Assembly (NCBI RefSeq): GCF_900184245.1
Contig: NZ_FXXB01000007.1
Span: 1-64,000, forward strand
Direction of reading: 5' to 3'
Length of the DNA stretch: 64,000 nt
From: Brachybacterium massiliense
Lineage (GTDB): Bacteria > Actinomycetota > Actinomycetes > Actinomycetales > Dermabacteraceae
Shown here: one piece after another, positions 1 to 64,000 of the stretch
How the letters are laid out: every line of letters starts with the position of its first letter
Numbering within the stretch: the first letter of the stretch is position 1
The notes under the pieces: model-generated
Told to the model about the DNA's origin: nothing
The model's input: only the letters and a program-made list of their open reading frames with translations
Database searches by the model: none
Translations under genes and position numbers: made by a program

Positions 1-1124
1 TCGGCACGCTGAGCGTCGAGCAGATCATCCGCGACCGCGCCTCCTTCGCCAGCCAGGTGCAGGCCGAGGCCGAGCACTCGATGAACAACCAGGGCCTGGT
101 CATCGACACCTTCCAGATCTCCGCGATCGAGGATGACGGCTCCTACCTGCGTGACTGGGGCCGTCCCGAGGCTGCACTGGTGGCCAAGCGCGCGGCGATC
201 GCCGAGTCCGATGCGAACCGTGAGTCCACCCAGGCCAGCAACCTCAACCTCCAGCAGGAGGCGGAGTCCAAGCAGGCCTTCGATCTGCGCAACGCGGAGA
301 TCAAGGAGGAGACGGACGCCCGTCAGGCCGTCGCCGATGCCGCGGGTCCGCTCGCGCGCGCCGCTCAGCAGCAGAAGATCATCGAGCAGGAAGAGCTCAT
401 CGCGGTCCGCAACAACGACCTGCGCGAGAAGCAGCTCGTCGCCGAGGTCCACAAGCCGGCCGAGGCGAAGCGCTACGCCGAGCAGCAGGATGCGGATTCC
501 AAGAAGTACACCCGCATCGCCGAGTCGGAGGCGCAGCTGACCGACGAGCGCAACCGCGCCGAGTCCCGCAAGGTCACCGCGGACGCCGAGGCCCATGCCA
601 TCGAGGCCCGGGGTCGCGCCGAGGCCGAGGTCGAGCTGCAGCGCCGTTCGAAGGACGCCGAGGCCGTGCGCCTCGAGGGTGTGGCCGAGGCCGACGCCCT
701 GCGCGCCAAGGGTGAGGCCGAGGCCGCGGCGATCCGCGCCAAGGGCGACGCCGAGGCGGAGACCACCCGTGCCCGCGCCGAGGCGTACAAGCAGTTCAAC
801 GACGCCGCGGTGCTCGCCCAGGTGCTCGAGGTCCTGCCCGAGGTCGCCGGCGAGCTCGCCGCGCCGTACTCGAACATCGACAACCTCTCGGTGTTCTCCA
901 CCGATGGCGAGGCGAAGATCGGTCAGAACATCTCCGTGGGCCTCGCCCAGGTGCTCGACATGGTCAAGTCCACCACCGGCGTGGACTTCCAGGACACGCT
1001 CCAGCGCGCCGCCGAGGGCGGCCGCGAGGTGCGTGCCCAGTCCGAGCAGGCGCAGCACGCCTCCCAGGCGGCGCCGTCCGCGCCGGCCGCGCCGGCCGAG
1101 GAGTCCGCCGCCGACGAGGGCTGA
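1..1124 (+). CDS. Flotillin-family (SPFH/band 7) protein, 5' end outside window
   Basis: The reading frame is open from base 3, so the N-terminal membrane segment and most of the SPFH domain lie outside the window. Visible are the end of the SPFH domain (GTLSVEQIIRDRASFA, then LVIDTFQISAIED) and a long Glu/Ala-rich coiled coil with EAEA repeats, followed by a hydrophobic stretch (AAVLAQVLEVLPEVAGELA) and a Pro/Ala-rich tail. This matches FloT/YuaG-type flotillins, scaffold proteins of membrane microdomains. A GTG at 57 is an internal codon, not the start, because homology begins upstream of it. A hairpin 22 bases past the stop suggests the transcript ends here. Confidence 0.85.
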   Translation, partial: GTLSVEQIIRDRASFASQVQAEAEHSMNNQGLVIDTFQISAIEDDGSYLRDWGRPEAALVAKRAAIAESDANRESTQASNLNLQQEAESKQAFDLRNAEIKEETDARQAVADAAGPLARAAQQQKIIEQEELIAVRNNDLREKQLVAEVHKPAEAKRYAEQQDADSKKYTRIAESEAQLTDERNRAESRKVTADAEAHAIEARGRAEAEVELQRRSKDAEAVRLEGVAEADALRAKGEAEAAAIRAKGDAEAETTRARAEAYKQFNDAAVLAQVLEVLPEVAGELAAPYSNIDNLSVFSTDGEAKIGQNISVGLAQVLDMVKSTTGVDFQDTLQRAAEGGREVRAQSEQAQHASQAAPSAPAAPAEESAADEG

Positions 1125-1145
1125 TCCCCCGACGCCGAGCGTTCC

Positions 1146-1186
1146 GAGCGCCCCGGTCACTCCGTCGTGGAGGAGCCGGGGCGCTC
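1146..1186 (+). terminator. Terminator-like hairpin after flotillin gene
   Basis: Perfect 11-bp inverted repeat: GAGCGCCCCGG at 1146-1156 and CCGGGGCGCTC at 1176-1186, with a 19-nt loop. It has no U-tract, as is common in high-GC actinobacteria. Confidence 0.6.
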
Positions 1187-1277
1187 TGCTGTGCGGACGC
1201 CGTCGCGATCGCGCGCTGCTCCCAGATTCTCGCGCTGGGCAGGGAAACTGGTCCTGCGCAGGGGCCCTGTGCGGCCC

Positions 1278-1283
1278 TAGAGT
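1278..1283 (+). promoter_or_regulatory. Possible -10 element for pfkA
   Basis: TAGAGT matches the TAnnnT -10 pattern seen before other genes in the window. Transcription would begin near 1290, giving pfkA a leader of about 53 nt. A GTG at 1289 is in frame with pfkA and could instead be a leaderless start adding 18 residues. Confidence 0.4.
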
Positions 1284-1342
1284 GGGCAGTGGCCCGTGCT
1301 TCGTCGGCTCCCCTGCTCCACGAGAGAAGAGAACCCTCCCCC

Positions 1343-2371
1343 ATGAAGATCGGAATCCTGACCTCCGGCGGCGACTGCCCCGGTCTGAACGCCGTGATCC
1401 GCGGCGCGGTGATCAAGGGCGACAAGCTCTTCGAGGACGAGTTCATCGGTTTCAAGGACGGCTGGCGAGGCGTCATCGACGACGACTGGATGACGCTGCC
1501 GCGCCGCCGAGTGCGCGGCATCGGCCGGATCGGCGGCACGATCCTGGGCACCTCCCGCTCGAACCCCTTCGCCGACGGCGAGGACGGCGCGGAAATCGTG
1601 CGCCGCCACCTGGATGAGAACGACATGGACGCGATCATCGCGATCGGCGGAGACGGCACCCTGTTCACCGCGAACCGGCTCTATGAGGCGGGGATCCCGG
1701 TGATCGGCGTGCCGAAGACGGTCGACAACGACCTCGATGCCACCGACTACACCTTCGGCTTCAACACGGCGGTGGAGATCGCGACCGAGGCGCTGGACCG
1801 GCTGCGGATGACGGGCGACTCCCATCACCGCTGCATGGTGGCCGAGGTGATGGGCCGCAGCGTGGGCTGGATCGCGCTGCACTCGGGCATGGCCGCCGGC
1901 GCGCACGTGATCTGCCTGCCCGAGTTCCCGCTGACGATCGCCGAGATCTGCCAGTACGTGAAGGCCGCCTTCGACCGCGGTCGCGCGCCCCTGGTGGTGG
2001 TGGCCGAGGGGTTCGTGCCCTCGGACGCGCCGGAGGGGTTCATGGACTACGACCTCGACGAGTTCGGCCGGCCTCGCTTCGGCGGCATCGCCCAGGCGCT
2101 CGCCCCGCTGATCGAGGAGCGGCTGGGCATCGAGTCGCGGGCCACCGTGCTGGGCCATATCCAGCGCGGCGGTGAGCCGACGGCCTACGACCGGGTGCTC
2201 GCGACCCGGCTCGGCACCGCCGCCGTGGATCTCGTCCACCAAGGCCGTTTCGGACACATGGTGGCGCTGCGCGGCACCGACATCGTGGACGTGCCGCTGA
2301 CCGAGGCGATCGACAGCGTCAAGCGCGTGCCCGAGTCCCGCTGGCGCGAGGCCGAGGTGCTGTTCGGCTAG
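1343..2371 (+). CDS. pfkA: 6-phosphofructokinase
   Basis: Phosphorylates fructose 6-phosphate in the committed step of glycolysis. The 342-residue protein has the N-terminal nucleotide motif ILTSGGDCPGLNAVI, GGDGT at residues 102-106, PKTVDND (124-130) with the catalytic aspartates, and MVAEVMGR and HIQRGG substrate-site motifs. Glycine after GGD points to ATP rather than pyrophosphate as donor, but the lysine of PKTVDND is typical of pyrophosphate enzymes. This mixed signature is known from ATP-dependent actinobacterial (Streptomyces-type) enzymes. The ATG at 1343 begins the conserved fold, so the in-frame GTG at 1289 was not used. Its stop codon overlaps that of the convergent dehydrogenase gene by three bases within CTAG. 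Confidence 0.95.
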   Translation: MKIGILTSGGDCPGLNAVIRGAVIKGDKLFEDEFIGFKDGWRGVIDDDWMTLPRRRVRGIGRIGGTILGTSRSNPFADGEDGAEIVRRHLDENDMDAIIAIGGDGTLFTANRLYEAGIPVIGVPKTVDNDLDATDYTFGFNTAVEIATEALDRLRMTGDSHHRCMVAEVMGRSVGWIALHSGMAAGAHVICLPEFPLTIAEICQYVKAAFDRGRAPLVVVAEGFVPSDAPEGFMDYDLDEFGRPRFGGIAQALAPLIEERLGIESRATVLGHIQRGGEPTAYDRVLATRLGTAAVDLVHQGRFGHMVALRGTDIVDVPLTEAIDSVKRVPESRWREAEVLFG

Positions 2372-3561
2372 GACGCCGCCCCGATCTCGCCGAGCAGGGC
2401 CTTGGCGTAGGAAGCGTGCACGGACTCCTCGTCGGAGGGGTGGTACATGCCGGCGCGCACGTCGCGGGAGAGGCGCTCGAGCTCGCTGCGGCGGAAGTAC
2501 TGGGCGCCCCCGCTCGCGCGCAGCACCTGGTCCACGGCCGCGATCGCGGTCTCGGTGGCGCGGGACTTGACCCCGGAGAAGTGCAGGAACCAGCGCGGCC
2601 CGTGATCGCTAAGGCCGCTGCCCTGCTCCCCCGTGCCCAGAGCGTCGAGATCGGCGGTGACCTTCTCGATCTGCAGGATCACGCCGTCCACGCCGATCGC
2701 GGCGTCGGCCAGGCGCCAGCGGATGTCCGGGTCATCGGCATGGACGATGCCCTTGGTGGCGTTGCGACGGGTGGTGGCGATGCGGGTCCCCACGGCGATC
2801 GCTCGCTCGGCGATGCCGGTGTACACCGAGGAGATCAGCAGCTCGAAGGCGCCGAAGATGCCCATCACGAAGGGGTCCTGGTTGGGGCCCACGGGGGTGC
2901 TGGTCACCACGCGCTCGGCCGTGACAGGTGCGGCGTGCAGCTTCGTGGTGCGGGACTGGGAGGGGCGCATGCCGTGGGTGTCCCAGTCGTCGAGCACCTC
3001 GACGGCGTCGCTGCGCTCGAGCACGCCGAACAGGAGGCGCGGGTCCGCCTCGCTCGCCTCGGCGACGCGGCCGTGCGCGACCAGCCGGTCCCAGACGGGC
3101 GCCAGGGAGGTGAAGATCTTGGTGCCGGTGAGCTGGAAGCCACCGCCCGGCTGCTCCTCGGCACGGGTGGAGGAGTCGAAGAGCATCGCGTCGTTGCCGG
3201 CCTCGGAGATGCCGAAGGCGAAGAGCTGATCCTCGGCGGCGTCCTCGAGGATCGAGCGCACTCCGTCCGTCCCGAGACGGTGGGCATGCAGCGCCGCTCC
3301 GGTGACCACCAGGTGCATGTTCATCGACAGCGCCGTGGCCGGGGCAGCCTGGGCGAGGCGACGCTGGATGCGGGTGGCCTCGAGCAGCGTCGCGCCGAGA
3401 CCTCCGAGCTCGGTGGGCACCAGCAGGCGCAGGTAGCCGCGCTCGCGGAGATCGGCGAGGTCGTCCTCGGGGAAGGTGTTCTCCTGGTCGTGGACCACCG
3501 CGCGCTCGCGGAAGGTCTCCAGCAGGGAATCGGGAAGGAAGTCCTCGGCGATGATGCTCAT
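2368..3561 (-). CDS. Acyl-CoA dehydrogenase family protein
   Basis: A 397-residue FAD-dependent acyl-CoA dehydrogenase-fold protein. Seen: N-terminal helical domain (LLVPTELGGLGATLLE), the beta-domain flavin and substrate region (FGISEAGNDAMLF, LTGTKIFTSLAPVWD), and a C-terminal helical bundle ending with ASGGAQYFRRSELERLSRD. Fatty or branched-chain acyl-CoA oxidation is the usual role, but flavin monooxygenases of the DszC/HpaB-like branch share the fold, so the substrate is open. It stands alone and convergent to pfkA. The start codon follows a TAGCGT -10 element by six bases, suggesting a leaderless message. Confidence 0.8.
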   Translation of the reverse strand: MSIIAEDFLPDSLLETFRERAVVHDQENTFPEDDLADLRERGYLRLLVPTELGGLGATLLEATRIQRRLAQAAPATALSMNMHLVVTGAALHAHRLGTDGVRSILEDAAEDQLFAFGISEAGNDAMLFDSSTRAEEQPGGGFQLTGTKIFTSLAPVWDRLVAHGRVAEASEADPRLLFGVLERSDAVEVLDDWDTHGMRPSQSRTTKLHAAPVTAERVVTSTPVGPNQDPFVMGIFGAFELLISSVYTGIAERAIAVGTRIATTRRNATKGIVHADDPDIRWRLADAAIGVDGVILQIEKVTADLDALGTGEQGSGLSDHGPRWFLHFSGVKSRATETAIAAVDQVLRASGGAQYFRRSELERLSRDVRAGMYHPSDEESVHASYAKALLGEIGAAS

Positions 3562-3567
3562 GAGCCA

Positions 3568-3573
3568 ACGCTA
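3568..3573 (-). promoter_or_regulatory. -10 element, leaderless acyl-CoA dehydrogenase gene
   Basis: TAGCGT on the minus strand, six bases before the ATG at 3561. The spacing implies transcription starts at or next to the start codon. Confidence 0.5.
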
Positions 3574-3679
3574 GTCCAGGGCGGGCCGCTGGTGGGTGCC
3601 AGCCTCGCCACACGGCGGGCCCCGCCGCTCGTGGAGGCTCGCCCGGGCGGTTGGTCAGCTACGGGTTCAGGGGCGACAT

Positions 3680-3699
3680 CTACGGCGATATCGCCGTAG
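3680..3699. promoter_or_regulatory. 20-bp perfect palindrome, candidate operator
   Basis: CTACGGCGATATCGCCGTAG is a perfect dyad with no spacer. It lies in the 195-bp gap upstream of the dehydrogenase gene and downstream of the phosphatase-family gene. A loopless dyad fits a dimeric repressor site better than a terminator. No regulator gene is adjacent. Confidence 0.5.
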
Positions 3700-3756
3700 T
3701 GCTCGCCAGGACGCCAGTACCCGACCGACGAGGGGTCGATTCTGACCCGTGCAGCG

Positions 3757-4677
3757 TCAGCGGGTCAGGTGCACGGTGGCGACCGTGCCGCGGTGGTCCG
3801 AGGAGCCGCGCCCGGCGACCTCGAGCGCGCTCACCCCGATGTCGCCGCGCACCCAGAGCGAGTCGATCCGCCGCACCGGGAAGCGCGCGGGATGCGTGGC
3901 GAGGCGCAGTCGGCGCAGAGAGACAGCGGGGGCGCTGAGCAGGCGCTGCCATCGGGACTCGGGCACCGCCGCCGGGACTGAACCGGCCGCCCCGGATGGT
4001 CCGATCACCCCGGACGCTGCCGCCCCGGCCTCCCCGATCTCCCTGGCCGCCTCGGCGGCGTCACGCCATCCGGTGGCGGCGAGCGCGGCCAGCTCCGGGT
4101 CGGAGGGCTCGGCGTTCATGTCCCCCATCAGCAGCGCCGGCCCTGCGAGGTCCTGACAGACACGGACGATGCCCTGGACCTGGGCGGTGCGGTGCGCCGG
4201 CTCGGCATTGTCCAGATGGGTCACGAGCACCTCGAGCCGCTCATCACCCGGGCCGCGCACGACGGCGCGGAGCACGCCGCGCGGCTCCGCGGGCGGGGCG
4301 TGGTGCGGGTGAGCGGGCAGCAGCGAGAACGAATGGGAGAGGATCTCATGCCGGGTCAGCAGCGCGACGCCGTAGCGCCGGCGCGGTGCGCCCGCACGTA
4401 TCGGGGGCAGATCGAGCGCCGCACCGAACCGGCTCTGCATCCCCAGCAGCTCAGCGAGACGGGCGGGCTGGTCCTCATGATCGGACCGGGACCCGAACAT
4501 CGCATCGACCTCCTGCAGGCCGATCACGTCGGCGCCCAGCGACGCGATCTCGCGTGCGGTGCGGGCCAGATCCACCCGCCCGTCGGGACCCAGGCCGTGG
4601 CGGATGTTGAAGGTCGCCACCCGCCACAGGGCCGCCGCCTGCCCCGCCACGGAGCTGTCCTGCCGCCGGCCGTTCAC
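3757..4677 (-). CDS. Endonuclease/exonuclease/phosphatase family protein
   Basis: A 306-residue protein with the complete DNase I-like metal-dependent phosphoesterase core: FNIRHG with the metal-binding Asn, LQEVD with the catalytic Glu, the GDMNAEP motif, and a terminal SDHRGTVATVHL with the catalytic Asp-His. There is no signal peptide or membrane segment, so it is probably cytoplasmic. Substrate class (DNA, phosphoinositide or sphingomyelin-like) cannot be told from sequence. The GTG start lies four bases after the dnaE stop, so it is probably translated from the dnaE message; that context mildly favours a nucleic acid role. Confidence 0.8.
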   Translation of the reverse strand: MNGRRQDSSVAGQAAALWRVATFNIRHGLGPDGRVDLARTAREIASLGADVIGLQEVDAMFGSRSDHEDQPARLAELLGMQSRFGAALDLPPIRAGAPRRRYGVALLTRHEILSHSFSLLPAHPHHAPPAEPRGVLRAVVRGPGDERLEVLVTHLDNAEPAHRTAQVQGIVRVCQDLAGPALLMGDMNAEPSDPELAALAATGWRDAAEAAREIGEAGAAASGVIGPSGAAGSVPAAVPESRWQRLLSAPAVSLRRLRLATHPARFPVRRIDSLWVRGDIGVSALEVAGRGSSDHRGTVATVHLTR

Positions 4678-4681
4678 GGCC

Positions 4682-7600
4682 TCACTGCAGGCAGCTCGGG
4701 CCCAGCAGCGCCTTGAGCGAGGCGTACAGGGCGGCCGACGGGGTGACCGAGAGCCGCTTGTCCAGCTGCATCAACGTGGTGCGACCGGGCTCCTGCAGGC
4801 GCAGGCGCACCTCGCTGGCTCCCGGATTGTCCTCGAGCACGCCGCGCAGGTCGCTGACCACCCGCTCGGTGGCGCGCATCGCCGGCAGGGCGATCACGAC
4901 GGGCCCGTCGGCCCCTCCCCCGGTCTCGGGGACGGTCATCTCCATCACCCGCAGCTCGGGCATGCCCTTCGAGGTGTCCACGCGGCCCTTCATCGAGACG
5001 ATGAGGTCCTCGGCGAGCTCCCCGGCGACGGTCATGTACGTCGAGGGGAACAGCAGGCAGTCGATCGAGCCCTCGAGATCCTCGACGGTCACGATCGCCC
5101 ACATGTCGCCCTTCTTGGTGGTCTTGCGCTGCAGGGTGGTGATCAGCCCCGCGATCGTGACCATCGCCCCGTCCTCGACGGCGCCGTCGTCGGCGAGCGC
5201 GCTGATCGAGGTCGAGGAGTTCTGCGCGATGACGTGCTCGAGCCCGTACAGCGGGTGGTCCGAGACGTACAGACCCAGCATGTTCCGCTCGAAGGCGAGC
5301 TTCTCCTTCCGGTCCCATTCGGGCAGGTCCGGGATGGTGATGGTGGCGGCCGAGCCGGAGGCCATCTCGGGGCCGTCGCCCCCCCCGCCGCTGAACATGT
5401 CGGCGAAGAGGTCGTACTGGCCCTGGGCCTCCTTGCGCTTGACGTCGACCACCGAGTCCACCGCATCCTCGTGGATCAGCACGAGGGAACGACGGTTCGC
5501 GCCGAGCGAGTCGAAGGCGCCGCCCTTGATGAGCGACTCGATGGTGCGCTTGTTGCACACCGACAGCGGCACCTTGTCCAGGAAGTCGGTGAAGGAGGTG
5601 AAGGCGCCCTTCTCCTCCCGGGTCCTGATGATCTCCTCGACCACATGCGCGCCGACGTTGCGGATCGCGGAGAGGCCGAAGCGGATGTCATCGCCGACGG
5701 CGGAGAAGTACAGGTCCGACTCGTTGACGTCCGGGGGCAGCACGGTGATGCCGCGGTGGCGGCAGTCGCCCAGGTACAGGCCGAGCCGGTCGCGGTTCTC
5801 CTGGGTGGAGGTCAGCAGCGCGGCCATGTACTCGGTGGGGTGGTTCGCCTTGAGGTAAGCGGTCCAGTAGGAGACCACGCCGTAGGCGGCGGAGTGGGAC
5901 TTGTTGAAGGCGTAGTCGGCGAAGGGCAGCAGCGTCTCCCACAGCGCGGCGACGGCCGCGTCGGAGTAGCCGTTGCTCTTCATGCCCGCCTCGAAGGAGA
6001 CGTACTGCTTGTCCAGCTCCGCCTTCTTCTTCTTGCCCATCGCGCGGCGCAGGATGTCCGCTTCGCCGAGCGAGTAGCCGGCGACTTTCTGCGCCGTCTG
6101 CATGACCTGCTCCTGGTAGACGAGCACGCCGTAGGTCTCGCCGAGGATCTCTTCGAGCGGCTCCTCGAGCTCGGGGTGGATCGGGGTGATCTCCTGGAGC
6201 CCGTTCTTGCGCAGCGCGTAGTTGGTGTGCGAGCCCATGCCCATCGGACCGGGGCGGTAGAGCGCGGAGACCGCGGTGATGTCCCCGAACTGGTCGGGCT
6301 TCATCTGGCGCAGCAGGGTGCGCATACCCGAGCCGTCCAGCTGGAACACGCCAAGAGTGTCGCCCTTCTGGAGCAGCTCGTAGGTCGCCGGATCGTCGAA
6401 GGGCAGCGTTTCCAGATCCGGCGGGGTCTTCCCGTTGCGCTCCATGTTCGCGACCGCGTCGGAGAGCACGGTGAGGTTGCGCAGGCCCAGGAAGTCCATC
6501 TTCAGCAGGCCCAGGGTCTCGAGAGTGGGGTACTCGAACTGGGTGATGATCTGCCCGTCCGAGGGGCGGCGCATCATCGGCACGATGTCCACCAGCGGGT
6601 CGCTGGACATGATCACGGCGCAGGCGTGCACGCCCCAGCCGCGGGTCAGGCCCTCGACGCCCTTGGCGATCTCGACGACCTTCTGCACGTCCGGGTCCTC
6701 GTCGTGCAGGCGACGGAACTCCTCGGCCTCGGCGTAGCGCTTGTCCTCGGGGTCGAAGATGCCCTTGACCGAGATGTCCTTGCCCATCACGGTGGGCGGG
6801 AGGGTCTTGGTGAGCTTGTCGCCCATCGCGAAGGGGTAGTCGAGCACGCGCGCGGCGTCCTTGAGCGAGTTCTTCGTCTTCATCACGCCGTAGGTGATGA
6901 CCTGGGCGATGCGGTCATCGCCGTACTTGCGCTCCACGTACTCGATGACCTCGCCGCGGCGGCGATCATCGAAGTCGACGTCGAAGTCGGGCATGGAGAC
7001 GCGATCCGGGTTCAGGAACCGCTCGAACAGCAGGCCGTGCTCGATCGGATCGAGATCGGTGATGCGCATGGCGTAGGCGACCATCGAGCCGGCGCCGGAG
7101 CCTCGGCCCGGTCCCACGCGGATGTCCTGCTCCTTGGCCCACTTGATGTAGTCGGAGACCACCAGGAAGTAGCCGGGGAAGCCCATCTGCAGGATGACGG
7201 AGACCTCGTAGTCGGCGCGCTTCTGCACCTCGTCGGGGATGCCCGAGGGGTAGCGGTACTCCAGGCCCCGCTGGACCTCCTTGACGAACCAGGACTCCTC
7301 GTCCTCCCCCGCCGGGGTGGGGAAGCGCGGCATGTAGTTCGCACCCTCGTCGGTGGTGCGGAACTCGACATCGCACATCTCGGCGATCGTCAGGGTGTTG
7401 TCACAGGCCTCGGGGAACTCGCGGAACAGCTCGCGCATCTGCCGCGCGGACTTCAGGAAGTAGCCGGAGCCGCCGAACTTGAAGCGGTCCGGATCGTTCA
7501 GGCGCGATCCGGAGTTGATGCACAGCAGCACGTCCTGGATCTGCGCATCAGCCTCGGTGACATAGTGCAGGTCGTTGGTGGCTACGAGCGGGGCGTTGAT

Positions 7601-8254
7601 GGCCTTGCCCACCTCGAGCAGGTCCTTGGTGACGCGCTGCTCGATGTCCAGGCCGTGGTCCATCAGCTCGATGAAGTAGCTGTCCTTGCCGAACATATCC
7701 TGGTACTCGCCGGCGGCCTTGACGGCCTCGTCGAACTGGCCCAGGCGCAGGCGGGTCTGCACCTCACCGGACGGGCAGCCGGAGGTGGCGATCAGGCCGG
7801 GCGCGTACTTCGAGAGGATCTCCCGGTCCATCCGCGGCCACTTGCCCATCTGCCCGTCGAGAGAGGCGGCGGAGGCGAGCCGGAAGAGGTTGTGCATGCC
7901 GGGCGTCGTCTTCGACAGCAGGGTCAGGTGCGTGTAGGCGCCGCGGGCCGAGACGTCATCCCCAGCGGCCTGCTGCTCCTTGGTGCCCCACTGCACGCGG
8001 GTGCGGTCATGGCGGCTGGTGCCGGGGGTCACGTACGCCTCGACGCCGATGATCGGCTTGATGCCGGCATCCTTCGCGGTCTTGTAGAACTCGTAGGCGC
8101 CGAAGAGGTAGCCGTGATCGGTGATCGCGACGGCCTTCTGGTTCTGGCGGACGGTCTCGTCGACCAGTTTGTCGATCTTCGCGGCCCCGTCCAGCAGGGA
8201 GTAGTCGGTGTGCACATGCAGATGCACGAAGTCATCGGAGTCCGCAGAAGCCAT
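4682..8254 (-). CDS. dnaE: DNA polymerase III alpha subunit
   Basis: Replicative polymerase subunit, 1190 residues (DnaE1 size). The N-terminal PHP domain keeps its metal ligands (HLHVHTDYSLLDG at 11-23, ITDHG, SGCPSGE, MDHG, NDLHYV), consistent with an active proofreading exonuclease as in mycobacterial DnaE1. The palm has GPGRGSGAGS and the catalytic aspartates in PDFDVDFDD (422-430). Helix-hairpin-helix and OB-fold regions follow (ESLIKGGAFDSLGANR; GAMVTIAGLITTLQRKTTKKG). The ATG at 8254 is preferred over an upstream GTG because it directly precedes the PHP motif and lies 7 nt after a TACTCT -10 element. Last but one gene of the dcw-linked minus-strand run. Confidence 0.97.
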   Translation of the reverse strand: MASADSDDFVHLHVHTDYSLLDGAAKIDKLVDETVRQNQKAVAITDHGYLFGAYEFYKTAKDAGIKPIIGVEAYVTPGTSRHDRTRVQWGTKEQQAAGDDVSARGAYTHLTLLSKTTPGMHNLFRLASAASLDGQMGKWPRMDREILSKYAPGLIATSGCPSGEVQTRLRLGQFDEAVKAAGEYQDMFGKDSYFIELMDHGLDIEQRVTKDLLEVGKAINAPLVATNDLHYVTEADAQIQDVLLCINSGSRLNDPDRFKFGGSGYFLKSARQMRELFREFPEACDNTLTIAEMCDVEFRTTDEGANYMPRFPTPAGEDEESWFVKEVQRGLEYRYPSGIPDEVQKRADYEVSVILQMGFPGYFLVVSDYIKWAKEQDIRVGPGRGSGAGSMVAYAMRITDLDPIEHGLLFERFLNPDRVSMPDFDVDFDDRRRGEVIEYVERKYGDDRIAQVITYGVMKTKNSLKDAARVLDYPFAMGDKLTKTLPPTVMGKDISVKGIFDPEDKRYAEAEEFRRLHDEDPDVQKVVEIAKGVEGLTRGWGVHACAVIMSSDPLVDIVPMMRRPSDGQIITQFEYPTLETLGLLKMDFLGLRNLTVLSDAVANMERNGKTPPDLETLPFDDPATYELLQKGDTLGVFQLDGSGMRTLLRQMKPDQFGDITAVSALYRPGPMGMGSHTNYALRKNGLQEITPIHPELEEPLEEILGETYGVLVYQEQVMQTAQKVAGYSLGEADILRRAMGKKKKAELDKQYVSFEAGMKSNGYSDAAVAALWETLLPFADYAFNKSHSAAYGVVSYWTAYLKANHPTEYMAALLTSTQENRDRLGLYLGDCRHRGITVLPPDVNESDLYFSAVGDDIRFGLSAIRNVGAHVVEEIIRTREEKGAFTSFTDFLDKVPLSVCNKRTIESLIKGGAFDSLGANRRSLVLIHEDAVDSVVDVKRKEAQGQYDLFADMFSGGGGDGPEMASGSAATITIPDLPEWDRKEKLAFERNMLGLYVSDHPLYGLEHVIAQNSSTSISALADDGAVEDGAMVTIAGLITTLQRKTTKKGDMWAIVTVEDLEGSIDCLLFPSTYMTVAGELAEDLIVSMKGRVDTSKGMPELRVMEMTVPETGGGADGPVVIALPAMRATERVVSDLRGVLEDNPGASEVRLRLQEPGRTTLMQLDKRLSVTPSAALYASLKALLGPSCLQ

Positions 8255-8261
8255 GCCCTCC

Positions 8262-8267
8262 AGAGTA
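8262..8267 (-). promoter_or_regulatory. -10 element before dnaE
   Basis: TACTCT on the minus strand, seven bases before the dnaE ATG. The intervening GGAGGGC could also act as a ribosome site for a longer transcript. Confidence 0.4.
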
Positions 8268-8429
8268 GCCGCGCGGGCCCACGGAGGGGGCCTCCGCACG
8301 GGGTCGGAGAGGTCACCACAGCGCCCTCGGCGTGTCGGCGCCGCGGCGCTCCCGGTGCGCCCTCACAGGTCCTCCTCGCCGCCCGGCCCGCAGCGCCGCG
8401 AAGGCCTCATGGCGGCCTCCCCGGCATGC

Positions 8430-9167
8430 TCAGCGGCCGGTGCCGTCCCCCTCGGCGTCCTGCGCACGTCGGGTCTCGGCGAGCAGGGTGTTCATGTAGT
8501 CGTGCACGTCCTCGTAGCTCAGCGAGCGCTCGTCCCGACGGGGCGGGATGCCGCCCACGAAGGCGCCGCCGTGCCAGGCCAGCGAGTCGTCCGGCAGGGA
8601 CGGGTCGTCATCGCGCCAGAGGTCGATCGGGATCGCATGGGCGGCGAGATCGCGGGCGATCTCCTCGGCCCGGGCGGGGTCCCCCGCCCGCTGCAGCACC
8701 GAGACCAGCAGCGACTGCGCGGCCCAGGCCACGGCGTCGTCCCGGGAGTCCTCCCCTGGGTCCACCGATTCCTGCACGAGGGCGGCATAGCTCGCCGCGA
8801 GCTCGTCGGCCCCGTCCTCGAAGTGGTCCTTGGCCACACGCAGCGCCACCCGCGGCACCAGATCGCGCGCATCCCACAGCACCGCCGCGCCCACCAGCGC
8901 CATGCCCACGCCAGTGGGGAAATCGGGGTCCAGGGCGAGCGCGGTGGACGGCGGCCGGCCCGCACGGCGCTCGTCGTCGGCCGCGAGGAACTCCTCGACG
9001 GAGCGGGCGAGCGCCGCGCGCACGCGCTCGTCGTCGTGCAGCACGAGCTCGGCCTGCGACGGATCCAGCCCCAGCCTGCGGGCGACGCGCGCGAAGGGGA
9101 AGTCGGGGCGGGCCAGGGCCGCATCGCGGGTGGGCGCCAGGGCGCCGGGGCTCTGCTCGTCGTTCAT
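8430..9167 (-). CDS. Hypothetical acidic protein between rluD and dnaE
   Basis: A 245-residue protein not recognised as any family. It is acidic and Ala/Asp-rich, mostly predicted helical, with no signal peptide or membrane segment. Distinct stretches are DPDFPTGVGMALVGAAVLWDA, AWAAQSLLVSVLQRAGDPARA and a C-terminal SLSYEDVHDYMNTLLAETR. The alternating helices could be TPR-like repeats, but none is clear. The ATG lies six bases after TAGCGT, the pattern of leaderless genes here. Reading-frame codon use matches its neighbours, which supports a real gene. Confidence 0.65.
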   Translation of the reverse strand: MNDEQSPGALAPTRDAALARPDFPFARVARRLGLDPSQAELVLHDDERVRAALARSVEEFLAADDERRAGRPPSTALALDPDFPTGVGMALVGAAVLWDARDLVPRVALRVAKDHFEDGADELAASYAALVQESVDPGEDSRDDAVAWAAQSLLVSVLQRAGDPARAEEIARDLAAHAIPIDLWRDDDPSLPDDSLAWHGGAFVGGIPPRRDERSLSYEDVHDYMNTLLAETRRAQDAEGDGTGR

Positions 9168-9173
9168 GCCTCG

Positions 9174-9179
9174 ACGCTA
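9174..9179 (-). promoter_or_regulatory. -10 element before the unknown gene
   Basis: TAGCGT on the minus strand, six bases before the ATG at 9167; same arrangement as the acyl-CoA dehydrogenase gene. Confidence 0.45.
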
Positions 9180-9218
9180 CCGCCTGGTGCGCGGTGCCGG
9201 GGCACGGCGGGGGCGCTC

Positions 9219-9261
9219 CTCAGAGACCGCGCATCTCAGAGACCGGGCCCCTCAGAGACCG
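9219..9261. repeat. Three direct repeats with 16-bp period across the rluD stop codon
   Basis: CTCAGAGACCG occurs at 9219-9229, 9235-9245 and 9251-9261. The last copy encodes the final residues and stop of RluD (Gly-Leu-stop on the minus strand), so the 3' end of the gene appears to have been tandemly copied into the intergenic space. Confidence 0.8.
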
Positions 9262-10178
9262 CGCAGCGAGTCGAGCGCCTGCTGCAGATCCTCCGGGTAC
9301 TGCGAGGTGTAGGTGGCCTCGCGTCCTGTGGCGGGGTGGACGAAGGTCAGCTCCATCGCGTGCAGCCATTGGCGGATCAGCCCCACCCGTGCCGCGAGGG
9401 TGGGATCCGCGCCGTAGAGCGGGTCGCCCACCAGCGGGTGGTGCAGCGCGGCCATGTGCACGCGGATCTGGTGCGTGCGCCCTGTCTCGAGATCGACCTT
9501 CAGCAGCGTCGCGCCCTGGAGGTCCTCGAGCGTCTCGTAGTGGGTGACCGAGTGCTTGCCGTCCTCGCGCACCGCGAACTTGTAGTCGTGCGAGGGCGAG
9601 CGGCCGATCGGCGCCTCGATGGTGCCGCGGGGCTGCTCCGGGGTGCCCTGGCAGACGGCGTGGTAGACCTTGCCCACCTCGCGGGCGCGGAAGGCGTCCT
9701 TGAGGGTGGTGTAGGCGCGCTCGGTGCGGGCGACCACCATCAGTCCGCTGGTGCCCACGTCGAGACGGCTGACGATGCCCTGCCGCTCCGGATCCCCCGT
9801 GGTGCGGATGCTCACGCCCGCCGCGGCGAGGTGCCCCAGCACGGTGGGCCCGCTCCAGCCGGCGCTCGGGTGCGCGGCCACGCCTACGGGCTTGTCGATC
9901 ACGACGATGTCGTCATCCTGGTGCACCAGGCTCATACCCTCGGCGATCTGGGGCCGCACGGCGACGGCGGGCTTCTCGTCCGGCAGCTCGACGTGCACCA
10001 TCGCCCCGGGCTCGAGGCGGGTGGAGCGGGCGGGAGCCTGCCCGTCCACGAGCACGTGGCCGTCGGAGACGAGATCCGCCGCGCGGGTGCGGGACAGGCC
10101 CAGCATCCGGGAGATCCCCACATCCACGCGCTCCCCGGCGAGACCGTCGGGCACCATCAGGATCCTCGAGGAGCTCAT
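9252..10178 (-). CDS. rluD: RluD-type 23S rRNA pseudouridine synthase
   Basis: A 308-residue RluA/RluD-family pseudouridine synthase that isomerises uridines in large-subunit rRNA. An N-terminal S4 RNA-binding domain (ISRMLGLSRTRAADLVSDG) is followed by the catalytic domain with VSRLDVGTSGLMVV holding the nucleophilic Asp, then KVYHAVCQG and RTHQIRVHMA. The ATG overlaps the lspA stop (ATGA), so the two are translationally coupled, the usual lspA-rluD pairing. The exact uridines modified cannot be told from sequence. Confidence 0.93.
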   Translation of the reverse strand: MSSSRILMVPDGLAGERVDVGISRMLGLSRTRAADLVSDGHVLVDGQAPARSTRLEPGAMVHVELPDEKPAVAVRPQIAEGMSLVHQDDDIVVIDKPVGVAAHPSAGWSGPTVLGHLAAAGVSIRTTGDPERQGIVSRLDVGTSGLMVVARTERAYTTLKDAFRAREVGKVYHAVCQGTPEQPRGTIEAPIGRSPSHDYKFAVREDGKHSVTHYETLEDLQGATLLKVDLETGRTHQIRVHMAALHHPLVGDPLYGADPTLAARVGLIRQWLHAMELTFVHPATGREATYTSQYPEDLQQALDSLRGL

Positions 10179-10780
10179 GCGGCGTCCTTCTGCGCCGGCT
10201 CGCCCGTCCCCTCCGCAGAGGAGTCTTCCTCATCGTGCGCGGGATCCGAGGCGACGCCGAAGACGCCCAGCGCCACGATCATGATCGCTCCGCCCACCAC
10301 GGCCATGTCGGCGATGTTGAAGACCGGCCAGCTGGGCAGCTCGAGGAAGTCCACGACAGCGCCGCGGAAGGGCCCCGGCTCGCGCAGCAGCCGGTCATGG
10401 ATGTTGCCCAGCGCACCGCCCATGATCAGGCCCAGCGCCGCGGTGTACCACGGAGAGCGCACGGCCTTGACGGCGAAGAGGATAACGCCGGCGACGATCA
10501 CGAGCTGCAGGCAGGTCACCACCGGGGTGATCTCGGAGCCCATCCCCCAGGCCGCACCGCTGTTGTACAGCAGCGTGAGCTGGAGGATCTCCCCGATGAA
10601 TGGCTGCGGCTCGAGCAGGGGCAGGGAGTCCACCGCCCAGTTCTTCGTGATCTGGTCGATCACCGCGATCACCGCGCCGATCGCGGCGATGCTCCCCAGG
10701 ACGGTGCGGCGGCTCAGACGGCGACGAGCGCCGGACCCCTCGGGCCCGGCGCTCGCCGACTGGGACAGTGCGCTGTTCAC
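10175..10780 (-). CDS. lspA: Lipoprotein signal peptidase (signal peptidase II)
   Basis: Integral-membrane aspartyl protease of 201 residues that removes signal peptides from diacylglyceryl-modified prolipoproteins. Four membrane segments are visible; the catalytic Asp pair lies in GNIHDRL and FNIADMAVV, and the VIDQITKNWAV and NSGAAWGMG signatures are present. The GTG start overlaps the divIVA stop (GTGA). The N-terminal 30 residues are polar and basic, and the C-terminus is an acidic tail, both common in actinobacteria. Confidence 0.96.
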   Translation of the reverse strand: MNSALSQSASAGPEGSGARRRLSRRTVLGSIAAIGAVIAVIDQITKNWAVDSLPLLEPQPFIGEILQLTLLYNSGAAWGMGSEITPVVTCLQLVIVAGVILFAVKAVRSPWYTAALGLIMGGALGNIHDRLLREPGPFRGAVVDFLELPSWPVFNIADMAVVGGAIMIVALGVFGVASDPAHDEEDSSAEGTGEPAQKDAA

Positions 10781-11472
10781 AGACCGAAGTTCGCCTGCTT
10801 GTCCTGCGTCTCGCTGGTGTCGAGCTCGCTGAGCTGGTTCTCCAGGTAGTTGCGCAGACGGTTGCGGTAGTCGCGCTCGAAGTTGCGCAGACCCTCGATG
10901 GTCTTGTCGAGATCGGCCTTCTTCGTCTCGAGATCGGCGAGGGTGGTGCGGGACTTCTCCTCGGCTTCGTCGACGATGCGCTTGTGCTCGGCGTTGGCCT
11001 CGGCGATGAGCCGATCGCGCTCGTCCTCGCCGTTCTTGACGTACTCGTCGTGCAGACGGTTGGCCAGGGCGATGATCCCGGCGGCGGACTGGTCCGGGGT
11101 CTCCGGGCCCGGAGCGGCGGCGGGGGCAGGGGCCTCGGCGGGCTCCTCCTCGACGACGGCCTGCGGGGCGGTGGCGTCCTCGGCCACCTCGTCCTCGACG
11201 GCCACGGGGGCGGAGTCGATGATCGCGTCGCTCTCGCCGGTGGCGGCGGCATCGGTCGCGGGGGCGGCGGCCGCCCCGGACTCCAGCTCGGCGATGCGGT
11301 TGTGGGCCTCCTCGAGCTCCTTCTTCAGGCGCTCGTTCTCGGAGATGAGCTCCTTCAGGCGCGGTTCGACATCGTTGTCGAGGAAGTTGTCCACCTCGTC
11401 CATGTCGTAGCCCTCGGAGAACCGGACAGGGGTGAACCTCTGATTCTGCAGGTCTTCGGGCATCAGAGCCAT
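10777..11472 (-). CDS. divIVA: DivIVA/Wag31 polar growth and septum protein
   Basis: A 231-residue membrane-curvature-binding coiled-coil protein that recruits wall synthesis and division factors to poles and septa. The conserved N-terminal domain (LQNQRFTPVRFSEGYDMDEV) leads into a first coiled coil, an Ala/Pro/Glu-rich linker at about residues 68-120 and a second coiled coil (LHDEYVKNGEDERDRLIAEA). Its place after sepF-yggT and before lspA is the standard actinobacterial order. A 93-bp gap separates it from yggT. Confidence 0.96.
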   Translation of the reverse strand: MALMPEDLQNQRFTPVRFSEGYDMDEVDNFLDNDVEPRLKELISENERLKKELEEAHNRIAELESGAAAAPATDAAATGESDAIIDSAPVAVEDEVAEDATAPQAVVEEEPAEAPAPAAAPGPETPDQSAAGIIALANRLHDEYVKNGEDERDRLIAEANAEHKRIVDEAEEKSRTTLADLETKKADLDKTIEGLRNFERDYRNRLRNYLENQLSELDTSETQDKQANFGL

Positions 11473-11565
11473 GGGTCACCTTTTCTTAGTACGGGAGTCG
11501 AATGCGCGGAGTCGCGGTGGCGTCAAGCCTAGCGGATCGTGCCGGGGATGCTGAATCGGGGAACC

Positions 11566-11856
11566 TCACATCGCGATGCCCGCGAGCACCCTCAGCAGGA
11601 TCCACCCGAGAACCAGCAGGAGCATCAGGCTCAGGTCGAGCGCGACGGCGCCGATGCGCAGCGGCGGGATGAGTCTCCTGAGTGCCAGGACGGGCGGGTC
11701 GGTCAGCGTGTAGACGACCTCGAACAGCACCAGGACCAGGCCCGAGGGCCGGTACTCCCGCGCATAGGACTGGATCCACTCCAGCACCAGGCGCGCCAGG
11801 AGCAGGAGGAGGTACACCAGCACTGCGAGGTACAGCACTCCTGCGATGATCTGCAC
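11566..11856 (-). CDS. YggT family membrane protein
   Basis: A 96-residue protein with two hydrophobic segments (MQIIAGVLYLAVLVYLLLLL; SLMLLLVLGWILLRVLAGI) around a polar loop containing TLTDPPVLALRRLIPP, the family signature. YggT proteins are encoded beside sepF throughout Gram-positives and are thought to help division or envelope assembly; the mechanism is unknown. It starts eight bases after the sepF stop, so both are probably on one transcript. Confidence 0.9.
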   Translation of the reverse strand: MQIIAGVLYLAVLVYLLLLLARLVLEWIQSYAREYRPSGLVLVLFEVVYTLTDPPVLALRRLIPPLRIGAVALDLSLMLLLVLGWILLRVLAGIAM

Positions 11857-11864
11857 GGAAGGGC

Positions 11865-12353
11865 TCAGCTCTGGTTGTAGAAGCTGCCCTCGTCGGCCGA
11901 GGTGTCACCGTCGACCTGGACGAACTCGGGCGAGAGCAGGAACACCTTGGAGGTGACGCGCTCGATCGTGCCGCGCAGGCCGAAGACCAGGCCGGCCGAG
12001 AAGTCGACCATGCGCTTGGCGTCGCCGTCCTGCATGTCGGAGAGGTTCATGATGACGGGGACACCGTCACGGAACGACTCGCCGATGGCCTTGGCGTCGT
12101 TGTAGGAGCGCGGATGGATCGTGGTGATGCGGTGCATCGACTCCTCCACTGCCGGGGCCATGGCCACCACGTTCGAATGCTGGCGGATCGGGGTCACCTG
12201 GGCCTCCCGTTCGGGTGCGGGCTCGGGGCCGCGCTCGGTGCGGCGGGACGGTGCGGCGACCTCGTCGTGACGGGACCGCTCGTCCTCGTAGTACTCGTCG
12301 TCGACCTCGTTGGCGAGGCCGAGTGCGACCATGGCGTTGCGCCAGGTTCCCAT
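11865..12353 (-). CDS. sepF: Cell division protein SepF
   Basis: A 162-residue FtsZ-binding membrane anchor that replaces FtsA in actinobacteria. The N-terminal amphipathic helix is MGTWRNAMVALGLAN; a charged linker follows; the C-terminal SepF domain has ITTIHPRSYNDAKAIGES, GVPVIMNLSDM and the glycine-rich GLVFGLRG dimer interface. The usual yggS gene between pgeF and sepF is absent; instead there is a 216-bp gap that could hold a promoter. Confidence 0.96.
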   Translation of the reverse strand: MGTWRNAMVALGLANEVDDEYYEDERSRHDEVAAPSRRTERGPEPAPEREAQVTPIRQHSNVVAMAPAVEESMHRITTIHPRSYNDAKAIGESFRDGVPVIMNLSDMQDGDAKRMVDFSAGLVFGLRGTIERVTSKVFLLSPEFVQVDGDTSADEGSFYNQS

Positions 12354-12569
12354 CGCAGATCTCCCAGTTCGTTGTTCACGCTGACGGACTCCGGGGAAGC
12401 ACGGGGAGTGCGCGGGAGCCCTTACTGCGCGAAACTACCGCAGGGATTTCCCCGTGGTCGGGAGGCGCCCGGCGTGTCGTGCGTGTGTCGCACGCCCGCA
12501 CCTGGGCGGACGCGCTGCCGCACGGCAGCGGGCGCGATGTCGCCCCGCCGCGATGCGCAGGGGGGCGGC
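12354..12569. other. Intergenic gap pgeF-sepF without the usual yggS
   Basis: These 216 bp encode no plausible protein. A short imperfect inverted repeat is visible near 12475-12500 (GTGCG and CGCAC around TGTGT). No pyridoxal-phosphate YggS-type remnant was found in any frame. Confidence 0.6.
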
Positions 12570-13304
12570 TCAGCCCCGCCGCACCACCCCGGCGAAGCGA
12601 CCGGTGCGCGCCTGGCGGCGGTGGGAGTAGAAGCGCTCGTCCTCGAGGGTGCAGGGGTGCTCGGCGTCGATCGCCGAGAGTGCGATGCCCGCGGCGACGA
12701 GGATCTCGACCGCGCCGGCTCGCAGATCCAGGGAGGGGGTCCCCCAGGAGGTGCTCGCCTGGGTGGCCGGCAGCTGCCGGGCGGCCTCGGCGCGCATCTG
12801 CTCGGGCACCTCGTAGCAGGCGCCGCAGATGGCGGGGCCGATGCTCGCAGTGAGCTCCTCGGGGCGGGCGCCGAGCTCTCCCATCGCCTCGACGGTGCGC
12901 TCGAGGACTCCTCCCAGCAGGCCCGCCCGACCTGCATGCGCCGCGCCGATCGTGCCGCTGACGGGATCGCTCAGCAGCACAGGCAGGCAGTCCGCGACCA
13001 TGATCGCGAGCGCCACATCGTCCCGGTCGGTGACCAGGGCGTCCGCGGTGACCACCGGGACGGGGCCCTCGGCGGGGAGCACGTGGACATCGGCGGAGTG
13101 GACCTGGTCGACGAAGACGACGGGCACCGCGAGCTCCTGCTCGAGCAGCTCGCGGTTGCGGCGCACGGCGTCCTCGTCATCGCCCACGTGCCGGGCCAGG
13201 TTCAGCCCGGCGTGCTCTGCGACGCTGACCCCGCCCTCACGGCCCGTGAACAGGGCACGGGCCCCGCGAAGTCGCGAGGCCCGTGCGGGAAGCGAGGAGG
13301 TCAC
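12570..13304 (-). CDS. pgeF: PgeF/YfiH multicopper polyphenol oxidase family protein
   Basis: A 244-residue DUF152/YfiH-family protein. Members act on purine nucleosides (adenosine phosphorylase/deaminase-like activity) and edit mis-incorporated residues in peptidoglycan precursors (PgeF). Metal-binding motifs are present: [24 protein letters not shown] with the Cys, AAHAGRAG with the His, and [13 protein letters not shown]. Its GTG start overlaps the ftsZ stop (GTGA), so translation is coupled to FtsZ, a conserved arrangement. Confidence 0.9.
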
Positions 13305-14659
13305 TTCAGGAAGGACGGCAGATCGAGATCGTCGTCGTCCGCGGGCGGCTCCTCGATGTGCGGCGGGCGCGCGGGCTCGGGAGCGCGCGGAGCCGGCTGC
13401 GGGGCGGTGCGCTCCTGCTGCTCGGCATCCTCCGAGTCCGCGGCGTCGAGCACCTCGGTCTCGGGCTCGGCCGCGCTCGGGCGCGACGGGGAGAACGCCT
13501 GCTGCGGCAGACCCCAGGCCCCGGGAGCGCCGGAACCGGCCGCAGCACCGGCTGCGGCACCGTGGGAGGCGCGCTGCTCCTGGACGGCCGGGCGAGGTGC
13601 GGCGGTGCGCGGCTGCTCCGTGCGGGCGGGCTCGGCGCGGGGCGCCTGGCGCTGCTGCGGGGCCACGTCCTGGCGGGGCGCCGGGCCGCCGCCCTCGAAG
13701 CCTGCGGCGATGACGGTCACGCGGACCTCATCACCGAGGGCGTCGTCGATGACGGAGCCGAAGATGATGTTCGCATCGGGGTGCGCCGCCTCCTGCACGA
13801 GGCGGGCCGCCTCGGAGACCTCGTAGAGGCCGAGGTCGCTGCCGCCCTGGATCGAGAGCAGCACGCCGTAGGCGCCGTCGATCGAGGCCTCGAGCAGCGG
13901 GCTGGAAACTGCGAGCTCCGCGGCCTGCAGGGCGCGATCCTCGCCGCGGGCGGAGCCGATGCCCATCAGGGCGCTGCCTGCTCCCTGCATGACGGATTTG
14001 ACGTCGGCGAAGTCGAGGTTGATCAGGCCGGGTGTGGTGATCAGGTCCGTGATGCCCTGGACACCGGAGAGCAGCACCTGGTCCGCGCTCTTGAAGGCGT
14101 CGAGCATCGAGACCTGCTTGTCCGCGATGGACAGCAGGCGGTCGTTGGGGATCACGATGAGGGTGTCGACCTCGGCCTGCAGCGCGGCGATGCCGGACTC
14201 GGCCTGGGTGGAGCGGCGGCGGCCCTCGAAGGTGAAGGGGCGGGTGACCACGCCGATGGTGAGCGCGCCGAGGCTGCGGGCGATCTTGGCGACCACGGGG
14301 GCGCCGCCGGTGCCGGTGCCGCCGCCCTCGCCGGCGGTCACGAAGACCATGTCGGCCCCGCGCAGGACCTCCTCGATCTCCTCGGCGTGGTCCTCGGCGG
14401 CGCGCTTGCCCACCTCGGGATCGGCGCCCGCGCCGAGACCACGGGTGATCTCCTTGCCGACGTCGAGCTTGACGTCGGCGTCGGACATCAGCAGCGCCTG
14501 GGCGTCGGTGTTGATCGCGATGAATTCGACGCCCTTGAGCCCGGACTCGATCATGCGGTTGACGGCATTGACACCTCCGCCGCCGACGCCGACGACCTTG
14601 ATGACTGCGAGTGAGATCTGCGTTCCGGCCACGTGTTGGTCCTTGCTCTTGTCGTTCAT
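13301..14659 (-). CDS. ftsZ: Cell division GTPase FtsZ
   Basis: Tubulin-like GTPase that forms the Z ring; 452 residues. The GTP-binding glycine loops are [13 protein letters not shown] and the tubulin signature GGGTGTG (112-118). The T7/synergy region and a long Pro/Ala/Gln-rich linker (about 335-440) follow. The conserved C-terminal peptide [10 protein letters not shown] binds SepF and FtsW. The ATG at 14659 is chosen because upstream in-frame sequence lacks FtsZ character. A TAGGGT -10 element lies 45 bases upstream. Confidence 0.98.
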
Positions 14660-14703
14660 CCGGGGAGTGGGCCTGCGTCGCACCTGGTCGTGCGACTTCT
14701 GAA

Positions 14704-14709
14704 ACCCTA
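14704..14709 (-). promoter_or_regulatory. Putative ftsZ -10 element
   Basis: TAGGGT on the minus strand, about 45 bases upstream of the ftsZ ATG, within the 188-bp ftsQ-ftsZ gap. It would give a leader of roughly 40 nt. No clear -35 is seen. Confidence 0.45.
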
Positions 14710-14847
14710 GACCTCGAGTTGAGGTTCGGACTTCAGGGCGCTTCTCCTTTCCCTCGACGCTATGGACGTGGGCACCTGCACGCAAATACCGCGTGCGCGT
14801 GTCGGCCCCCGAGGGCGGGCCAGATCACCGTGGGGCGGGCGCGCCGC

Positions 14848-16020
14848 TCAGCGGGTGACGGGAGCGACCGGGGAGGAGACGTCGATGACGGTGCCGGGCT
14901 GGCCCAGCAGCGCCTGCACCACCTCGGCCTTGAGCTCGGCATCCTGGGCGTCGCCCCAGACGACCTCCTTGGTGCCGCCATCCTCGAGGGCGAGCACCAC
15001 CGTCACATCGCTCGCGCTCGAGGCGGTCATCTCCTGCACGGCTCCGCGAAGCGGCTCGGGCATGCCGGCGAGGACCTCGGCCATCGCCTGCGCGGCGCCC
15101 TCCGGATCCCCAGCGCCGCCGCCGACGGTCAGCGGGACCAGCGAGGCCCCCTCCCCCGCGGCCGCGGGCAGCTGCTGCCCCTCGGCGCCGATCACGGTGG
15201 TGCTGCCGTCGGTGGTGGTGAGCTGAGCGATCGGCACGACCTCGGTGACGCTCACGCGCACGCCGTCGGGCCAGGAGCGCTCGACCTCGACCGTGTCCAC
15301 GCCCGGCACCTCGGCCACGCTCTGGGTGATGCGTCCCGTCGGCAGCAGCAGGATGCTGCCCCCGGTGTGCGGCTGGACCGCGGCCTGCACCTCCTCCTGC
15401 TCGAGGTAGCCGGTGCCCTCGACCTGGATCTGCTGGACCTGGAGGGCGGGCAGGAAGATCGCGGTCACGCCGGCGGCGACGAGGACCAGTGCGGTCACGA
15501 GCACACCGGCGATGATCGCGCGGCGCCGACGGCGCCAGGGGCGGCCCACGACCAGCTCGCGGAAGCGCTCGGCTGCCTGGACCACCCGTCCCTCGCCCGA
15601 TGGCCCGGTCGCGGGAGCGGGGGCGGACACCTCTGCGGCGGGCCGGGCGCGGCCGACGGAGCGGCTGCGGGCGGGCGGCGCGGCGTTCGCGGAGGACGGC
15701 GAATGCGCGGAGACGGCGGAGTGGGCCGACGGCACGGAGGGCGCCGGCTGGGCGGACGCCGAAGAGGCGTCCGACGCGGCCGACGCCGCTGAACGGGCGG
15801 AGCGCGCGGACCGCGCGGATCGAGCCGACGTAGCGGTGGAGGCCGACGGAGCCGAGCGCTCGTGGCGGGCGGACCGGTCCGGTGTGCGGGCGGGCCGCTC
15901 GGGGCGCGGCGCGGGCTTCTCGGGACGCGGCGTCGGTGCGGGAGCCGGTCGCGGCGTCGGCGCGGGAGCGGGACGCCGCGTGCTCTGGCGCGGCTTGGGC
16001 GCGTTGGGCCGCCGTGCCAT
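14848..16020 (-). CDS. ftsQ: Cell division protein FtsQ/DivIB
   Basis: A 390-residue bitopic divisome protein linking early and late division proteins. The first ~150 residues are a cytoplasmic low-complexity tail: Pro/Ala/Arg repeats (PAPAPTPRP) then Ser-Ala-Arg repeats (SARSARSARSAASAAS). A membrane segment (about 176-195, IIAGVLVTALVLVAAGVTAI) is followed by the POTRA domain (LQVQQIQVEGTGYL, VEVERSWPDGVRVSV) and the FtsQ domain. The tail is much longer than in E. coli FtsQ. The ATG overlaps the murC stop by one base (TGATG). Confidence 0.93.
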   Translation of the reverse strand: MARRPNAPKPRQSTRRPAPAPTPRPAPAPTPRPEKPAPRPERPARTPDRSARHERSAPSASTATSARSARSARSARSAASAASDASSASAQPAPSVPSAHSAVSAHSPSSANAAPPARSRSVGRARPAAEVSAPAPATGPSGEGRVVQAAERFRELVVGRPWRRRRRAIIAGVLVTALVLVAAGVTAIFLPALQVQQIQVEGTGYLEQEEVQAAVQPHTGGSILLLPTGRITQSVAEVPGVDTVEVERSWPDGVRVSVTEVVPIAQLTTTDGSTTVIGAEGQQLPAAAGEGASLVPLTVGGGAGDPEGAAQAMAEVLAGMPEPLRGAVQEMTASSASDVTVVLALEDGGTKEVVWGDAQDAELKAEVVQALLGQPGTVIDVSSPVAPVTR

Positions 16021-17540
16021 CAGGCGCGGTCTCCCGGCGCGTCCAGCACCGTCATCAGGGCGGGGGTCAGCTCGACGATGTCGCCGGCGCCGAGCATCAG
16101 CAGCAGGTCGCCGGGGCGGGCGTGGGCGCTCACGAGCGCGGCCAGCTGCGCCTCGTCCTCGACCGGGACCACGCCGGGCGCCGCGAGGTCGGTGATGGTG
16201 CGGGCGGTGACGGTGGGGTCGGGGTCCTCGCGCGCGGCGTAGATCGGCAGCACCCAGGCGTGGTCCGCGGCGGACAGCGCCTCGGCGAAGTCCCCGGCGA
16301 AGTCGCGGGTGCGGGAGACCAGGTGGGGCTGCAGCACGGCGAGCACCCGCCCGGGACGCTCCTGCGCCTGCACGATCCCGCGGGCCGCGTCGATGGTCGC
16401 CGCCACCTCGCGGGGGTGGTGGGCGTAGTCGTCCACCACGGTCACTCCGGCGACGGTGCCCGCGACGTCGAAGCGGCGCGAGGCACCGGTGAAGGTGCCC
16501 AGTCCCGCGGCCAGCTGCGTCAGCGGCGCATCGGGGGTCGCGGCGGCGGCAGCGGCCAGGGCGCCCAGGGCGTTGAGCACGTTGTGGTGGCCGGTGACGG
16601 GCAGGGCGATCTCGAGCGGTCCGTGGGGTGTGTCCACCTCGATCTCGGCACCGCGCGGTCCGCTGCGCTCGGCGCGCAGGCGCCACTGGGCGTCCTCGGC
16701 GATGCCGTATCGCAGCACCGTGGTCCCGGCGGTCTCGGCGCGCTGCCCGAGGGCGCGGGCGCCCGGATCGTCCGCGCACACCACGAGCGTGCCGCCCTCG
16801 GCGAGCTGCGCGGTGAGGGCGTCGAAGGCGGCGGTGAGGGTCGCGGCGTCGCCGTGGAAGTCGAGGTGGTCGGGCTCGAGGTTGGTGACCACGAGGGCGC
16901 GGGGGGCGAAGGCGAGGAAGGAGCCGTCGGACTCGTCGGCCTCGACCACCGCGAGCTCCCCGTCGCTGTGCTGTGCGGCGGGATCCGCGCCGAGCCCGGC
17001 GTTGCGGCCGAGGTCCGGGACGGCCGCGCCGAGGGCCCAGGCCGGGTCATGCCCGGCGCCGCGCAGCGCGGTCACCGCCATGCCGGTGGTGGTCGTCTTG
17101 CCGTGCGTGCCGGCGATGGCCAGCAGCTCCCGCCCGCCGAGCAGGCCGGCCAGCGCCGCGGCGCGATGGATCACGGGGATGCCGCGCTCGCGGGCGGCGA
17201 GCACCTCGGGGTTGTCGGCCCGCACCGCGGTCGAGACGATCACCAGGTCCAGGTCCTCGGCCAGCAGGGCGGCGTCGAAGCCGATCCCGATCCGTGCACC
17301 GTCCTCCCGCAGCGGGGCGATGAACTGCCCGTCCTGGGAGTCGGAGCCGGAGACGGCCAGGCCCGCCTCGAGCGCGAGCCGCGCCACGGCGCTCATCCCG
17401 GCGCCGCCGATGCGCACCACGTGCAGGGAGGAGACGCCGCGGTCCGTGGGCCAGTGCGACTGCGTGATGACGTCCCCGGGGCGCAGGATCGTGCGCGGGA
17501 TCGGCTGTCCGGCGGGGCCGTTCTCGGGGGAGGAAGTCAT
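16020..17540 (-). CDS. murC: UDP-N-acetylmuramate--L-alanine ligase
   Basis: Adds L-alanine to UDP-MurNAc with ATP; 506 residues. The Rossmann-like N-terminal domain has LHVVRIGGAGMSAVA, the ATP loop is GTHGKTTTTGMAV, and the Mur-ligase central and C-terminal domains follow (ALVVTNLEPDHLDFHG, VVDDYAHHPREVAATI). The ATG at 17540 lies 35 bases after murG and six bases after TACGGT, so an internal leaderless promoter may add to the cluster transcript. The open frame upstream of this ATG lies within murG and is not MurC. Confidence 0.97.
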   Translation of the reverse strand: MTSSPENGPAGQPIPRTILRPGDVITQSHWPTDRGVSSLHVVRIGGAGMSAVARLALEAGLAVSGSDSQDGQFIAPLREDGARIGIGFDAALLAEDLDLVIVSTAVRADNPEVLAARERGIPVIHRAAALAGLLGGRELLAIAGTHGKTTTTGMAVTALRGAGHDPAWALGAAVPDLGRNAGLGADPAAQHSDGELAVVEADESDGSFLAFAPRALVVTNLEPDHLDFHGDAATLTAAFDALTAQLAEGGTLVVCADDPGARALGQRAETAGTTVLRYGIAEDAQWRLRAERSGPRGAEIEVDTPHGPLEIALPVTGHHNVLNALGALAAAAAATPDAPLTQLAAGLGTFTGASRRFDVAGTVAGVTVVDDYAHHPREVAATIDAARGIVQAQERPGRVLAVLQPHLVSRTRDFAGDFAEALSAADHAWVLPIYAAREDPDPTVTARTITDLAAPGVVPVEDEAQLAALVSAHARPGDLLLMLGAGDIVELTPALMTVLDAPGDRA

Positions 17541-17546
17541 GGGCTC

Positions 17547-17552
17547 ACCGTA
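17547..17552 (-). promoter_or_regulatory. Candidate internal promoter -10 before murC
   Basis: TACGGT on the minus strand, six bases before the murC ATG, in the only non-overlapping junction between mraY and ftsQ. Confidence 0.4.
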
Positions 17553-17575
17553 GTCCGCGCGGCGGGACGGCCGGG

Positions 17576-18667
17576 TCAGGCGCGGCGTGCGACGCCGGTC
17601 ACCACGTCGGCCATCTGCTCGGCCGCGTCGGTGATCCCGAAGGCGCGGGAGGCCTCGGCCATCGCGGTGAGCCGAGCCGTGTCCTGCATCAGCGGGAGCA
17701 CCCGGGAGCGCAGCCAGGCGGCGTCGAGCTCGGCATCGGGGACCATCAGGGCGCCGCCGGCGGAGACCACCTCCTGCCCGTTCAGGGCCTGCTCCCCGTT
17801 GCCGATCGGCAGCGGCACCAGCACCGCGGGCAGTCCCACGGCCGTGAGCTCGCAGACGGTCCCGGCACCGGAGCGGGTCAGGGCGAGGTCGGCCGCGGCG
17901 TAGGCGTCCTCCATGGCGCTGACGTACTCGAGCACGCGATGTCCCTCGCGCTCGGTGATTCCCTCGGCCTTGCCGCGACCGGTGATGTGCAGGATCTGCA
18001 CCCCGGCGGCGAGGAGGTCCTCGGCGGCCTCGGCGATGGCCGTGTTCAGCCGCAGGGCGCCGAGGGAGCCGCCGGTGGCCAGCAGCACCGGGCGGTCGGG
18101 GGCCAGGCCCAGCTCGCGCCGTGCGCGTTCGCGCTCGGCATCCCGGTCGAGGTGGGCGATGCCCTCGCGCATCGGCATGCCGATCCGACGCGCGCCGGGC
18201 AGGCTCGAGCCGTCGAAGGCGGTGAGCACGGCGGCGGCGCGGCGGGCGCCGAGCCGGTTGGCCAGGCCCGGGCGGCGGTTCGCCTCGTGCACCACCAGCG
18301 GCACCTTCAGCGAGGCGGCGGCGAGATAGGCCGGAGGGCAGACGTAGCCGCCGAAGCCGGCGACCACGTCGATGCGGCGCTCCTTGAGCAGGGTGCGCAC
18401 CTGTCGCAGGGTGCCGGCGAACCGGCCGGGGAAGCGCAGGGCGGCGGCGTTGGGGCGGCGCGGGAAGGGCACCTTGTCGATGGTGGCCAGCTCGTACCCG
18501 GCCGCGGGCACCAGATCGGCCTCGAGACCCTCCTGGGTGCCGAGCACGAGCACCTCGGCCTCGGGGCTGCGGCGGGTGATCTGCGCGGCGGTGGCCAGCA
18601 GCGGGGAGACGTGCCCGGCGCTGCCTCCCCCGGCCAGCAGGATGCGGGGTGCGGAGGTGTGGGACAT
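17576..18667 (-). CDS. murG: Lipid II synthase (GlcNAc transferase) MurG
   Basis: Membrane-associated glycosyltransferase of 363 residues that adds GlcNAc to lipid I. The N-terminal glycine loop is LLAGGGSAGHVSPLLA; the C-terminal GT-B domain has LLATGGSLGALRLN and the UDP-GlcNAc pocket ALTRSGAGTVCELTAVGLP. The start codon overlaps the ftsW stop by one base (TGATG), so translation is coupled. Confidence 0.97.
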   Translation of the reverse strand: MSHTSAPRILLAGGGSAGHVSPLLATAAQITRRSPEAEVLVLGTQEGLEADLVPAAGYELATIDKVPFPRRPNAAALRFPGRFAGTLRQVRTLLKERRIDVVAGFGGYVCPPAYLAAASLKVPLVVHEANRRPGLANRLGARRAAAVLTAFDGSSLPGARRIGMPMREGIAHLDRDAERERARRELGLAPDRPVLLATGGSLGALRLNTAIAEAAEDLLAAGVQILHITGRGKAEGITEREGHRVLEYVSAMEDAYAAADLALTRSGAGTVCELTAVGLPAVLVPLPIGNGEQALNGQEVVSAGGALMVPDAELDAAWLRSRVLPLMQDTARLTAMAEASRAFGITDAAEQMADVVTGVARRA

Positions 18668-20154
18668 CAGGACCTTCGTGACGAGGGGGCGGAACCGCGC
18701 CCACGTCGGCGGCGGGAGCGGGAGGAGCTGGAGCGCGCGGCATTGCTCTTCGGAGCGGGCTTGGCAGCGCCCTTGGCCTTGGCCGCGCCCTTGGGCGTCC
18801 CCTTGCGCGTGCGCTGGGGCGCGGAGCTGCGCGGGGCCGGGGCGGCAGGAGCCGCGGAGTCCTCGCGCGGGGCCGGCAGAATGCTGATCGAGCGGCGCAC
18901 CGAGCTCAGGCGCGCTCCGATCGCCTCCTGCGCCCCCGGCTCGCGGCGGGCGAAGGAGATCAGCAGTCCCAGTGCGGTCATCGAGGCCAGCAGCGCCGAG
19001 CCCCCCGAGGAGATGAAGGGAAGGGGCACGCCGATCACCGGCAGCAGCCCGGTGACCACCATCATGTTCACGAAGGCCTGGCCCAGCAGCCAGGCGCTGA
19101 TGCCGGCGACGGTGATCTGCATGAAGTGGTCGTCGAGCCGGGTGATCATGCGCAGCATGATCAGGGCGAGGGCGGTGAACAGCAGCAGCACGCCGAGGGT
19201 GCCGATCAGGCCGAGCTCCTCGCCGATGATCGCGAAGATGTAGTCGTCCTCGGCGGCGGGCAGGCGCCCCCACTTCTGGCGGGACTGGCCGAGGCCCACG
19301 CCCCACCAGCCTCCCTCGGCCAGGCCCATCAGGCCCTGCTCGGACTGGAGGCAGGAGTCGCCGGGGCAGGTGCCGTGGATCCAGTTGTTGATGCGGGCCA
19401 TGCGGTTGCCGCTGGTGATGGTCAGCGCGATCACGCCGAGCAGACCGGCCGCGCCGGCGGCCATGAACCAGCGCCGCGGGACGCCGGCGACCCAGACCGC
19501 TCCGGCCACGAGCATGCACATCACCAAGGTGGTGCCGAGGTCCTTGCCCCAGACCACCAGGCCGAGGGCCGCGCCCGCGCCCGGGGCCAGCGGGATGAAC
19601 AGGTGGAAGGGCTTGGTCAGCAGCGGGCGCTTGGTCGCGAGCATCGCGCCGAGCCAGACGGCCAGGGCGAGCTTGAGGAACTCCGAGGGCTGCAGGCGCT
19701 GGGAGCCGATCTGGATCCAGTTGCGGTTGCCGTACACCTCGACGCCGAGGCCCGGCACGTGCACCAGGCACTGCAGCAGCAGACCGATCGCGAACAGCAC
19801 CCAGGCCGCGCGCCGGTAGAAGCCGGGCGGCAGCAGGGCCGCGGTCACCATCGCCACCAGGCCCATCACCGCGAAGGTGCCCTGGCGGATCAGGCCGTCG
19901 AAGCCTGAGGCGCCGCGGGAGATGTTGCCCACCGAGCTCGAGGACAGCACCATCACCAGGCCCACGCTCACCAGCAGCGCACCGACCACGATCAGGCCGT
20001 AGAAGTCCAGCGCCGGGGAGCGCAGCCAGTTGCCGAGCCCGTCACGGAGGCGGTCGCCGATGTTGCCGAGCGGCTGCTCCTCGTCGGGGCGCACCACACG
20101 GGTGGAGCGGCGGGCGTCCCCGCGGGACTCCCGTCGTGTGTCCTCCAGCGTCAT
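18667..20154 (-). CDS. ftsW: Septal peptidoglycan polymerase FtsW
   Basis: SEDS-family glycosyltransferase working with FtsI; 495 residues with about ten membrane segments. Family signatures include IQIGSQRLQPSEFLKLALAV, VVWGKDLGTTLVMCMLV and LPVIGVPLPFISSGGSALL. The C-terminal ~80 residues form a cytoplasmic tail rich in Ala, Lys, Arg and Ser (KGAAKPAPKSNAARSSSSRS), as in other actinobacteria. Both ends overlap neighbours (ATGA with murD, TGATG with murG). Confidence 0.96.
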   Translation of the reverse strand: MTLEDTRRESRGDARRSTRVVRPDEEQPLGNIGDRLRDGLGNWLRSPALDFYGLIVVGALLVSVGLVMVLSSSSVGNISRGASGFDGLIRQGTFAVMGLVAMVTAALLPPGFYRRAAWVLFAIGLLLQCLVHVPGLGVEVYGNRNWIQIGSQRLQPSEFLKLALAVWLGAMLATKRPLLTKPFHLFIPLAPGAGAALGLVVWGKDLGTTLVMCMLVAGAVWVAGVPRRWFMAAGAAGLLGVIALTITSGNRMARINNWIHGTCPGDSCLQSEQGLMGLAEGGWWGVGLGQSRQKWGRLPAAEDDYIFAIIGEELGLIGTLGVLLLFTALALIMLRMITRLDDHFMQITVAGISAWLLGQAFVNMMVVTGLLPVIGVPLPFISSGGSALLASMTALGLLISFARREPGAQEAIGARLSSVRRSISILPAPREDSAAPAAPAPRSSAPQRTRKGTPKGAAKAKGAAKPAPKSNAARSSSSRSRRRRGRGSAPSSRRS

Positions 20155-21659
20155 GTGCGCTCTCCTGGCAGTCGGGCCACGGCCTCGGCGAACAGATCCC
20201 CCCGTTCCGCGTAGTCACGGAACTGGTCGATGGAGGCGGCCGCCGGAGCCAGCAGCACCACGTCCCCCGACGTGGCGAGGGCGCGGGCGGCCTGCACCGC
20301 GTCATCCATCAGCCGGGATCGTCCGGCCACGTCGTCAGTGTCGCCCGGATCGATGCGGCGGACGGGGACCTCGGGCGCGTGTCGCGACAGCGCCGCGGTG
20401 AACGGCTCGGCGTCCACTCCCAGCAGCACCACAGCGGCGAGCCGGTCGCGCACGGCCGCGACGAGTCCGTCGAGGTCCGCGCCCTTGGTGTCGCCGCCGG
20501 CGACCCAGACGGCCCGCTCGGCCGAGCGCAGGGACGCCGCGGCGGCGGCCGGGTTGGTGGCCTTGGTGTCGTCGACGAAGTCGATGCCGTCGACGGTGGC
20601 CAGATGCTGGGCGCGGTGCGATCCCATCCGGTAGGCGCGCAGTCCGTCGCGCACCGCATGGGCCTCGACGCCGTGCGCACGGGCCAGCGCGGCGGCCGCG
20701 AGGGCGTCGAGCACCAGGTGCGGACCGGCGCCCTGCGGGCCCAGGTGCGCGAGGTCCTCGAGGGTCGCGAGCTCGGCGGCAGAGCTGCGCCGCTCGGGGT
20801 GGAAGGCGCGGTCCACCAGGATCCCGTCGATCACGCCGAGCTGGGAGAGCCCGGGCGGGCCGAGCGTGAGGCCGACGGCGCGGGCGCCCTCGACCACATC
20901 CGCCTCCTCGACCAGGTGGAGGGTGGTGGGGTCGGCGACGCTGTACACGCAGGCGGTGCGCACGCCCTCGAAGATCCGGCCCTTGGCCTGGGCGTAGGCC
21001 TCGGTCCCGCCGTGCCAGTCGAGGTGGTCGGCGCTCACGTTGAGCACCACGGCCGCCTCGCAGTCCAGATGCTCGGTCCAGTGCAGCTGGAAGCTGGACA
21101 GCTCGAGGGCGAGCACGTCGAAGCCCTCGGGGTCCAGGGCCGCCTCGATCACCGGCAGGCCGACGTTGCCGCACGCGACGGCGCGCAGCCCGGCGTGCTG
21201 GAGGATCGACTCGAGCATGGTGACGGTGGTGGTCTTGCCGTTGGTGCCGGTGATGCCGAGCCAGGCGGGCCCGTCGGCCGCCTGCATGCGTCGGGCCAGC
21301 TCGATCTCGCTCCACACGGGGATCCCGGCGTCGGCGGCGGCGCGCAGCAGCGGCTGGTCCGGGCGCCAGCCCGGGGAGGTGACCACCAGGTCGATCTCGC
21401 GATCCTGGGGCAGGGCGCGGGTGTGCTCCGCGCCGAGGCGGAACTCGACGCCGAGCACCTCGAGGATCTGAGCGCGCTCGCGGATCTCGGGGCTGTCGGC
21501 GCCGTCGACCACGAGCACGTGCGCGCCGCGCTGCATGGTCTGATCCGCGATCGCGAAGCCAGAGACGCCGAAGCCGGTGACCAGGATGCCCAGACCGCCG
21601 ACGTCCAGGCCCGGCCAGGCCCGCTCGAGGACGGGGACCGTGGGCTGGAGGCTGGTCAT
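20151..21659 (-). CDS. murD: UDP-N-acetylmuramoylalanine--D-glutamate ligase
   Basis: Adds D-glutamate to UDP-MurNAc-L-Ala; 502 residues. Motifs in order: LVTGFGVSGFAIADQ, the ATP loop GITGTNGKTTTVTML, VLNVSADHLDWHGG and the C-terminal FVDDTKATNPAAA, where a lysine contacts substrate. Coupled to mraY (ATGA) and ftsW (ATGA). Confidence 0.97.
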   Translation of the reverse strand: MTSLQPTVPVLERAWPGLDVGGLGILVTGFGVSGFAIADQTMQRGAHVLVVDGADSPEIRERAQILEVLGVEFRLGAEHTRALPQDREIDLVVTSPGWRPDQPLLRAAADAGIPVWSEIELARRMQAADGPAWLGITGTNGKTTTVTMLESILQHAGLRAVACGNVGLPVIEAALDPEGFDVLALELSSFQLHWTEHLDCEAAVVLNVSADHLDWHGGTEAYAQAKGRIFEGVRTACVYSVADPTTLHLVEEADVVEGARAVGLTLGPPGLSQLGVIDGILVDRAFHPERRSSAAELATLEDLAHLGPQGAGPHLVLDALAAAALARAHGVEAHAVRDGLRAYRMGSHRAQHLATVDGIDFVDDTKATNPAAAAASLRSAERAVWVAGGDTKGADLDGLVAAVRDRLAAVVLLGVDAEPFTAALSRHAPEVPVRRIDPGDTDDVAGRSRLMDDAVQAARALATSGDVVLLAPAAASIDQFRDYAERGDLFAEAVARLPGERT

Positions 21660-22756
21660 GAGGTGAGCCTCGGCAGGGCGTCGAGGTAGAAGATCCCCAG
21701 GCCGAAGCCGGCGAGGATCCCGGCGACGATCCAGAAGCGCACCACGATGGTGACCTCGTTCCAGCCCTTGAGCTCGAAGTGGTGCTGCAGCGGCGCCATC
21801 CGGAAGACGCGCTTGCCCGTCGCCTTGAAGCTCGTGACCTGGATGATCACGGACAGCGAGATGATCACGAACAGGCCGCCGATGATCGCGCCGAGGATCT
21901 CGGTGCGGGAGATGATGGTCATGCCGGCGATCGCACCGCCCAGTGCGAGCGAGCCGGTGTCACCCATGAAGATCTTCGCGGGCGAGGTGTTCCACCACAG
22001 GAAGCCCACCAGCGCGCCGATCACGGCGGCGCACAGCACGGCGGTGTCCAGCGGGTCGCGGGCGTCGTAGCAGTGCACCACGCCCCCGGCGTCGAGGTCG
22101 ACGTTGCACACCTGGCGCCACTGCCAGAAGCTGATGATCAGATATGCGGCGGTGAAGATGATGGTCGCGCCGCTGGCCAGGCCGTCGAGCCCGTCGGTGA
22201 GGTTCACGCCGTTGGACCACGCGGCGACCAGGAAGTTCGCCCAGATCGCGAAGAGCAGGAAGCCCACCACGGTGCCGAGGAACGCCAGGTCGAGCCAGGG
22301 GATGTCCCGCACGAAGGAGATCTGGGTGGAGGCGGGGGTGTTGCCGTTCTCGTCCGGGAACAGCAGCGCGAGCACCGCGAAGGCGGTGGCGACCACGAAC
22401 TGTCCCAGCAGCTTGTAGCGGGGCCGCAGGCCCGTGCTGTCCTGCTGGGAGATCTTCAGGTAGTCGTCGAGGAAGCCGACCACGCCGAGACCCACCATGA
22501 GGAACAGCACCAGCAGCACCGAGACGCTGGGGGTGGTCCACAGCACCAGGTGCGTGAGGAAGTAGGCGCCCAGGACGGACAGGATGATCGCGACGCCGCC
22601 CATGGTGGGGGTGCCGCGCTTGGTGGCGTGGGTGGTGGGGCCGTCGTCGCGCACGAACTGGCCGTAGCCGCGGCGCTGGAGCACCTTGATGAACAGGGGC
22701 GTGCCCAGGATCGACATGAACAGGGCGACGGCACCGGAGATGATGATCGCGATCAC
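21656..22756 (-). CDS. mraY: Phospho-N-acetylmuramoyl-pentapeptide transferase
   Basis: Makes lipid I on undecaprenyl phosphate in the membrane; 366 residues with about ten membrane segments. Signatures: GPTTHATKRGTPTMGG near the N-terminus, the DDYLKI motif with catalytic aspartates, NLTDGLDGLASG and MGDTGSLALGG, and LQHHFELKGWNE near the end. The GTG start overlaps the murF stop (GTGA). Confidence 0.97.
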   Translation of the reverse strand: MIAIIISGAVALFMSILGTPLFIKVLQRRGYGQFVRDDGPTTHATKRGTPTMGGVAIILSVLGAYFLTHLVLWTTPSVSVLLVLFLMVGLGVVGFLDDYLKISQQDSTGLRPRYKLLGQFVVATAFAVLALLFPDENGNTPASTQISFVRDIPWLDLAFLGTVVGFLLFAIWANFLVAAWSNGVNLTDGLDGLASGATIIFTAAYLIISFWQWRQVCNVDLDAGGVVHCYDARDPLDTAVLCAAVIGALVGFLWWNTSPAKIFMGDTGSLALGGAIAGMTIISRTEILGAIIGGLFVIISLSVIIQVTSFKATGKRVFRMAPLQHHFELKGWNEVTIVVRFWIVAGILAGFGLGIFYLDALPRLTS

Positions 22757-24225
22757 TGCTGGTCTCCGTTCTGCGTCGTCCCGGCGGATCCGTCGCGCCG
22801 TGCGAGGTGCTCGACGAGGGGGCCGGCGATCCGCCGCAGGCCCGCGTCACGGGAGGACTTCAGCAGCACCGCATCGCCGGGCTGCACGGTCCGTTCTAGC
22901 ACAGCGATCGCCTCCTCGACGGTGTCGAGGTACTCGGACTCGCCGCCGAAGCTGCCCTCGAGGCTCGCCCCGTGGTGGATCGGTGCGGCGCCGTCCCCGA
23001 CGGAGTAGAGCTGGGAGATGTTCAGGCGCACCGCGAGGCGGCCGATCTCGTCGTGCAGGCGCACGCTGTCCGGACCGAGCTCGAGCATCTCGCCGAGCAC
23101 GGCGATGGTGCGGTGGGTGCGACCGAGGTGGGCGAGAGTCTTGAGCGCCTGGCGCATCGAGTCGGGGTTGGCGTTGTAGGCATCGTCGATGACCAGCACT
23201 CCCCCGGCCTCGAGCGCCTGCATCCGCTGCCCGGAGGCGAGGGTCGCGCCCTCGAGCGCGGCCGCGGCCTCGGCCGGGGCGACCCCGGCTACCAGCGCAG
23301 CGGTGAGCGCCGCCAGGACGTTCGCGGCCTGGTGCTCGCCCAGCAGGTCGGGGTGGACGCCGAAGCGGCCGGTAGGCACGGGCTGCCCGTGCAGGGTGGT
23401 CAGGCCCTCGGGGACGACCAGGTCGAAGCGCACGCGGGCGCGCTCGTCGAGGGTCAGCTCCGCGCCGCGCACGTCGCCGTCGGTGATGCCCCAGGTGACC
23501 ACCGGCGCCGGGGAGCGCTGTGCCATCGCGGCGACCAGCCGGTCCTCGGCGTTCAGGATCGCGCGGCCCTCCGGGGCGAGCGCCTCGACCAGCTCGCCCT
23601 TCGCCTGGGCGATCGCGTCGACGCTGCCGAACTCTCCGATGTGGGCGGAGCCGACGTTGAGCACGAGCGAGATGTCGGGCCGGGCGATGTCGGTGAGCTG
23701 TGCGATGTGGCCGATGCCGCGGGCGCCCATCTCGAGCACCAGGAAACGGGTCTGCGCGCCCAGGCGCAGCACCGTCAGGGGCAGTCCGAGCTCGTTGTTG
23801 AAGCTTCCGGCGGGGGCGATGGTGGTGCCGTGGGCGCCCAGGATCGTGCCGAGCAGGTCCTTGGTGCCGGTCTTGCCGGCGCTGCCGGTGACGGCGAGGA
23901 CCACCAGCTGCGGGTTCTCGCGGCGTGCGCGGCCCAGCTGCTCGCGGGCGAGGAGGGACAGCGCCGTGCGCACGTCATCGACGCGCACCGCGGGCACGCC
24001 GCGCTCCTCGGTGACGAGGCTGAGCGCCGCCCCCGCACGGTGGGCGGCGTCGAGGAAGTCGTGGCCGTCGGCGTTCTCGCCGAGGAACGCGGCGAAGAGA
24101 TCACCGGGGCCCACCTCGCGGGAGTCGATCTGCGCGACCCCGGTGACGAGCTCGTCACCTGTCGCGCCTCCCACGAGTGCGCCGCCCGTCAGGGCGGCGA
24201 TATCCCGTGCCGTGATCTGGAGCAT
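22753..24225 (-). CDS. murF: UDP-N-acetylmuramoyl-tripeptide--D-Ala-D-Ala ligase
   Basis: Adds D-Ala-D-Ala to complete the muropeptide; 490 residues. Seen: FAAFLGENADGHDFL in the N-terminal domain, the ATP loop AVTGSAGKTGTKDLL, VLNVGSAHIGEFGS, and VIDDAYNANPDSMRQAL. The ATG at 24225 begins the conserved fold (MLQITARDIAALTGG) four bases after the murE stop. An alternative ATG at 24243 would overlap murE by 14 bases. Confidence 0.95.
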   Translation of the reverse strand: MLQITARDIAALTGGALVGGATGDELVTGVAQIDSREVGPGDLFAAFLGENADGHDFLDAAHRAGAALSLVTEERGVPAVRVDDVRTALSLLAREQLGRARRENPQLVVLAVTGSAGKTGTKDLLGTILGAHGTTIAPAGSFNNELGLPLTVLRLGAQTRFLVLEMGARGIGHIAQLTDIARPDISLVLNVGSAHIGEFGSVDAIAQAKGELVEALAPEGRAILNAEDRLVAAMAQRSPAPVVTWGITDGDVRGAELTLDERARVRFDLVVPEGLTTLHGQPVPTGRFGVHPDLLGEHQAANVLAALTAALVAGVAPAEAAAALEGATLASGQRMQALEAGGVLVIDDAYNANPDSMRQALKTLAHLGRTHRTIAVLGEMLELGPDSVRLHDEIGRLAVRLNISQLYSVGDGAAPIHHGASLEGSFGGESEYLDTVEEAIAVLERTVQPGDAVLLKSSRDAGLRRIAGPLVEHLARRDGSAGTTQNGDQQ

Positions 24226-24229
24226 GCTC

Positions 24230-25813
24230 TCAGCGTCCTTCATCCGTGCGGTCGGCGTCGGTGCCCGTTCGCGCCCTCGGCGCACTCCTCAGAGCATCGC
24301 GCAGCCGGAGGCGGTCATCGAACGGATGGACGATATCCCCGATCTGCTGTCCGGTCTCGGCTCCCTTGCCCGCGACGAGGATGGTGTCGGACACGTCGGC
24401 CAGCGCAGCGGCCAGCGCGATCGCCTCTCCGCGCCCTCCCACCTCGTGGACCTGCGCCTTCGTGGCATCCGGGATGCCGTCGAGCACCTGACGGCGGATC
24501 GAGGCGGGGTCCTCGGTGCGGGGGTTGTCGTCCGTGACGATCACCACGTCCGCGAGCCGTGCGGCGACCTCGCCCATGCGGGGGCGCTTCGTCCGGTCAC
24601 GGTCGCCACCCGCACCCATCACGACCAGCAGCCGCCCGGTGCCGGGAATCGCGCGGAGGGTCTCGAGAGCCTGCTCGAGGGCGTCGGGGGTGTGCGAGTA
24701 GTCGACCACGCCGCGACGCGGAGTATGGGCCACCGGCTCCATCCGGCCGGGCACGATGCCAGCCTCCCCGAGGGTGCGGACCACCTCGGGGCCCGAGTGC
24801 CCGAGGGCCTCCAGCAGCAGCACCGAGGCCAAGGTGTTGGCGACGTAGTGGCGTCCCGGCAGAGCGGCGTGCAGGGTGCGGGTCCCGTCCGGGCCCTCGA
24901 CGGTGAAGTCGGAGCCGTAGTCGCCGGCGCGGATCTCCCGCACCCGGTGGTCCGCCTCGATCCCCTCACGGGTGGCGTAGGTGGTCACCGGGATCGTCGC
25001 CTCGCGGGCGAGCCTGCGACCCCATTCGTCATCGACGCAGACCACTGCACGCCGCGCATGCTCTGGGGTGAACAGCAGGCGCTTGGCCTCGTAGTAGGCC
25101 TCCATCGTGCCGTGGAAGTCGAGGTGGTCCTGGGTGAGGTTGGTGAAGCAGACGGCGTCGAAGACCACCTCGTCCGCACGGTGCAGCACCATGGCGTGGC
25201 TGGAGACCTCCATCGAGACCAGCTCGACCTGGTCCTCGACCATGCGCGCGAGCAGGCCGTGCAACTCGGGGGCCTCGGGAGTGGTGCGGACGGTGCCGAT
25301 CGCGTGGTCGGCGCCCTGGGCGTCCCGGTACGCGGTGCCGCTGGTGCCCACCGACCCGGCGGCGACGCCGAGGGCGTGCAGGGTGCGGGTGACGGCGGTG
25401 GTGATCGAGGTCTTGCCGTTGGTGCCGGTGACGCCGAGGGTGGTGAGCTTCGCCGCGGGGCGGTCGTGCACCAGCGCGGCGGCGAGGGCGGTGGCCGCGC
25501 GGGGATCCTCGACCACCAGCGCGGGAAGTCCGGCGGCCTCGCAGCGCGCGCGCCCTGCCGGGTCGGTGAGCGCGAGGACGGCGCCGAGACTCTTGGCCTG
25601 GGCGGCGAACTGCGCACCGTGCGCGGTGGCGCCGGGCAGCGCGCACCACAGGTCTCCGGGCTCGACGGAGCGGGAATCGAGGGTGACGCCGTTCAGGGCG
25701 ATCTCCGTCTGCGGAGCGGTCGTTCCGAGGACGCGGGCGAGGTCGCTCGCGCTCACACCGACGGGGCGGCGGGGGCGGGGCGGTTCGAGCGCGGGCTCGT
25801 GCAGTCGGCTCAT
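24230..25813 (-). CDS. murE: UDP-MurNAc-tripeptide synthetase, meso-diaminopimelate type
   Basis: Adds the third stem-peptide residue; 527 residues. The ATP loop is GVTGTNGKTSITTA (128-141), followed by FTNLTQDHLDFHGTMEAYY and the C-terminal VVDYSHTPDALEQAL. The substrate motif reads DDNPRTEDP; DNPR is the signature of meso-diaminopimelate-adding MurE, where lysine-adding enzymes differ at the Arg. This agrees with dapA, dapB and dapF nearby. The start overlaps the ftsI stop (ATGA). Confidence 0.96.
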   Translation of the reverse strand: MSRLHEPALEPPRPRRPVGVSASDLARVLGTTAPQTEIALNGVTLDSRSVEPGDLWCALPGATAHGAQFAAQAKSLGAVLALTDPAGRARCEAAGLPALVVEDPRAATALAAALVHDRPAAKLTTLGVTGTNGKTSITTAVTRTLHALGVAAGSVGTSGTAYRDAQGADHAIGTVRTTPEAPELHGLLARMVEDQVELVSMEVSSHAMVLHRADEVVFDAVCFTNLTQDHLDFHGTMEAYYEAKRLLFTPEHARRAVVCVDDEWGRRLAREATIPVTTYATREGIEADHRVREIRAGDYGSDFTVEGPDGTRTLHAALPGRHYVANTLASVLLLEALGHSGPEVVRTLGEAGIVPGRMEPVAHTPRRGVVDYSHTPDALEQALETLRAIPGTGRLLVVMGAGGDRDRTKRPRMGEVAARLADVVIVTDDNPRTEDPASIRRQVLDGIPDATKAQVHEVGGRGEAIALAAALADVSDTILVAGKGAETGQQIGDIVHPFDDRLRLRDALRSAPRARTGTDADRTDEGR

Positions 25814-27648
25814 GACTCCTGCCCCCATTCGTTCTCGAGCTCGCGACCGGCCACGCCCGTCGGGGCGATGCCCTGGTTCTGCAGCGCGAAGGTGGTGAGC
25901 TCGGAGAAGGCGGGTGCGGCGGAGCGGCTGCCGGAGATGAAGGTGTCCAGGCCGAAGAGGAACACGCCGACCACCAGGTTCGGATCATCCGCGGGCGCGA
26001 AGCCGATGAAGGATGCGGTGTAGGTGCCGTCGCCCACCTGCGCGGTGCCGGACTTCCCGGCGACGGCGTAGCCGGTGACGCTCGCCGAGGAGCGGCCGTC
26101 CTCGACGGCGTTGTCCATCAGCTGGAGCATCGTCTCGGCGGTGCCGCTGGAGACGACGCGGGTCCTCTCGGGCTCGCCGAGGGGGCGCACCGAGCCGTCG
26201 TCCTGGCGGGTGCCGGCGATCAGGGAGGGCTGGACGCGCACACCGTCGTTGGCGAAGGTGCCCACGGCGGAGACCATCTGCAGGGCGTTGACGCTGTATC
26301 CCTGGCCGAAGGAGGTGGTGTAGCGGGTGCGGCCGGTCCAGTCCTCGGCAGGGTGGACGAGCCCGGAGGACTCCCCGGGCAGCTCCACGCCGGTGGCCTC
26401 ACCGAGCCCGAAGGCCCTGAGGTAGTCGTGGCGCACCTGCGGGGTGAGGGTCTCGGAGATCTGCACGGTGCCCACGTTCGAGCTGTTCTTGAGCACGCCG
26501 GCGAGGGTGAGCTGCTGATCCTCGTGGTAGCGGGAGTCCTTGACCCGGTGCCCGTCGAACCACATCTCGTAAGGGATCTCGTACTCGGTCTCGGGGGTGA
26601 CCGTGCCCTCCTCGAGCGCGGCGGCGAGGGTGAACAGCTTGCCCGTCGAGCCGGGCTCGAAGACGTTGGAGATCGAGCGGTTGCCGCGGTCCTGCTCCTC
26701 GGCGGCGCCGGGATCGTTCGGATCGTAGGTGGGGTACTCCGCGAGCGAGAGCACCTCCCCGGTCTTGGCGTTGTAGACCACGGCGCTGCCGCCGGTCGCG
26801 CCCCACTGCTCGACCGCTCCGGCGACGATCTGCTGCGATTTCCACTGCAGGTCGCGGTCGATCGTCAGGACGACGTCGCTGCCGTTCTCGGCGGGGATCG
26901 TCTCCTGCTTGCCGGTGGGGATGATCTGTCCCTGGGCGCCGCGCTCGTAGGTGGTCTTGCCGGCGGTGCCCCGCAGCTCGTCGTCGAAGGAGAGCTCGGC
27001 GCCCGCCAGGGCGGTGCCGTCGGAGCCGACGAAGCCCAGGATGTTCCCGGCCACGGAGCCGGCCGGGTAGATGCGATCGGCCACGGGGTCCGAGCCGATG
27101 CCCGGGATCCTCAGGGACATCGCGGCGTCCCGCACCTCGGGCTCGACGTTCTTGCGCAGGTAGGAGAAGCCGGCATCGCCGGTGAGGGCCTCCTCGGTGC
27201 GGGAGACGGACCAGCCGAGCACGGGAGCGAGCTCCACCGCCGCGGCCTCGACCCCCGTGACCTCGGCGGTCTTCGAGTTCTCGAGGTACTCGTCCACCTG
27301 CATCTGGTTGACCCACAGGTCGTAGCGCTGGACCGAGCTGGCCAGCACCGTCCCGTTGCGATCGGTGATCTCTCCGCGCAGCGCGGGGATGGTGCGGGTG
27401 ACGGTGCGCTGGGCGACGGCGTCCTCGGCGCGGGCGCTCGCGTCCAGTCCCTGCACCCAGATGAGGCGTCCCGACAGCAGCAGCACGCCCACCATGATCA
27501 GGCTGATGATGAGGCGGTGGCGCTGGGAGGGCTCCCCCAGCCGGGCCCGCGGGATCCTCGCACTCACCGCACCGCCTGATCGAGGAGGGCGGGGAGCACC
27601 CGCGGAGCGGGTGGTCTTCTTCCTGCCGTTCCTGCGCGGTGAGGTCAT
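25810..27648 (-). CDS. ftsI: Septal transpeptidase FtsI (PBP3, class B PBP)
   Basis: Cross-links septal peptidoglycan; 612 residues. A basic cytoplasmic tail is followed by one membrane segment (about 46-66, LIISLIMVGVLLLSGRLIWV), the PBP dimer domain (IPALRGEITDRNGTVLA) and the transpeptidase domain with STGK (334-337, nucleophilic Ser), SSN (389-391) and KSGT (532-535). All catalytic motifs are intact. It begins two bases after the ftsL stop. Confidence 0.97.
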   Translation of the reverse strand: MTSPRRNGRKKTTRSAGAPRPPRSGGAVSARIPRARLGEPSQRHRLIISLIMVGVLLLSGRLIWVQGLDASARAEDAVAQRTVTRTIPALRGEITDRNGTVLASSVQRYDLWVNQMQVDEYLENSKTAEVTGVEAAAVELAPVLGWSVSRTEEALTGDAGFSYLRKNVEPEVRDAAMSLRIPGIGSDPVADRIYPAGSVAGNILGFVGSDGTALAGAELSFDDELRGTAGKTTYERGAQGQIIPTGKQETIPAENGSDVVLTIDRDLQWKSQQIVAGAVEQWGATGGSAVVYNAKTGEVLSLAEYPTYDPNDPGAAEEQDRGNRSISNVFEPGSTGKLFTLAAALEEGTVTPETEYEIPYEMWFDGHRVKDSRYHEDQQLTLAGVLKNSSNVGTVQISETLTPQVRHDYLRAFGLGEATGVELPGESSGLVHPAEDWTGRTRYTTSFGQGYSVNALQMVSAVGTFANDGVRVQPSLIAGTRQDDGSVRPLGEPERTRVVSSGTAETMLQLMDNAVEDGRSSASVTGYAVAGKSGTAQVGDGTYTASFIGFAPADDPNLVVGVFLFGLDTFISGSRSAAPAFSELTTFALQNQGIAPTGVAGRELENEWGQES

Positions 27649-27650
27649 CC

Positions 27651-28166
27651 TCAGTCCCCTTCGTTGCCCATGCCGTGGTAGGCGGTGGGCTGGTCATAGA
27701 TCTGAGCCGGCGGCACGGCGACCTCTGCGGGCACCTCCGCGAGCTCCGGATTGCCCTCAGTCTGCGCTGTCGGGGACGTCTCTCCGATGATCTCGCCCGT
27801 GTCGAGGTCGATATATGCCGGAGCCGACACCGGGACCATGCCGATCTCGCGCGCCTGGCGCTCGAGCTCCTGCGGCGTGCCCAGCCGCTCGTTGGTCTCG
27901 GCGAGCGCCTGGCGCTCCTCGGTCAGCCGCTGCGACTGGCCCTGGAGCCGGGTGATCTCGTAACTCGCGTCGGACATCTGGATGTTCAGGTAGAGCAGGG
28001 CCGACAGGGTCGCGGCGACGATGAGCGTGCACAGCAGCGTGAACGGCATCGAGCTGCCGCCGGCCTTGGGGGCGGCGACGACGGTGAGTCGGGGGCGCGC
28101 CTCGGAGTGCTTCGTCCCGCGGACGGGGCGGATCGCGGGCGCATGAACGGCGGTGGTGCTTGCCAT
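27651..28166 (-). CDS. ftsL: FtsL-like septum protein
   Basis: A 171-residue bitopic protein: polar N-terminus, one membrane segment (about 42-62, FTLLCTLIVAATLSALLYLN), then a short leucine-zipper-like coiled coil (YEITRLQGQSQRLTEERQAL) and a variable acidic tail. Primary sequence is weakly conserved, but size, topology and position between rsmH and ftsI identify FtsL, the partner of FtsQ and FtsB in activating FtsWI. Confidence 0.88.
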   Translation of the reverse strand: MASTTAVHAPAIRPVRGTKHSEARPRLTVVAAPKAGGSSMPFTLLCTLIVAATLSALLYLNIQMSDASYEITRLQGQSQRLTEERQALAETNERLGTPQELERQAREIGMVPVSAPAYIDLDTGEIIGETSPTAQTEGNPELAEVPAEVAVPPAQIYDQPTAYHGMGNEGD

Positions 28167-28167
28167 C

Positions 28168-29163
28168 TCAGTGTGCTCTCTCAGCGTCTCGGGTTCGGGT
28201 CAGGGCTCGCAGGCGGACGGAGGCCGCGCGGGAGTTGGTGTCCCGCTCGGTGTCGTCGGCCTGCATGGCGCCGCGCACGAGCGGGGCGAACGACGGGCGG
28301 TGCTCCTCCAGCTCGACCGGCAGGCCGGGCGGGGCGGTGGAGCGGGTGCGACGGGCGAAGGCCGTCTTGACCAGACGGTCCTCGCCGGAGTGGTAGGACT
28401 CCACGACGATCCGACCGCCGACGTGGAGGCAGTCGAGCGCGGACTCGATCGCGGAGGCGAGGATCTCGAGCTCCTCGTTGACGGCGATCCGCAGGGCCTG
28501 GAAGGTGCGCTTGGCGGGATGGCCGCCGCTGGCCTTCGAGGCGGCGGGGATCGCGCGCTCGAGGAGCTCGACCAGCTCGCCGCTGCGGATCAGGGGTGCG
28601 CTCTCGCGCTGCTCGACGATGCGGCGGGCGATGCGCTTGGCGAAGCGCTCGTCACCGAGGTCGCGCAGCAGGCGGGCGATCTCCGCCTCGGGCAGGTCCC
28701 GCAGCAGGTCCGCGGCGGTGGGGCCGTCGCTCGAGGTGTCCATGCGCATGTCCAGCGGTGCGTCGACCGCGTAGGAGAAGCCGCGATCCGCGGTGTCGAT
28801 CTGGAAGCTGGACAGGCCCAGGTCCATCATCACGCCGTGGGCGCCGGGCAGTCCGAGCTCCGCGAGCACCTCGGGGATCTCGTCGTATGTGGCGTGGACC
28901 AGGGTGGCGCGCTCGCCCACCCCGGCGCGGTCGAGGCGCTCGCGGGCGAGCTCGAGCGCCTGGGGATCGCGGTCGATGCCGACGAGGTGGGCGTGAGGGG
29001 CCGCCTGGAGCACGGCGGCGGCGTGGCCGCCCATGCCGAGGGTGGCGTCGACGTGGATCGACCCCGGCTCCTGGAGCGCGGGGGCGAGGAGCTCGACGGA
29101 GGTGTCGAGGAGGACAGGCACGTGCCGCTTCTCCGCGGGCCTGTCATCGTGCGTCGGTTCCAT
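28168..29163 (-). CDS. rsmH: 16S rRNA (cytosine-1402-N4)-methyltransferase
   Basis: Methylates N4 of C1402 in 16S rRNA; 331 residues. Motifs: RHVPVLLDTSVELL, the SAM-binding VDATLGMGGHAAAVL, MMDLGLSSFQID and HPAKRTFQALRIAVNEEL. The ATG at 29163 follows a strong ribosome site (GGAGGGGTGAC) and directly precedes the family N-terminus. One base separates its stop from ftsL. A hairpin lies in the mraZ-rsmH gap upstream. Confidence 0.97.
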   Translation of the reverse strand: MEPTHDDRPAEKRHVPVLLDTSVELLAPALQEPGSIHVDATLGMGGHAAAVLQAAPHAHLVGIDRDPQALELARERLDRAGVGERATLVHATYDEIPEVLAELGLPGAHGVMMDLGLSSFQIDTADRGFSYAVDAPLDMRMDTSSDGPTAADLLRDLPEAEIARLLRDLGDERFAKRIARRIVEQRESAPLIRSGELVELLERAIPAASKASGGHPAKRTFQALRIAVNEELEILASAIESALDCLHVGGRIVVESYHSGEDRLVKTAFARRTRSTAPPGLPVELEEHRPSFAPLVRGAMQADDTERDTNSRAASVRLRALTRTRDAERAH

Positions 29164-29267
29164 GTCACCCCTCCCCTGGGTCGGTGCTGTGTGCTGTGTG
29201 CGGCGGTCCGGGCCCTGAGGCCCCGCCCGACTCCGCGGCTTCTCCGCGGTGCCGTCCTGCCAGATTC

Positions 29268-29321
29268 CTCGTCGTTCCCGACCCGCCACCGGGGAAGTTG
29301 CGTCGGGGCGGGAACGACGAG
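29268..29321 (-). promoter_or_regulatory. Hairpin between mraZ and rsmH
   Basis: Perfect 13-bp inverted repeat: CTCGTCGTTCCCG at 29268-29280 and CGGGAACGACGAG at 29309-29321. The stem can extend by three GC pairs past a bulged A. It lies 34 bases after the mraZ stop and about 105 bases before rsmH, where it could act as a partial terminator, attenuator or RNA-stability element. Confidence 0.55.
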
Positions 29322-29355
29322 AGGTCTCACAGGACGGAGATGCTCCGTGTCGGGC

Positions 29356-29787
29356 TCAGAACAGGCCGGGGATCACCTCCTCGGAGGTCTCCGCGAAGCC
29401 CTGCTCCTTCTGCTCGAGGTAGGTCTCCCAGGCCGGGAGCGACCAGATCTCGAGCCGGTCCAGTGCGCCGATGACGGCGCACTCCCGGTCCAGGTCCGCG
29501 TAGTTGCGCAGATGGCCCGGGATGGTGATGCGGCCCTGCTTGTCCGGGATGACGTCCTCCGCACCGGAGAGCAGCACTCGCAGGTAGTCGCGGGTGCGCT
29601 TGTCGGTGGTCGGCGCCCGACGGGCCTCCTCGAGCTTCTGGCGGAACTCCATGAGCGGATACACGGCGATGCAGTGCTCCTGCCCACGAGTCATGACCAG
29701 TCCCGAGGCGAGCTCGTCGCGGAACTTCGCAGGGAAGATCAGGCGGCCCTTGTCGTCGAGCTTGGGCGTGAAGGTGCCGAGGAACAT
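29356..29787 (-). CDS. mraZ: Transcriptional regulator MraZ
   Basis: A 143-residue double SpoVT-AbrB-fold DNA-binding protein, first gene of the dcw cluster and its autoregulator in characterised bacteria. Both AbrB-like repeats are visible: [20 protein letters not shown] and [20 protein letters not shown], each with the DxxGR core. The ATG follows a good ribosome site (AAGGAGGGCG). Three MraZ-type operator repeats begin 59 bases upstream of the start. Confidence 0.96.
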
Positions 29788-29845
29788 CCACGCCCTCCTT
29801 CACTCACCGAGCCTCACGATCCGGAACCCATCTCCTCCCTACGCG

Positions 29846-29871
29846 CTCCACTTTACCCCACTAGTCCCCAC
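29846..29871 (-). promoter_or_regulatory. MraZ box: three TGGGN-type repeats, 10-bp period
   Basis: Reading the minus strand, GTGGGG (29871-29866), GTGGGG (29861-29856) and GTGGAG (29851-29846) are spaced exactly 10 bp. This is the TGGGN-N5 direct-repeat operator known for MraZ. It overlaps the expected start region of the mraZ transcript. Confidence 0.85.
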
Positions 29872-29914
29872 CTAGTGCTACATATGGGCGAGACCTCGTG
29901 AAGATTTCAGGGAT

Positions 29915-29952
29915 CACTGCAGGTCACCGCTGTGGGGCGAGGTGGGGGGAAT
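29915..29952 (+). repeat. Plus-strand MraZ-box-like pair, first copy of duplicated segment
   Basis: CACTGCAGGTCA (29915-29926) is followed by GTGGGG at 29932 and 29942 (10-bp period), reading away from mraZ. The run TGTGGGGCGAGGTGG recurs about 135 bp further on. Confidence 0.6.
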
Positions 29953-30025
29953 TTCCCTGCCGGAGCGTCGCCGACCACTCTCTCTCGCGCCGCTCCACCG
30001 AGGCGCCCACGGCGCCGGCCTGCAA

Positions 30026-30093
30026 CACTGCAGGTCAAAGGGTTTTGCGGGGCGGCTGCGGAGCGTGTGGGGCGAGGTGGAGGGAATGTGGGG
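30026..30093 (+). repeat. Plus-strand MraZ-box-like triple, second copy
   Basis: CACTGCAGGTCA recurs at 30026-30037, then GTGGGG at 30067, GTGGAG at 30077 and GTGGGG at 30088 (periods 10 and 11). Same orientation as the copy near 29932 and opposite to the box nearest mraZ. Confidence 0.6.
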
Positions 30094-30184
30094 ACTCAGG
30101 GGATCCGCGTCATCGCGGAGCGTCGGGGAGCGCACTGGAGGAGGGCTGCGGCGCGGCGACCGCCCGGTCGCTCGCAGGCTCGCA

Positions 30185-30240
30185 GGCACTGGCACTGGCA
30201 CTGGCACTGGCACTGGCACTGGCACTGGCACTGGCACTGG
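30185..30240. repeat. Hexanucleotide microsatellite (GGCACT)9
   Basis: Nine perfect tandem copies of GGCACT plus two bases. The repeat lies in the 576-bp gap between mraZ and the DUF3040 gene; no credible coding frame crosses it, since the frames give only simple dipeptide runs. Such arrays are prone to slippage. Confidence 0.95.
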
Positions 30241-30271
30241 CGGCACGGTGCCACCAGGCAGCGCACATGAC

Positions 30272-30301
30272 GAGACCCCGGCTCCTGGGAGCCGGGGTCT
30301 C
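30272..30301 (-). terminator. Terminator-like hairpin after DUF3040 gene
   Basis: Perfect 14-bp inverted repeat, GAGACCCCGGCTCC at 30272-30285 and its complement at 30288-30301, separated by TG. It lies 63 bases past the stop of the DUF3040 gene. No U-tract; it could work in both directions. Confidence 0.65.
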
Positions 30302-30363
30302 GGTGTTCTCTGTGCTCTAGGTGTTCACGGGCGCAGCGGTGCCGCGCGACGAGGTGCGGAGGG

Positions 30364-30765
30364 TCAGAGGCGGGGGGCGTCGCCCGCGCGCTTCTCCCAG
30401 CGCTCCTCCATCTTGCGCATGAACGCGGAGTCGCCTCCGGACGTCGAGGGCTTCGTGCCCCCCCCACCGCCGCCACCGCCGGGGTTGTCCTCGCCTGCCG
30501 ATCCGCTGGGCCCGGTGACCGCGTAGACCGCGCCGGCCAGCATGCCGATGAAGGCGATCACGCCGAGCCAGACGGCAGGGAGGCTGACCGCGAGCACCAG
30601 CACTCCGAGGCCCACCACCACGGCGCCCAGGCCGATGATGATCCGGCGGCCGTTGCGGCGCGGCGGCGCCTTCGGTGCGAATGCCTTCGCGAGGCGCGGA
30701 TCGTCCGCGAAGAGCTGTCGCTCCATCTCGTCGAGCATCTTCTGCTCGTGTTCAGACAGCGGCAT
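30364..30765 (-). CDS. DUF3040 membrane protein
   Basis: A 133-residue actinobacterial DUF3040 protein. The family N-terminus MPLSEHEQKMLDEMERQLFA is followed by two membrane segments (about 41-80, IIIGLGAVVVGLGVLVLAVS and WLGVIAFIGMLAGAVYAV), a glycine run and a charged C-terminal helix (FMRKMEERWEKRAGD). Function unknown; the family is often encoded near dinB or the dcw cluster. An 158-bp gap separates it from dinB upstream. Confidence 0.9.
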   Translation of the reverse strand: MPLSEHEQKMLDEMERQLFADDPRLAKAFAPKAPPRRNGRRIIIGLGAVVVGLGVLVLAVSLPAVWLGVIAFIGMLAGAVYAVTGPSGSAGEDNPGGGGGGGGTKPSTSGGDSAFMRKMEERWEKRAGDAPRL

Positions 30766-30923
30766 GGTTCCGCTCCTTGTCCCCGTCCTCTCGCGCCGGT
30801 CGGCGCCCCAGTTCACCGCACGAGGAGCCTCGGCCCTCATTGGCGGTTCACCCAGTTTAGAGCGTGTTCCTGAGTAATGGGAACACTCCGGGCACCGCAT
30901 CACCGATCCCCTGCCGCCGCGGC

Positions 30924-32216
30924 TCACGACCTGCGCGGGTCCGCCCTCCCGGCATCTCCCGTCGCCTCTTCCCCGCCTTCCGCCGTGGTGCTGCCCGGCG
31001 CAGTGCGCTGAGCACCGTCGGCCGTGGAGCGCAGGGTCGAGCCGCGGCCGAGGCTGCGCGTCCCGAACTTCTCGAGGGCCTGGTCCATCGCGGCCTCCAG
31101 GTCGTGCCATCCTGCCGACCGTGCGGTCAGCTCGGACTGCTGTGGGATGCCGTCGGCGGTCTCGAGGTGCACTGCGCGCACTCCGGCCAGGCGCACCCGG
31201 CGCATCGAGTGCCGTTCCCGTTCCCAGAGGGTCACCACCTGCTCGCGCAGGCGCTCACCACTGGCCGTGGGCAGATCGAAGGTCGAGGAGCGGGTGATGG
31301 TGGTGCCGTCCGGGGCGCGCAGCTTGAGCACCACGGTGCGGGCCGCGAATCCTCCGCGACGCAGCTGGCGGGCCACGTCATCGGCCATCAGCGTGATGCG
31401 CCGGCGCACCTCCTCCGGATCGGTGAGGTCCTCGTCCCAGGTGCGCTCCGTGCCCAACGAGCGGTCCTTGGTGCGATGGCCGAGCCCGGTGCGATCGGTG
31501 CCGGCGGCCAGGGCGGCGATCTCGGGTGCCCGCGGGCCGAGCGCACGGGCGAGGGTGGAGGTCGGGATCTCCCGCAGCTGGCCGATGGTGCGCACGCCGA
31601 GGCGTTCGAGAGCGGCCTGGGCCTTGGGCCCCACCCCGGAGATCGCGCCGACGGGCAGCGGGGAGAGGAACTCGGCGGTGCGTGCGGCCGGGACGATGAG
31701 CATGCCGTCGGGCTTGGCCCGGGCGGACGCGATCTTCGCGACGGCGCGGGAGACCGAGCCGCCCACCGAGCTGGGCAGACCGATCTCCTCCCGGATGCGA
31801 CGGCGCAGCAGATCGGCGATCTGCTCGGGCTCGCCGAACAGGCGCCGTGCGCCGCGCACATCGAGGAAGGCCTCGTCGACGCTGATCTGCTCGAGGTCGG
31901 CCACGACGGTGCCGAGCAGGTCCATCACCTGGGCGGAGACCGTGCGGTAGTGGTCGATGCGGGGCGGGACGATCACCAGATCGGGGGCGAGGCGGCGGGC
32001 CGTGGCCATCGGCATCGCCGAGCGGATGCCGCGGGTGCGCGCGGGATAGCTGGCGGCGGCCACCACGCCCCGGGCTCCGGCGCCGCCGACCACCACGGGC
32101 AGTCCCTGCAGCCGGGGATCGTCGCGCACCTCGATCGAAGCGAAGAAGGCGTCCATGTCCAGATGGAGGATCCCGGGGATCTCCGCGCGGGGCTCCCCCG
32201 CGACCTGCTCACCCAT
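30924..32216 (-). CDS. dinB: DNA polymerase IV (Y-family)
   Basis: Translesion polymerase of 430 residues. The catalytic metal ligands are in HLDMDAFFASIEV (18-30) and SVDEAFLDV (112-120); thumb and little-finger domains follow (AISGVGPKAQAALERLGVRT). At the C-terminus, where related enzymes carry a beta-clamp motif such as QLSLF, this protein reads QQSELT (359-364), followed by a Gly/Thr/Glu-rich tail. The ATG at 32216 follows a strong ribosome site (GAGGGAGG) and a TACAGT -10 element. No SOS box was found upstream. Confidence 0.95.
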   Translation of the reverse strand: MGEQVAGEPRAEIPGILHLDMDAFFASIEVRDDPRLQGLPVVVGGAGARGVVAAASYPARTRGIRSAMPMATARRLAPDLVIVPPRIDHYRTVSAQVMDLLGTVVADLEQISVDEAFLDVRGARRLFGEPEQIADLLRRRIREEIGLPSSVGGSVSRAVAKIASARAKPDGMLIVPAARTAEFLSPLPVGAISGVGPKAQAALERLGVRTIGQLREIPTSTLARALGPRAPEIAALAAGTDRTGLGHRTKDRSLGTERTWDEDLTDPEEVRRRITLMADDVARQLRRGGFAARTVVLKLRAPDGTTITRSSTFDLPTASGERLREQVVTLWERERHSMRRVRLAGVRAVHLETADGIPQQSELTARSAGWHDLEAAMDQALEKFGTRSLGRGSTLRSTADGAQRTAPGSTTAEGGEEATGDAGRADPRRS

Positions 32217-32275
32217 CGGCACCTCCCTCGTGCCGCACTGTACTCGGGCACGCGAGGGCGATGTCACCGCATGTC

Positions 32276-32761
32276 TCATCCCGCCGTCGCGAGGTCCGCG
32301 GCGTGGCCGGGGAGGTCCTCGAGCAGCCGCTGGGAGATCCGCGCGAGGTGGGCGGAGGTCTCCTCGAGGTGACGCTCGAGCAGTGCCGGGTCCGGCAGGG
32401 CGGAGCCGTCGCGGTCCAGGCGTGTGCGCTCGGCGACCAGCGGTGCCAGGCGCTCCGCCCGCTCGGCGTCCTCCCCTCCCATGCGCTCCATCGCGGCCCA
32501 CACGTTCAACGGCAGGGCGCGGCGGCGAGCGCGGTTCGCGCGTGCCACCAGCACCCCCGCCCCGCGCAGTGCGGCACGGTGCACCAGCTCGAAGGCCTCC
32601 CGGGGTGCGACCTCGCTCAGCTCGCGGCCCTGCGCCCACAGCTGGCGGGCGCGCTCGAGGTCCGCCTGGTCCTGGTCGAGCTGCGCCAGGCGCAGCCGCA
32701 GGGAGCGGGCGTCGGAGCTGATCGTGCCCGCTCCACGGCGGCGGGATGTCGTCGGTGTCAT
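32276..32761 (-). CDS. SAV_6107-type HEPN domain protein
   Basis: A 161-residue, mainly helical protein resembling the SAV_6107 HEPN family of actinobacteria, recognised by AFELVHRAALRGAGVLVARA and the NVWAAMERM segment. HEPN domains are often RNases with an RxxxxxxH-type motif; here R54-x6-H61 could be such a pair, but its placement is uncertain. It lies 59 bases upstream of dinB on the same strand, an association that recurs in this phylum, so a link to translesion synthesis is possible but unproven. A strong ribosome site (AGGAGGAGGAG) precedes the ATG. Confidence 0.7.
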   Translation of the reverse strand: MTPTTSRRRGAGTISSDARSLRLRLAQLDQDQADLERARQLWAQGRELSEVAPREAFELVHRAALRGAGVLVARANRARRRALPLNVWAAMERMGGEDAERAERLAPLVAERTRLDRDGSALPDPALLERHLEETSAHLARISQRLLEDLPGHAADLATAG

Positions 32762-32903
32762 CGGGCTCCTCCTCCTGGCGGTCCGGGGACGTCTCCTGCG
32801 CGTCCTGATGCTCTGAACGCTAGGGGGAGGGTGTGACAGCCGACGCCGGGACGAGCGCGCTGGGGACGGTGCGGCAGTGGGGAGGAGAGGTCGGAGGATC
32901 TCC

Positions 32904-32909
32904 TAGAGT
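32904..32909 (+). promoter_or_regulatory. -10 element, leaderless spermidine-synthase-like gene
   Basis: TAGAGT six bases before the ATG at 32916. Confidence 0.5.
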
Positions 32910-32915
32910 GGGGCG

Positions 32916-33749
32916 ATGGCCCGCCGCGACCGCGAGCGCCGCCCTGCCTTTTCGCAGCTCGGCCCGCTCGACTCCCCGATCCCGATCTCCACCGGCACCG
33001 CCCGCCTGACGCTCGAGAGCGACGGCTCGGTGCTGCTCGATGTCAACGGGGTCCCCTCCTCCCATCTCCACCCCGATCCCGAGCATCTGGTGTTCGAGTA
33101 CATGCGCTGGATGCTCCTGGTGATCGACCGGCACCTCGAGGGCGGGCGAGGAGAGGGCACGCCGCAGCTCGCGCACCTCGGCGGCGGGGGCTGCTCGCTG
33201 CCGCGGGCGATCGCCTCTCGCCACCCGCGCGCACGGCAGATCGTGGTGGAGATCGACGAGCTGCTCGCCCAGCAGGTGCGCACCTGGTTCGCTCTGCCCC
33301 GTTCCCCTCAGCTGCGGGTGCGGATCGAGGACGCCTCCAGCGCGCTGGCCTCCTGGCGCGAGGATCGCTTCGACGTGCTGGTACGGGATGTCTTCGCCGG
33401 GGATCGGACTCCGGAGGAGCTCACCTGCCTCGCCGCGGCCGAGCACGCCGACCGGGTGCTGCGCGAGGGCGGGCTGTACCTGGCCAACTGCGCGGCGCCG
33501 CCGGGCAGCGGGCTGATGGCCGATGAGGTCGCCACGCTGTCCGCGGTCTTCGCGCATGTCGGCGTCATCGCCGAGCCCGCGCACCTGTCCGGCAAGCGCC
33601 GCGGGAACTGCGTGCTGCTGGCCTCGCAGCACCCGCTGCACGAGATGATCGACCGCGACCTGCGCTCCGACGCGGTCTCGGTGCGCCTGGCCCGCACCGC
33701 GCAGGTCGAGGCCCTCGCACGGGCCGGCCGCGTGCTGGGCCCGCGCTGA
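32916..33749 (+). CDS. Spermidine synthase-like methyltransferase-fold protein
   Basis: A 277-residue cytoplasmic protein with the polyamine-synthase Rossmann fold: HLGGGGCSLPRAIASRHP (nucleotide loop), IVVEIDELL (acidic residue binding the cosubstrate), and DVLVRDVFAGDRTPEEL, equivalent to the synthase catalytic region. It lacks the membrane domain and a clear SpeE tetramer region. Actinobacteria often carry such solo proteins whose aminopropyl transfer is unproven; a methyltransferase role is an alternative. Divergent from the HEPN gene. Confidence 0.75.
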   Translation: MARRDRERRPAFSQLGPLDSPIPISTGTARLTLESDGSVLLDVNGVPSSHLHPDPEHLVFEYMRWMLLVIDRHLEGGRGEGTPQLAHLGGGGCSLPRAIASRHPRARQIVVEIDELLAQQVRTWFALPRSPQLRVRIEDASSALASWREDRFDVLVRDVFAGDRTPEELTCLAAAEHADRVLREGGLYLANCAAPPGSGLMADEVATLSAVFAHVGVIAEPAHLSGKRRGNCVLLASQHPLHEMIDRDLRSDAVSVRLARTAQVEALARAGRVLGPR

Positions 33750-33763
33750 GCTGCTGACGCCTT

Positions 33764-33797
33764 CTCACGACGTCCGCTCACGACCTCACGACGTCCG
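33764..33797. repeat. 21-bp-period direct repeat
   Basis: CTCACGACGTCCG occurs at 33764-33776 and 33785-33797, separated by eight bases containing another CTCACGAC-like run. It lies between the spermidine-synthase-like stop and the terminator. Confidence 0.6.
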
Positions 33798-33805
33798 ATC
33801 AGACG

Positions 33806-33844
33806 ACGGACCGGGCAGGAGCATCATGCTCCTGCCCGGTCCGT
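33806..33844. terminator. Bidirectional terminator between convergent genes
   Basis: A perfect 19-bp inverted repeat (33806-33824 and 33826-33844) around one central base. It sits between the spermidine-synthase-like gene (plus) and the cold shock gene (minus), both of which end towards it. Confidence 0.8.
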
Positions 33845-33867
33845 GAGAATCGCGGGGGCGCCGCTGG

Positions 33868-34071
33868 TCAGAGCGGGCGGACCTGCTCGGCCTGCGGGCC
33901 CTTGTCTCCCTGAGTGACCTCGAACTCCACACGCTGGCCCTCGTCGAGGCTGCGGTAGCCGTCCATGTCGATCTTGCTGTGATGCACGAAGACGTCTGCG
34001 CCGCCTCCGTCGATCTCGATGAATCCGAAGCCCTTTTCGGCGTTGAACCACTTGACCGAGCCCTGTGCCAT
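33868..34071 (-). CDS. Cold shock protein (CspA family)
   Basis: A 67-residue single-domain OB-fold nucleic-acid chaperone. RNP1 (KGFGFIEI) and RNP2 (DVFVHHSKI) are intact, with the family start [17 protein letters not shown]. The in-frame GTG nine bases earlier is less likely. The 294-bp region upstream has no gene and probably includes a long leader, common for csp messages. Confidence 0.96.
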
Positions 34072-34365
34072 ACCTGTCACCTTCTGTGTCGTCCTTCATC
34101 GATCGCACGACGCGATCGCGGTGCCGCGTGAAGCCGTCCCCCGCCGAAGCGGGTGGCGCGTTGTGTGTGCCGTACTGCTGTGCCTAGGCACCCTCGTAGG
34201 ACTGTCCTGCTGGACCTGCATCACTGCAACGGCCCCATTCTGTCACGATCGTGGCCGGGTTCACACGGAGTACGGCCCGCCGCGGTCACGAAGGCGTAAC
34301 AACTCGCGCGCGTACGGTCCGAGACCTGCGCCCCGCAGACCCGGCGCGACGCCGTCCTGCGGCGC
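34072..34365 (-). other. Upstream region of the cold shock gene
   Basis: No protein gene is supported in these 294 bases. The region is less GC-rich than its surroundings and contains a 10-bp palindrome CACGATCGTG near 34244. It likely holds the csp promoter and leader; no confident -10 was assigned. Confidence 0.4.
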
Positions 34366-35340
34366 TCAGCGGGGGAAGGGATCCTCCGGACCCTCACCGT
34401 CGTGGTCGGCGAGGAAGCGCTCGAAGTGCTCGCCGAGCTCGTCGGCCGTGGGCAGATCCATGGTGGTCGCCAGCGGCGACTGCTCCGCATCCTTCATCGC
34501 GTCGTACTGCTCCTCGAGGGCGCTGACGATCTGACGCACCTCCCCGTTCTGGGCGAGCGTGCCCTGCAGGGCGACGGTGGCCGCATCGGTGAGGTCCCCG
34601 AGGTGGACCAGCGGGAGATCGAGCCCCGCCGCCTCGCTGACCCGGCGCAGCAGGGCCAGCGCCCCCGCCGGGAAGTCCGTGCGGGTGAGGTAGTGCGGGA
34701 CCTGGGCCGCGTACCCCATCGCCGGGTGCCCGGCACGGCCCAGCCGATGCTCCAGCAGGGCGCTGAAAGCGGCGGGAATGACCAGCTCGGCGGAGTCCTC
34801 CGACTCGGGATCGTGCGAGGTGCCGGGCGCCGGAGTGGGGCGGGTACCAGGACGCCCCAGCAGGGCGGGATCGTTGGCATGGGCGAACAGGCCGATCGGC
34901 CGGGTGTGGGGCACCGCCATCGGCACCGCCTGCATCCCCACCACACGTTCGACGTCGAAGTACTCGACCAGATCGATCAGCGCCTCGGTGAGCCGGCGCC
35001 ACTGCAGGTCCGGCTCGGGCCCGTCGAGGAACAGGAAGGGGCGGTCGCGCTCGTCGTACATCAGCGACAGGGTCAGCTCCGGCAGCTCGACGTCCACGTA
35101 CGAGGTACCGTCGAAGGTGGCCTGCGGGCGGGCGCCGCGGTAGTCCACCAGCTCGTCGGTGTCGAAGGAGACCAGCGGCAGATGGCGCAGCTCGTCACGG
35201 AGGTAGGTCGAGGCGATCCGGCAGGCGCCGCCGGCGTCGACCATCCCCGGCAGGGCGTGGACGAGGGTCAGGCCCCCGCGCGGCACGGCCTCGAGCACCT
35301 CGGTCGATTCGAACCGGTAGAGATCACGGGGGTCACGCAT
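34366..35340 (-). CDS. PAC2 family protein
   Basis: A 324-residue PAC2 (proteasome assembly chaperone 2-like) family protein. Seen: GGLTLVHALPGMVDAGGAC near the N-terminus, SFDTDELVDYRGARP, FLFLDGPEPDLQW and GMQAVPMAVPHTRPI. Actinobacterial PAC2 proteins are widespread; their link to the 20S proteasome is by homology to the eukaryotic chaperone and not shown directly. The ATG follows GAGGGAGGAG. It is divergent from the HelD-like gene across 153 bp. Confidence 0.88.
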   Translation of the reverse strand: MRDPRDLYRFESTEVLEAVPRGGLTLVHALPGMVDAGGACRIASTYLRDELRHLPLVSFDTDELVDYRGARPQATFDGTSYVDVELPELTLSLMYDERDRPFLFLDGPEPDLQWRRLTEALIDLVEYFDVERVVGMQAVPMAVPHTRPIGLFAHANDPALLGRPGTRPTPAPGTSHDPESEDSAELVIPAAFSALLEHRLGRAGHPAMGYAAQVPHYLTRTDFPAGALALLRRVSEAAGLDLPLVHLGDLTDAATVALQGTLAQNGEVRQIVSALEEQYDAMKDAEQSPLATTMDLPTADELGEHFERFLADHDGEGPEDPFPR

Positions 35341-35409
35341 CGCGGTCTCCTCCCTCGCGGCCGTCTGGATATCGATGACCTGATGGCACGCGCACCCAGG
35401 CCCGTCCAC

Positions 35410-35415
35410 CATAAT
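35410..35415. promoter_or_regulatory. AT-rich -10-like site between PAC2 and HelD genes
   Basis: CATAAT on the plus strand within CCATAATGG; the complement reads CCATTATGG, so either divergent gene could use it. No convincing -35 in either direction. Confidence 0.3.
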
Positions 35416-35493
35416 GGACCACCGTGCTCCGCCGCCCCGGGTCCCGCCGGGAGTCGGCGCAGCAAGTGGACGAACTGGCTGAGAGGCAGGGCC

Positions 35494-37737
35494 GTGGACG
35501 ACGCTGAGGGACAGATCGCCCGGGAGATCGCACGCGAGCAGACGTATGCGGACCGGCTCTATGCACGGCTCGATGAGCTGATCATCCAGGTCGAGCGGAA
35601 CCTCGACCAGATCCAGGCCTCGCAGCACGCCTCGACGCATCAGAACCGCTCAGAGCGCGATGCGTTCATGGCGCTGTACGAGGACCGCCTGGCGCTGCTG
35701 CGCTCGGTCGCGCGCAGCGTCGTGTTCGGGCGCCTGGACATGGACGACGGGGCACGGCACTACATCGGCCGCATCGGCCTGTTCACGCCGGAGCGCGAAC
35801 AGCTGCTGGTGGACTGGCGCGCCCCCGCCGCCGCCGCCTTCTACCGCGCCACCAGCGCCGAGCGTCTCGAGGTGCGGCTGCGCCGTCACCTCATCAACCG
35901 GGGCCGCTCGGTGGTGGGTCTCGAGGACGATGTGCTGGACCAGGCGGTGCTCGAGGAGGCCGACCACGACGTGGTGCTCCAGGGCGAGGGAGCGCTGCTG
36001 GCCGCCGTCTCCGGCAAGCGCACCGGCCGGATGGGCGACATCGTCGCGACCATCCAGGGCGAGCAGGATCGCATCATCCGCTCCGAGAACCGCGGCGTGC
36101 TCGTGGTCCAGGGCGGGCCCGGCACCGGCAAGACCGCGGTGGCGCTGCACCGCGCTGCCTATCTGCTGTACACCCACCGCCGCCGGCTCGAGCACACCGG
36201 CGTGCTGATCATGGCGCCGACCACCGGCTTCCTGCGGTACATCGAGCGCGTGCTGCCGGGCCTGGGCGAGTCCGGGGTCGTGATGCTCACGCCGGGCGAG
36301 CTCTTCCCCGGCATCGAGACCTTCCTCCACGACGAGGACGACGTGGCCCGCATCAAGGGCGACATCGCGATGTCCACCTTGCTCTCCCGCGCGGTCAAGC
36401 AGCGCCAGGTGGTCCCCCGTGCGGACATCCGCCTGCGCATCGACGGCACGCCCCTGACCCTCAGCCGCGAGATCATCGCCGCCGCCCGGCGCGAGGCTCG
36501 CGCCAGCCACAAGCCGCACAACGCCGCCCGCGCGGTCTTCGTGCGCGCCGCCATGGACCGCCTCGTGGAGAAGTACGAGAAGGCGCTGCGGGCCCAGGGT
36601 CACACCGTGGTCCCCGAGGACCGCCCGGATCTGCTCTCGGATCTGCGCAACGACCCCGAGATCAAGCGCCACCTGAACCTCGCCTGGCTGCCGTACACCC
36701 CGCAGGGCTTCCTGAAGATCCTGCTCGCGCGGCCGGACCGCCTGCGCGAGGCGGCGCCCCGCTCTCTCGCCGGCTCGGTGGATCTGCTGGTGCGCCCGAA
36801 GGACTCCCCCTGGACCATCGAGGACGTGCCGCTGCTGGACGAGGTCGCCGAGCTGCTCGGCGAGGATGCGGCGCCGGCCGAGGCGAAGGCCCGCGACGAC
36901 GCCGAGCGCCGCCAGGCCGATGTCGACTACGCCCGCAAGGTGATCGAGAACATCGACACCTCGGGCATCATCCGGGCCGAGGACCTCGCCGACCAGGTGG
37001 GTCACATCCGGGACGGACGCACCCTCGCCGAGCGCGCCTCCGCTGAGCGCAGCTGGACCTACGGGCACGTGGTGGTGGACGAGGCGCAGGAGCACTCCCC
37101 CATGAGCTGGCGCGCCCTGATGCGGCGCGCCCCCACCAAGTCCTTCACCGTGGTGGGTGACGTCGCGCAGACCTCGTCCGCGGGCGGGACCGATTCGTGG
37201 ACCGCGGCGCTCTCTCCCTATATCCAGGACCGGCTGCAGGTCGAGCACCTCACGGTCAACTACCGCACCCCGAGCCGGATCATGGACCGAGCCGTCGCGA
37301 TGGCGCAGGCCCACGATCTGCCCGTGACCGAGGTGAGCTCGGTCCGCGAGGGCGAGCGGGACCCGCTGCTCGAGCGCACCGAGCCCGCTCAGCTCACCCA
37401 GCGCACCGTCGAGGCGGCGCATGCCGTGCATCAGGAGCGCCTGGGGCGCCTGGCCGTGATCGTCGCCGAGGAGCGGGTGAGACCTCTCGCCGCCGCACTG
37501 CGGGCTCGTGAGGACCTTCCCGCGGTGGGCGTCGGATCCGCCGGGGTGGACGACGAGATCGCTGTGATGACGGCGCAGGACGCGAAGGGCCTCGAGTTCG
37601 ACGCGGTGGTGATCGTGGAGCCCGCGGAGCTGATCGACGCCCATGGCGCCGGGGACCTGTACGTCGCGATGAGCCGGCCGACGCAGCATTTGGGCATCGT
37701 CCACGCGCGGGAGCTGCCGGCGGGCGTCGACGGTTGA
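35494..37737 (+). CDS. HelD/HelR-like UvrD-family ATPase
   Basis: A 747-residue superfamily 1 helicase-like protein of the HelD type, which releases stalled RNA polymerase and in some actinobacteria protects it from rifamycins (HelR). An N-terminal coiled coil (about 1-75, expected to enter the polymerase secondary channel) precedes Walker A GGPGTGKTAV (207-216) and VVVDEAQEHSPMSWRALMRR (Walker B). SF1 motifs VVGDVAQTSSAGGTDSW, LTVNYRTPSRIM and YVAMSRPTQHLGIV follow. The GTG at 35494 follows AGAGGCAGGG. No rifamycin-associated element was recognised upstream. Confidence 0.9.
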   Translation: MDDAEGQIAREIAREQTYADRLYARLDELIIQVERNLDQIQASQHASTHQNRSERDAFMALYEDRLALLRSVARSVVFGRLDMDDGARHYIGRIGLFTPEREQLLVDWRAPAAAAFYRATSAERLEVRLRRHLINRGRSVVGLEDDVLDQAVLEEADHDVVLQGEGALLAAVSGKRTGRMGDIVATIQGEQDRIIRSENRGVLVVQGGPGTGKTAVALHRAAYLLYTHRRRLEHTGVLIMAPTTGFLRYIERVLPGLGESGVVMLTPGELFPGIETFLHDEDDVARIKGDIAMSTLLSRAVKQRQVVPRADIRLRIDGTPLTLSREIIAAARREARASHKPHNAARAVFVRAAMDRLVEKYEKALRAQGHTVVPEDRPDLLSDLRNDPEIKRHLNLAWLPYTPQGFLKILLARPDRLREAAPRSLAGSVDLLVRPKDSPWTIEDVPLLDEVAELLGEDAAPAEAKARDDAERRQADVDYARKVIENIDTSGIIRAEDLADQVGHIRDGRTLAERASAERSWTYGHVVVDEAQEHSPMSWRALMRRAPTKSFTVVGDVAQTSSAGGTDSWTAALSPYIQDRLQVEHLTVNYRTPSRIMDRAVAMAQAHDLPVTEVSSVREGERDPLLERTEPAQLTQRTVEAAHAVHQERLGRLAVIVAEERVRPLAAALRAREDLPAVGVGSAGVDDEIAVMTAQDAKGLEFDAVVIVEPAELIDAHGAGDLYVAMSRPTQHLGIVHARELPAGVDG

Positions 37738-37804
37738 CACCGCCCCGGCTCATCGGCCTCGGCCGCTGACTCCGAGGGACCTCCGGGCAACCCCCGGGAA
37801 CGAG

Positions 37805-37842
37805 GATCGGCGGCCGTGGCTTCCCCTCCACGACCGCCGATC
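37805..37842. terminator. Hairpin between convergent HelD-like gene and nrdR
   Basis: Inverted repeat of 15 bp with one mismatch: GATCGGCGGCCGTGG at 37805-37819 and CCACGACCGCCGATC at 37828-37842, loop of 8. It lies 67 bases after the HelD-like stop and probably serves both genes. Confidence 0.65.
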
Positions 37843-37966
37843 TGGTGTGCACTGCGTGAGTGCACGAGGGATATCTTAAGCACAGCCGGAGCATGGTTCG
37901 CACCGGATCCACAATTTGTGTGCGGATCCCGCGAATCGGACGCTTCCGACAGCGGTCGGACGGCCC

Positions 37967-38449
37967 TCAGGCGGGTGCGGAGCGCTCGGCCGACGCGTCC
38001 TCGCGCCCTTCGACGCGCAGGCGCTCGATCGCGGCCTCGAAGTCCTCGAGGGAGTCGAAATCCTGATAGACGCTCGCGAAGCGGAGGTAGGCGACCACGT
38101 CCAGCTCCTGGAGGGGCTGGAGGATGGACAGCCCCACCTGATGGGCATCGATCTCGGCGACGCCGCTCGAGCGGATGTGCTCCTCGACCCGCTGGGCGAG
38201 CATGGCCAGCTGGTCATCGCTGACCGGCCGTCCCTGGCAGGCCTTGCGCACGCCGGAGATCACCTTCGCGCGACTGAAGGGCTCGCTGACACCGGACCTC
38301 TTGAGCACCGACAGCGAGGCGGTCTCCGAGGTGGAGAAGCGCCGCGAGCAGTTCGGGCACTGGCGGCGCCGACGGATCGTCGCGCCGTCGTCGGACGTGC
38401 GCGAGTCCACGACGCGCGAATCGGAGTGTCGGCAGAACGGGCAGTGCAT
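37967..38449 (-). CDS. nrdR: Ribonucleotide reductase repressor NrdR
   Basis: A 160-residue zinc-ribbon plus ATP-cone repressor of ribonucleotide reductase operons. Zinc ligands are in MHCPFCRH and CPNCSRRF; the ATP-cone follows ([37 protein letters not shown]). The ATG at 38449 begins the zinc ribbon and lies six bases after TACCCT. It is downstream of the LysM gene and close to lexA, the conserved actinobacterial lexA-LysM-nrdR order. Confidence 0.97.
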
Positions 38450-38455
38450 CCGCTC

Positions 38456-38461
38456 AGGGTA
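38456..38461 (-). promoter_or_regulatory. -10 element, leaderless nrdR
   Basis: TACCCT on the minus strand, six bases before the nrdR ATG, with GAGCGG between; nearly the same sequence precedes dinG. Confidence 0.5.
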
Positions 38462-38477
38462 CCGGCACACCGGCGGT

Positions 38478-38873
38478 TCAGCGGGCGGCATCCTCCGAGA
38501 CGGGCAGCTCGATCTCCTGACCGGCGGTGACGCGCGCGGTGGGCAGATGGTTGAGGCTGCGCACCTCGGTGACGAACTCCTGCTCGCTCATGCCCTCGGG
38601 GGCGTACTGCTCGGCGTAGCCCCACAGGGTGCCCCCCGACTCGACAGTCAGGGTCACGGGGCCCTCGGGCTCGGAGACGGCAAAGGCGGAGGAGAGATCG
38701 AGCGTGAGCAGTGCGACGGCGGCGACCAGCAGACCCAGCACGAAGGCGAGGCCGGCGACGGCGCGGCGACCCCGACGGGTGAGCTCGAGTCGAACGCGCG
38801 CTCGAGGAGCCGCCCCCTCGCGCTGTGCTCGCTGCGTGGGGAAGGCAAGGACCGTGGCGGTACCGGTACGCAT
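38478..38873 (-). CDS. LysM protein, YneA-like candidate SOS division inhibitor
   Basis: A 131-residue bitopic protein: arginine-rich cytoplasmic tail, one membrane segment (about 39-62, [20 protein letters not shown]) and an external LysM-like domain ([37 protein letters not shown]) that binds peptidoglycan. Position divergent from lexA and an SOS box three bases upstream of its ATG match YneA-type SOS-induced division inhibitors. The AGGAG ribosome site lies inside the LexA box, so repression and translation signals overlap. Inhibition of division is inferred from family and context. Confidence 0.82.
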
Positions 38874-38876
38874 ATC

Positions 38877-38890
38877 CGAACTCCTGTTCG
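38877..38890 (-). promoter_or_regulatory. SOS (LexA) box upstream of the LysM gene
   Basis: CGAACTCCTGTTCG is a perfect CGAAC-N4-GTTCG dyad. A TACAGT -10 element sits upstream at 38912-38907, placing this box downstream of the start point, where bound LexA would act as a roadblock. Confidence 0.85.
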
Positions 38891-38945
38891 ATCGAATGTC
38901 TGTGCGACTGTAGCCCGACGCTCCGGCGACACGCAAGAGGAAGAT

Positions 38946-38959
38946 CGAACATGTGTTTG
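38946..38959 (+). promoter_or_regulatory. SOS (LexA) box of lexA
   Basis: CGAACATGTGTTTG differs from CGAAC-N4-GTTCG at one base. It overlaps a -35-like TTGGCT (38957-38962). Confidence 0.75.
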
Positions 38960-38985
38960 GCTTCCGCTCCGTGCCGCCCTACGCT
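38957..38985 (+). promoter_or_regulatory. lexA promoter
   Basis: TTGGCT (38957-38962), a 17-bp spacer and TACGCT (38980-38985), about 57 bases upstream of the lexA ATG. The LexA box covers the -35, so LexA would block polymerase binding. Confidence 0.55.
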
Positions 38986-39042
38986 GGGCCACAGGACAAC
39001 GGAACCGCGAGGGTCCGACAGACGACGCCAGGAGGCCGCACG

Positions 39043-39744
39043 ATGACCCCGAGCACCCCGAAGCCGACCCGGGCTCACGGCGACGCCCCCGCCGATGAGT
39101 TCACCGAGGGGCTCACCCGGCGGCAGCGGCTCATCCTGGAGACCATCAACCAGGCCGTCGCCGCCCACGGCTATCCCCCGACGATGCGGGAGATCGGTGA
39201 TGCGGTGGGGCTGACGTCGTCCTCGTCGGTCGCCCATCAGCTGCAGTCGCTCGAGCGCAAGGGCTTCCTGCGGCGCGACCCCAAGCGGCCGCGGGCGATG
39301 GAGGTCGTGATGCCCGGCGTCGACGACGCCCCCGTCCCGGAGCCCGCTCCCGGCCCGGAACTCAGCGCGAGCTCGGTGACGGTCCCCCTGGTGGGCCGGA
39401 TCGCCGCCGGCGTCCCGATCACCGCCGAGGAGCAGATCGAGGACGTCTTCACCCTCCCCCAGCGTCTGGTGGGCGACGGCGACCTGTTCCTGCTCCAGGT
39501 GGTCGGTGACTCGATGATCGACGCCGCGATCTGCGACGGAGACTGGGTGGTGGTGCGCTCGCAGAGCACCGCGGAGAAGGGCGAGATCGTCGCGGCGATG
39601 ATCGACGGCGAGGCCACGGTGAAGACCTTCGTGCAGCGCGACGACCACGTCTGGCTGATGCCCCACAATCCGGCGTTCGCGCCCATCCTCGGGGACCATG
39701 CCGAGATCCTGGGCAAGGTCGTCGCGGTGCTGCGCTCGGTCTGA
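39043..39744 (+). CDS. lexA: SOS repressor LexA
   Basis: Self-cleaving SOS repressor of 233 residues. The N-terminal winged helix has [20 protein letters not shown] and [20 protein letters not shown]; the S24 peptidase domain has the Ala122-Gly123 cleavage site (VGRIAAGVP), Ser157 in GDSMID and Lys194 in EATVKTF. The ATG at 39043 follows AGGAGG. The N-terminal extension of about 24 residues is usual in actinobacteria. Confidence 0.98.
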
Positions 39745-39778
39745 ACGGGGGCGGCGCCCCGCGGCGTCGCGCGGTCCG

Positions 39779-39807
39779 GCCCCTCGTGCTCTCCGGGCGC
39801 GAGGGGC
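39779..39807. terminator. Hairpin between convergent lexA and dinG
   Basis: GCCCCTCGTGC (39779-39789) pairs with GCGCGAGGGGC (39797-39807), including one G-U pair, around a 7-nt loop. Both genes end within 35 bases of it. Confidence 0.6.
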
Positions 39808-39810
39808 TCG

Positions 39811-41832
39811 TCAGCTCTCGGCGAGCCGGCGCAGCGCGCCGAGGGCCACCTCGGGATCCGTGGTGGTCCACAGCGGCGGCATGGCCTCCCGCAGGAAGCC
39901 GCCGTAGCGCGCGGTCGACAGCCGTGGGTCGAGCATCGCGACCATCCCGCGGTCGGCCGTCGAGCGGATCAGCCGCCCGGCGCCCTGCGCGAGCAGCAGG
40001 GCCGCGTGCTGCGCGGAGACCGACATGAAGCCGTTGCCGCCCCGCAGGCCGATGCGCTCCTGGCGCGCCGCGGTGAGCGGGTCGTCGGGTCGTGGGAAGG
40101 GGATCCGGTCGATCGTCACCAGGCGCAGGGAGCGTCCCGGCACGTCCACGCCCTGCCACAGGGTCAGGGTGCCGAAGAGGCAGGCGTCCTCCTCCTCGCG
40201 GAAGGTGCGCACCAGGTTCGCCATCGAGTCCTCGCCCTGCACCGCGAGCGTGAGGTCGAGCCGGGCGCGCACGTGCTCGGCCGCGAGCTCCGCACCCCGG
40301 CGTGAGGAGAACAGGCACAGCGCTCCCCCGCACGAGGCGTCGACCAGCTCGGTGAGGTGGTCGAGCATCGCGAGCGAGGGTCCCTCGCGCCCCGGCTGCG
40401 GGAGGTGCTGTGCGGTGTAGAGGATGCCCTGGCGGCGGTAGGCGAAGGGGCTGCCCACGTCGATGCCGGCCCAGGCGCTGGGGTTGCCCAGCGGGGGCAG
40501 CTCGTCCTCGCCCATCCGATCTCGTCGGGCCAGACCCACCTCCCCTGCCGCCGGTTCGAAGCGGCCGCCCAGGGCGAGCGTGGCCGAGGTGAGCACGGCG
40601 GTGCGCTCCTCGAGGATCGCGCCGCGCATCGCCCCGGCGACGCTCAGCGGTGCCACCTGGATGCTGGAGCGTCCCGTGGCCTGTGAGTGGGAGATGGAGA
40701 CGACATCGTCCTCGGCGGGTGCCGTCAGCCGCTCGCAGACGTCGATGATCTCCTGCAGGTGGGCGCGGACCGTCTTGCGGGCGCCCGCGGAGGAGTCGTC
40801 CCCGGCGTCCTTCGCGTCCGAGTGGGCGGTGCGGGCCTCGACCCGCAGCTGGGTGATCGCATCGCCGAGCCGCTGCGGCAGGTCCCCGATCACCCGGCCG
40901 TCCGGGGCGAGCTCGAGGGATTCGCGCAGCTCCTCGGAGGCGTCGTCGAGCGCGGTCGCCGCCACCCCGAGGCCCCTCAGGTCGCGCACGGTGCCACGCA
41001 GCATCCCGGGATTGAGCATGTCAGTGACAGCGCTGGTCACGCGCGGGGTCAGATCGTGCGCCTCGTCGAAGACGACCACATCGTGATCCGGGATGATGCC
41101 GTGGTTGTCGAAGGCGTCGATCGCCAGCAGCGCATGGTTGGTCACCACGATGTCGACCTCGCGGGCCCGCTCCCGGCTGCGCTCGGCGAAGCAGTCCTCG
41201 ACCATCGGGCAGCTGCTGCCGATGCACTGGTTGCCGGTGACCGAGACCTGACGCCAGGCCCGGTCCGAGACCGCGTCCTCGAGCGAGTCGCGGTCACCGC
41301 TGTCCGTCTCCTCGGACCATTCCCGCAGCCGTCGCACCTGGGCGCCGAGCCTCTCGCTGCCGCTGCCGGACGGGTCCGGGGACGCCTCGGCGAACAGAGC
41401 GCCGGGGTCGATGTCGACGGGATAGCCGCCGGCGATCTTGTGCTTGCACAGATAGTTCGCGCGACCCTTCAGCAGCGCGAAGGTGGGGGTGCGCGGCAGG
41501 TGCGGGGCGAGCGCCTCGACCAGGCGCGGCAGGTCTTTGCTCACGATCTGGCTCTGCAGGGCGATGGTGGCGGTGGAGACCACGACCGGGCGGCCGCTGA
41601 CCAGCGCGTGGCGCAGCGCGGGCACGAGATAGGCGAGGGACTTGCCGGTGCCGGTGCCGGCCTGGACCAGCAGGTGACGGCCCCCGGACATCGCCAGATC
41701 CACGGCCTCGGCCATGGTCTGCTGGCCCTCCCGCGGTGCACCGCCGATCGCCGAGACCGCTGCCTCCATCAGAGCGGACAGGGGGATGTCCTCCGCCGCC
41801 GGAGCGGCGGTCCGAGCGGTGGGTGCGGTCAT
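39811..41832 (-). CDS. dinG: DinG-family (XPD-like) ATP-dependent DNA helicase
   Basis: A 673-residue superfamily 2 iron-sulphur helicase. Walker A is GTGTGKSLAY (59-68); four cysteines around LCKHKIAGGY and NQCIGSSCPMVEDCF suit a 4Fe-4S cluster; the DEAH box is VVFDEAHDLTPR; and C-terminal motifs include LCLFSSRRGAELAAEHV and GAGRLIRSTADRG. Damage-related R-loop or D-loop unwinding is the family role. The ATG lies six bases after TACCCT. No SOS box was found, although it sits next to lexA. Confidence 0.92.
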   Translation of the reverse strand: MTAPTARTAAPAAEDIPLSALMEAAVSAIGGAPREGQQTMAEAVDLAMSGGRHLLVQAGTGTGKSLAYLVPALRHALVSGRPVVVSTATIALQSQIVSKDLPRLVEALAPHLPRTPTFALLKGRANYLCKHKIAGGYPVDIDPGALFAEASPDPSGSGSERLGAQVRRLREWSEETDSGDRDSLEDAVSDRAWRQVSVTGNQCIGSSCPMVEDCFAERSRERAREVDIVVTNHALLAIDAFDNHGIIPDHDVVVFDEAHDLTPRVTSAVTDMLNPGMLRGTVRDLRGLGVAATALDDASEELRESLELAPDGRVIGDLPQRLGDAITQLRVEARTAHSDAKDAGDDSSAGARKTVRAHLQEIIDVCERLTAPAEDDVVSISHSQATGRSSIQVAPLSVAGAMRGAILEERTAVLTSATLALGGRFEPAAGEVGLARRDRMGEDELPPLGNPSAWAGIDVGSPFAYRRQGILYTAQHLPQPGREGPSLAMLDHLTELVDASCGGALCLFSSRRGAELAAEHVRARLDLTLAVQGEDSMANLVRTFREEEDACLFGTLTLWQGVDVPGRSLRLVTIDRIPFPRPDDPLTAARQERIGLRGGNGFMSVSAQHAALLLAQGAGRLIRSTADRGMVAMLDPRLSTARYGGFLREAMPPLWTTTDPEVALGALRRLAES

Positions 41833-41838
41833 CCGTTC

Positions 41839-41844
41839 AGGGTA
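41839..41844 (-). promoter_or_regulatory. -10 element, leaderless dinG
   Basis: TACCCT on the minus strand, six bases (GAACGG) before the ATG. Confidence 0.5.
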
Positions 41845-41890
41845 TCCGGGAGGGGCCCGGTCCCGGCACAGGCGCGACCTGTGAGGTCGG

Positions 41891-43459
41891 TCAGGCCGTG
41901 CCGTTCAGCTCGGCGGCGAGCGCCGCATCCACGCGCGCGTGGATCCTGGTGCCCTCCATGAGGTGCTCCTCCGCGAGGACCTCCCCCGTGGTGTGGACGC
42001 GGGAGATCAGGTCACCGCGCGAGTACGGGACCACCAGGTCCACCTCGACGGCGGGACGGGGCAGGCGCTCGGCGATCAGCTCGCGCAGCTCCTCGATGCC
42101 CATCCCCGTGCGTGCGGAGACGACCGCGCTGTCACCGACCTGGCTGCGCAGGCGGGCGATGGTCTCGGGCTCGGCGATGTCCGCCTTGTTGAGCACCACG
42201 ATCTCCGGCACGTCGAAGCCGTCGATCTCGCCGAGCACGGTGCGGACCGCGGTGATCTGTCCCTCGGGGTCGGGGTGCGAGGCGTCGACCACGTGCAGCA
42301 GCAGGTCCGAGTCGCCCACCTCCTCGAGCGTGGAGCGGAAGGCCTCGACCAGCTGGGTGGGCAGGTGGCGCACGAAGCCGACGGTGTCGGCATAGGTGAA
42401 CTCGCGTCCGTCCGGCGTGGTGGAGCGGCGCACCGTCGGGTCCAGCGTCGCGAACAGGGCGTTCTCGACCAGCACCCCGGCCCCGGTGAGCCGGTTCAGC
42501 AGAGAGGACTTCCCGGCGTTGGTGTAGCCGGCGATCGCGACGGCGGGGACGCTGTGGCGCCTGCGGTCAGCGCGCTGGGCATCGCGGCCCGGGGCCATCG
42601 CCTTGATCTCGCGGCGCAGCTTGGCCATCCGGTCGCGGATGCGCCGACGGTCCAGCTCGATCTTCGTCTCACCGGGGCCTCGGGAGCCCATGCCGGCGCC
42701 TGCACCGCCCACCTGGCCGCCCGCCTGGCGGGACATCGACTCGCCCCAGCCGCGCAGCCGCGGCAGCAGGTACTCGAGCTGGGCCAGCTCGACCTGCGCC
42801 TTGCCCTCGCGGGACTTGGCATGCTGGGCGAAGATGTCCAGGATCAGCGCGGTGCGGTCGATGACCTTGACCTTGACGATGTCCTCGAGAGCACGGCGCT
42901 GGCCGGGGCCCAGCTCGCCGTCGGCGATCACCGTGTCGGCGCCGTTCGCGGCGACGAGATCGGCGAGCTCCGCTGCCTTGCCCTTGCCCAGGAAGGTCGC
43001 GGGATCGGGATGGGCGCGGCGCTGCAGGACGCCGTCGAGCACCTCGGAGCCGGCGGTCTCGGCGAGCGCGGCGAGCTCGCGCAGGCTGACCTCCGCCTCC
43101 TCGGCGTTGCCGCTGGTGTAGAGGCCGGCGAGGACGACGCGCTCGAGCCGCAGCTGGCGGTACTCGACCTCGGTGACGTCCTCGAGCTCGGTGGACAGGC
43201 CTGCGACGCGGCGCAGTGCCTGGCGGTCGGCGAGATCGTACTGGTCGCCGTCGGCCTCGGAGCCGTAGGTGACGGCGGAGACGGAGGCATCGTCGCGGGC
43301 GAGGATCCGCTCGGTGAGCGCATCGCGCGAGCTGCGGGCCGGGGAGGTGTCCTCGGGGCCGCCTGCACTGCTCGAGTGCTCCGCGGCCCCGTCCCCTCCC
43401 GTGCGCTGCCCGTCGACGTCGTGGTCGGAAGCGGGTTCGGGATGGAAAGCGATGGGCAC
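41891..43459 (-). CDS. hflX: Ribosome-associated GTPase HflX
   Basis: A 522-residue GTPase that splits stalled 70S ribosomes. The N-terminal HflX domain has HPDPATFLGKGKAAELADLV and the glycine-rich RQAGGQVGGAGAGMGSRGPG linker; the G domain has GYTNAGKSSLLNRLTG (G1), DTVGFVRHLPTQLVEAF (G3) and VLNKADI (G4). The GTG at 43459 is preferred because AAGGAG precedes it by 10 bases; an in-frame GTG at 43510 would add 17 residues. An acidic low-complexity N-terminal extension of ~50 residues precedes the conserved part. Confidence 0.93.
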   Translation of the reverse strand: MPIAFHPEPASDHDVDGQRTGGDGAAEHSSSAGGPEDTSPARSSRDALTERILARDDASVSAVTYGSEADGDQYDLADRQALRRVAGLSTELEDVTEVEYRQLRLERVVLAGLYTSGNAEEAEVSLRELAALAETAGSEVLDGVLQRRAHPDPATFLGKGKAAELADLVAANGADTVIADGELGPGQRRALEDIVKVKVIDRTALILDIFAQHAKSREGKAQVELAQLEYLLPRLRGWGESMSRQAGGQVGGAGAGMGSRGPGETKIELDRRRIRDRMAKLRREIKAMAPGRDAQRADRRRHSVPAVAIAGYTNAGKSSLLNRLTGAGVLVENALFATLDPTVRRSTTPDGREFTYADTVGFVRHLPTQLVEAFRSTLEEVGDSDLLLHVVDASHPDPEGQITAVRTVLGEIDGFDVPEIVVLNKADIAEPETIARLRSQVGDSAVVSARTGMGIEELRELIAERLPRPAVEVDLVVPYSRGDLISRVHTTGEVLAEEHLMEGTRIHARVDAALAAELNGTA

Positions 43460-43604
43460 GATCGGGGCACTCCTTACGTCGGTGACAAGCTGTGGGTCCC
43501 AGAATCCCACGCCCGTGCGCCGCGGTCGAGCGATTTTGCGCTGGGCGGAGCCGGGTGCTCCTCACACGCGCCCGCGCACGGCGTCATGGAGGGGCTGCGC
43601 TCCG

Positions 43605-43610
43605 TATCCT
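43605..43610 (+). promoter_or_regulatory. -10 element, leaderless methyltransferase gene
   Basis: TATCCT six bases before the GTG at 43617; there is no ribosome site, which supports a leaderless start. Confidence 0.5.
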
Positions 43611-43616
43611 GCTGGG

Positions 43617-44231
43617 GTGGACCAGCACTACTTCACCCCCTCCCCGACGACCGAGGATCGACGCTTCCCCCTCCGGGTGCGCCTGGCGGGCCGCGAGCTC
43701 GATCTGGTCTCCAGCGCGTCCGTGTTCAGCGGGCACGGGCTCGACAAGGCGACCGCGGTGCTGCTGGACCGGCTCGACGAGATCACGCCGCCCCCGGCCG
43801 AGGGGACGATTCTGGATCTGGGCTGCGGCTGGGGGCCGATCGCGCTGACCGCGGCGCTGCTGCACCCGCAGGCGCAGGTGTGGGCGGTGGACGTCAGCGA
43901 GCGCGCCCGCGAGCTGACCGCCGAGAACGCACGACGGGCGGGGCTTGGCAACGTCCGCGTGATCTCGCCCGAGGAGGTGCCCGAGACCTTCGCGCCGGAT
44001 GCGATCTGGTCGAACCCGCCGATCCGCATCGGGAAGCCGGCCCTGCACGCGCTGCTGCTGGAGTGGCTGGGGCGCCTGTCCCCTCAGGGCACGGCCGCCA
44101 TGGTGGTGGGGAAGAACCTGGGCGCTGATCCGCTGGCCCGCTGGCTGGGCGAGCAGCTGCCCGAGCGCGAGGTCGCGAAGGTGGCCAGCGCGAAGGGGTT
44201 CCGTGTGCTCGAGATGGGGCCGGCTCTCTGA
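43617..44231 (+). CDS. RsmC-like class I SAM-dependent methyltransferase
   Basis: A 204-residue protein matching the catalytic half of RsmC (16S rRNA G1207 N2-methyltransferase): FTPSPTTEDRRFPLRV, SVFSGHGLDKAT, SAM loop ILDLGCGWGPIAL, VDVSERA, and the N-P-P catalytic motif in SNPPIRIGKPALH. Length equals the single-domain actinobacterial forms. The rRNA target is inferred. It is divergent from hflX; an upstream ATG at 43586 is out of frame. Confidence 0.87.
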   Translation: MDQHYFTPSPTTEDRRFPLRVRLAGRELDLVSSASVFSGHGLDKATAVLLDRLDEITPPPAEGTILDLGCGWGPIALTAALLHPQAQVWAVDVSERARELTAENARRAGLGNVRVISPEEVPETFAPDAIWSNPPIRIGKPALHALLLEWLGRLSPQGTAAMVVGKNLGADPLARWLGEQLPEREVAKVASAKGFRVLEMGPAL

Positions 44232-44259
44232 GCGGGCGGACCTGCGCCCGGCGTGGTGC

Positions 44260-45108
44260 TCAGACCAGGGTGGTGCCGTCGGCGACGAGCTGCGCCGGCC
44301 CGGTGAGGGTGACCTCCCCGTCAGGCGTCCAGCCCACCTGCAGACGGCCGCCGGGCACATCGACCGTCCACGGCTGACCGGAGTCGTCGCCGGCGCGCTG
44401 GGCTGCGGCGACGGCGACGGCCGCGACGCCCGTCCCGCAGGAGCGGGTCTCCCCCACGCCGCGCTCGTGGACCCGCATCGCCACATGGCGCGGCCCGCGC
44501 TCGCCGACCAGCTCGATGTTCGCGCCGCCGACGGGCTCCGGGTCGAGGGCGGGGCGGCGGGTGAGGTCGAGCTCCTCGAGCGCGATATCGCCGGGGAGGA
44601 AGGCGACCGCGTGCGGATTGCCCATGTCCACATCGGTCACCTCGAGGCGCTGCCCGGCGATGCGCACGGTGCGCAGGCCGTGCTCGCTGCGGGCGGTGCC
44701 CATGCCCACACGCACGCTCCAGGGCTCTCCTGCTGTGCCGGGCTCGGCGAGGATCTCGACGGTGCGCACCCCGGCGCGGGTGAGGACCTCGAAGCGATCC
44801 TCGGCGACGTGACCTGCGCGGCGCAGGTGCGCGGCCAGCACCCGCACCCCGTTGCCGCACATCTCCGCGATCGAGCCGTCGGCGTTGCGGTAGTCCATGA
44901 ACCATTCGGGGGCCTCGGCGCCCGCGTCGATCCCGGCGCATCGGGAGCGGACCGCGCGGATCACCCCGTCTCCGCCGATCCCCGCGCGGCGGTCGGCGAG
45001 CGCCGCGACCGTGGCGGCATCCAGTGCCAGGGCACCGTCAGGGTCATCGAGCACCACGAAGTCGTTCTCGGTGCCGTGGCCCTTGGTGAAGTCGATGCGC
45101 GCGTCCAT
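44260..45108 (-). CDS. dapF: Diaminopimelate epimerase
   Basis: Converts LL- to meso-diaminopimelate; 282 residues. Both catalytic cysteines are present, C84 in AEMCGNGVRV and the second in TRSCGTGVAAVAVA, with KGHGTENDFVVLDD at the N-terminus. The ATG lies six bases after TAGGCT, which overlaps the miaA stop region; miaA ends nine bases upstream. Supplies the substrate for MurE. Confidence 0.96.
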   Translation of the reverse strand: MDARIDFTKGHGTENDFVVLDDPDGALALDAATVAALADRRAGIGGDGVIRAVRSRCAGIDAGAEAPEWFMDYRNADGSIAEMCGNGVRVLAAHLRRAGHVAEDRFEVLTRAGVRTVEILAEPGTAGEPWSVRVGMGTARSEHGLRTVRIAGQRLEVTDVDMGNPHAVAFLPGDIALEELDLTRRPALDPEPVGGANIELVGERGPRHVAMRVHERGVGETRSCGTGVAAVAVAAAQRAGDDSGQPWTVDVPGGRLQVGWTPDGEVTLTGPAQLVADGTTLV

Positions 45109-45114
45109 CCTCCG

Positions 45115-45120
45115 AGCCTA
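45115..45120 (-). promoter_or_regulatory. -10 element before dapF
   Basis: TAGGCT on the minus strand, six bases before the dapF ATG and overlapping the miaA stop codon; it may start dapF separately from miaA. Confidence 0.4.
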
Positions 45121-46098
45121 CGACCAGCGGCCCGGCGACGGTGCGAGGCTCTGCCGGATCCGTTCCAGGGCGTGGTCGAGCAGATCCGGTCCGCTCCCCG
45201 CGTCGAGCCATTGCACGCGCTGGTCGCGGCGGAACCAGGTGTCCTGCTTGCGCACCAGGCGCCGGGTGCCGACGATCGTCGCCTCGATCGCCCGCTCGCA
45301 GCTCATGGTGCCGTCGAGCACGGCCAGACCCTGCTCGTAGCCGATCGCTCGGCGGGCGGTGAGGCCGCTGTCGAGTCCTTCCGCCCGCAGAGCGCGGATC
45401 TCCTCGAGCAGTCCCGCCTCGACCATCCGGTGCACACGCAGCGCGATGCGGTCGTGGAGCTCGGCGCGGTCCCGCCGCAGTCCCAGCTGCACGGTCGTGG
45501 GATCGAGGTGGACGGGGCGGGGCAGGAAGGCGGCGTAGGGGCGGCCGGTGAGCTCGCCCACCTCGAGCGCTCGCACGATGCGGCGGGAGTCGTGCTGTCC
45601 GATCGTGGCGGCGGCCTCGGGGTCGGAGGCGGCGAGCTCGCGGTGGAGGGCCTCGGGGCCCTGCTCGTCGATCCGCTGCTCGTAGCGGGAGCGCACCGCC
45701 GGGTCGGTGGGCGGGAACTCGATGTCGTCCAGCGCGGCGCGGACGTACAGCCCGGATCCTCCCACCAGGATCGGCACTCGGCCGCGGGCCCGGATCTCGG
45801 CGATCGCCGCGCGCGAGGCGCTCTGGTAGGTCGAGACGCTCGCCTCCTCGGTGACGTCCAGGACGTCGAGCAGGTGATGTGGGATCCCTCGCCGTTCCTG
45901 CGCGGTGACCTTCGCGGTGCCGATGTCCATCCCGCGGTAGAGCTGGAGCGCATCGGCGTTGACGACCTCGCCGTCGAGCCGCTCGGCGAGCGCGATCGCC
46001 AGATCGGATTTGCCCGTCGTGGTGCCGCCCACCACAGCGATCAGGGGTGTGCGGGAGGGCTCCTGGGAGGACTCCGACGGAGCGGCGGCGGCATTCAT
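45118..46098 (-). CDS. miaA: tRNA dimethylallyltransferase
   Basis: Adds the isopentenyl group to A37 of tRNAs reading UNN codons; 326 residues. The P-loop is VVGGTTTGKSDLAI, followed by NADALQLYRGMDIGTAK, PHHLLDVLDV and SGLYVRAALDDIEF. The ATG at 46098 lies seven bases after TACAGT. MiaB, the next enzyme acting on the same base, is encoded 0.7 kb away. Confidence 0.96.
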   Translation of the reverse strand: MNAAAAPSESSQEPSRTPLIAVVGGTTTGKSDLAIALAERLDGEVVNADALQLYRGMDIGTAKVTAQERRGIPHHLLDVLDVTEEASVSTYQSASRAAIAEIRARGRVPILVGGSGLYVRAALDDIEFPPTDPAVRSRYEQRIDEQGPEALHRELAASDPEAAATIGQHDSRRIVRALEVGELTGRPYAAFLPRPVHLDPTTVQLGLRRDRAELHDRIALRVHRMVEAGLLEEIRALRAEGLDSGLTARRAIGYEQGLAVLDGTMSCERAIEATIVGTRRLVRKQDTWFRRDQRVQWLDAGSGPDLLDHALERIRQSLAPSPGRWS

Positions 46099-46105
46099 GG
46101 CACGC

Positions 46106-46111
46106 ACTGTA
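46106..46111 (-). promoter_or_regulatory. -10 element, leaderless miaA
   Basis: TACAGT on the minus strand, seven bases before the ATG at 46098. Confidence 0.45.
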
Positions 46112-46162
46112 ATCGGGCGGGGCGCATGAAGGTCAGCGGGATCACGACGAACGGACGGGCCG

Positions 46163-46185
46163 TTGTCGGGCAGAGGGAGTAGGGT
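46163..46185 (+). promoter_or_regulatory. RecA-NDp/PafBC-like promoter before ybjN-type gene
   Basis: TTGTCGGGC (46163-46171), exactly 8 bp, then TAGGGT (46180-46185). The LexA-independent damage promoter of actinobacteria is TTGTCRGTG-N8-TAGGGT; this site matches all but two positions of the upstream element, the spacing and the whole -10. Confidence 0.6.
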
Positions 46186-46190
46186 GATCG

Positions 46191-46211
46191 GCGATCCGCA
46201 CCGCGGATCGC
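46191..46211 (+). promoter_or_regulatory. 5'-end hairpin of the YbjN message
   Basis: GCGATCCGC (46191-46199) and GCGGATCGC (46203-46211) form a perfect 9-bp stem with a 3-nt loop. It starts about 6 bases after the -10, so it would be the very 5' end of the transcript. Confidence 0.55.
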
Positions 46212-46244
46212 TCCGATCCCTACGTCGAACTCTTGAGGTTGGAA

Positions 46245-46736
46245 GTGACTGCACCTAACGAGTCCCCTGTTCAGTCGGACAAGGACTCTGCTGTTGGTCT
46301 GGCTCCCCTGTCCCTGGAACGGGTCGAGGAGAGCCTCACCCGTCATGGCTATGCCTTCGTCGAGGACGATGCGCACCCCGACATCGTGCGGGCTCGCTTC
46401 GATGACTACCGCTTCCAGTTCATGATCTCCGGCGACGAGCACGGCGTGCTGCAGACCCGCGGTCGCTGGAGCCACTCGGTGGACGTCTCCCGCAAGGTCG
46501 AGATGGTCAAGCTCTGCAATGAGTGGAACATGAACCGGATCTGGCCCAAGGTCTATGTGCGGCGCGAGTCCGAGGGCCTGCTCGGCCTGTACGGCGAGCT
46601 CGCTGCGGACTTCCGCGCAGGGGCGCTGGACTCCCAGATCGACAACGCCATCAAGTGCGGGCTGAGCACTGTGATCGCGTTCTTCCACAGCCTTGAGGAG
46701 CGGCTCGGTCCCGAGCTGGACGACCTCGACAGCTGA
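46245..46736 (+). CDS. YbjN domain protein
   Basis: A 163-residue actinobacterial YbjN-family protein with a type III secretion chaperone-like fold: LSLERVEESLTRHGYAFVED, HGVLQTRGRWSH and NEWNMNRIWPKVYVR. Function unknown; members are linked to stress tolerance. The GTG at 46245 follows GAGGTTGGA; a TTG at 46233 would add four residues and is less likely. A RecA-NDp/PafBC-like promoter and 5' hairpin precede it, and a strong terminator follows. Confidence 0.85.
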   Translation: MTAPNESPVQSDKDSAVGLAPLSLERVEESLTRHGYAFVEDDAHPDIVRARFDDYRFQFMISGDEHGVLQTRGRWSHSVDVSRKVEMVKLCNEWNMNRIWPKVYVRRESEGLLGLYGELAADFRAGALDSQIDNAIKCGLSTVIAFFHSLEERLGPELDDLDS

Positions 46737-46763
46737 GCATCACCGGGCCTCGGCCCGGACATG

Positions 46764-46803
46764 GCGGCGGCCGGCACCGAACAGGTGCCGGCCGCCGCTT
46801 TTG
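46764..46803. terminator. Rho-independent terminator, ybjN-type gene and miaB
   Basis: A 15-bp perfect stem (46764-46778 and 46784-46798), loop GAACA, followed by TTTTG on the plus strand. The strongest canonical terminator in the window; miaB ends eight bases away on the other strand and probably shares it. Confidence 0.88.
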
Positions 46804-46810
46804 TGGAGGC

Positions 46811-48397
46811 TCAGGGGCGCCGCAGGCTCGGCATCCCGAGGGTGACCGGACCGCTGGGGGCGCCGCCGCCCGTGCCGCAGGAGCCGCCGGCGTCGATCCC
46901 CTGCACACCGGCCTCCCAGGCATCCCCGGAACGGGTGCGGCGCACGGAGAACGCCTCGGGGCGCTCCGCCTCCAGGGCGCTGTCGGCGACCAGGTAGAAC
47001 GGCGCGGCGTGCGTGACGGTCGCGGTGACCATGTCCCCGGGGCGGGGGCGAGCGGACTCGGGCAGCCCCTCGGGCAGGGAGAAGTGCACCAGGCGATGGT
47101 CGCGCGAGCGGCCGGACAGGCGCCGGGTCTCGCCCTCGCCCCTGCCCTCCCCCTCGGCGACGAGGATCTCGACGGCACGGCCCTCGATCTTCCGGTTCTC
47201 CTCGTGGGAGATGCGGTCCTGCAGCGCGGTCAGCCGCTCGAAGCGCTCCTGCACCACCTGCTTGGGGATCTGGTCCTCCATCGTGGCCGCGGGGGTGCCG
47301 GGGCGGATGGAGTACTGGAAGGTGAAGGCGCTCGAGAAGCGGGAGGCCTCGACCACCTCGAGGGTGCGCTGGAAATCCTCCTCGGTCTCGCCGGGGAAGC
47401 CGACGATGATGTCGGTGGTGATCGCCGCCTCGGGGATCCGTGCGCGCACCTTGTCGAGGATGCCGAGGAACTTCTTGGAACGGTACGAGCGCTTCATGCG
47501 GCGCAGCACGTCATCGGAGCCGGACTGCAAGGGCATGTGCAGCTGGGGCATGACGTTCGGCGTCTCGGCCATCGCCTCGATCACGTCATCGGTGAACATC
47601 GCCGGGTGCGGGGAGGTGAAGCGCACCCTCTCGAGGCCCTCGATGTCGCCGCAGGCGCGCAGCAGCTTGGCGAAGGCGCCGCGGTCCCCGAACTCGACGC
47701 CGTAGGAGTTCACGTTCTGGCCCAGCAGGGTCACCTCGACCGCTCCCGAGTCCACCACGTCGCGCACCTCGGCCAGCACGTCCCCGGGCCGGCGGTCCTT
47801 CTCCTTGCCCCGCAGAGAGGGGACGATGCAGAAGGTGCAGGTGTTGTTGCATCCCACGGAGATCGAGACCCACGCCGAGTGCGCGGACTCGCGACGCGTG
47901 GGGAGGGTGGAGGGGAACACCTCGAGGGACTCGAGGATCTCGACCTGCGCCTCGGCGTTGTGGCGGGCCCGCTCCAGCAGCACCGGCAGGGAGCCGATGT
48001 TGTGGGTGCCGAAGACGACGTCGACCCAGGGGGCGCGCTCGACGATCGCCGCGCGGTCCTTCTGGGCGAGGCATCCGCCGACGGCGATCTGCATGCCGGG
48101 GTTCGCGTCCTTGCCGGGCCGCAGCGAGCCCAGGGTGCCGTAGAGCTTCTTGTCGGCGTTCTCGCGCACGGCGCAGGTGTTGAACACGACGATGTCGACC
48201 TCGCCGCGGCGCGGGTCCGCATCCTCGGCCGCCGGGACGTAGCCGGAGCTCTCGAGCATGCCGGTGAGGCGCTCGGAGTCGTGGACGTTCATCTGGCAGC
48301 CGAAGGTGCGCACCTGATAGGTGGCGCGCGGCACCGCCGCCTCCTCGGCGCCTGCGGGGTGCGGGTCGGTGATCGCGGTGGAGATGCTCAGGGACAT
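46811..48397 (-). CDS. miaB: tRNA methylthiotransferase MiaB
   Basis: Radical SAM enzyme of 528 residues that adds the 2-methylthio group to i6A37. The N-terminal UPF0004 domain carries three cluster cysteines ([34 protein letters not shown]); the radical SAM motif is [12 protein letters not shown]; a C-terminal TRAM domain follows, ending in a Gly/Pro-rich tail. An ATG after GGAGGCACT is the start. RecX lies 41 bases upstream. Confidence 0.96.
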
Positions 48398-48438
48398 AGT
48401 GCCTCCAGGATACGGCGCACGGCGGCGCCGGGCGCGGC

Positions 48439-49104
48439 TCAGCCCGAGTGACCCTGGGCAGCGGCGCGCAGCTCCGCGGAGATCACACGGACCGCGAGGT
48501 CACCGGGGTATCCCTTGCGGGTCAGCAGGGTGTCGAGGCGCCGCGAGAGGCGGCGCCGGTGGGTGCCGTCGCGCTCGCTGCGCAGCTGCTCGCGATCGCG
48601 GTGCCCGATCCGGGAGCGCACCAAGTCGCGGCAGCGCTCCTCCTCGCCGTCGTCGTCATGTGCACTATCGAGGGCGTCCTCGATCAGGCGCGGGGCCACC
48701 TGCTTCGCCTCGAGCTCGCGGCGCAGCGCCTTGTCCCCCAGCGCACGCAGCTCGCGCCGCTGCTGGACCCAGTCGTGCGCGAAGGCCGCATCGTCGATCA
48801 GCCCTGCACGGTCGATGCGGGCAATCACCTCGTGGGCGATATCGGCGGGGACCTCGCGCCGGTGGAGCCGCTCTCGCATCTCCCCTGCGGTGCGGCGACG
48901 GGTGGACAGCAGCCGCATCAGGTAGCGGCACTCGCGCACCACTGCCTTCTCCTTCTCGGCGGCTTCGGGATCCGGGGCGGTGCGGGGCCGCTCGAGGATC
49001 TCCTGCGTGCGGGCGGCGAGCCGTGCGCGGGCTCCGAGAGGGGCTGGATGATCGGCGGCGCCGACGACCTGGTCGTCGGCGCCGCCTGTGTGCTCAGGTG
49101 CCAT
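48439..49104 (-). CDS. recX: RecA regulator RecX
   Basis: A 221-residue modulator that inhibits RecA filaments. Three-helix repeats typical of RecX are seen: [39 protein letters not shown] and [14 protein letters not shown]. It starts three bases after the recA stop, so it is co-transcribed and SOS-induced with recA. An N-terminal extension of ~60 residues is poorly conserved. Confidence 0.93.
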
Positions 49105-49107
49105 CGA

Positions 49108-50241
<1,134 letters not shown>

Positions 50242-50408
50242 GAGCTTGTTCCTTCCTGAGGGCCGGGAGTGCCGACGCGATGACCATTGCGGCCACAGTA
50301 GGCGCCGCCCCCGACATTCCGAGACCGCCCCGTCCGCCTGTGGATCAGGAGGCTCTGGGGAGGAGAGATCGGTACGTGGAGTTGATGCTGGCAGGACCGT
50401 CGCAGCAC

Positions 50409-50429
50409 ACGATACCGAACAGACGTTCG
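50409..50429 (-). promoter_or_regulatory. recA SOS box and -10 element
   Basis: CGAACAGACGTTCG (50416-50429) is a perfect CGAAC-N4-GTTCG dyad. On the minus strand a TATCGT -10 (50414-50409) begins two bases further on, so LexA would cover the spacer of the recA promoter. The leader is about 160 nt. Confidence 0.8.
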
Positions 50430-50533
50430 AACGTCGCATCGCTCGTGGGCGTGTCGCGCCGTGTCGTGCGCGGCAGGCCGGCGGCGCAGGCGGGCGAGGC
50501 AGGCCGCGGCGCACCGCGGGCCGGCTCCGGCGC

Positions 50534-50758
50534 TCAGCGGTGTCGCTGCGCGGGCGGGATCTCCCAGCGGGAGGACTCGGGCACGTCCATCGCGTCGCAC
50601 AGCGCGGTCCACACCGAGCGCACGGCGACCCCGTGCTCGAGGGCCTGCTCGGCGGTCATGCCACCGACGTCCTCGAGCACGAGGTCGTGGGTGTAGGTGC
50701 GGGAGAGGGCGGGGCCGAACACGTGGTCGGCCAGCTCCCTGAACTCGCTGCGCCGCAC
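50534..50758 (-). CDS. DUF3046 protein
   Basis: A 74-residue DUF3046 protein, a small actinobacterial family normally encoded upstream of recA. Family features: [34 protein letters not shown] and [17 protein letters not shown]. Function unknown. The GTG start is one base after the clgR stop. Confidence 0.92.
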
Positions 50759-50759
50759 C

Positions 50760-51065
50760 TCAGCGGGCGCCGACCAGCGGCTTCGCGTCGTCGGCGAGGC
50801 CCTCCGGGACCGTGTCCGGGATCGTCACCTGCTCGGCGATCGCGATCCTGTCGGACACTTCGCGCAGCACGAAGGACAGCGGGAGGCCGAGGGCGTCGGT
50901 CACCGAGACCAGCAGCTCGCTGGAGGCCTCCTTCTGGCCGCGCTCGATCTCGCTGAGGTAGCCCAGCGACACTCGGGCGTCGGAGGACACCTGCCGCAGC
51001 GTGCGGCCCTGGGACCGGCGCGCGTCGCGCAGCACCTCGCCCAGCTCCTGGCGGAACAGGATCAT
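50760..51065 (-). CDS. clgR: XRE-family regulator ClgR
   Basis: A 101-residue helix-turn-helix activator of clp protease and related stress genes in actinobacteria. The HTH reads [20 protein letters not shown] followed by the recognition helix [20 protein letters not shown], with the conserved [14 protein letters not shown] after it. It ends in Val-Gly-Ala-Arg rather than the Ala-Ala tail that makes some ClgR proteins Clp substrates. The ATG follows AGGAGGCAGG. Order pgsA-cinA-clgR-DUF3046-recA is conserved. Confidence 0.9.
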
Positions 51066-51273
51066 GGACCTGCCTCCTTTCCTCTGACTGTCGGTGGACG
51101 TGGAATGCACATCGGGGATGCGGAAGGTCGAAGTCATCACGGATGGTGCAACGCCGCGTCCCTCGAGAGTGTTCCCCAGAGTGTAGTGGGCCACCCCGCG
51201 AATTCCCTGGAGAGTGTGCATGACGGACCGCTGGGGAGGAGCAGAGCGTCTCCTGGGCTGTGATCTGGGCGGA

Positions 51274-51780
51274 CTACCTCTCCTCGAGCGCCTTGCCCAG
51301 GAGCGAGAGCGCGGCCTCGACGCTCTGGGCCCGGATGCGGGCCCTTCCGCCGCTGAGACGGACCTCACGGGTCAGGCCCGGTCCGTCACGGCGGGCGAGA
51401 GCGAGATGCACGGTGCCCTCCGGGATTCCCCGCTCGTCGGGCCCCGGACCGGCCACGCCGGTGGTGGCCACTGCCAGGTCAGCGTCGTACAGCGCGAGCG
51501 CACCGGCCGCCATCGCGGTCGCCACCTCGGCGGTGACGGCACCGGTGGCCTCGAGCAGAGCCGCGTCGACGCCGAGCACCCTGGTCTTCGCCTGGTACGA
51601 GTAGCAGGCCGCTCCCCCGGCGATCACCGCGCTCGCCCCGGGCACGTCCACCAGGCGCGCCACCACGGCGCCGCCGGTGAGCGACTCGGCCGTCGCGAGC
51701 TTCCATCCGCGCTCCGCCGCGCGGGAGATGATGCGCGCCGGATCGACCGCGTGGTCGGAGGCGTCGCGGTGCCCGGACAC
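51274..51780 (-). CDS. CinA-type nicotinamide-nucleotide amidase
   Basis: A 168-residue stand-alone C-terminal CinA domain (PncC), which deamidates nicotinamide mononucleotide. Signatures: [20 protein letters not shown] with the catalytic Ser region, [17 protein letters not shown], and [20 protein letters not shown]. The large N-terminal CinA domain is absent, as in other actinobacteria. The GTG start lies five bases after the pgsA stop. Confidence 0.92.
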
Positions 51781-51785
51781 GATGC

Positions 51786-52376
51786 TCAGGCGCCCGGGGC
51801 CAGGGCCTCACGGCGCAGCCGCAGGCCGTCCTTGAGGTTGACCAGTCCGGACCACACCGTCAGCACCACCGCGAGAGCCACCAGGGCCAGGCCGATCCAG
51901 CGCGCCGGCTCCCACCACAGCTCGAAGGGGATCAGGCAGAAGGTGATGGCGATGGTCTGGACCATGGTCTTCGCCTTGCCCGCCATGTTCGCCGGCAGCG
52001 CCCCGTACTTCAGGATGGTGAAGCGCATCAGGGTGATGCCGAACTCGCGCACCAGGATCAGCACCGTCATCCACCACGGGACGTAGTCCCACACCGAGAG
52101 CATGATCAGCGCGGCGCCGGTCATCGCCTTATCGGCGATGGGGTCCATGATCTTGCCGAAGTCCGTGATCAGGTTCCGGGAGCGGGCCAGGTGCCCGTCC
52201 AGCAGGTCGGTGATCATCGCCAGCACGAACACCGCGGTGACCACCAGTCGTCCCGGCACCGAGTCCGGGTAGAGGATCGCGAGCACCACCAGCAGCGGCA
52301 CCATCGCGCACCTCACCATGGTGAGGATGTTGGCGATGTTCCAGAGCGGGACCTCGTCGGTGCGCGGTGCGGTCAT
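51786..52376 (-). CDS. pgsA: Phosphatidylglycerophosphate synthase
   Basis: CDP-alcohol phosphatidyltransferase of 196 residues with about six membrane segments; makes phosphatidylglycerol phosphate from CDP-diacylglycerol and glycerol 3-phosphate. The full D-x2-D-G-x2-A-R-x8-G-x3-D-x3-D motif is read between DLLDGHLARS and KIMDPIADK. The ATG at 52376 begins the conserved fold. A 76-bp gap separates it from ftsK upstream. Confidence 0.92.
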   Translation of the reverse strand: MTAPRTDEVPLWNIANILTMVRCAMVPLLVVLAILYPDSVPGRLVVTAVFVLAMITDLLDGHLARSRNLITDFGKIMDPIADKAMTGAALIMLSVWDYVPWWMTVLILVREFGITLMRFTILKYGALPANMAGKAKTMVQTIAITFCLIPFELWWEPARWIGLALVALAVVLTVWSGLVNLKDGLRLRREALAPGA

Positions 52377-52452
52377 CGGGGCTCCTGGGCAGTGGGCTGG
52401 TCCGCATCGGCGATGAGGACGGGGACGGTCGGGACGGGAGGAGGGGAGGTGC

Positions 52453-55347
52453 TCAGCGGCCGGTGAGACTCCATGCGTCCTCCCCCTGCTCCTCCTCGCC
52501 GTCGTCGTAGTAGTCGACCGACGCCTCCGAGCCGTCATCGGCCAGCGGGTCGCTCGCGTAGCGGTCGTCGCTGTCGCCCGTGACCTGCTCGGGCTCCCCC
52601 TCCTCGAGGTCGACGGCCTGGTCGGCGCCGTAGGGCTCCTCGCCCTCGCCGGCGGGGACGTCCTCGCCGCGGATCCGCGCGATGGCGGTGCCGAGGTCGT
52701 CGGGGTGGACCAGCACGTCGCGCGCCTTGGAGCCCTCGGAGGGGCCCACGATCTCGCGGGACTCCAGCAGGTCCATCAGGCGGCCTGCCTTCGCGAAGCC
52801 CACACGCAGCTTGCGCTGCAGCATCGAGGTGGAGCCGAACTGCGTGGTGACCACGAGCTCGGCCGCCTGCAGCAGCACGTCGAGATCGTCGCCGATGTCG
52901 TCGTCGATCTGCTTCTTGGCCGCGACGACGGTGACGTCCTCGCGGTAGTTGGGCTTCATCTGGGTCTTGACGTGGTCGACGACCTTGTGGATCTCCGACT
53001 CGTTGACCCAGGCGCCCTGCACGCGCATCGGCTTGGCCTTGCCCATCGGGTGGAAGAGGGCATCGCCCTGCCCGATCAGCTTCTCCGCGCCCACCGCGTC
53101 GAGGATGACGCGGGAGTCCTGCAGCGAGGAGGTCGCGAAGGCGAGGCGGCTGGGCACGTTGGCCTTGATGATGCCGGTGACGACGTCGACCGACGGGCGC
53201 TGGGTGGCGAGGATCAGGTGGATCCCCGCCGCGCGCGCCAGCTGGGTGATGCGCTGGATCGAGGCCTCGACGTCGCGCGGGGCGACCATCATGAGGTCGG
53301 CGAGCTCGTCGACCACGACCAGCAGGTACGGGTACGGGGCCAGGCGGCGCTCGCTGCCCGGGGGCACCTGCACCTCGCCGGCGCGCACGGCCTTGTTGAA
53401 GTCGTCGACATGCTTGAAGCCGAACATCGCCAGGTCGTCGTACCGGGCGTCCATCTCCTTGACCACCCATTCGAGGGCCTCGGCGGCCTTCTTGGGGTTG
53501 GTGATGATCGGAGTGATCAGGTGCGGAATGCCTTCGTAGATGGTGAGCTCGACCCGCTTGGGGTCCACCAGCACCATCCGCACCTCCTCCGGGGTGGAGC
53601 GCATCAGGATCGAGGTGATCATCGAGTTCACGAAGCTCGACTTGCCGGCACCGGTGGCACCGGCGACCAGCAGGTGGGGCATCTTGGCGAGGTTCGCGAC
53701 GACGTAGCCGCCCTCGACGTCCTTGCCCACGCCCATCACCAGCGGATGCTCGTTGCGGCGCGCGACCGGGCTGCGCAGCACATCGCCCAGCGCGACCGTC
53801 TCGCGGTCGGTGTTGGGGATCTCGATGCCGATGGCCTTCTTGCCGGGGATCGGCGAGAGGATGCGCACGTCGGCGCTGGCCACGGCATAGGAGATGTTCT
53901 TGTCCAGGGCCGTGACCTTCTCGACCTTGGTGCCGGGGGCGAGCTCGACCTCGTAGCGCGTGACCGTCGGCCCGCGGGAGAAGCCGACCACCTCGGCGTT
54001 GACGTTGAACTGCTCGAAGACCTCGCCGAGAGCGGCGACCACGTGGTCGTTGACCTCGGAGCGGGTCTTGTGGGGCGGGCCCTCCAGCAGGAAGGACGAC
54101 TCCGGCAACGTGTAGACGATGTCCCCGGCGAGCTCGAGCTGCTCGCCGGCACGGGGCAGATCGCCCATCGGCGGCGGCACCAGCTCCGCCTTCTCCTCCG
54201 GCTTCGGCTCGGCCTTCTCGGGCCGCTTCGCGGCCGGCACGGGCTTGGTGGGGGCGGGCGCGGAGGCGGCGGAGCTCTTCGCGGAGTTCGGCATCGGGGT
54301 GGTCGGGGCGCCGGCGCCGGGGAAGGTCTTGGCGCGGTGGTTCTCGTCCTCGACGACGTCGTAGACCTCGGCGGAGTCGGCCGGGGCGCCACGGCGTCCG
54401 GAGGAGCGGCGGCGCTTGCGGCCCGCTGCGGCCTCCTCGTCGACGCCCTGCTCGAAGGCCTCGTCGCCGGCGTAGCCGAACTTCTCGTGGTCGCGCTCGG
54501 CCTCCTCGGCCTTCTCGCGGCGGGTCCGGCGGCGGGGGCGCGCCGCAGGCTGGGCCTGGGTGGCCTGGTCGTGGACGGCCGGGTCCGCACGACGGGGGCG
54601 CAGGCCGAAGGCGACGCGCTCCTCGTCCTCCTCCTCGCTGCGGCCGACGGCGACCTCGTAGACATCGCGCAGGCGCGAGGGGATGGACTCGACCGGAGTG
54701 GCGGTGAGCACCAGCACGCCGAAGGCGATCAGGAGCGCATGGATCACGATCACCGCGACCGGCGGCAGCAGCGCCTCGAGGGGCGCGGCGGCGAGATAGC
54801 CGAGCACGCCGCCTCCCCGGGCGAGCGCGTCGATGCCGTCGGCCGGGGCGGGCAGCCGCGCGGAGACGGACGCGATCGCGGAGATCGCGGTGAGCAGGAT
54901 CGCGATGCCGAGCGCGATGCGCGTGTTGGCGCGCACCTGGTCCGGGCGGCGGAACATCCGCATCGACCAGCCCGCCGCCAGCAGCGGGATCACCATCGAG
55001 GAGATCCCGAAGGTGCCGGCCACCACGGTGTGCACGGCGCCGAGCACGGGACCGGAGGACTGCCACCACTCGACGACCGCGACCAGCGTCGCGATCATCA
55101 GCAGGAACAGCGCGTAGCCGTCGCGCCGCTGCTCGGGCGCCACCACCCAGCGCTGCACGCCGATCGAGCGGATCAGACCGCCCACCATGCGCGCGATCGC
55201 GAGATAGCCGGAGCGCACTGCGCGCACCGGCAGAGGGAGCGTCGAGGGATCGTTCGCCCCGGAGCCCGTGGTGCGCGATGTGCCGGCAGCAGCGGTCCGG
55301 GAGGAGCCTTTCGACGCACGTGCGGGGGAAGACGTACGTGTCGCCAT
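52453..55347 (-). CDS. ftsK: DNA translocase FtsK/SpoIIIE
   Basis: Septal dsDNA pump of 964 residues. Four membrane segments fall within residues ~75-220; an Ala/Pro/Glu-rich linker runs to ~390; the motor domain has Walker A GATGAGKSSFVNSM and VVVDELADLMMVA (Walker B); a C-terminal winged-helix gamma domain (TSMLQRKLRVGFAKAGRLMD) reads orienting sequences. The ATG lies seven bases after TAGCAT. The acidic C-terminal tail of ~90 residues is unusual in length. Confidence 0.96.
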   Translation of the reverse strand: MATRTSSPARASKGSSRTAAAGTSRTTGSGANDPSTLPLPVRAVRSGYLAIARMVGGLIRSIGVQRWVVAPEQRRDGYALFLLMIATLVAVVEWWQSSGPVLGAVHTVVAGTFGISSMVIPLLAAGWSMRMFRRPDQVRANTRIALGIAILLTAISAIASVSARLPAPADGIDALARGGGVLGYLAAAPLEALLPPVAVIVIHALLIAFGVLVLTATPVESIPSRLRDVYEVAVGRSEEEDEERVAFGLRPRRADPAVHDQATQAQPAARPRRRTRREKAEEAERDHEKFGYAGDEAFEQGVDEEAAAGRKRRRSSGRRGAPADSAEVYDVVEDENHRAKTFPGAGAPTTPMPNSAKSSAASAPAPTKPVPAAKRPEKAEPKPEEKAELVPPPMGDLPRAGEQLELAGDIVYTLPESSFLLEGPPHKTRSEVNDHVVAALGEVFEQFNVNAEVVGFSRGPTVTRYEVELAPGTKVEKVTALDKNISYAVASADVRILSPIPGKKAIGIEIPNTDRETVALGDVLRSPVARRNEHPLVMGVGKDVEGGYVVANLAKMPHLLVAGATGAGKSSFVNSMITSILMRSTPEEVRMVLVDPKRVELTIYEGIPHLITPIITNPKKAAEALEWVVKEMDARYDDLAMFGFKHVDDFNKAVRAGEVQVPPGSERRLAPYPYLLVVVDELADLMMVAPRDVEASIQRITQLARAAGIHLILATQRPSVDVVTGIIKANVPSRLAFATSSLQDSRVILDAVGAEKLIGQGDALFHPMGKAKPMRVQGAWVNESEIHKVVDHVKTQMKPNYREDVTVVAAKKQIDDDIGDDLDVLLQAAELVVTTQFGSTSMLQRKLRVGFAKAGRLMDLLESREIVGPSEGSKARDVLVHPDDLGTAIARIRGEDVPAGEGEEPYGADQAVDLEEGEPEQVTGDSDDRYASDPLADDGSEASVDYYDDGEEEQGEDAWSLTGR

Positions 55348-55354
55348 GGGAGCG

Positions 55355-55360
55355 ATGCTA
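55355..55360 (-). promoter_or_regulatory. -10 element, leaderless ftsK
   Basis: TAGCAT on the minus strand, seven bases before the ftsK ATG. Confidence 0.5.
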
Positions 55361-55428
55361 CATTCCGGCCCGCCGCTCAGCCGGGAAGCGGGGCGTGCGG
55401 CCTCGTCACACCGGCAGCTCGCTCACGT

Positions 55429-55540
55429 CTCGCGCCTGCTGTCCTGTCTCCTGCCGCTCGTGCCTCGCAGCACGTCGACCAGGACTCGCGCCTGCTGTCC
55501 TGTCTCCTGCCGCTCGTGCCTCGCAGCACGTCGACCAGGA
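55429..55540. repeat. 56-bp exact tandem duplication between rnj and ftsK
   Basis: Two head-to-tail copies, 55429-55484 and 55485-55540, appear identical. Each contains a CGTGC-CTCGCA-GCACG hairpin and an outer GTCCTG/CAGGAC pairing. A shorter repeat (CTCGATCACGA, CTCGATCACC) adjoins it and spans the RNase J stop codon. Confidence 0.9.
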
Positions 55541-55545
55541 CTCGA

Positions 55546-57240
55546 TCACGACTCGATCACCAGAGGGAGGATCATCGGGCGGCGGCGCAGGCGCTGACCG
55601 ACGTACCGTCCCACCACGCGCCGCATCACCTGCTGGAGCTGGTGGGTGTCGCGGCGCTCGGTCTGCTCCGCGACCGCCTTCTCGAGCGCCTTGACGATCT
55701 CGGGGCGGATCCTCTCGAACACGGCGGCGTCCTCCGCCACACCCCGGGCGTGGATCTCGGGCCCCGCGATCACGGCGCCGGTCTCCGAGCTGACCACGGC
55801 GAACAGCGAGATGAAGCCCTCGTCGCCGAGGATGCGACGGTCCTTGAGGTCCGCCTCGGAGATCTGGCCGACGCTCGAGCCGTCGACGTACACGTACCCG
55901 TTGGGCACGGCGCCGACGACGCTCGCGACACCGTCCTTGAGATCCACCACGTGGCCGTCCTGGGCCAGCACGATGCGCTCGCTCGGCACGCCCGTGGCCT
56001 CGGCGAGCTTGCCGTTGGCGATCAGGTGGCGCACCTCGCCGTGGACGGGCATCACGTTGCGCGGACGCACGATGTTGTAGCAGTACAGCAGCTCGCCGGC
56101 GCTCGCGTGCCCGGAGGTGTGGACCTGGGCGTTGCCCTTGTGGACCACCTCCGCGCCCAGCGCCATCAGTCCGTTGACCACGCGGAAGACGGCGTTCTCG
56201 TTGCCGGGGATCAGCGAGGAGGCGAGGATGACCACGTCGCCCGGGCCCACGCTGACGCGGTGGTCGCGATTCGCGATCCGGCCCAGCGCCGCCATCGGCT
56301 CCCCCTGGCTGCCGGTGCACATCAGCACCACCTGGTCATCGGGCAGGTCGTCGATCCGCTTGACGTCGATCACGGTGTCGTCGGGGATGTCGAGATAGCC
56401 GAGCTCCGAGGCGATCCCCATGTTCCGCACCATGGAGCGGCCCACGAAGGCGACCTTGCGGCCGTGCGCGGCGGCCGCATCGAGCACCTGCTGGACGCGG
56501 TGGACGTGGCTCGCGAAGGACGCGACCACGATCTTCTGCCTCGCGCGGGCGAAGATGCCGTCCAGGGTGGGGCCGATCTGCTTCTCGGCGACGGTGAAGC
56601 CGGGCACCTCGGCGTTGGTGGAGTCGGTCATGAACAGATCCACGCCGGCCTCGCCGAGCCGGGCGAAGGCGCGCAGATCCGTGATCCGGCCGTCCAGCGG
56701 CAGCTGGTCCATCTTGAAGTCGCCCGTGTGCAGCACGGTGCCGGCCGGGGTGGACACATGCACCGCGAGGGCGTCGGGGATGGAGTGGTTGACCGCCACG
56801 AACTCGCAGTCGAAGGGGCCGAGGCTGCGCTGCTCATCCTCCGCCACGACGTGGGTGACGGGTCGGATGCGGTGCTCCTTGAGCTTCGCCTCGATGAGGG
56901 CGAGCGTGAGCTGACTGCCCACCAGCGGGATGTCGGGGCGTCGGCGCAGCAGATAGGGCACCGCACCGATGTGGTCCTCGTGGCCGTGCGTGAGCACGAT
57001 CGCCTCGATGTCCTCGAGCCGGTCGGTGAGGATCTCGAAGTCCGGCAGGATCAGGTCCACCCCGGGCTGGGAGTCCTCCGGGAAGAGCACGCCGCAGTCG
57101 ATGACCAGCAGCCGTCCCTCGAACTCGAGCACCGCCATGTTGCGGCCCACATCACCGAGACCGCCGAGCGGGATCACCCGGAGTGTTCCGGGGGCGAGCG
57201 CGGGAGGCTCCTCGAGACGCTGGGAGAAGACGGTGGACAT
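55546..57240 (-). CDS. rnj: Ribonuclease J
   Basis: Metallo-beta-lactamase/beta-CASP RNase of 564 residues with 5'-3' exonuclease and endonuclease activity in mRNA and rRNA processing. The zinc motif is HGHEDH (85-90); other motifs are LHTGDFKMDQLP, DSTNAEVPGFT, MCTGSQGEPMAAL (beta-CASP) and SGHASAGELL. The ATG at 57240 follows GGAGGTGCTG; an upstream GTG at 57246 is less likely. dapA lies 18 bases upstream, the conserved dapA-rnj pair. Confidence 0.96.
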   Translation of the reverse strand: MSTVFSQRLEEPPALAPGTLRVIPLGGLGDVGRNMAVLEFEGRLLVIDCGVLFPEDSQPGVDLILPDFEILTDRLEDIEAIVLTHGHEDHIGAVPYLLRRRPDIPLVGSQLTLALIEAKLKEHRIRPVTHVVAEDEQRSLGPFDCEFVAVNHSIPDALAVHVSTPAGTVLHTGDFKMDQLPLDGRITDLRAFARLGEAGVDLFMTDSTNAEVPGFTVAEKQIGPTLDGIFARARQKIVVASFASHVHRVQQVLDAAAAHGRKVAFVGRSMVRNMGIASELGYLDIPDDTVIDVKRIDDLPDDQVVLMCTGSQGEPMAALGRIANRDHRVSVGPGDVVILASSLIPGNENAVFRVVNGLMALGAEVVHKGNAQVHTSGHASAGELLYCYNIVRPRNVMPVHGEVRHLIANGKLAEATGVPSERIVLAQDGHVVDLKDGVASVVGAVPNGYVYVDGSSVGQISEADLKDRRILGDEGFISLFAVVSSETGAVIAGPEIHARGVAEDAAVFERIRPEIVKALEKAVAEQTERRDTHQLQQVMRRVVGRYVGQRLRRRPMILPLVIES

Positions 57241-57258
57241 CAGCACCTCCGGGGCAGA

Positions 57259-58167
57259 TCAGATGAGTCCGGCCGCCTCGAGGGCGGCTTCGAGCATGCG
57301 CAGCTGGTCGGTGTCGGCGGCGATGTGGGGGCCGCGCATCGTGGCATGGGGCAGCACGCCCTGCAGGTGCAGCGCCGCCTTCGCGGCCACCGCTCCGGGC
57401 ATGTGATTCATGATCGCCTCGACCACGGGCACCAGGCGCAGGTGCGCGGCGCGGGCGGCGGCGAGGTCGGAGCGGTCGACGGCGTCGATCATCTCCTTCT
57501 CGAGCTCGCCGGCGACCTGGCCCACCACGGACACGATGCCGGACGCGCCGATGGACAGCCAGGGCAGGTTCAGCCCGTCCTCGCCGGAGTAGTAGACGAG
57601 ATCGGTCTGCGCCATGATCCGCGAGGCCTGGTGCAGATCGGCCTTGGCGTCCTTGACCGCCTGGATGCGCGGGTTCTCCGCCAGGCGCATGAGCGTCTCG
57701 TAGGCCAGCGGGATGGCGCTGCGCCCGGGGATGTCGTACAGCATCACCGGCAGGTCCGTGGAGTCCGCGATCGCGGTGGTGTGCGCGATGACCCCGGCCT
57801 GGCTGGGCTTGGAGTAGTACGGGGTGACGATCAGCAGGCCGTCCAGGCCCAGCTTGGCGTGCTCGCGCGCCAGATCGATCGAGTGGGCGGTGTCATAGGT
57901 GCCCACCCCGGCGACCACCGTGATCTCGGGTCCGACGGCGTCGCGCACCGCGCGCGCCAGCTCGAGCTTCTCCACGTCGGTGAGGGTGGGCGCCTCGCCG
58001 GTGGTGCCCGAGACGATGATCGTGTCGTTGCCGTGCTCGGTGATGTGGACGGCCAGCTTCTGGGCGGCATCGAGATCGACCTTGTGGCCGTCCTCGGTGA
58101 GCGGGGTGACCATCGCGGTCCCCACCGTGCCGAAGGGCCGCGCGGGGCGCGTGTCGATTCCGGTCAT
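57259..58167 (-). CDS. dapA: 4-hydroxy-tetrahydrodipicolinate synthase
   Basis: First committed enzyme of diaminopimelate and lysine synthesis; 302 residues, TIM barrel. The Schiff-base lysine is K172 (QAVKDAKAD), the catalytic tyrosine lies in LYDIPGRS (143-150), and GTTGEAPTL and VAGVGTYDT are intact. The ATG follows GGGAGGACAGC. thyX, which often lies between dapB and dapA in related genomes, is not here. Confidence 0.96.
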   Translation of the reverse strand: MTGIDTRPARPFGTVGTAMVTPLTEDGHKVDLDAAQKLAVHITEHGNDTIIVSGTTGEAPTLTDVEKLELARAVRDAVGPEITVVAGVGTYDTAHSIDLAREHAKLGLDGLLIVTPYYSKPSQAGVIAHTTAIADSTDLPVMLYDIPGRSAIPLAYETLMRLAENPRIQAVKDAKADLHQASRIMAQTDLVYYSGEDGLNLPWLSIGASGIVSVVGQVAGELEKEMIDAVDRSDLAAARAAHLRLVPVVEAIMNHMPGAVAAKAALHLQGVLPHATMRGPHIAADTDQLRMLEAALEAAGLI

Positions 58168-58222
58168 GCTGTCCTCCCGATGATGCTCTGTTGCCCGGAG
58201 CCTAGACCAGGCAGGACCCTGC

Positions 58223-60973
58223 TCACCGCTGTGACGCGATGCCGAGATCGACGAGGATCGCGAGCGGGGTGCGCTGGCGTCCCTGACCCAGCGGATTGTC
58301 CGCGAAGGTCGCCTCGAGGGTCTCGTGCGGGGTGCTGACGTCGGAGCCCAGGACGTTGCGCCCGATGTCGTTGGCGTCCATCACCACGGTGCCCGCGAAG
58401 CTGTCGCGGAGGGAGGCGGGGATGTCGGCGCCGCGGATCGCCGCGGAGATCCGGGCGGAGACGGCATCCGGGTCCTTCGGCGGGAGCTTGGCGGAGACGT
58501 TGGAGGGGAAGGCCGAGTACGGGGTGGGGCCGTCGATCGCCCGCACGTTCGCGCCGACGACCTCGTAGAACACTCCCCTGCGACCCACCACCTTGCCGGC
58601 GGCGCCCGCGGCGGAGGCGACGAGCACGCGCGGCAGGCCGACCTCGCGGATCGCGAGCTCCATCGTGGTGGGATCGCCCAGGCCGATGCCGGCCGGGGTG
58701 CGGCTGACGAAGCGGCTGAGCACCCTGGCCGAGCGGCGCGGCCTGACCTCCCAGGTGAACCAGGAGCGGCCCTGGGCGATCGCGATGATCTTCTCGCTGA
58801 TCACGAAGTACCAGGGCGATCCTGCGGGCACGGCGTCCTCGGGCAGGCTCGCGGCGAAGCGCTCGACGCGCTCACGGGCGAGCTTCTCGACGTCGTCCCC
58901 GCGGGCCACCAGCTCGGTCTGCAGCGGGAAGCGCCGCCAGGTGCGGCCGTCGGCCTCGGAGACCAGGTCCAGCTCCTTGTCCGGGTTGGCGACGTAGTCG
59001 CTCTTGGCGACGGTCTCCTCCTCAGCGGCGGGAGCGTGCGCGGCGACGGCGGCCGGCGCCTCGGCGGGCTGCTCGGCGCTGCCGCCGAGGGACTGAGTCG
59101 CACCCTCGGCGTCGTCGAAGAAGGTGCGCATCCACAGCTCGACGTTCAGCAGGCGCCAGAACATCAGCGTGCCGTGGTTCTCGGGGTGGGCGATGTAGTC
59201 GTCGAACAGGGCCAGCACGCTCGGCGCGTCGAAGAACGGGCGCGAGGCGAAGGACTCGGAGGCGAAGATGTCCCGCAGCTGCGGGGCGATCGAGCGGAAC
59301 CACTCTCCCTCGGGGGTGGTGAAGCCGATCTTGTTGCGGCGCTTGGAGATCATGTCGGGCAGGATGCCGTCCATCGACTCGCGCAGGATCCGCTTGTTCC
59401 AGCCGTCGTGGATGATCGCGGACTCGTCCAGGGAGAACAGGAACTTCAGCAGCTCCTTGTCCACGAAGGGCACGCGCCCCTCGATGCTGAAGCGCATGGT
59501 GTTCTTGTCCTCGTAGCGCAGCAGCGAGGGCAGGGAGGAGCGGAAGGTGTCCTCGAGCAGCCGCTCCTTGAGGTCGTCCTGGACGGAGCTGACCTTCTCG
59601 GAGCTGTGCTCGGCCACGAAGCCCGAGTTCAGCAGGGCCTCGATCGGCACCGAGGTGCGGCCGGAGAACTTGGTGCGGGCGAGCTTGCGCAGGATGTCGC
59701 GGGAGCCGACGACCTCGCTGGCGAGCTCCTTGAACCGCTTCTGCCGTCGCAGCTGGCGCAGGTAGACGTAGAAGTAGGGGTTGTACCCGGCCATCATCTC
59801 GTCCGCGCCCTGGCCGTCCAGCAGCACCGTGACGTGCTGGCTGGCCTCGCGCATCACCGCGTACTGCGCGTAGGGGCCGGTCGAGATGATCGGCTCCTCC
59901 TGGGTGCGCACGAAGTCGTGCAGGTCCTCGAGGAAGGCGGCGGGCTGCGGGGTGATCTTGTGCGGCGTGATCTGGCCGCGGTAGTCCTCCAGCAGCGCGT
60001 CCACATAGCGCTCCTCGTCGTTCGAGGAGTTCGGGAACACGGCCGAGAAGGTGTTCTGCCGGGTGCCGACGGCGCTGTAGCCCTCGTCCTCGGGCTGCTC
60101 GCGCAGCTGGCGCGCGATGACCGCGGCGACCGCCGAGGAGTCCAGGCCGCCCGAGAGGGAGGTGCCCACGGGGACCTCGGACTGCAGGCGCAGGCGCACC
60201 GACTCCTGGAACCGTTCGCGGTACTCCTCCACGACCGACTCGTCGTAGGCACGGCTGGGGCGCGCGGCGATCTCCCGCAGCTCCTCCTGCAGGCGCGTGA
60301 AGGAGGAGATCTCGGTGCCGTCGGCACGGATCTCGAGCACCTCGCCGGCCATCAGACGCCGCACTCCTTCGAAGAAGGTCTGCGAGTCATCGTCCTGGAC
60401 CCGGAACTTCAGGTACCGGTAGACGGCGCGGTGATCCGGTGCGGCCTCGAACACCCGGGCGGCCAGCAGCGAACGGATCTCGGAGCCGAACAGCACCTTC
60501 GGGGACTCGCCCGTCCCGGAGGCGGGGTCGATCCAGTAGTAGAGCGGCTTGATGCCGAAGTGGTCGCGGGCGATGGTCACCGAGCCGGTGTGCGCGTCGT
60601 GGATCGCGAAGGCGAACATGCCGTTGAAGCGGTCGTAGGCGGCGGTGCCCCACTCCGCGTGGGCCTCGAGCAGGACCTCGGTGTCGGAGTCCGTGCGGAA
60701 GGTGTGCCCCAGCTCCTCGAGCTCGGCGCGCAGGTCGAGGTAGTTGTAGGTCTCGCCGTTGTAGATGATCGTGTAGCGGCCGTCCGCGGTGGTCATCGGC
60801 TGGGCGCCGTGCTCGCGATCGATGATCGCCAGCCGGCGGTGGGCCAGTCCGGCCTGGTCGACGACGAAGAGGCCTTCGCCGTCGGGTCCGCGATGGGCCA
60901 GCGCGCCGCTCATCCGGCGGGCGATGCCCTCGGTCTCAGCACCGAATCCGTAGGTACCGGCGATTCCGCACAT
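58223..60973 (-). CDS. Asparagine synthetase fused to a CofE-like (F420-0 glutamate ligase) domain
   Basis: A 916-residue protein. Residues 1-620 form a complete AsnB: nucleophile Cys2 (MCGIAGTYGF), NGETYNY, and the synthetase PP-loop SGGLDSS (274-280), with FSIEGRVPFVD and a KRRNKIGF segment later. It should make asparagine from aspartate, ATP and glutamine. A Pro/Ala-rich linker (630-660) leads to a second domain (~676-916) resembling the coenzyme F420-0:L-glutamate ligase family: SRTPAGIGLGDPTTMELA, RAIDGPTPYSAFPSN, VMDANDIGRNVLG and ADNPLGQGRQRTP. Ordinary AsnB ends near residue 600-650. The ATG follows AAGGACTCC. No F420 biosynthesis gene is nearby, so the substrate of the second domain is unknown. 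Confidence 0.85.
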   Translation of the reverse strand: MCGIAGTYGFGAETEGIARRMSGALAHRGPDGEGLFVVDQAGLAHRRLAIIDREHGAQPMTTADGRYTIIYNGETYNYLDLRAELEELGHTFRTDSDTEVLLEAHAEWGTAAYDRFNGMFAFAIHDAHTGSVTIARDHFGIKPLYYWIDPASGTGESPKVLFGSEIRSLLAARVFEAAPDHRAVYRYLKFRVQDDDSQTFFEGVRRLMAGEVLEIRADGTEISSFTRLQEELREIAARPSRAYDESVVEEYRERFQESVRLRLQSEVPVGTSLSGGLDSSAVAAVIARQLREQPEDEGYSAVGTRQNTFSAVFPNSSNDEERYVDALLEDYRGQITPHKITPQPAAFLEDLHDFVRTQEEPIISTGPYAQYAVMREASQHVTVLLDGQGADEMMAGYNPYFYVYLRQLRRQKRFKELASEVVGSRDILRKLARTKFSGRTSVPIEALLNSGFVAEHSSEKVSSVQDDLKERLLEDTFRSSLPSLLRYEDKNTMRFSIEGRVPFVDKELLKFLFSLDESAIIHDGWNKRILRESMDGILPDMISKRRNKIGFTTPEGEWFRSIAPQLRDIFASESFASRPFFDAPSVLALFDDYIAHPENHGTLMFWRLLNVELWMRTFFDDAEGATQSLGGSAEQPAEAPAAVAAHAPAAEEETVAKSDYVANPDKELDLVSEADGRTWRRFPLQTELVARGDDVEKLARERVERFAASLPEDAVPAGSPWYFVISEKIIAIAQGRSWFTWEVRPRRSARVLSRFVSRTPAGIGLGDPTTMELAIREVGLPRVLVASAAGAAGKVVGRRGVFYEVVGANVRAIDGPTPYSAFPSNVSAKLPPKDPDAVSARISAAIRGADIPASLRDSFAGTVVMDANDIGRNVLGSDVSTPHETLEATFADNPLGQGRQRTPLAILVDLGIASQR

Positions 60974-61067
60974 GGGAGGAGTCCTTTCGAGGGGGCCGAC
61001 TGCCGTCCACGATCTGCGGTCGAGCGAGGAGGGCGGGACGCAGGCCGCGTCTCCGACGGCTCCGCGC

Positions 61068-61097
61068 GCACGGACCGGGTTCGGCCGTGCGAGCCTA
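61068..61097 (-). promoter_or_regulatory. Putative asnB promoter -10 and 5' hairpin
   Basis: TAGGCT (61097-61092, minus strand) would start transcription near 61085. A hairpin at 61068-61090 (GCACGG and CCG pairing with CGG and CCGTGC around GGTT, one bulged A) would then lie at the 5' end of a ~112-nt leader. Confidence 0.4.
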
Positions 61098-61140
61098 TCA
61101 ACGCCGGGGGGCGCGCTCCGCGGCAGACGCGGCGTGAGTC

Positions 61141-61869
61141 TCAGCTGCCGCGGCGCGACAGCACCAGCTCCGCGCCGTCGGCGCGCACTTCGAGGTCATC
61201 CAGCGACGTGACCAGCGCATCTGCGAGAGGCGCGAGGTCACCGGCGGGCGTGGTGCTGGTCACTGCGATGGTGCTCGCCCCCGCCGCTGTGCCGGAGCGC
61301 AGGCCGCCCAGGGAGTCCTCGATCACGATGCACTGCTCGGGCGCGACGCCGACCCGCTCGGCGCCCAGCAGGTACGGCTCGGGGTGCGGCTTGCCGTGGG
61401 AGACCTGATCGGCGGTGACCAGTCCCTCCGGGACCGCCAGCCCGGTGCGTGCCCAGCGGGCCTCGAACAGCGGGCGGGTGCAGGAGGTGACGATGGTCCA
61501 GGTGGCGCGTCCGAGCTGCTCGGCGGCGCCGTCGAGCTCGCGCAGCAGCCGCTCTGTGCCCGGCAGGACCGCGATCTCCTGGACGTCCTCCAGCTCGAGC
61601 TCCTCGATCCGACGGTGGGCGGCGTCGAGCTGCTGCGCATCCAGCTGCGGCAGCATCTCCCCCAGCACCTGCCGGGCCGGCTTGCCGTGCTGCTCGGGGC
61701 CGAACTCGAGATCCGTGCCCAGCTCGCGCAGCAGCTGGTTCCATGACCGCTCGACCGCCGGGCCGGAGTCGATGAGGGTGCCGTCCATGTCCAGCAGGAG
61801 GGCCGAGGCGCGCATCGGCAGGGGGCGCGCGGCGGACGGGGATCCTGAAGCGGAGGGGGCTGAGCTCAT
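61141..61869 (-). CDS. HAD-superfamily hydrolase, beta-phosphoglucomutase-like
   Basis: A 242-residue HAD phosphatase: motif I LLLDMDGTLIDS, motif II VTSCTRPLFEARWA, motif III KPHPEPYLLGAERVG and motif IV IVIEDSLGGLRSG, with a helical cap in between. It resembles small sugar-phosphate phosphatases (2-deoxyglucose-6-phosphatase/GPP type). The start could be the ATG at 61869 or one at 61815, directly before motif I; the first 18 residues are low complexity. Its 3' end lies upstream of the asparagine synthetase gene on the same strand, 167 bases apart. Confidence 0.88.
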   Translation of the reverse strand: MSSAPSASGSPSAARPLPMRASALLLDMDGTLIDSGPAVERSWNQLLRELGTDLEFGPEQHGKPARQVLGEMLPQLDAQQLDAAHRRIEELELEDVQEIAVLPGTERLLRELDGAAEQLGRATWTIVTSCTRPLFEARWARTGLAVPEGLVTADQVSHGKPHPEPYLLGAERVGVAPEQCIVIEDSLGGLRSGTAAGASTIAVTSTTPAGDLAPLADALVTSLDDLEVRADGAELVLSRRGS

Positions 61870-61926
61870 GCCCTTAGATTCTCACACTCGGTGCGGACGC
61901 GAGAACTGCGTCCGCGCAGGTGATCG

Positions 61927-61932
61927 TAGAGT
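61927..61932 (+). promoter_or_regulatory. -10 element before azlC
   Basis: TAGAGT nine bases before the azlC ATG; near-leaderless start with no ribosome site visible. Confidence 0.4.
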
Positions 61933-61941
61933 GTCGGCATC

Positions 61942-62700
61942 ATGACCACTGCTCCACCGCCGGCCGAGAGTCCGGTGTCCTCTCCTGCCGCGCGCCTGCG
62001 CACGATCCGCCGCAACGGGTTCTCGATCGGTCTCGCCACCGGCCTGTACGGGATCTCCTTCGGGGCGCTCGCGACCGCCTCGGGACTCGATGTGTGGCAG
62101 GCGATGGTGCTCTCGGCGGTGATGTTCACCGGCGGCAGCCAGTTCGCCTTCATCGGGGTCGTCGGCGGAGGGGGCTCGGCGATCGGCGCCGCCCTCGCGG
62201 CGGTGCTGCTGGGGATCCGCAACACCCTGTACGGGCTCATCCTCGCGCCGTCGCTGCCCCGCACCGGGGCGAAGGGGCTGGCCCGCGCGCATCTGACGAT
62301 CGACGAGTCCGCCGCGCTGGCCGCCTCGGGCACCACCGTCGAGGAGAAGCGCACCGGATTCTGGGCGGCGGGGGTCTGGGTCTACGTCTTCTGGAACCTG
62401 TTCTCGCTGGTGGGCGCCCTAGCGGGGCAGCATGTCGCCGATCCTGCCGCGTGGGGCCTGGACGCGGCGGCGGCCGGGGCGTTCATCGCGCTGCTCTGGT
62501 CGCGTCTGCGCAGCGGCGAGGCGGTCGCGATCGCGGTGGCCGCGGCGCTCGTCGCGCTCGTGACCACCCCGGCACTGCCCCCAGGGCTGCCGGTGCTGGC
62601 CGCGGCCCTGGTGGCCGTGGCGGCCGGGCTGCTGCCGTCCCGACGTCGGCCCGCGAAGCGGTCCGCGACCCGCACCATCACCCAGGAGGGTCCTGAATGA
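61942..62700 (+). CDS. azlC: AzlC family branched-chain amino acid exporter, large subunit
   Basis: A 252-residue membrane protein with about seven hydrophobic segments. Family motifs: ATGLYGISFGALATASGLDV, SAVMFTGGSQFAFIGVV and LLGIRNTLYGLILAPSL. AzlCD-type (BrnFE) pairs export isoleucine, leucine, valine or methionine; the substrate here is not determined. The stop overlaps azlD (ATGA). Confidence 0.92.
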   Translation: MTTAPPPAESPVSSPAARLRTIRRNGFSIGLATGLYGISFGALATASGLDVWQAMVLSAVMFTGGSQFAFIGVVGGGGSAIGAALAAVLLGIRNTLYGLILAPSLPRTGAKGLARAHLTIDESAALAASGTTVEEKRTGFWAAGVWVYVFWNLFSLVGALAGQHVADPAAWGLDAAAAGAFIALLWSRLRSGEAVAIAVAAALVALVTTPALPPGLPVLAAALVAVAAGLLPSRRRPAKRSATRTITQEGPE

Positions 62701-63011
62701 GCATCCTGTGGATCGCGGTGATCGCCGCCTCCGTGCTGTCCTTCGCCCAGAAGTGGGTGGGCTACCAGGCTCCGCAGGACGTGCTCGAGAGGCCGCGGAT
62801 CGCGAGGATCACCACGCTGCTGCCGATCGCCCTGCTCGGCGCGCTGGTCGCCACGCAGACGGCGACCAGCGGCGCCGAGATCGTGCTGGACGCGCGGCTG
62901 GCCGGGCTCGCCGCCGCGGTGCTGCTGCTGTGCCTGCGAGCCCCGTTCCTGGTGGTCGTGATCGGTGCCGCGGTCGTCGCGGCCGGGCTCCGCGCTCTCG
63001 GCTGGGCCTGA
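62697..63011 (+). CDS. azlD: AzlD family transporter small subunit
   Basis: A 104-residue protein with four short hydrophobic segments and the AzlD pattern (TLLPIALLGALVATQTATSG; DARLAGLAAAVLLLCLRAPF). It pairs with AzlC, with which its ATG overlaps by four bases. Confidence 0.9.
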   Translation: MSILWIAVIAASVLSFAQKWVGYQAPQDVLERPRIARITTLLPIALLGALVATQTATSGAEIVLDARLAGLAAAVLLLCLRAPFLVVVIGAAVVAAGLRALGWA

Positions 63012-63019
63012 GGCCGCTC

Positions 63020-63439
63020 TCAGCGGCGGGAAGCCTCGATCGCCCGACGGGTCGCCATCCGCGCGTTCCTCCGGTCGCGCAGCGCGTCATAGGCCATAGC
63101 CAGGCGGAACCAGGCCCGCCAGTCCCCCTCGGCACGGTCGGCACCGTCGGCACCGTCCTGGAGCGCGGCGCGGGCGGCCTCGAACTCCTCGCGCGCATCC
63201 TCCGCGATCGCCTCGGCCGGAGGCTCGTAACGGCGGCTGAGGTCCCCGGCCCGCAGTCCGAAGAGCACCTCGCGCCAGGTCACCCAGACGGTCAGCAGCA
63301 GCAGGATCAGCACACCGAGCGCGAGGCCGAAGCCCACCGCGCCGCCGGCGCGGAAGAAGCCCCAGGCGATCCAGCCCAGGCCCCAGCCGTACGCCGCGGT
63401 GATCAGCACCAGCAGCGCGACGAAGATCTTCTCGCGCAT
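63020..63439 (-). CDS. Small membrane protein with helical C-terminus
   Basis: A 139-residue protein not assigned to a named family. Two membrane segments at about 5-28 and 33-55 (IFVALLVLITAAYGWGLGWI; VGFGLALGVLILLLLTVWV) are followed by a charged helical region (YEPPAEAIAEDAREEFEAAR) and a TPR-like helix pair (DWRAWFRLAMAYDALRDRRN). It begins two bases after the dapB stop, so it is probably co-transcribed with dapB; a small TPR-like gene at this place is common in relatives. Confidence 0.75.
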   Translation of the reverse strand: MREKIFVALLVLITAAYGWGLGWIAWGFFRAGGAVGFGLALGVLILLLLTVWVTWREVLFGLRAGDLSRRYEPPAEAIAEDAREEFEAARAALQDGADGADRAEGDWRAWFRLAMAYDALRDRRNARMATRRAIEASRR

Positions 63440-63441
63440 GC

Positions 63442-64000
<559 letters not shown>

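Follow-up and report, generated by a model that had tools for sequence, protein, structure and literature searches.

The window, a stretch of 64,000 nucleotides from Brachybacterium massiliense (contig NZ_FXXB01000007.1, positions 1 to 64,000), encodes a protein in which an AsnB-type amidotransferase is fused to a C-terminal domain with a predicted CofE fold, and this fusion is conserved within the family Dermabacteraceae. We propose that the gene product is a co-inherited pair, consisting of a glutamine-dependent amidotransferase of an AsnB subfamily and a CofE-fold amide ligase that would not serve F420. An NTP-dependent amide ligase with an AsnB-subfamily partner, acting on a non-F420 acceptor that is plausibly a wall precursor, is the reading we favor, with the balance of probability standing about level. 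The proposal draws on the modelled fold, the conservation of the domain, the fusion, the lack of CofD and CofH matches and the repeated alteration of AsnB catalytic positions, and from these we infer the ligase chemistry, the acceptor and the division of labour between the halves.

Structure and distribution of the fused gene

The fused gene lies at 58223..60973 on the minus strand and translates as a single open frame of 916 codons plus a stop (gene starts are our own calls). A first-pass annotation, made from the sequence alone, had given its coordinates, length and motifs correctly and had omitted the strand. Its description of an intact AsnB half followed by a Pro/Ala linker and a domain of about 240 residues was borne out: on the minus strand, the gene encodes a class II glutamine amidotransferase (glutaminase) domain carrying Cys2 (residues 1-171, 60461..60973; PF13537 1.5e-43, PF13522 1.4e-42), an asparagine-synthase (ATP-pyrophosphatase) domain (residues 250-616, 59126..60226; PF00733 8.1e-71) with the PP-loop SGGLDSS (residues 274-280, 60134..60154), a linker that includes a Pro/Ala-rich stretch (residues 617-676, 58946..59125) and the CofE-like amide-ligase domain (residues 677-916, 58226..58945), assigned from an AF2 model and Foldseek. 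A scan for promoters and terminators, uninformative at the G+C content of the window, found none.

The AsnB half scored 416.9 bits against TIGR01536 over residues 2-551 (cut-off 267.1), and the fused protein is the sole AsnB in the genome of the window (TIGR01536, E<=1e-20). In an alignment all six checked glutaminase-domain positions were intact and, every checked residue being present, the AsnB half looks active in this lineage. Among PDB entries the full protein matched 7ylz best (E 1.3e-55), an entry annotated as a hydroxyamidotransferase, with E. coli AsnB behind it at 1e-40. We take 7ylz to be TsnB9, which has a role in trichostatin synthesis and a natural-product context; its solved chain of 623 residues leaves no room for the extra domain. 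As TsnB9 is the solved protein nearest in sequence to the AsnB half, one idea is that the fused protein makes the amide or hydroxamate form of some specialised metabolite. The Brachybacterium gene, however, sits among housekeeping genes (dapA, ftsK and rnj) and its spread over many families resembles primary metabolism; a TsnB9-like role is therefore improbable.

Within the family, 35 of 47 genomes carry the CofE-like domain; the open frame is 804 aa or longer in 33 of them and shorter in G003 (496 aa) and G015 (462 aa). The frame is broken at the fused gene in G003 and G027, and these breaks are likely assembly indels because folC is broken in both genomes as well. A frameshift or assembly error joining two separate genes, the case that the first-pass annotation had named against itself, was ruled out by the conservation across 35 of 47 genomes. 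Among the best 80 of 294 loci, the domain was carried by Dermabacteraceae, Intrasporangiaceae, Dermacoccaceae, Actinomycetaceae, Microbacterium and Clostridia, and further actinobacterial families also encode it (25 matches, with surrounding stretches examined for 18 from 17 genomes); weak matches (E about 1e-3) made up one of 28 matched genomes (G069) and, in another set, two of 14 (G069 and G359).

In distant families the domain is fused to, or lies directly after, the same AsnB subfamily; in family f77 the two are separate, directly consecutive genes, TAA being followed by ATG with 0 bp between them. The pairing itself appears to be old, because the partner AsnB proteins of f77, f36, f67 and f120 share 41-44% identity with that of the window, compared to just 31 and 27% for two unfused AsnB proteins from its own family. 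Conversely, no AsnB was present in the frame of the domain at 29 loci (Microbacterium type and Bacillota) among the best 80 of 294, and six family genomes (G012, G018, G022, G038, G039 and G041) keep the domain without an AsnB match at E<=1e-20. An ATP-grasp partner (PF14397) was found at 10 of 12 Microbacterium-type loci; as a general partner it was rejected for this host, whose genome contained no match. A viral or plasmid origin was also set aside, as relatives were confirmed for none of 41 pattern matches in viral contigs and were found neither among plasmids nor, with two proteins searched, in PHROGs. A literature search for an AsnB/CofE-like fusion returned no description. This predicted amide ligase is thus conserved and spread across actinobacterial families and Clostridia.

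CofE-like fold, F420 and folate

The relationship of the C-terminal domain to CofE, recognized in the first-pass annotation from two motifs, was upheld by the predicted fold and by the family as a whole, whilst the window's own sequence fell short of the Pfam threshold. Its C-terminal half matched PF01996 with 22.2 bits (E 1.1e-4; cut-off 25) and no NCBIfam model at E<=1, and three relatives scored 20.6-29.3 bits on TIGR01916, which has a cut-off of 180.65 bits. In alignment A2, on the other hand, 41 of 43 members, the window included, matched PF01996 at E<=0.01 (best 2e-14), so that membership of the CofE superfamily appears to hold and the domain would form a subfamily apart within it. By sequence, the C-terminal half alone had no significant match among solved structures; a profile of alignment A1 gave CofE in its three best rows at a non-significant E of 0.18, and when profiles were compared with each other, seven CofE sequences could be aligned over just 46 columns (probability 87, E 4.1e-6). 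Alignment A1 comprised 14 members picked by hand from the protein-search matches, leaving out the weak L044, L050 and L052.

Structure prediction, which the first-pass annotation had proposed as a check, pointed clearly to CofE. The AF2 model of the domain (pLDDT 86.2, pTM 0.85) returned five Foldseek matches at E<=0.001, all of them chains of A. fulgidus CofE (E 7.8e-9), with the next row at E 0.28. Structural comparison of the predicted model with CofE gave Z 13.7 over 188 residues (rmsd 3.6), against Z 4.6 for the next entry, and we conclude from the model that the C-terminal domain has a CofE fold.

As we read them, the SEK..QGR, IDGP, DxND and NPLGQ stretches and their counterparts follow the same order as in CofE. 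The first, SEKIIAIAQGR (residues 726-736, 58766..58798, minus strand), contains E727, K728, G735 and R736, invariant in A1 (14/14), and falls inside the region that the A1 profile alignment (E 0.18) pairs with CofE residues 13-68. In IDGP (residues 813-816, 58526..58537, minus strand) D814 and G815 are invariant (14/14), D814 being equated with CofE D109 by reading alone. DANDIGRNVLG (residues 866-876, 58346..58378, minus strand) and DNPLGQGRQ (residues 892-900, 58274..58300, minus strand) stand at the positions first reported, with D866, N868, D869 and G871 invariant in the former and N893, L895 and Q897 in the latter (14/14 each); D866 is aligned with CofE D150 in a weak profile alignment of the second domain. 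We take CofE D109 and D150 to be metal-binding aspartates. DNPLGQ was present in 52 of 52 fused proteins, although the locus-finding pattern contains D-x-N-D-x-G and motif conservation in these proteins and in A2 is partly by construction.

Judging by the fold and the conserved acids, the ligase half probably has a site for metal and a nucleoside triphosphate at a dimer interface and would phosphorylate the carboxylate of its acceptor, as CofE does, after which an amino acid or another amine would be joined to the acceptor in a CofE-like manner; the first-pass annotation had named Asp, Asn or Glu as possible donors.

A role in the host's own F420-0 glutamate ligation, or in the use of F420 acquired from outside, would agree with the fold and the family name, but we give this role almost no credence. 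In contrast to CofE, the domain has subfamily-specific motifs and is 27 residues shorter between the counterparts of D150 and P214, where the missing stretch would correspond to the long hairpin of CofE, and the structural alignment of the predicted model stops at CofE residue 222, ahead of R234, which stacks on F420 in CofE (PMC10861534). Neither CofD (E<=1e-10) nor CofH (E<=1e-20) was detected in any of the 47 family genomes, in searches whose controls were without an F420-making actinobacterium; the PF01933 match in the genome of the window is YvcK. With neither protein matched in any of these genomes, the hosts seem unable to make F420, which is therefore a very unlikely acceptor. Elsewhere in 41 of 47 family genomes a true CofE domain is encoded, including that of the window (G000:C5:107505-108095), and the fused-type domain is present without a true CofE match in four (G038, G039, G041 and G043). 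On the missing CofD and CofH, the separate true CofE and the shortened domain, an F420 ligase for this host was rejected. The original remark that no F420 genes lie nearby thus extends to CofD and CofH genome-wide, and the non-F420 acceptor that it suggested is likely. Through the superfamily model, such proteins may easily receive the name F420-0:glutamate ligase, though this family at least shows no CofD or CofH.

Precedent for a CofE homologue serving something other than F420 comes from chlamydial FolC2, the COG1478 protein CT611, which complements an E. coli folC mutant and for which the part of the report available to us mentions no AsnB fusion (PMC1971073). Addition of glutamate to folate by the CofE-like half would follow this example, and formate-tetrahydrofolate ligase is encoded upstream at the Bacillota locus L117. 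FolC2, however, replaces a missing folC, whereas all 47 family genomes have folC, and alongside the lack of NCBIfam matches (E<=1) for the domain of the window a Bacillota relative scored 21.2 of the 350 bits needed on the folate-ligase model TIGR04132, making a folate acceptor very improbable.

Alteration of the AsnB half and constraint on the ligase half

Of the 50 fused proteins that could be scored, 18 had changes at AsnB catalytic positions, and 10 of the 50 in synthetase positions, a departure from AsnB/LtsA proteins, with which the window shares complete glutaminase and synthetase domains. Residue states were taken from one MAFFT alignment, and L089, which has no Cys2 in its gene call, was counted as intact. 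In eight of the 18 altered proteins the changes lay in glutaminase positions alone, and since Cys2 and the PP-loop are kept, loss of activity in these eight is a guess. The fewest changes on the tree numbered six, or seven when two contig-truncated rows were added (L065 and L104, called lost from identity below 50% and excluded from the 50-protein counts), and seven for synthetase positions alone.

Identity to the window averaged 40% for the AsnB half and 64% for the ligase half among the 20 rows counted as lost, compared to 68% and 69% in the 31 other rows. For the pair L059/L064, simple pair counts gave a dN/dS of 1.03 in the AsnB half versus 0.26 in the ligase half, and three close pairs showed slightly faster change in the ligase half than in the AsnB half. 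The AsnB half thus drifts near-neutrally in one pair whilst the ligase half stays constrained. The decayed AsnB half of L099 was modelled with a middling pLDDT of 67.1 and still matched AsnB-type folds, with 7ylz its closest solved relative by fold (E 1.7e-16).

The repeated alteration of the AsnB half, set against retention of the ligase half, suggests that the lasting function is carried by the latter, on which lasting selection would act. Coupling of amidation to ligation, as first suggested, consequently lacks support as a general rule, given at least six tree changes affecting AsnB catalytic positions. The AsnB half has probably turned into an inactive scaffold in several lineages, whilst in the window's own protein, where both halves are intact, the two may cooperate, the AsnB half feeding or complementing the ligase. 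Repeated decay beside a constrained ligase indicates which half to assay first.

Neighbouring genes and a possible cell-wall link

In the window, the fused gene is followed on the same strand, 55 bp downstream, by dapA (57259..58167, minus strand; PF00701 230.7 bits) and then by genes for ribonuclease J (55546..57246, minus strand) and ftsK (52453..55347, minus strand). Upstream are a HAD-type phosphatase gene (61141..61869, minus strand; PF13419 78.9 bits) and the C-terminal part of dapB as an open frame (63442..63969, minus strand; PF05173 100.5 bits). Within about 1 kb after the fusion, dapA occurred in 15 of 16 Brachybacterium-titled loci; dapA was present at all 15 loci L054-L068, ftsK at 14 of them and rnj at 12, and dapA was at none of the 36 other fused loci (L069-L104).

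Elsewhere, the f77 pair has divIVA and sepF nearby, and GlmS is encoded upstream at 4 of 17 Bacillota loci. MurJ adjoins one copy in 4 of 4 f38 genomes, and the examined stretch contains it in 5 of 17 others, compared to 0 of 80 control windows, for which matches below 25% identity or 100 columns were dropped, a filter that would have dropped the confirmed L197 MurJ (24.6%) as well. The close MurJ genes of f38, f89 and f81 stand tail to tail with the CofE-like gene, with no operon, and their adjacency may be a single event because the CofE-like genes of these families form one clade. Taken together, the dapA/dapB, divIVA/sepF, MurJ and GlmS neighbours, each in one or few lineages, hint at peptidoglycan precursors.

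An A4-gamma peptidoglycan with meso-diaminopimelate is reported for the family (PMC6090031), and amidation of meso-diaminopimelate by Listeria AsnB and Corynebacterium LtsA has been described (PMC8554201). By analogy, the AsnB half could amidate meso-diaminopimelate, with the CofE-like half a nucleotide- or precursor-binding helper and no catalyst. The standing of the fused protein as sole AsnB and the nearby dapA and dapB fit such amidation, but we judge it unlikely, since the CofE-like half is conserved where the AsnB half changes and since the 29 loci and six family genomes described above keep the domain without AsnB. The fused AsnB half also differs from the AsnB/LtsA type in its CofE-like extension and its low identity to the two unfused family proteins.

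For the amide ligase that we favor, the neighbours suggest a peptidoglycan precursor or another wall carboxylate as the most plausible acceptor. More specifically, and doubtfully, the domain may be a so far undescribed peptidoglycan-precursor ligase of CofE fold, common to actinobacteria and Clostridia, that attaches an amino acid or amine to a stem-peptide carboxylate (UDP-MurNAc-peptide or lipid II) with the help of a nucleotide. Such a ligase would accompany AsnB-type amidation in certain lineages, outliving it where the AsnB half is an inactive scaffold. If wall precursors are indeed the substrate, this would constitute a new wall-modifying step. Wall chemistries differ among the hosts. 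The D-Glu or D-Asp bridges of Brachybacterium walls were considered as the specific product, but genera with other wall types carry the domain too. Some Bacillota copies lie beside FTHFS, SRP54, UvrC and DAHP synthase with no evident link, the formate-tetrahydrofolate ligase gene being upstream at one locus, and at one Intrasporangiaceae locus the wall neighbours are replaced by guaA, PIG-L and glycosyltransferase genes.

A CofE-like domain behind an AsnB-type enzyme

The fused AsnB/CofE-like open frame, translated on the minus strand from 60973 to 58223, encodes a complete AsnB-type enzyme (residues 1-616), a linker and a CofE-like domain of ~240 residues. PF01996 scored 22.2 bits against the window's C-terminal ~240 residues, under the Pfam cut-off of 25, and was clear in the relatives of this domain, at E≤0.01 in 41 of the 43 members of our alignment A2 (best 2e-14). 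The predicted domain model, built with 43 sequences (pLDDT 86.2), returned chains of A. fulgidus CofE as its top five Foldseek matches (E 7.8e-9 to 1e-6; next row 0.28), and a second structure aligner gave Z-scores of 13.7, 13.4 and 13.1 to CofE entries versus 4.6 for the next. The nearest named relatives mark the host as Brachybacterium-like, within the Dermabacteraceae. By sequence, CofE supplied the three best rows among solved structures at a non-significant E of 0.18, an alignment in which D866 of the fused protein stands opposite CofE D150. From the predicted model, it is nearly certain that the C-terminal domain has the CofE fold. Two very long plus-strand open frames, 52705-58338 (1877 aa) and 58325-61408 (1027 aa), run antisense to real genes and are probably an effect of high G+C rather than genes.

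The structural match stops at CofE residue 222, and whereas D150 to P214 spans 64 steps in CofE, the equivalent stretch of the domain spans 37 (A2 positions 209 to 246). In CofE, F420 is contacted by F92, by G153-C155, by a long swapped hairpin and by R234 from the partner chain (PMC10861534); R234 falls outside the part aligned with the CofE-like domain, and the shortened stretch would correspond to the long hairpin. During CofE catalysis, a nucleotide phosphorylates a carboxylate beside metal ions at a dimer interface and an amine then attacks (PMC10861534, PMC8498797). The fold and conserved acids of the ligase half suit this mechanism, the most likely one here: a nucleotide would phosphorylate a carboxylate next to metals at the dimer interface and an amine would attack the product. 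We consider such ligase chemistry likely. AsnB releases ammonia by hydrolysing glutamine and uses ATP to activate a carboxylate, and the AsnB half, where intact, would do the same. The CofE superfamily and AsnB are both known kinds, and a literature search covering few subscription papers found no description of the AsnB/CofE-like fusion or of the CofE-like subfamily.

Distribution and AsnB partners

The CofE-like domain was found in 35 of 47 Dermabacteraceae genomes, 28 of 248 genomes of the order (one match weak) and 14 of 296 of the class (two matches weak), and profile A2 located it in 24 of 396 genomes and 20 of 237 genera of the phylum. Among the best 80 of 294 loci on named contigs, 51 (L054-L104) had AsnB similarity in the same frame, spanning Brachybacterium, Dermabacter, Helcobacillus, Intrasporangiaceae, Dermacoccaceae, Actinomycetaceae and unplaced bins; the 29 without it comprised 17 Bacillota (by title) and 12 of Microbacterium type. 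Loci L110 and L111 had Microbacterium-type neighbourhoods although their contig titles name Candidatus Microthrix and Stenotrophomonas maltophilia; these contigs are probably misbinned or contaminating.

Fusions were also seen in three other actinobacterial families (f36, f67 and f120), and in a fourth, f77 (L187), AsnB and the CofE-like protein are separate genes in the same direction, with the start codon directly after the stop codon. Because the AsnB partners in these four distant families share 41-44% identity with the window's AsnB, against only 31% and 27% for two unfused AsnB from Dermabacteraceae, one AsnB subfamily seems, on these comparisons, to travel with the domain. The tree is compatible with one fusion event or several.

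Decay of the AsnB half

Six glutaminase and seven synthetase positions, whose roles we take to be those of E. coli AsnB, were scored in 52 fused proteins (window included). An AsnB half was counted as intact when all synthetase positions were unchanged and no more than one glutaminase position differed. Leaving out two rows truncated at contig ends (L065 and L104), this held for 32 of 50 proteins; the 18 others comprised ten with synthetase positions changed and eight (Terrabacter and kin) with glutaminase changes only, Cys2 being kept. These states require at least six changes on the ligase-half tree, a count without direction, or seven if the cut rows are called lost (low identity); the minimum is also seven for synthetase positions alone. 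The motifs SEK..AI.QGR, DANDIGR and DNPLGQ occurred in all 52 proteins, which for DANDIGR partly reflects how the scan was built. Compared with the window, the 31 other intact rows averaged 67.6% identity in the AsnB half and 68.9% in the ligase half, and the 20 rows called lost 40.3% and 63.8%, respectively.

Pairwise dN/dS, counted separately for AsnB versus ligase half, was 1.03 versus 0.26 (L059/L064), 0.22 versus 0.05 (L098/L099) and 0.40 versus 0.11 (L093/L094) in lost pairs, 0.30 versus 0.06 and 0.22 versus 0.10 in two Terrabacter-type pairs, and 0.13 versus 0.06 in L084/L087. The ligase half had the higher value in three of eight intact pairs (window/L054, 0.17 versus 0.18; window/L057, 0.15 versus 0.20; L055/L060, 0.10 versus 0.27). 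Intact pair L085/L089 (0.32 versus 0.10) is among the remaining five; the AsnB half can thus be somewhat slack even in rows that have not decayed. Six family genomes (G012, G018, G022, G038, G039 and G041) carried the domain and yielded no AsnB match at E≤1e-20; in two more, G019 and G033, the AsnB match that accompanied it stayed below the cut-off. We are confident that the ligase half is the lasting function. Modelling of the decayed AsnB half of L099 still gave an AsnB-like fold, at middling confidence; such halves therefore seem to be kept as a scaffold, or to be hard to lose from the gene's 5' end. The fused gene is frame-broken in two genomes (G003:C1:2943978-2946721 and G027:C1:1191456-1192237), probably through assembly indels, since folC is also broken in both.

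F420, neighbouring genes and the acceptor

Neither CofD (TIGR01819, E≤1e-10) nor CofH (TIGR03551, E≤1e-20) was detected in any of the 47 Dermabacteraceae genomes, in searches whose controls were three F420-making archaea, positive in both, and included no F420-making actinobacterium. PF01933 matched a single region per genome across all 47 (two pieces in G027), and the region in the window's own genome proved to be YvcK. FolC was present in all 47, and four genomes (G038, G039, G041 and G043) had the CofE-like domain without a true CofE. It is very unlikely that the CofE-like domain serves F420, in line with the first-pass annotation, which had thought a non-F420 acceptor plausible; CofE homologues with such acceptors are already known, FolC2 being one (PMC1971073). 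A true CofE domain was encoded in 41 of the 47 genomes, including the window's own (L001, L158; G000:C5:107505-108095; 144.2 bits, profile positions 4-218 of 218); all 41 are without a CofD or CofH match, making the true CofE a further homologue with a non-assigned acceptor.

In the window, dapA lies 55 bp downstream of the fused gene, followed by rnj and ftsK, and a HAD phosphatase gene lies upstream, with dapB further up. Same-strand dapA followed within ~1 kb at L054-L068, which are 15 of the 16 Brachybacterium-titled loci; the sixteenth, L104, had no such dapA, nor did any other of the 36 loci L069-L104. The f77 pair has sepF and divIVA nearby, and 4 of 17 Bacillota loci had GlmS upstream. 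In family f38, a MurJ gene stood tail to tail with one CofE-like copy in all four genomes, and the stretches read around two further copies in G401 held none. MurJ was within the fetched stretch in 5 of 17 genomes (G623, at one of two copies, G894, G770, G883 and G793), lying in G883 and G793 1-2 kb from the CofE-like gene or with genes between, and in none of the 80 windows L054-L133 under a stricter filter. Elsewhere, neighbours had no evident theme (guaA, PIG-L, SURF1, ClpB, FTHFS, SRP54, UvrC, class-III aminotransferase, Orn/Lys/Arg decarboxylase), which leaves the wall theme as a lead, short of demonstration; a wall component as acceptor is a tentative suggestion.

Several actinobacterial families had a standalone CofE-like gene beside or near MurJ (lipid II flippase family), in most cases with the two genes tail to tail (L150-L153, L193, L196, L197, L199 and L200). 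In Microbacterium-type loci, a sigma factor gene lay upstream in 12 of 12, its end overlapped by the CofE-like start in several, and 10 of 12 had an ATP-grasp gene (PF14397) on the opposite flank; L108, L112, L120, L121 and others had one or two such ATP-grasp genes beside the standalone gene. Direct adjacency to the class-III aminotransferase (L191) or the Orn/Lys/Arg decarboxylase (L195) may point to an amine substrate.
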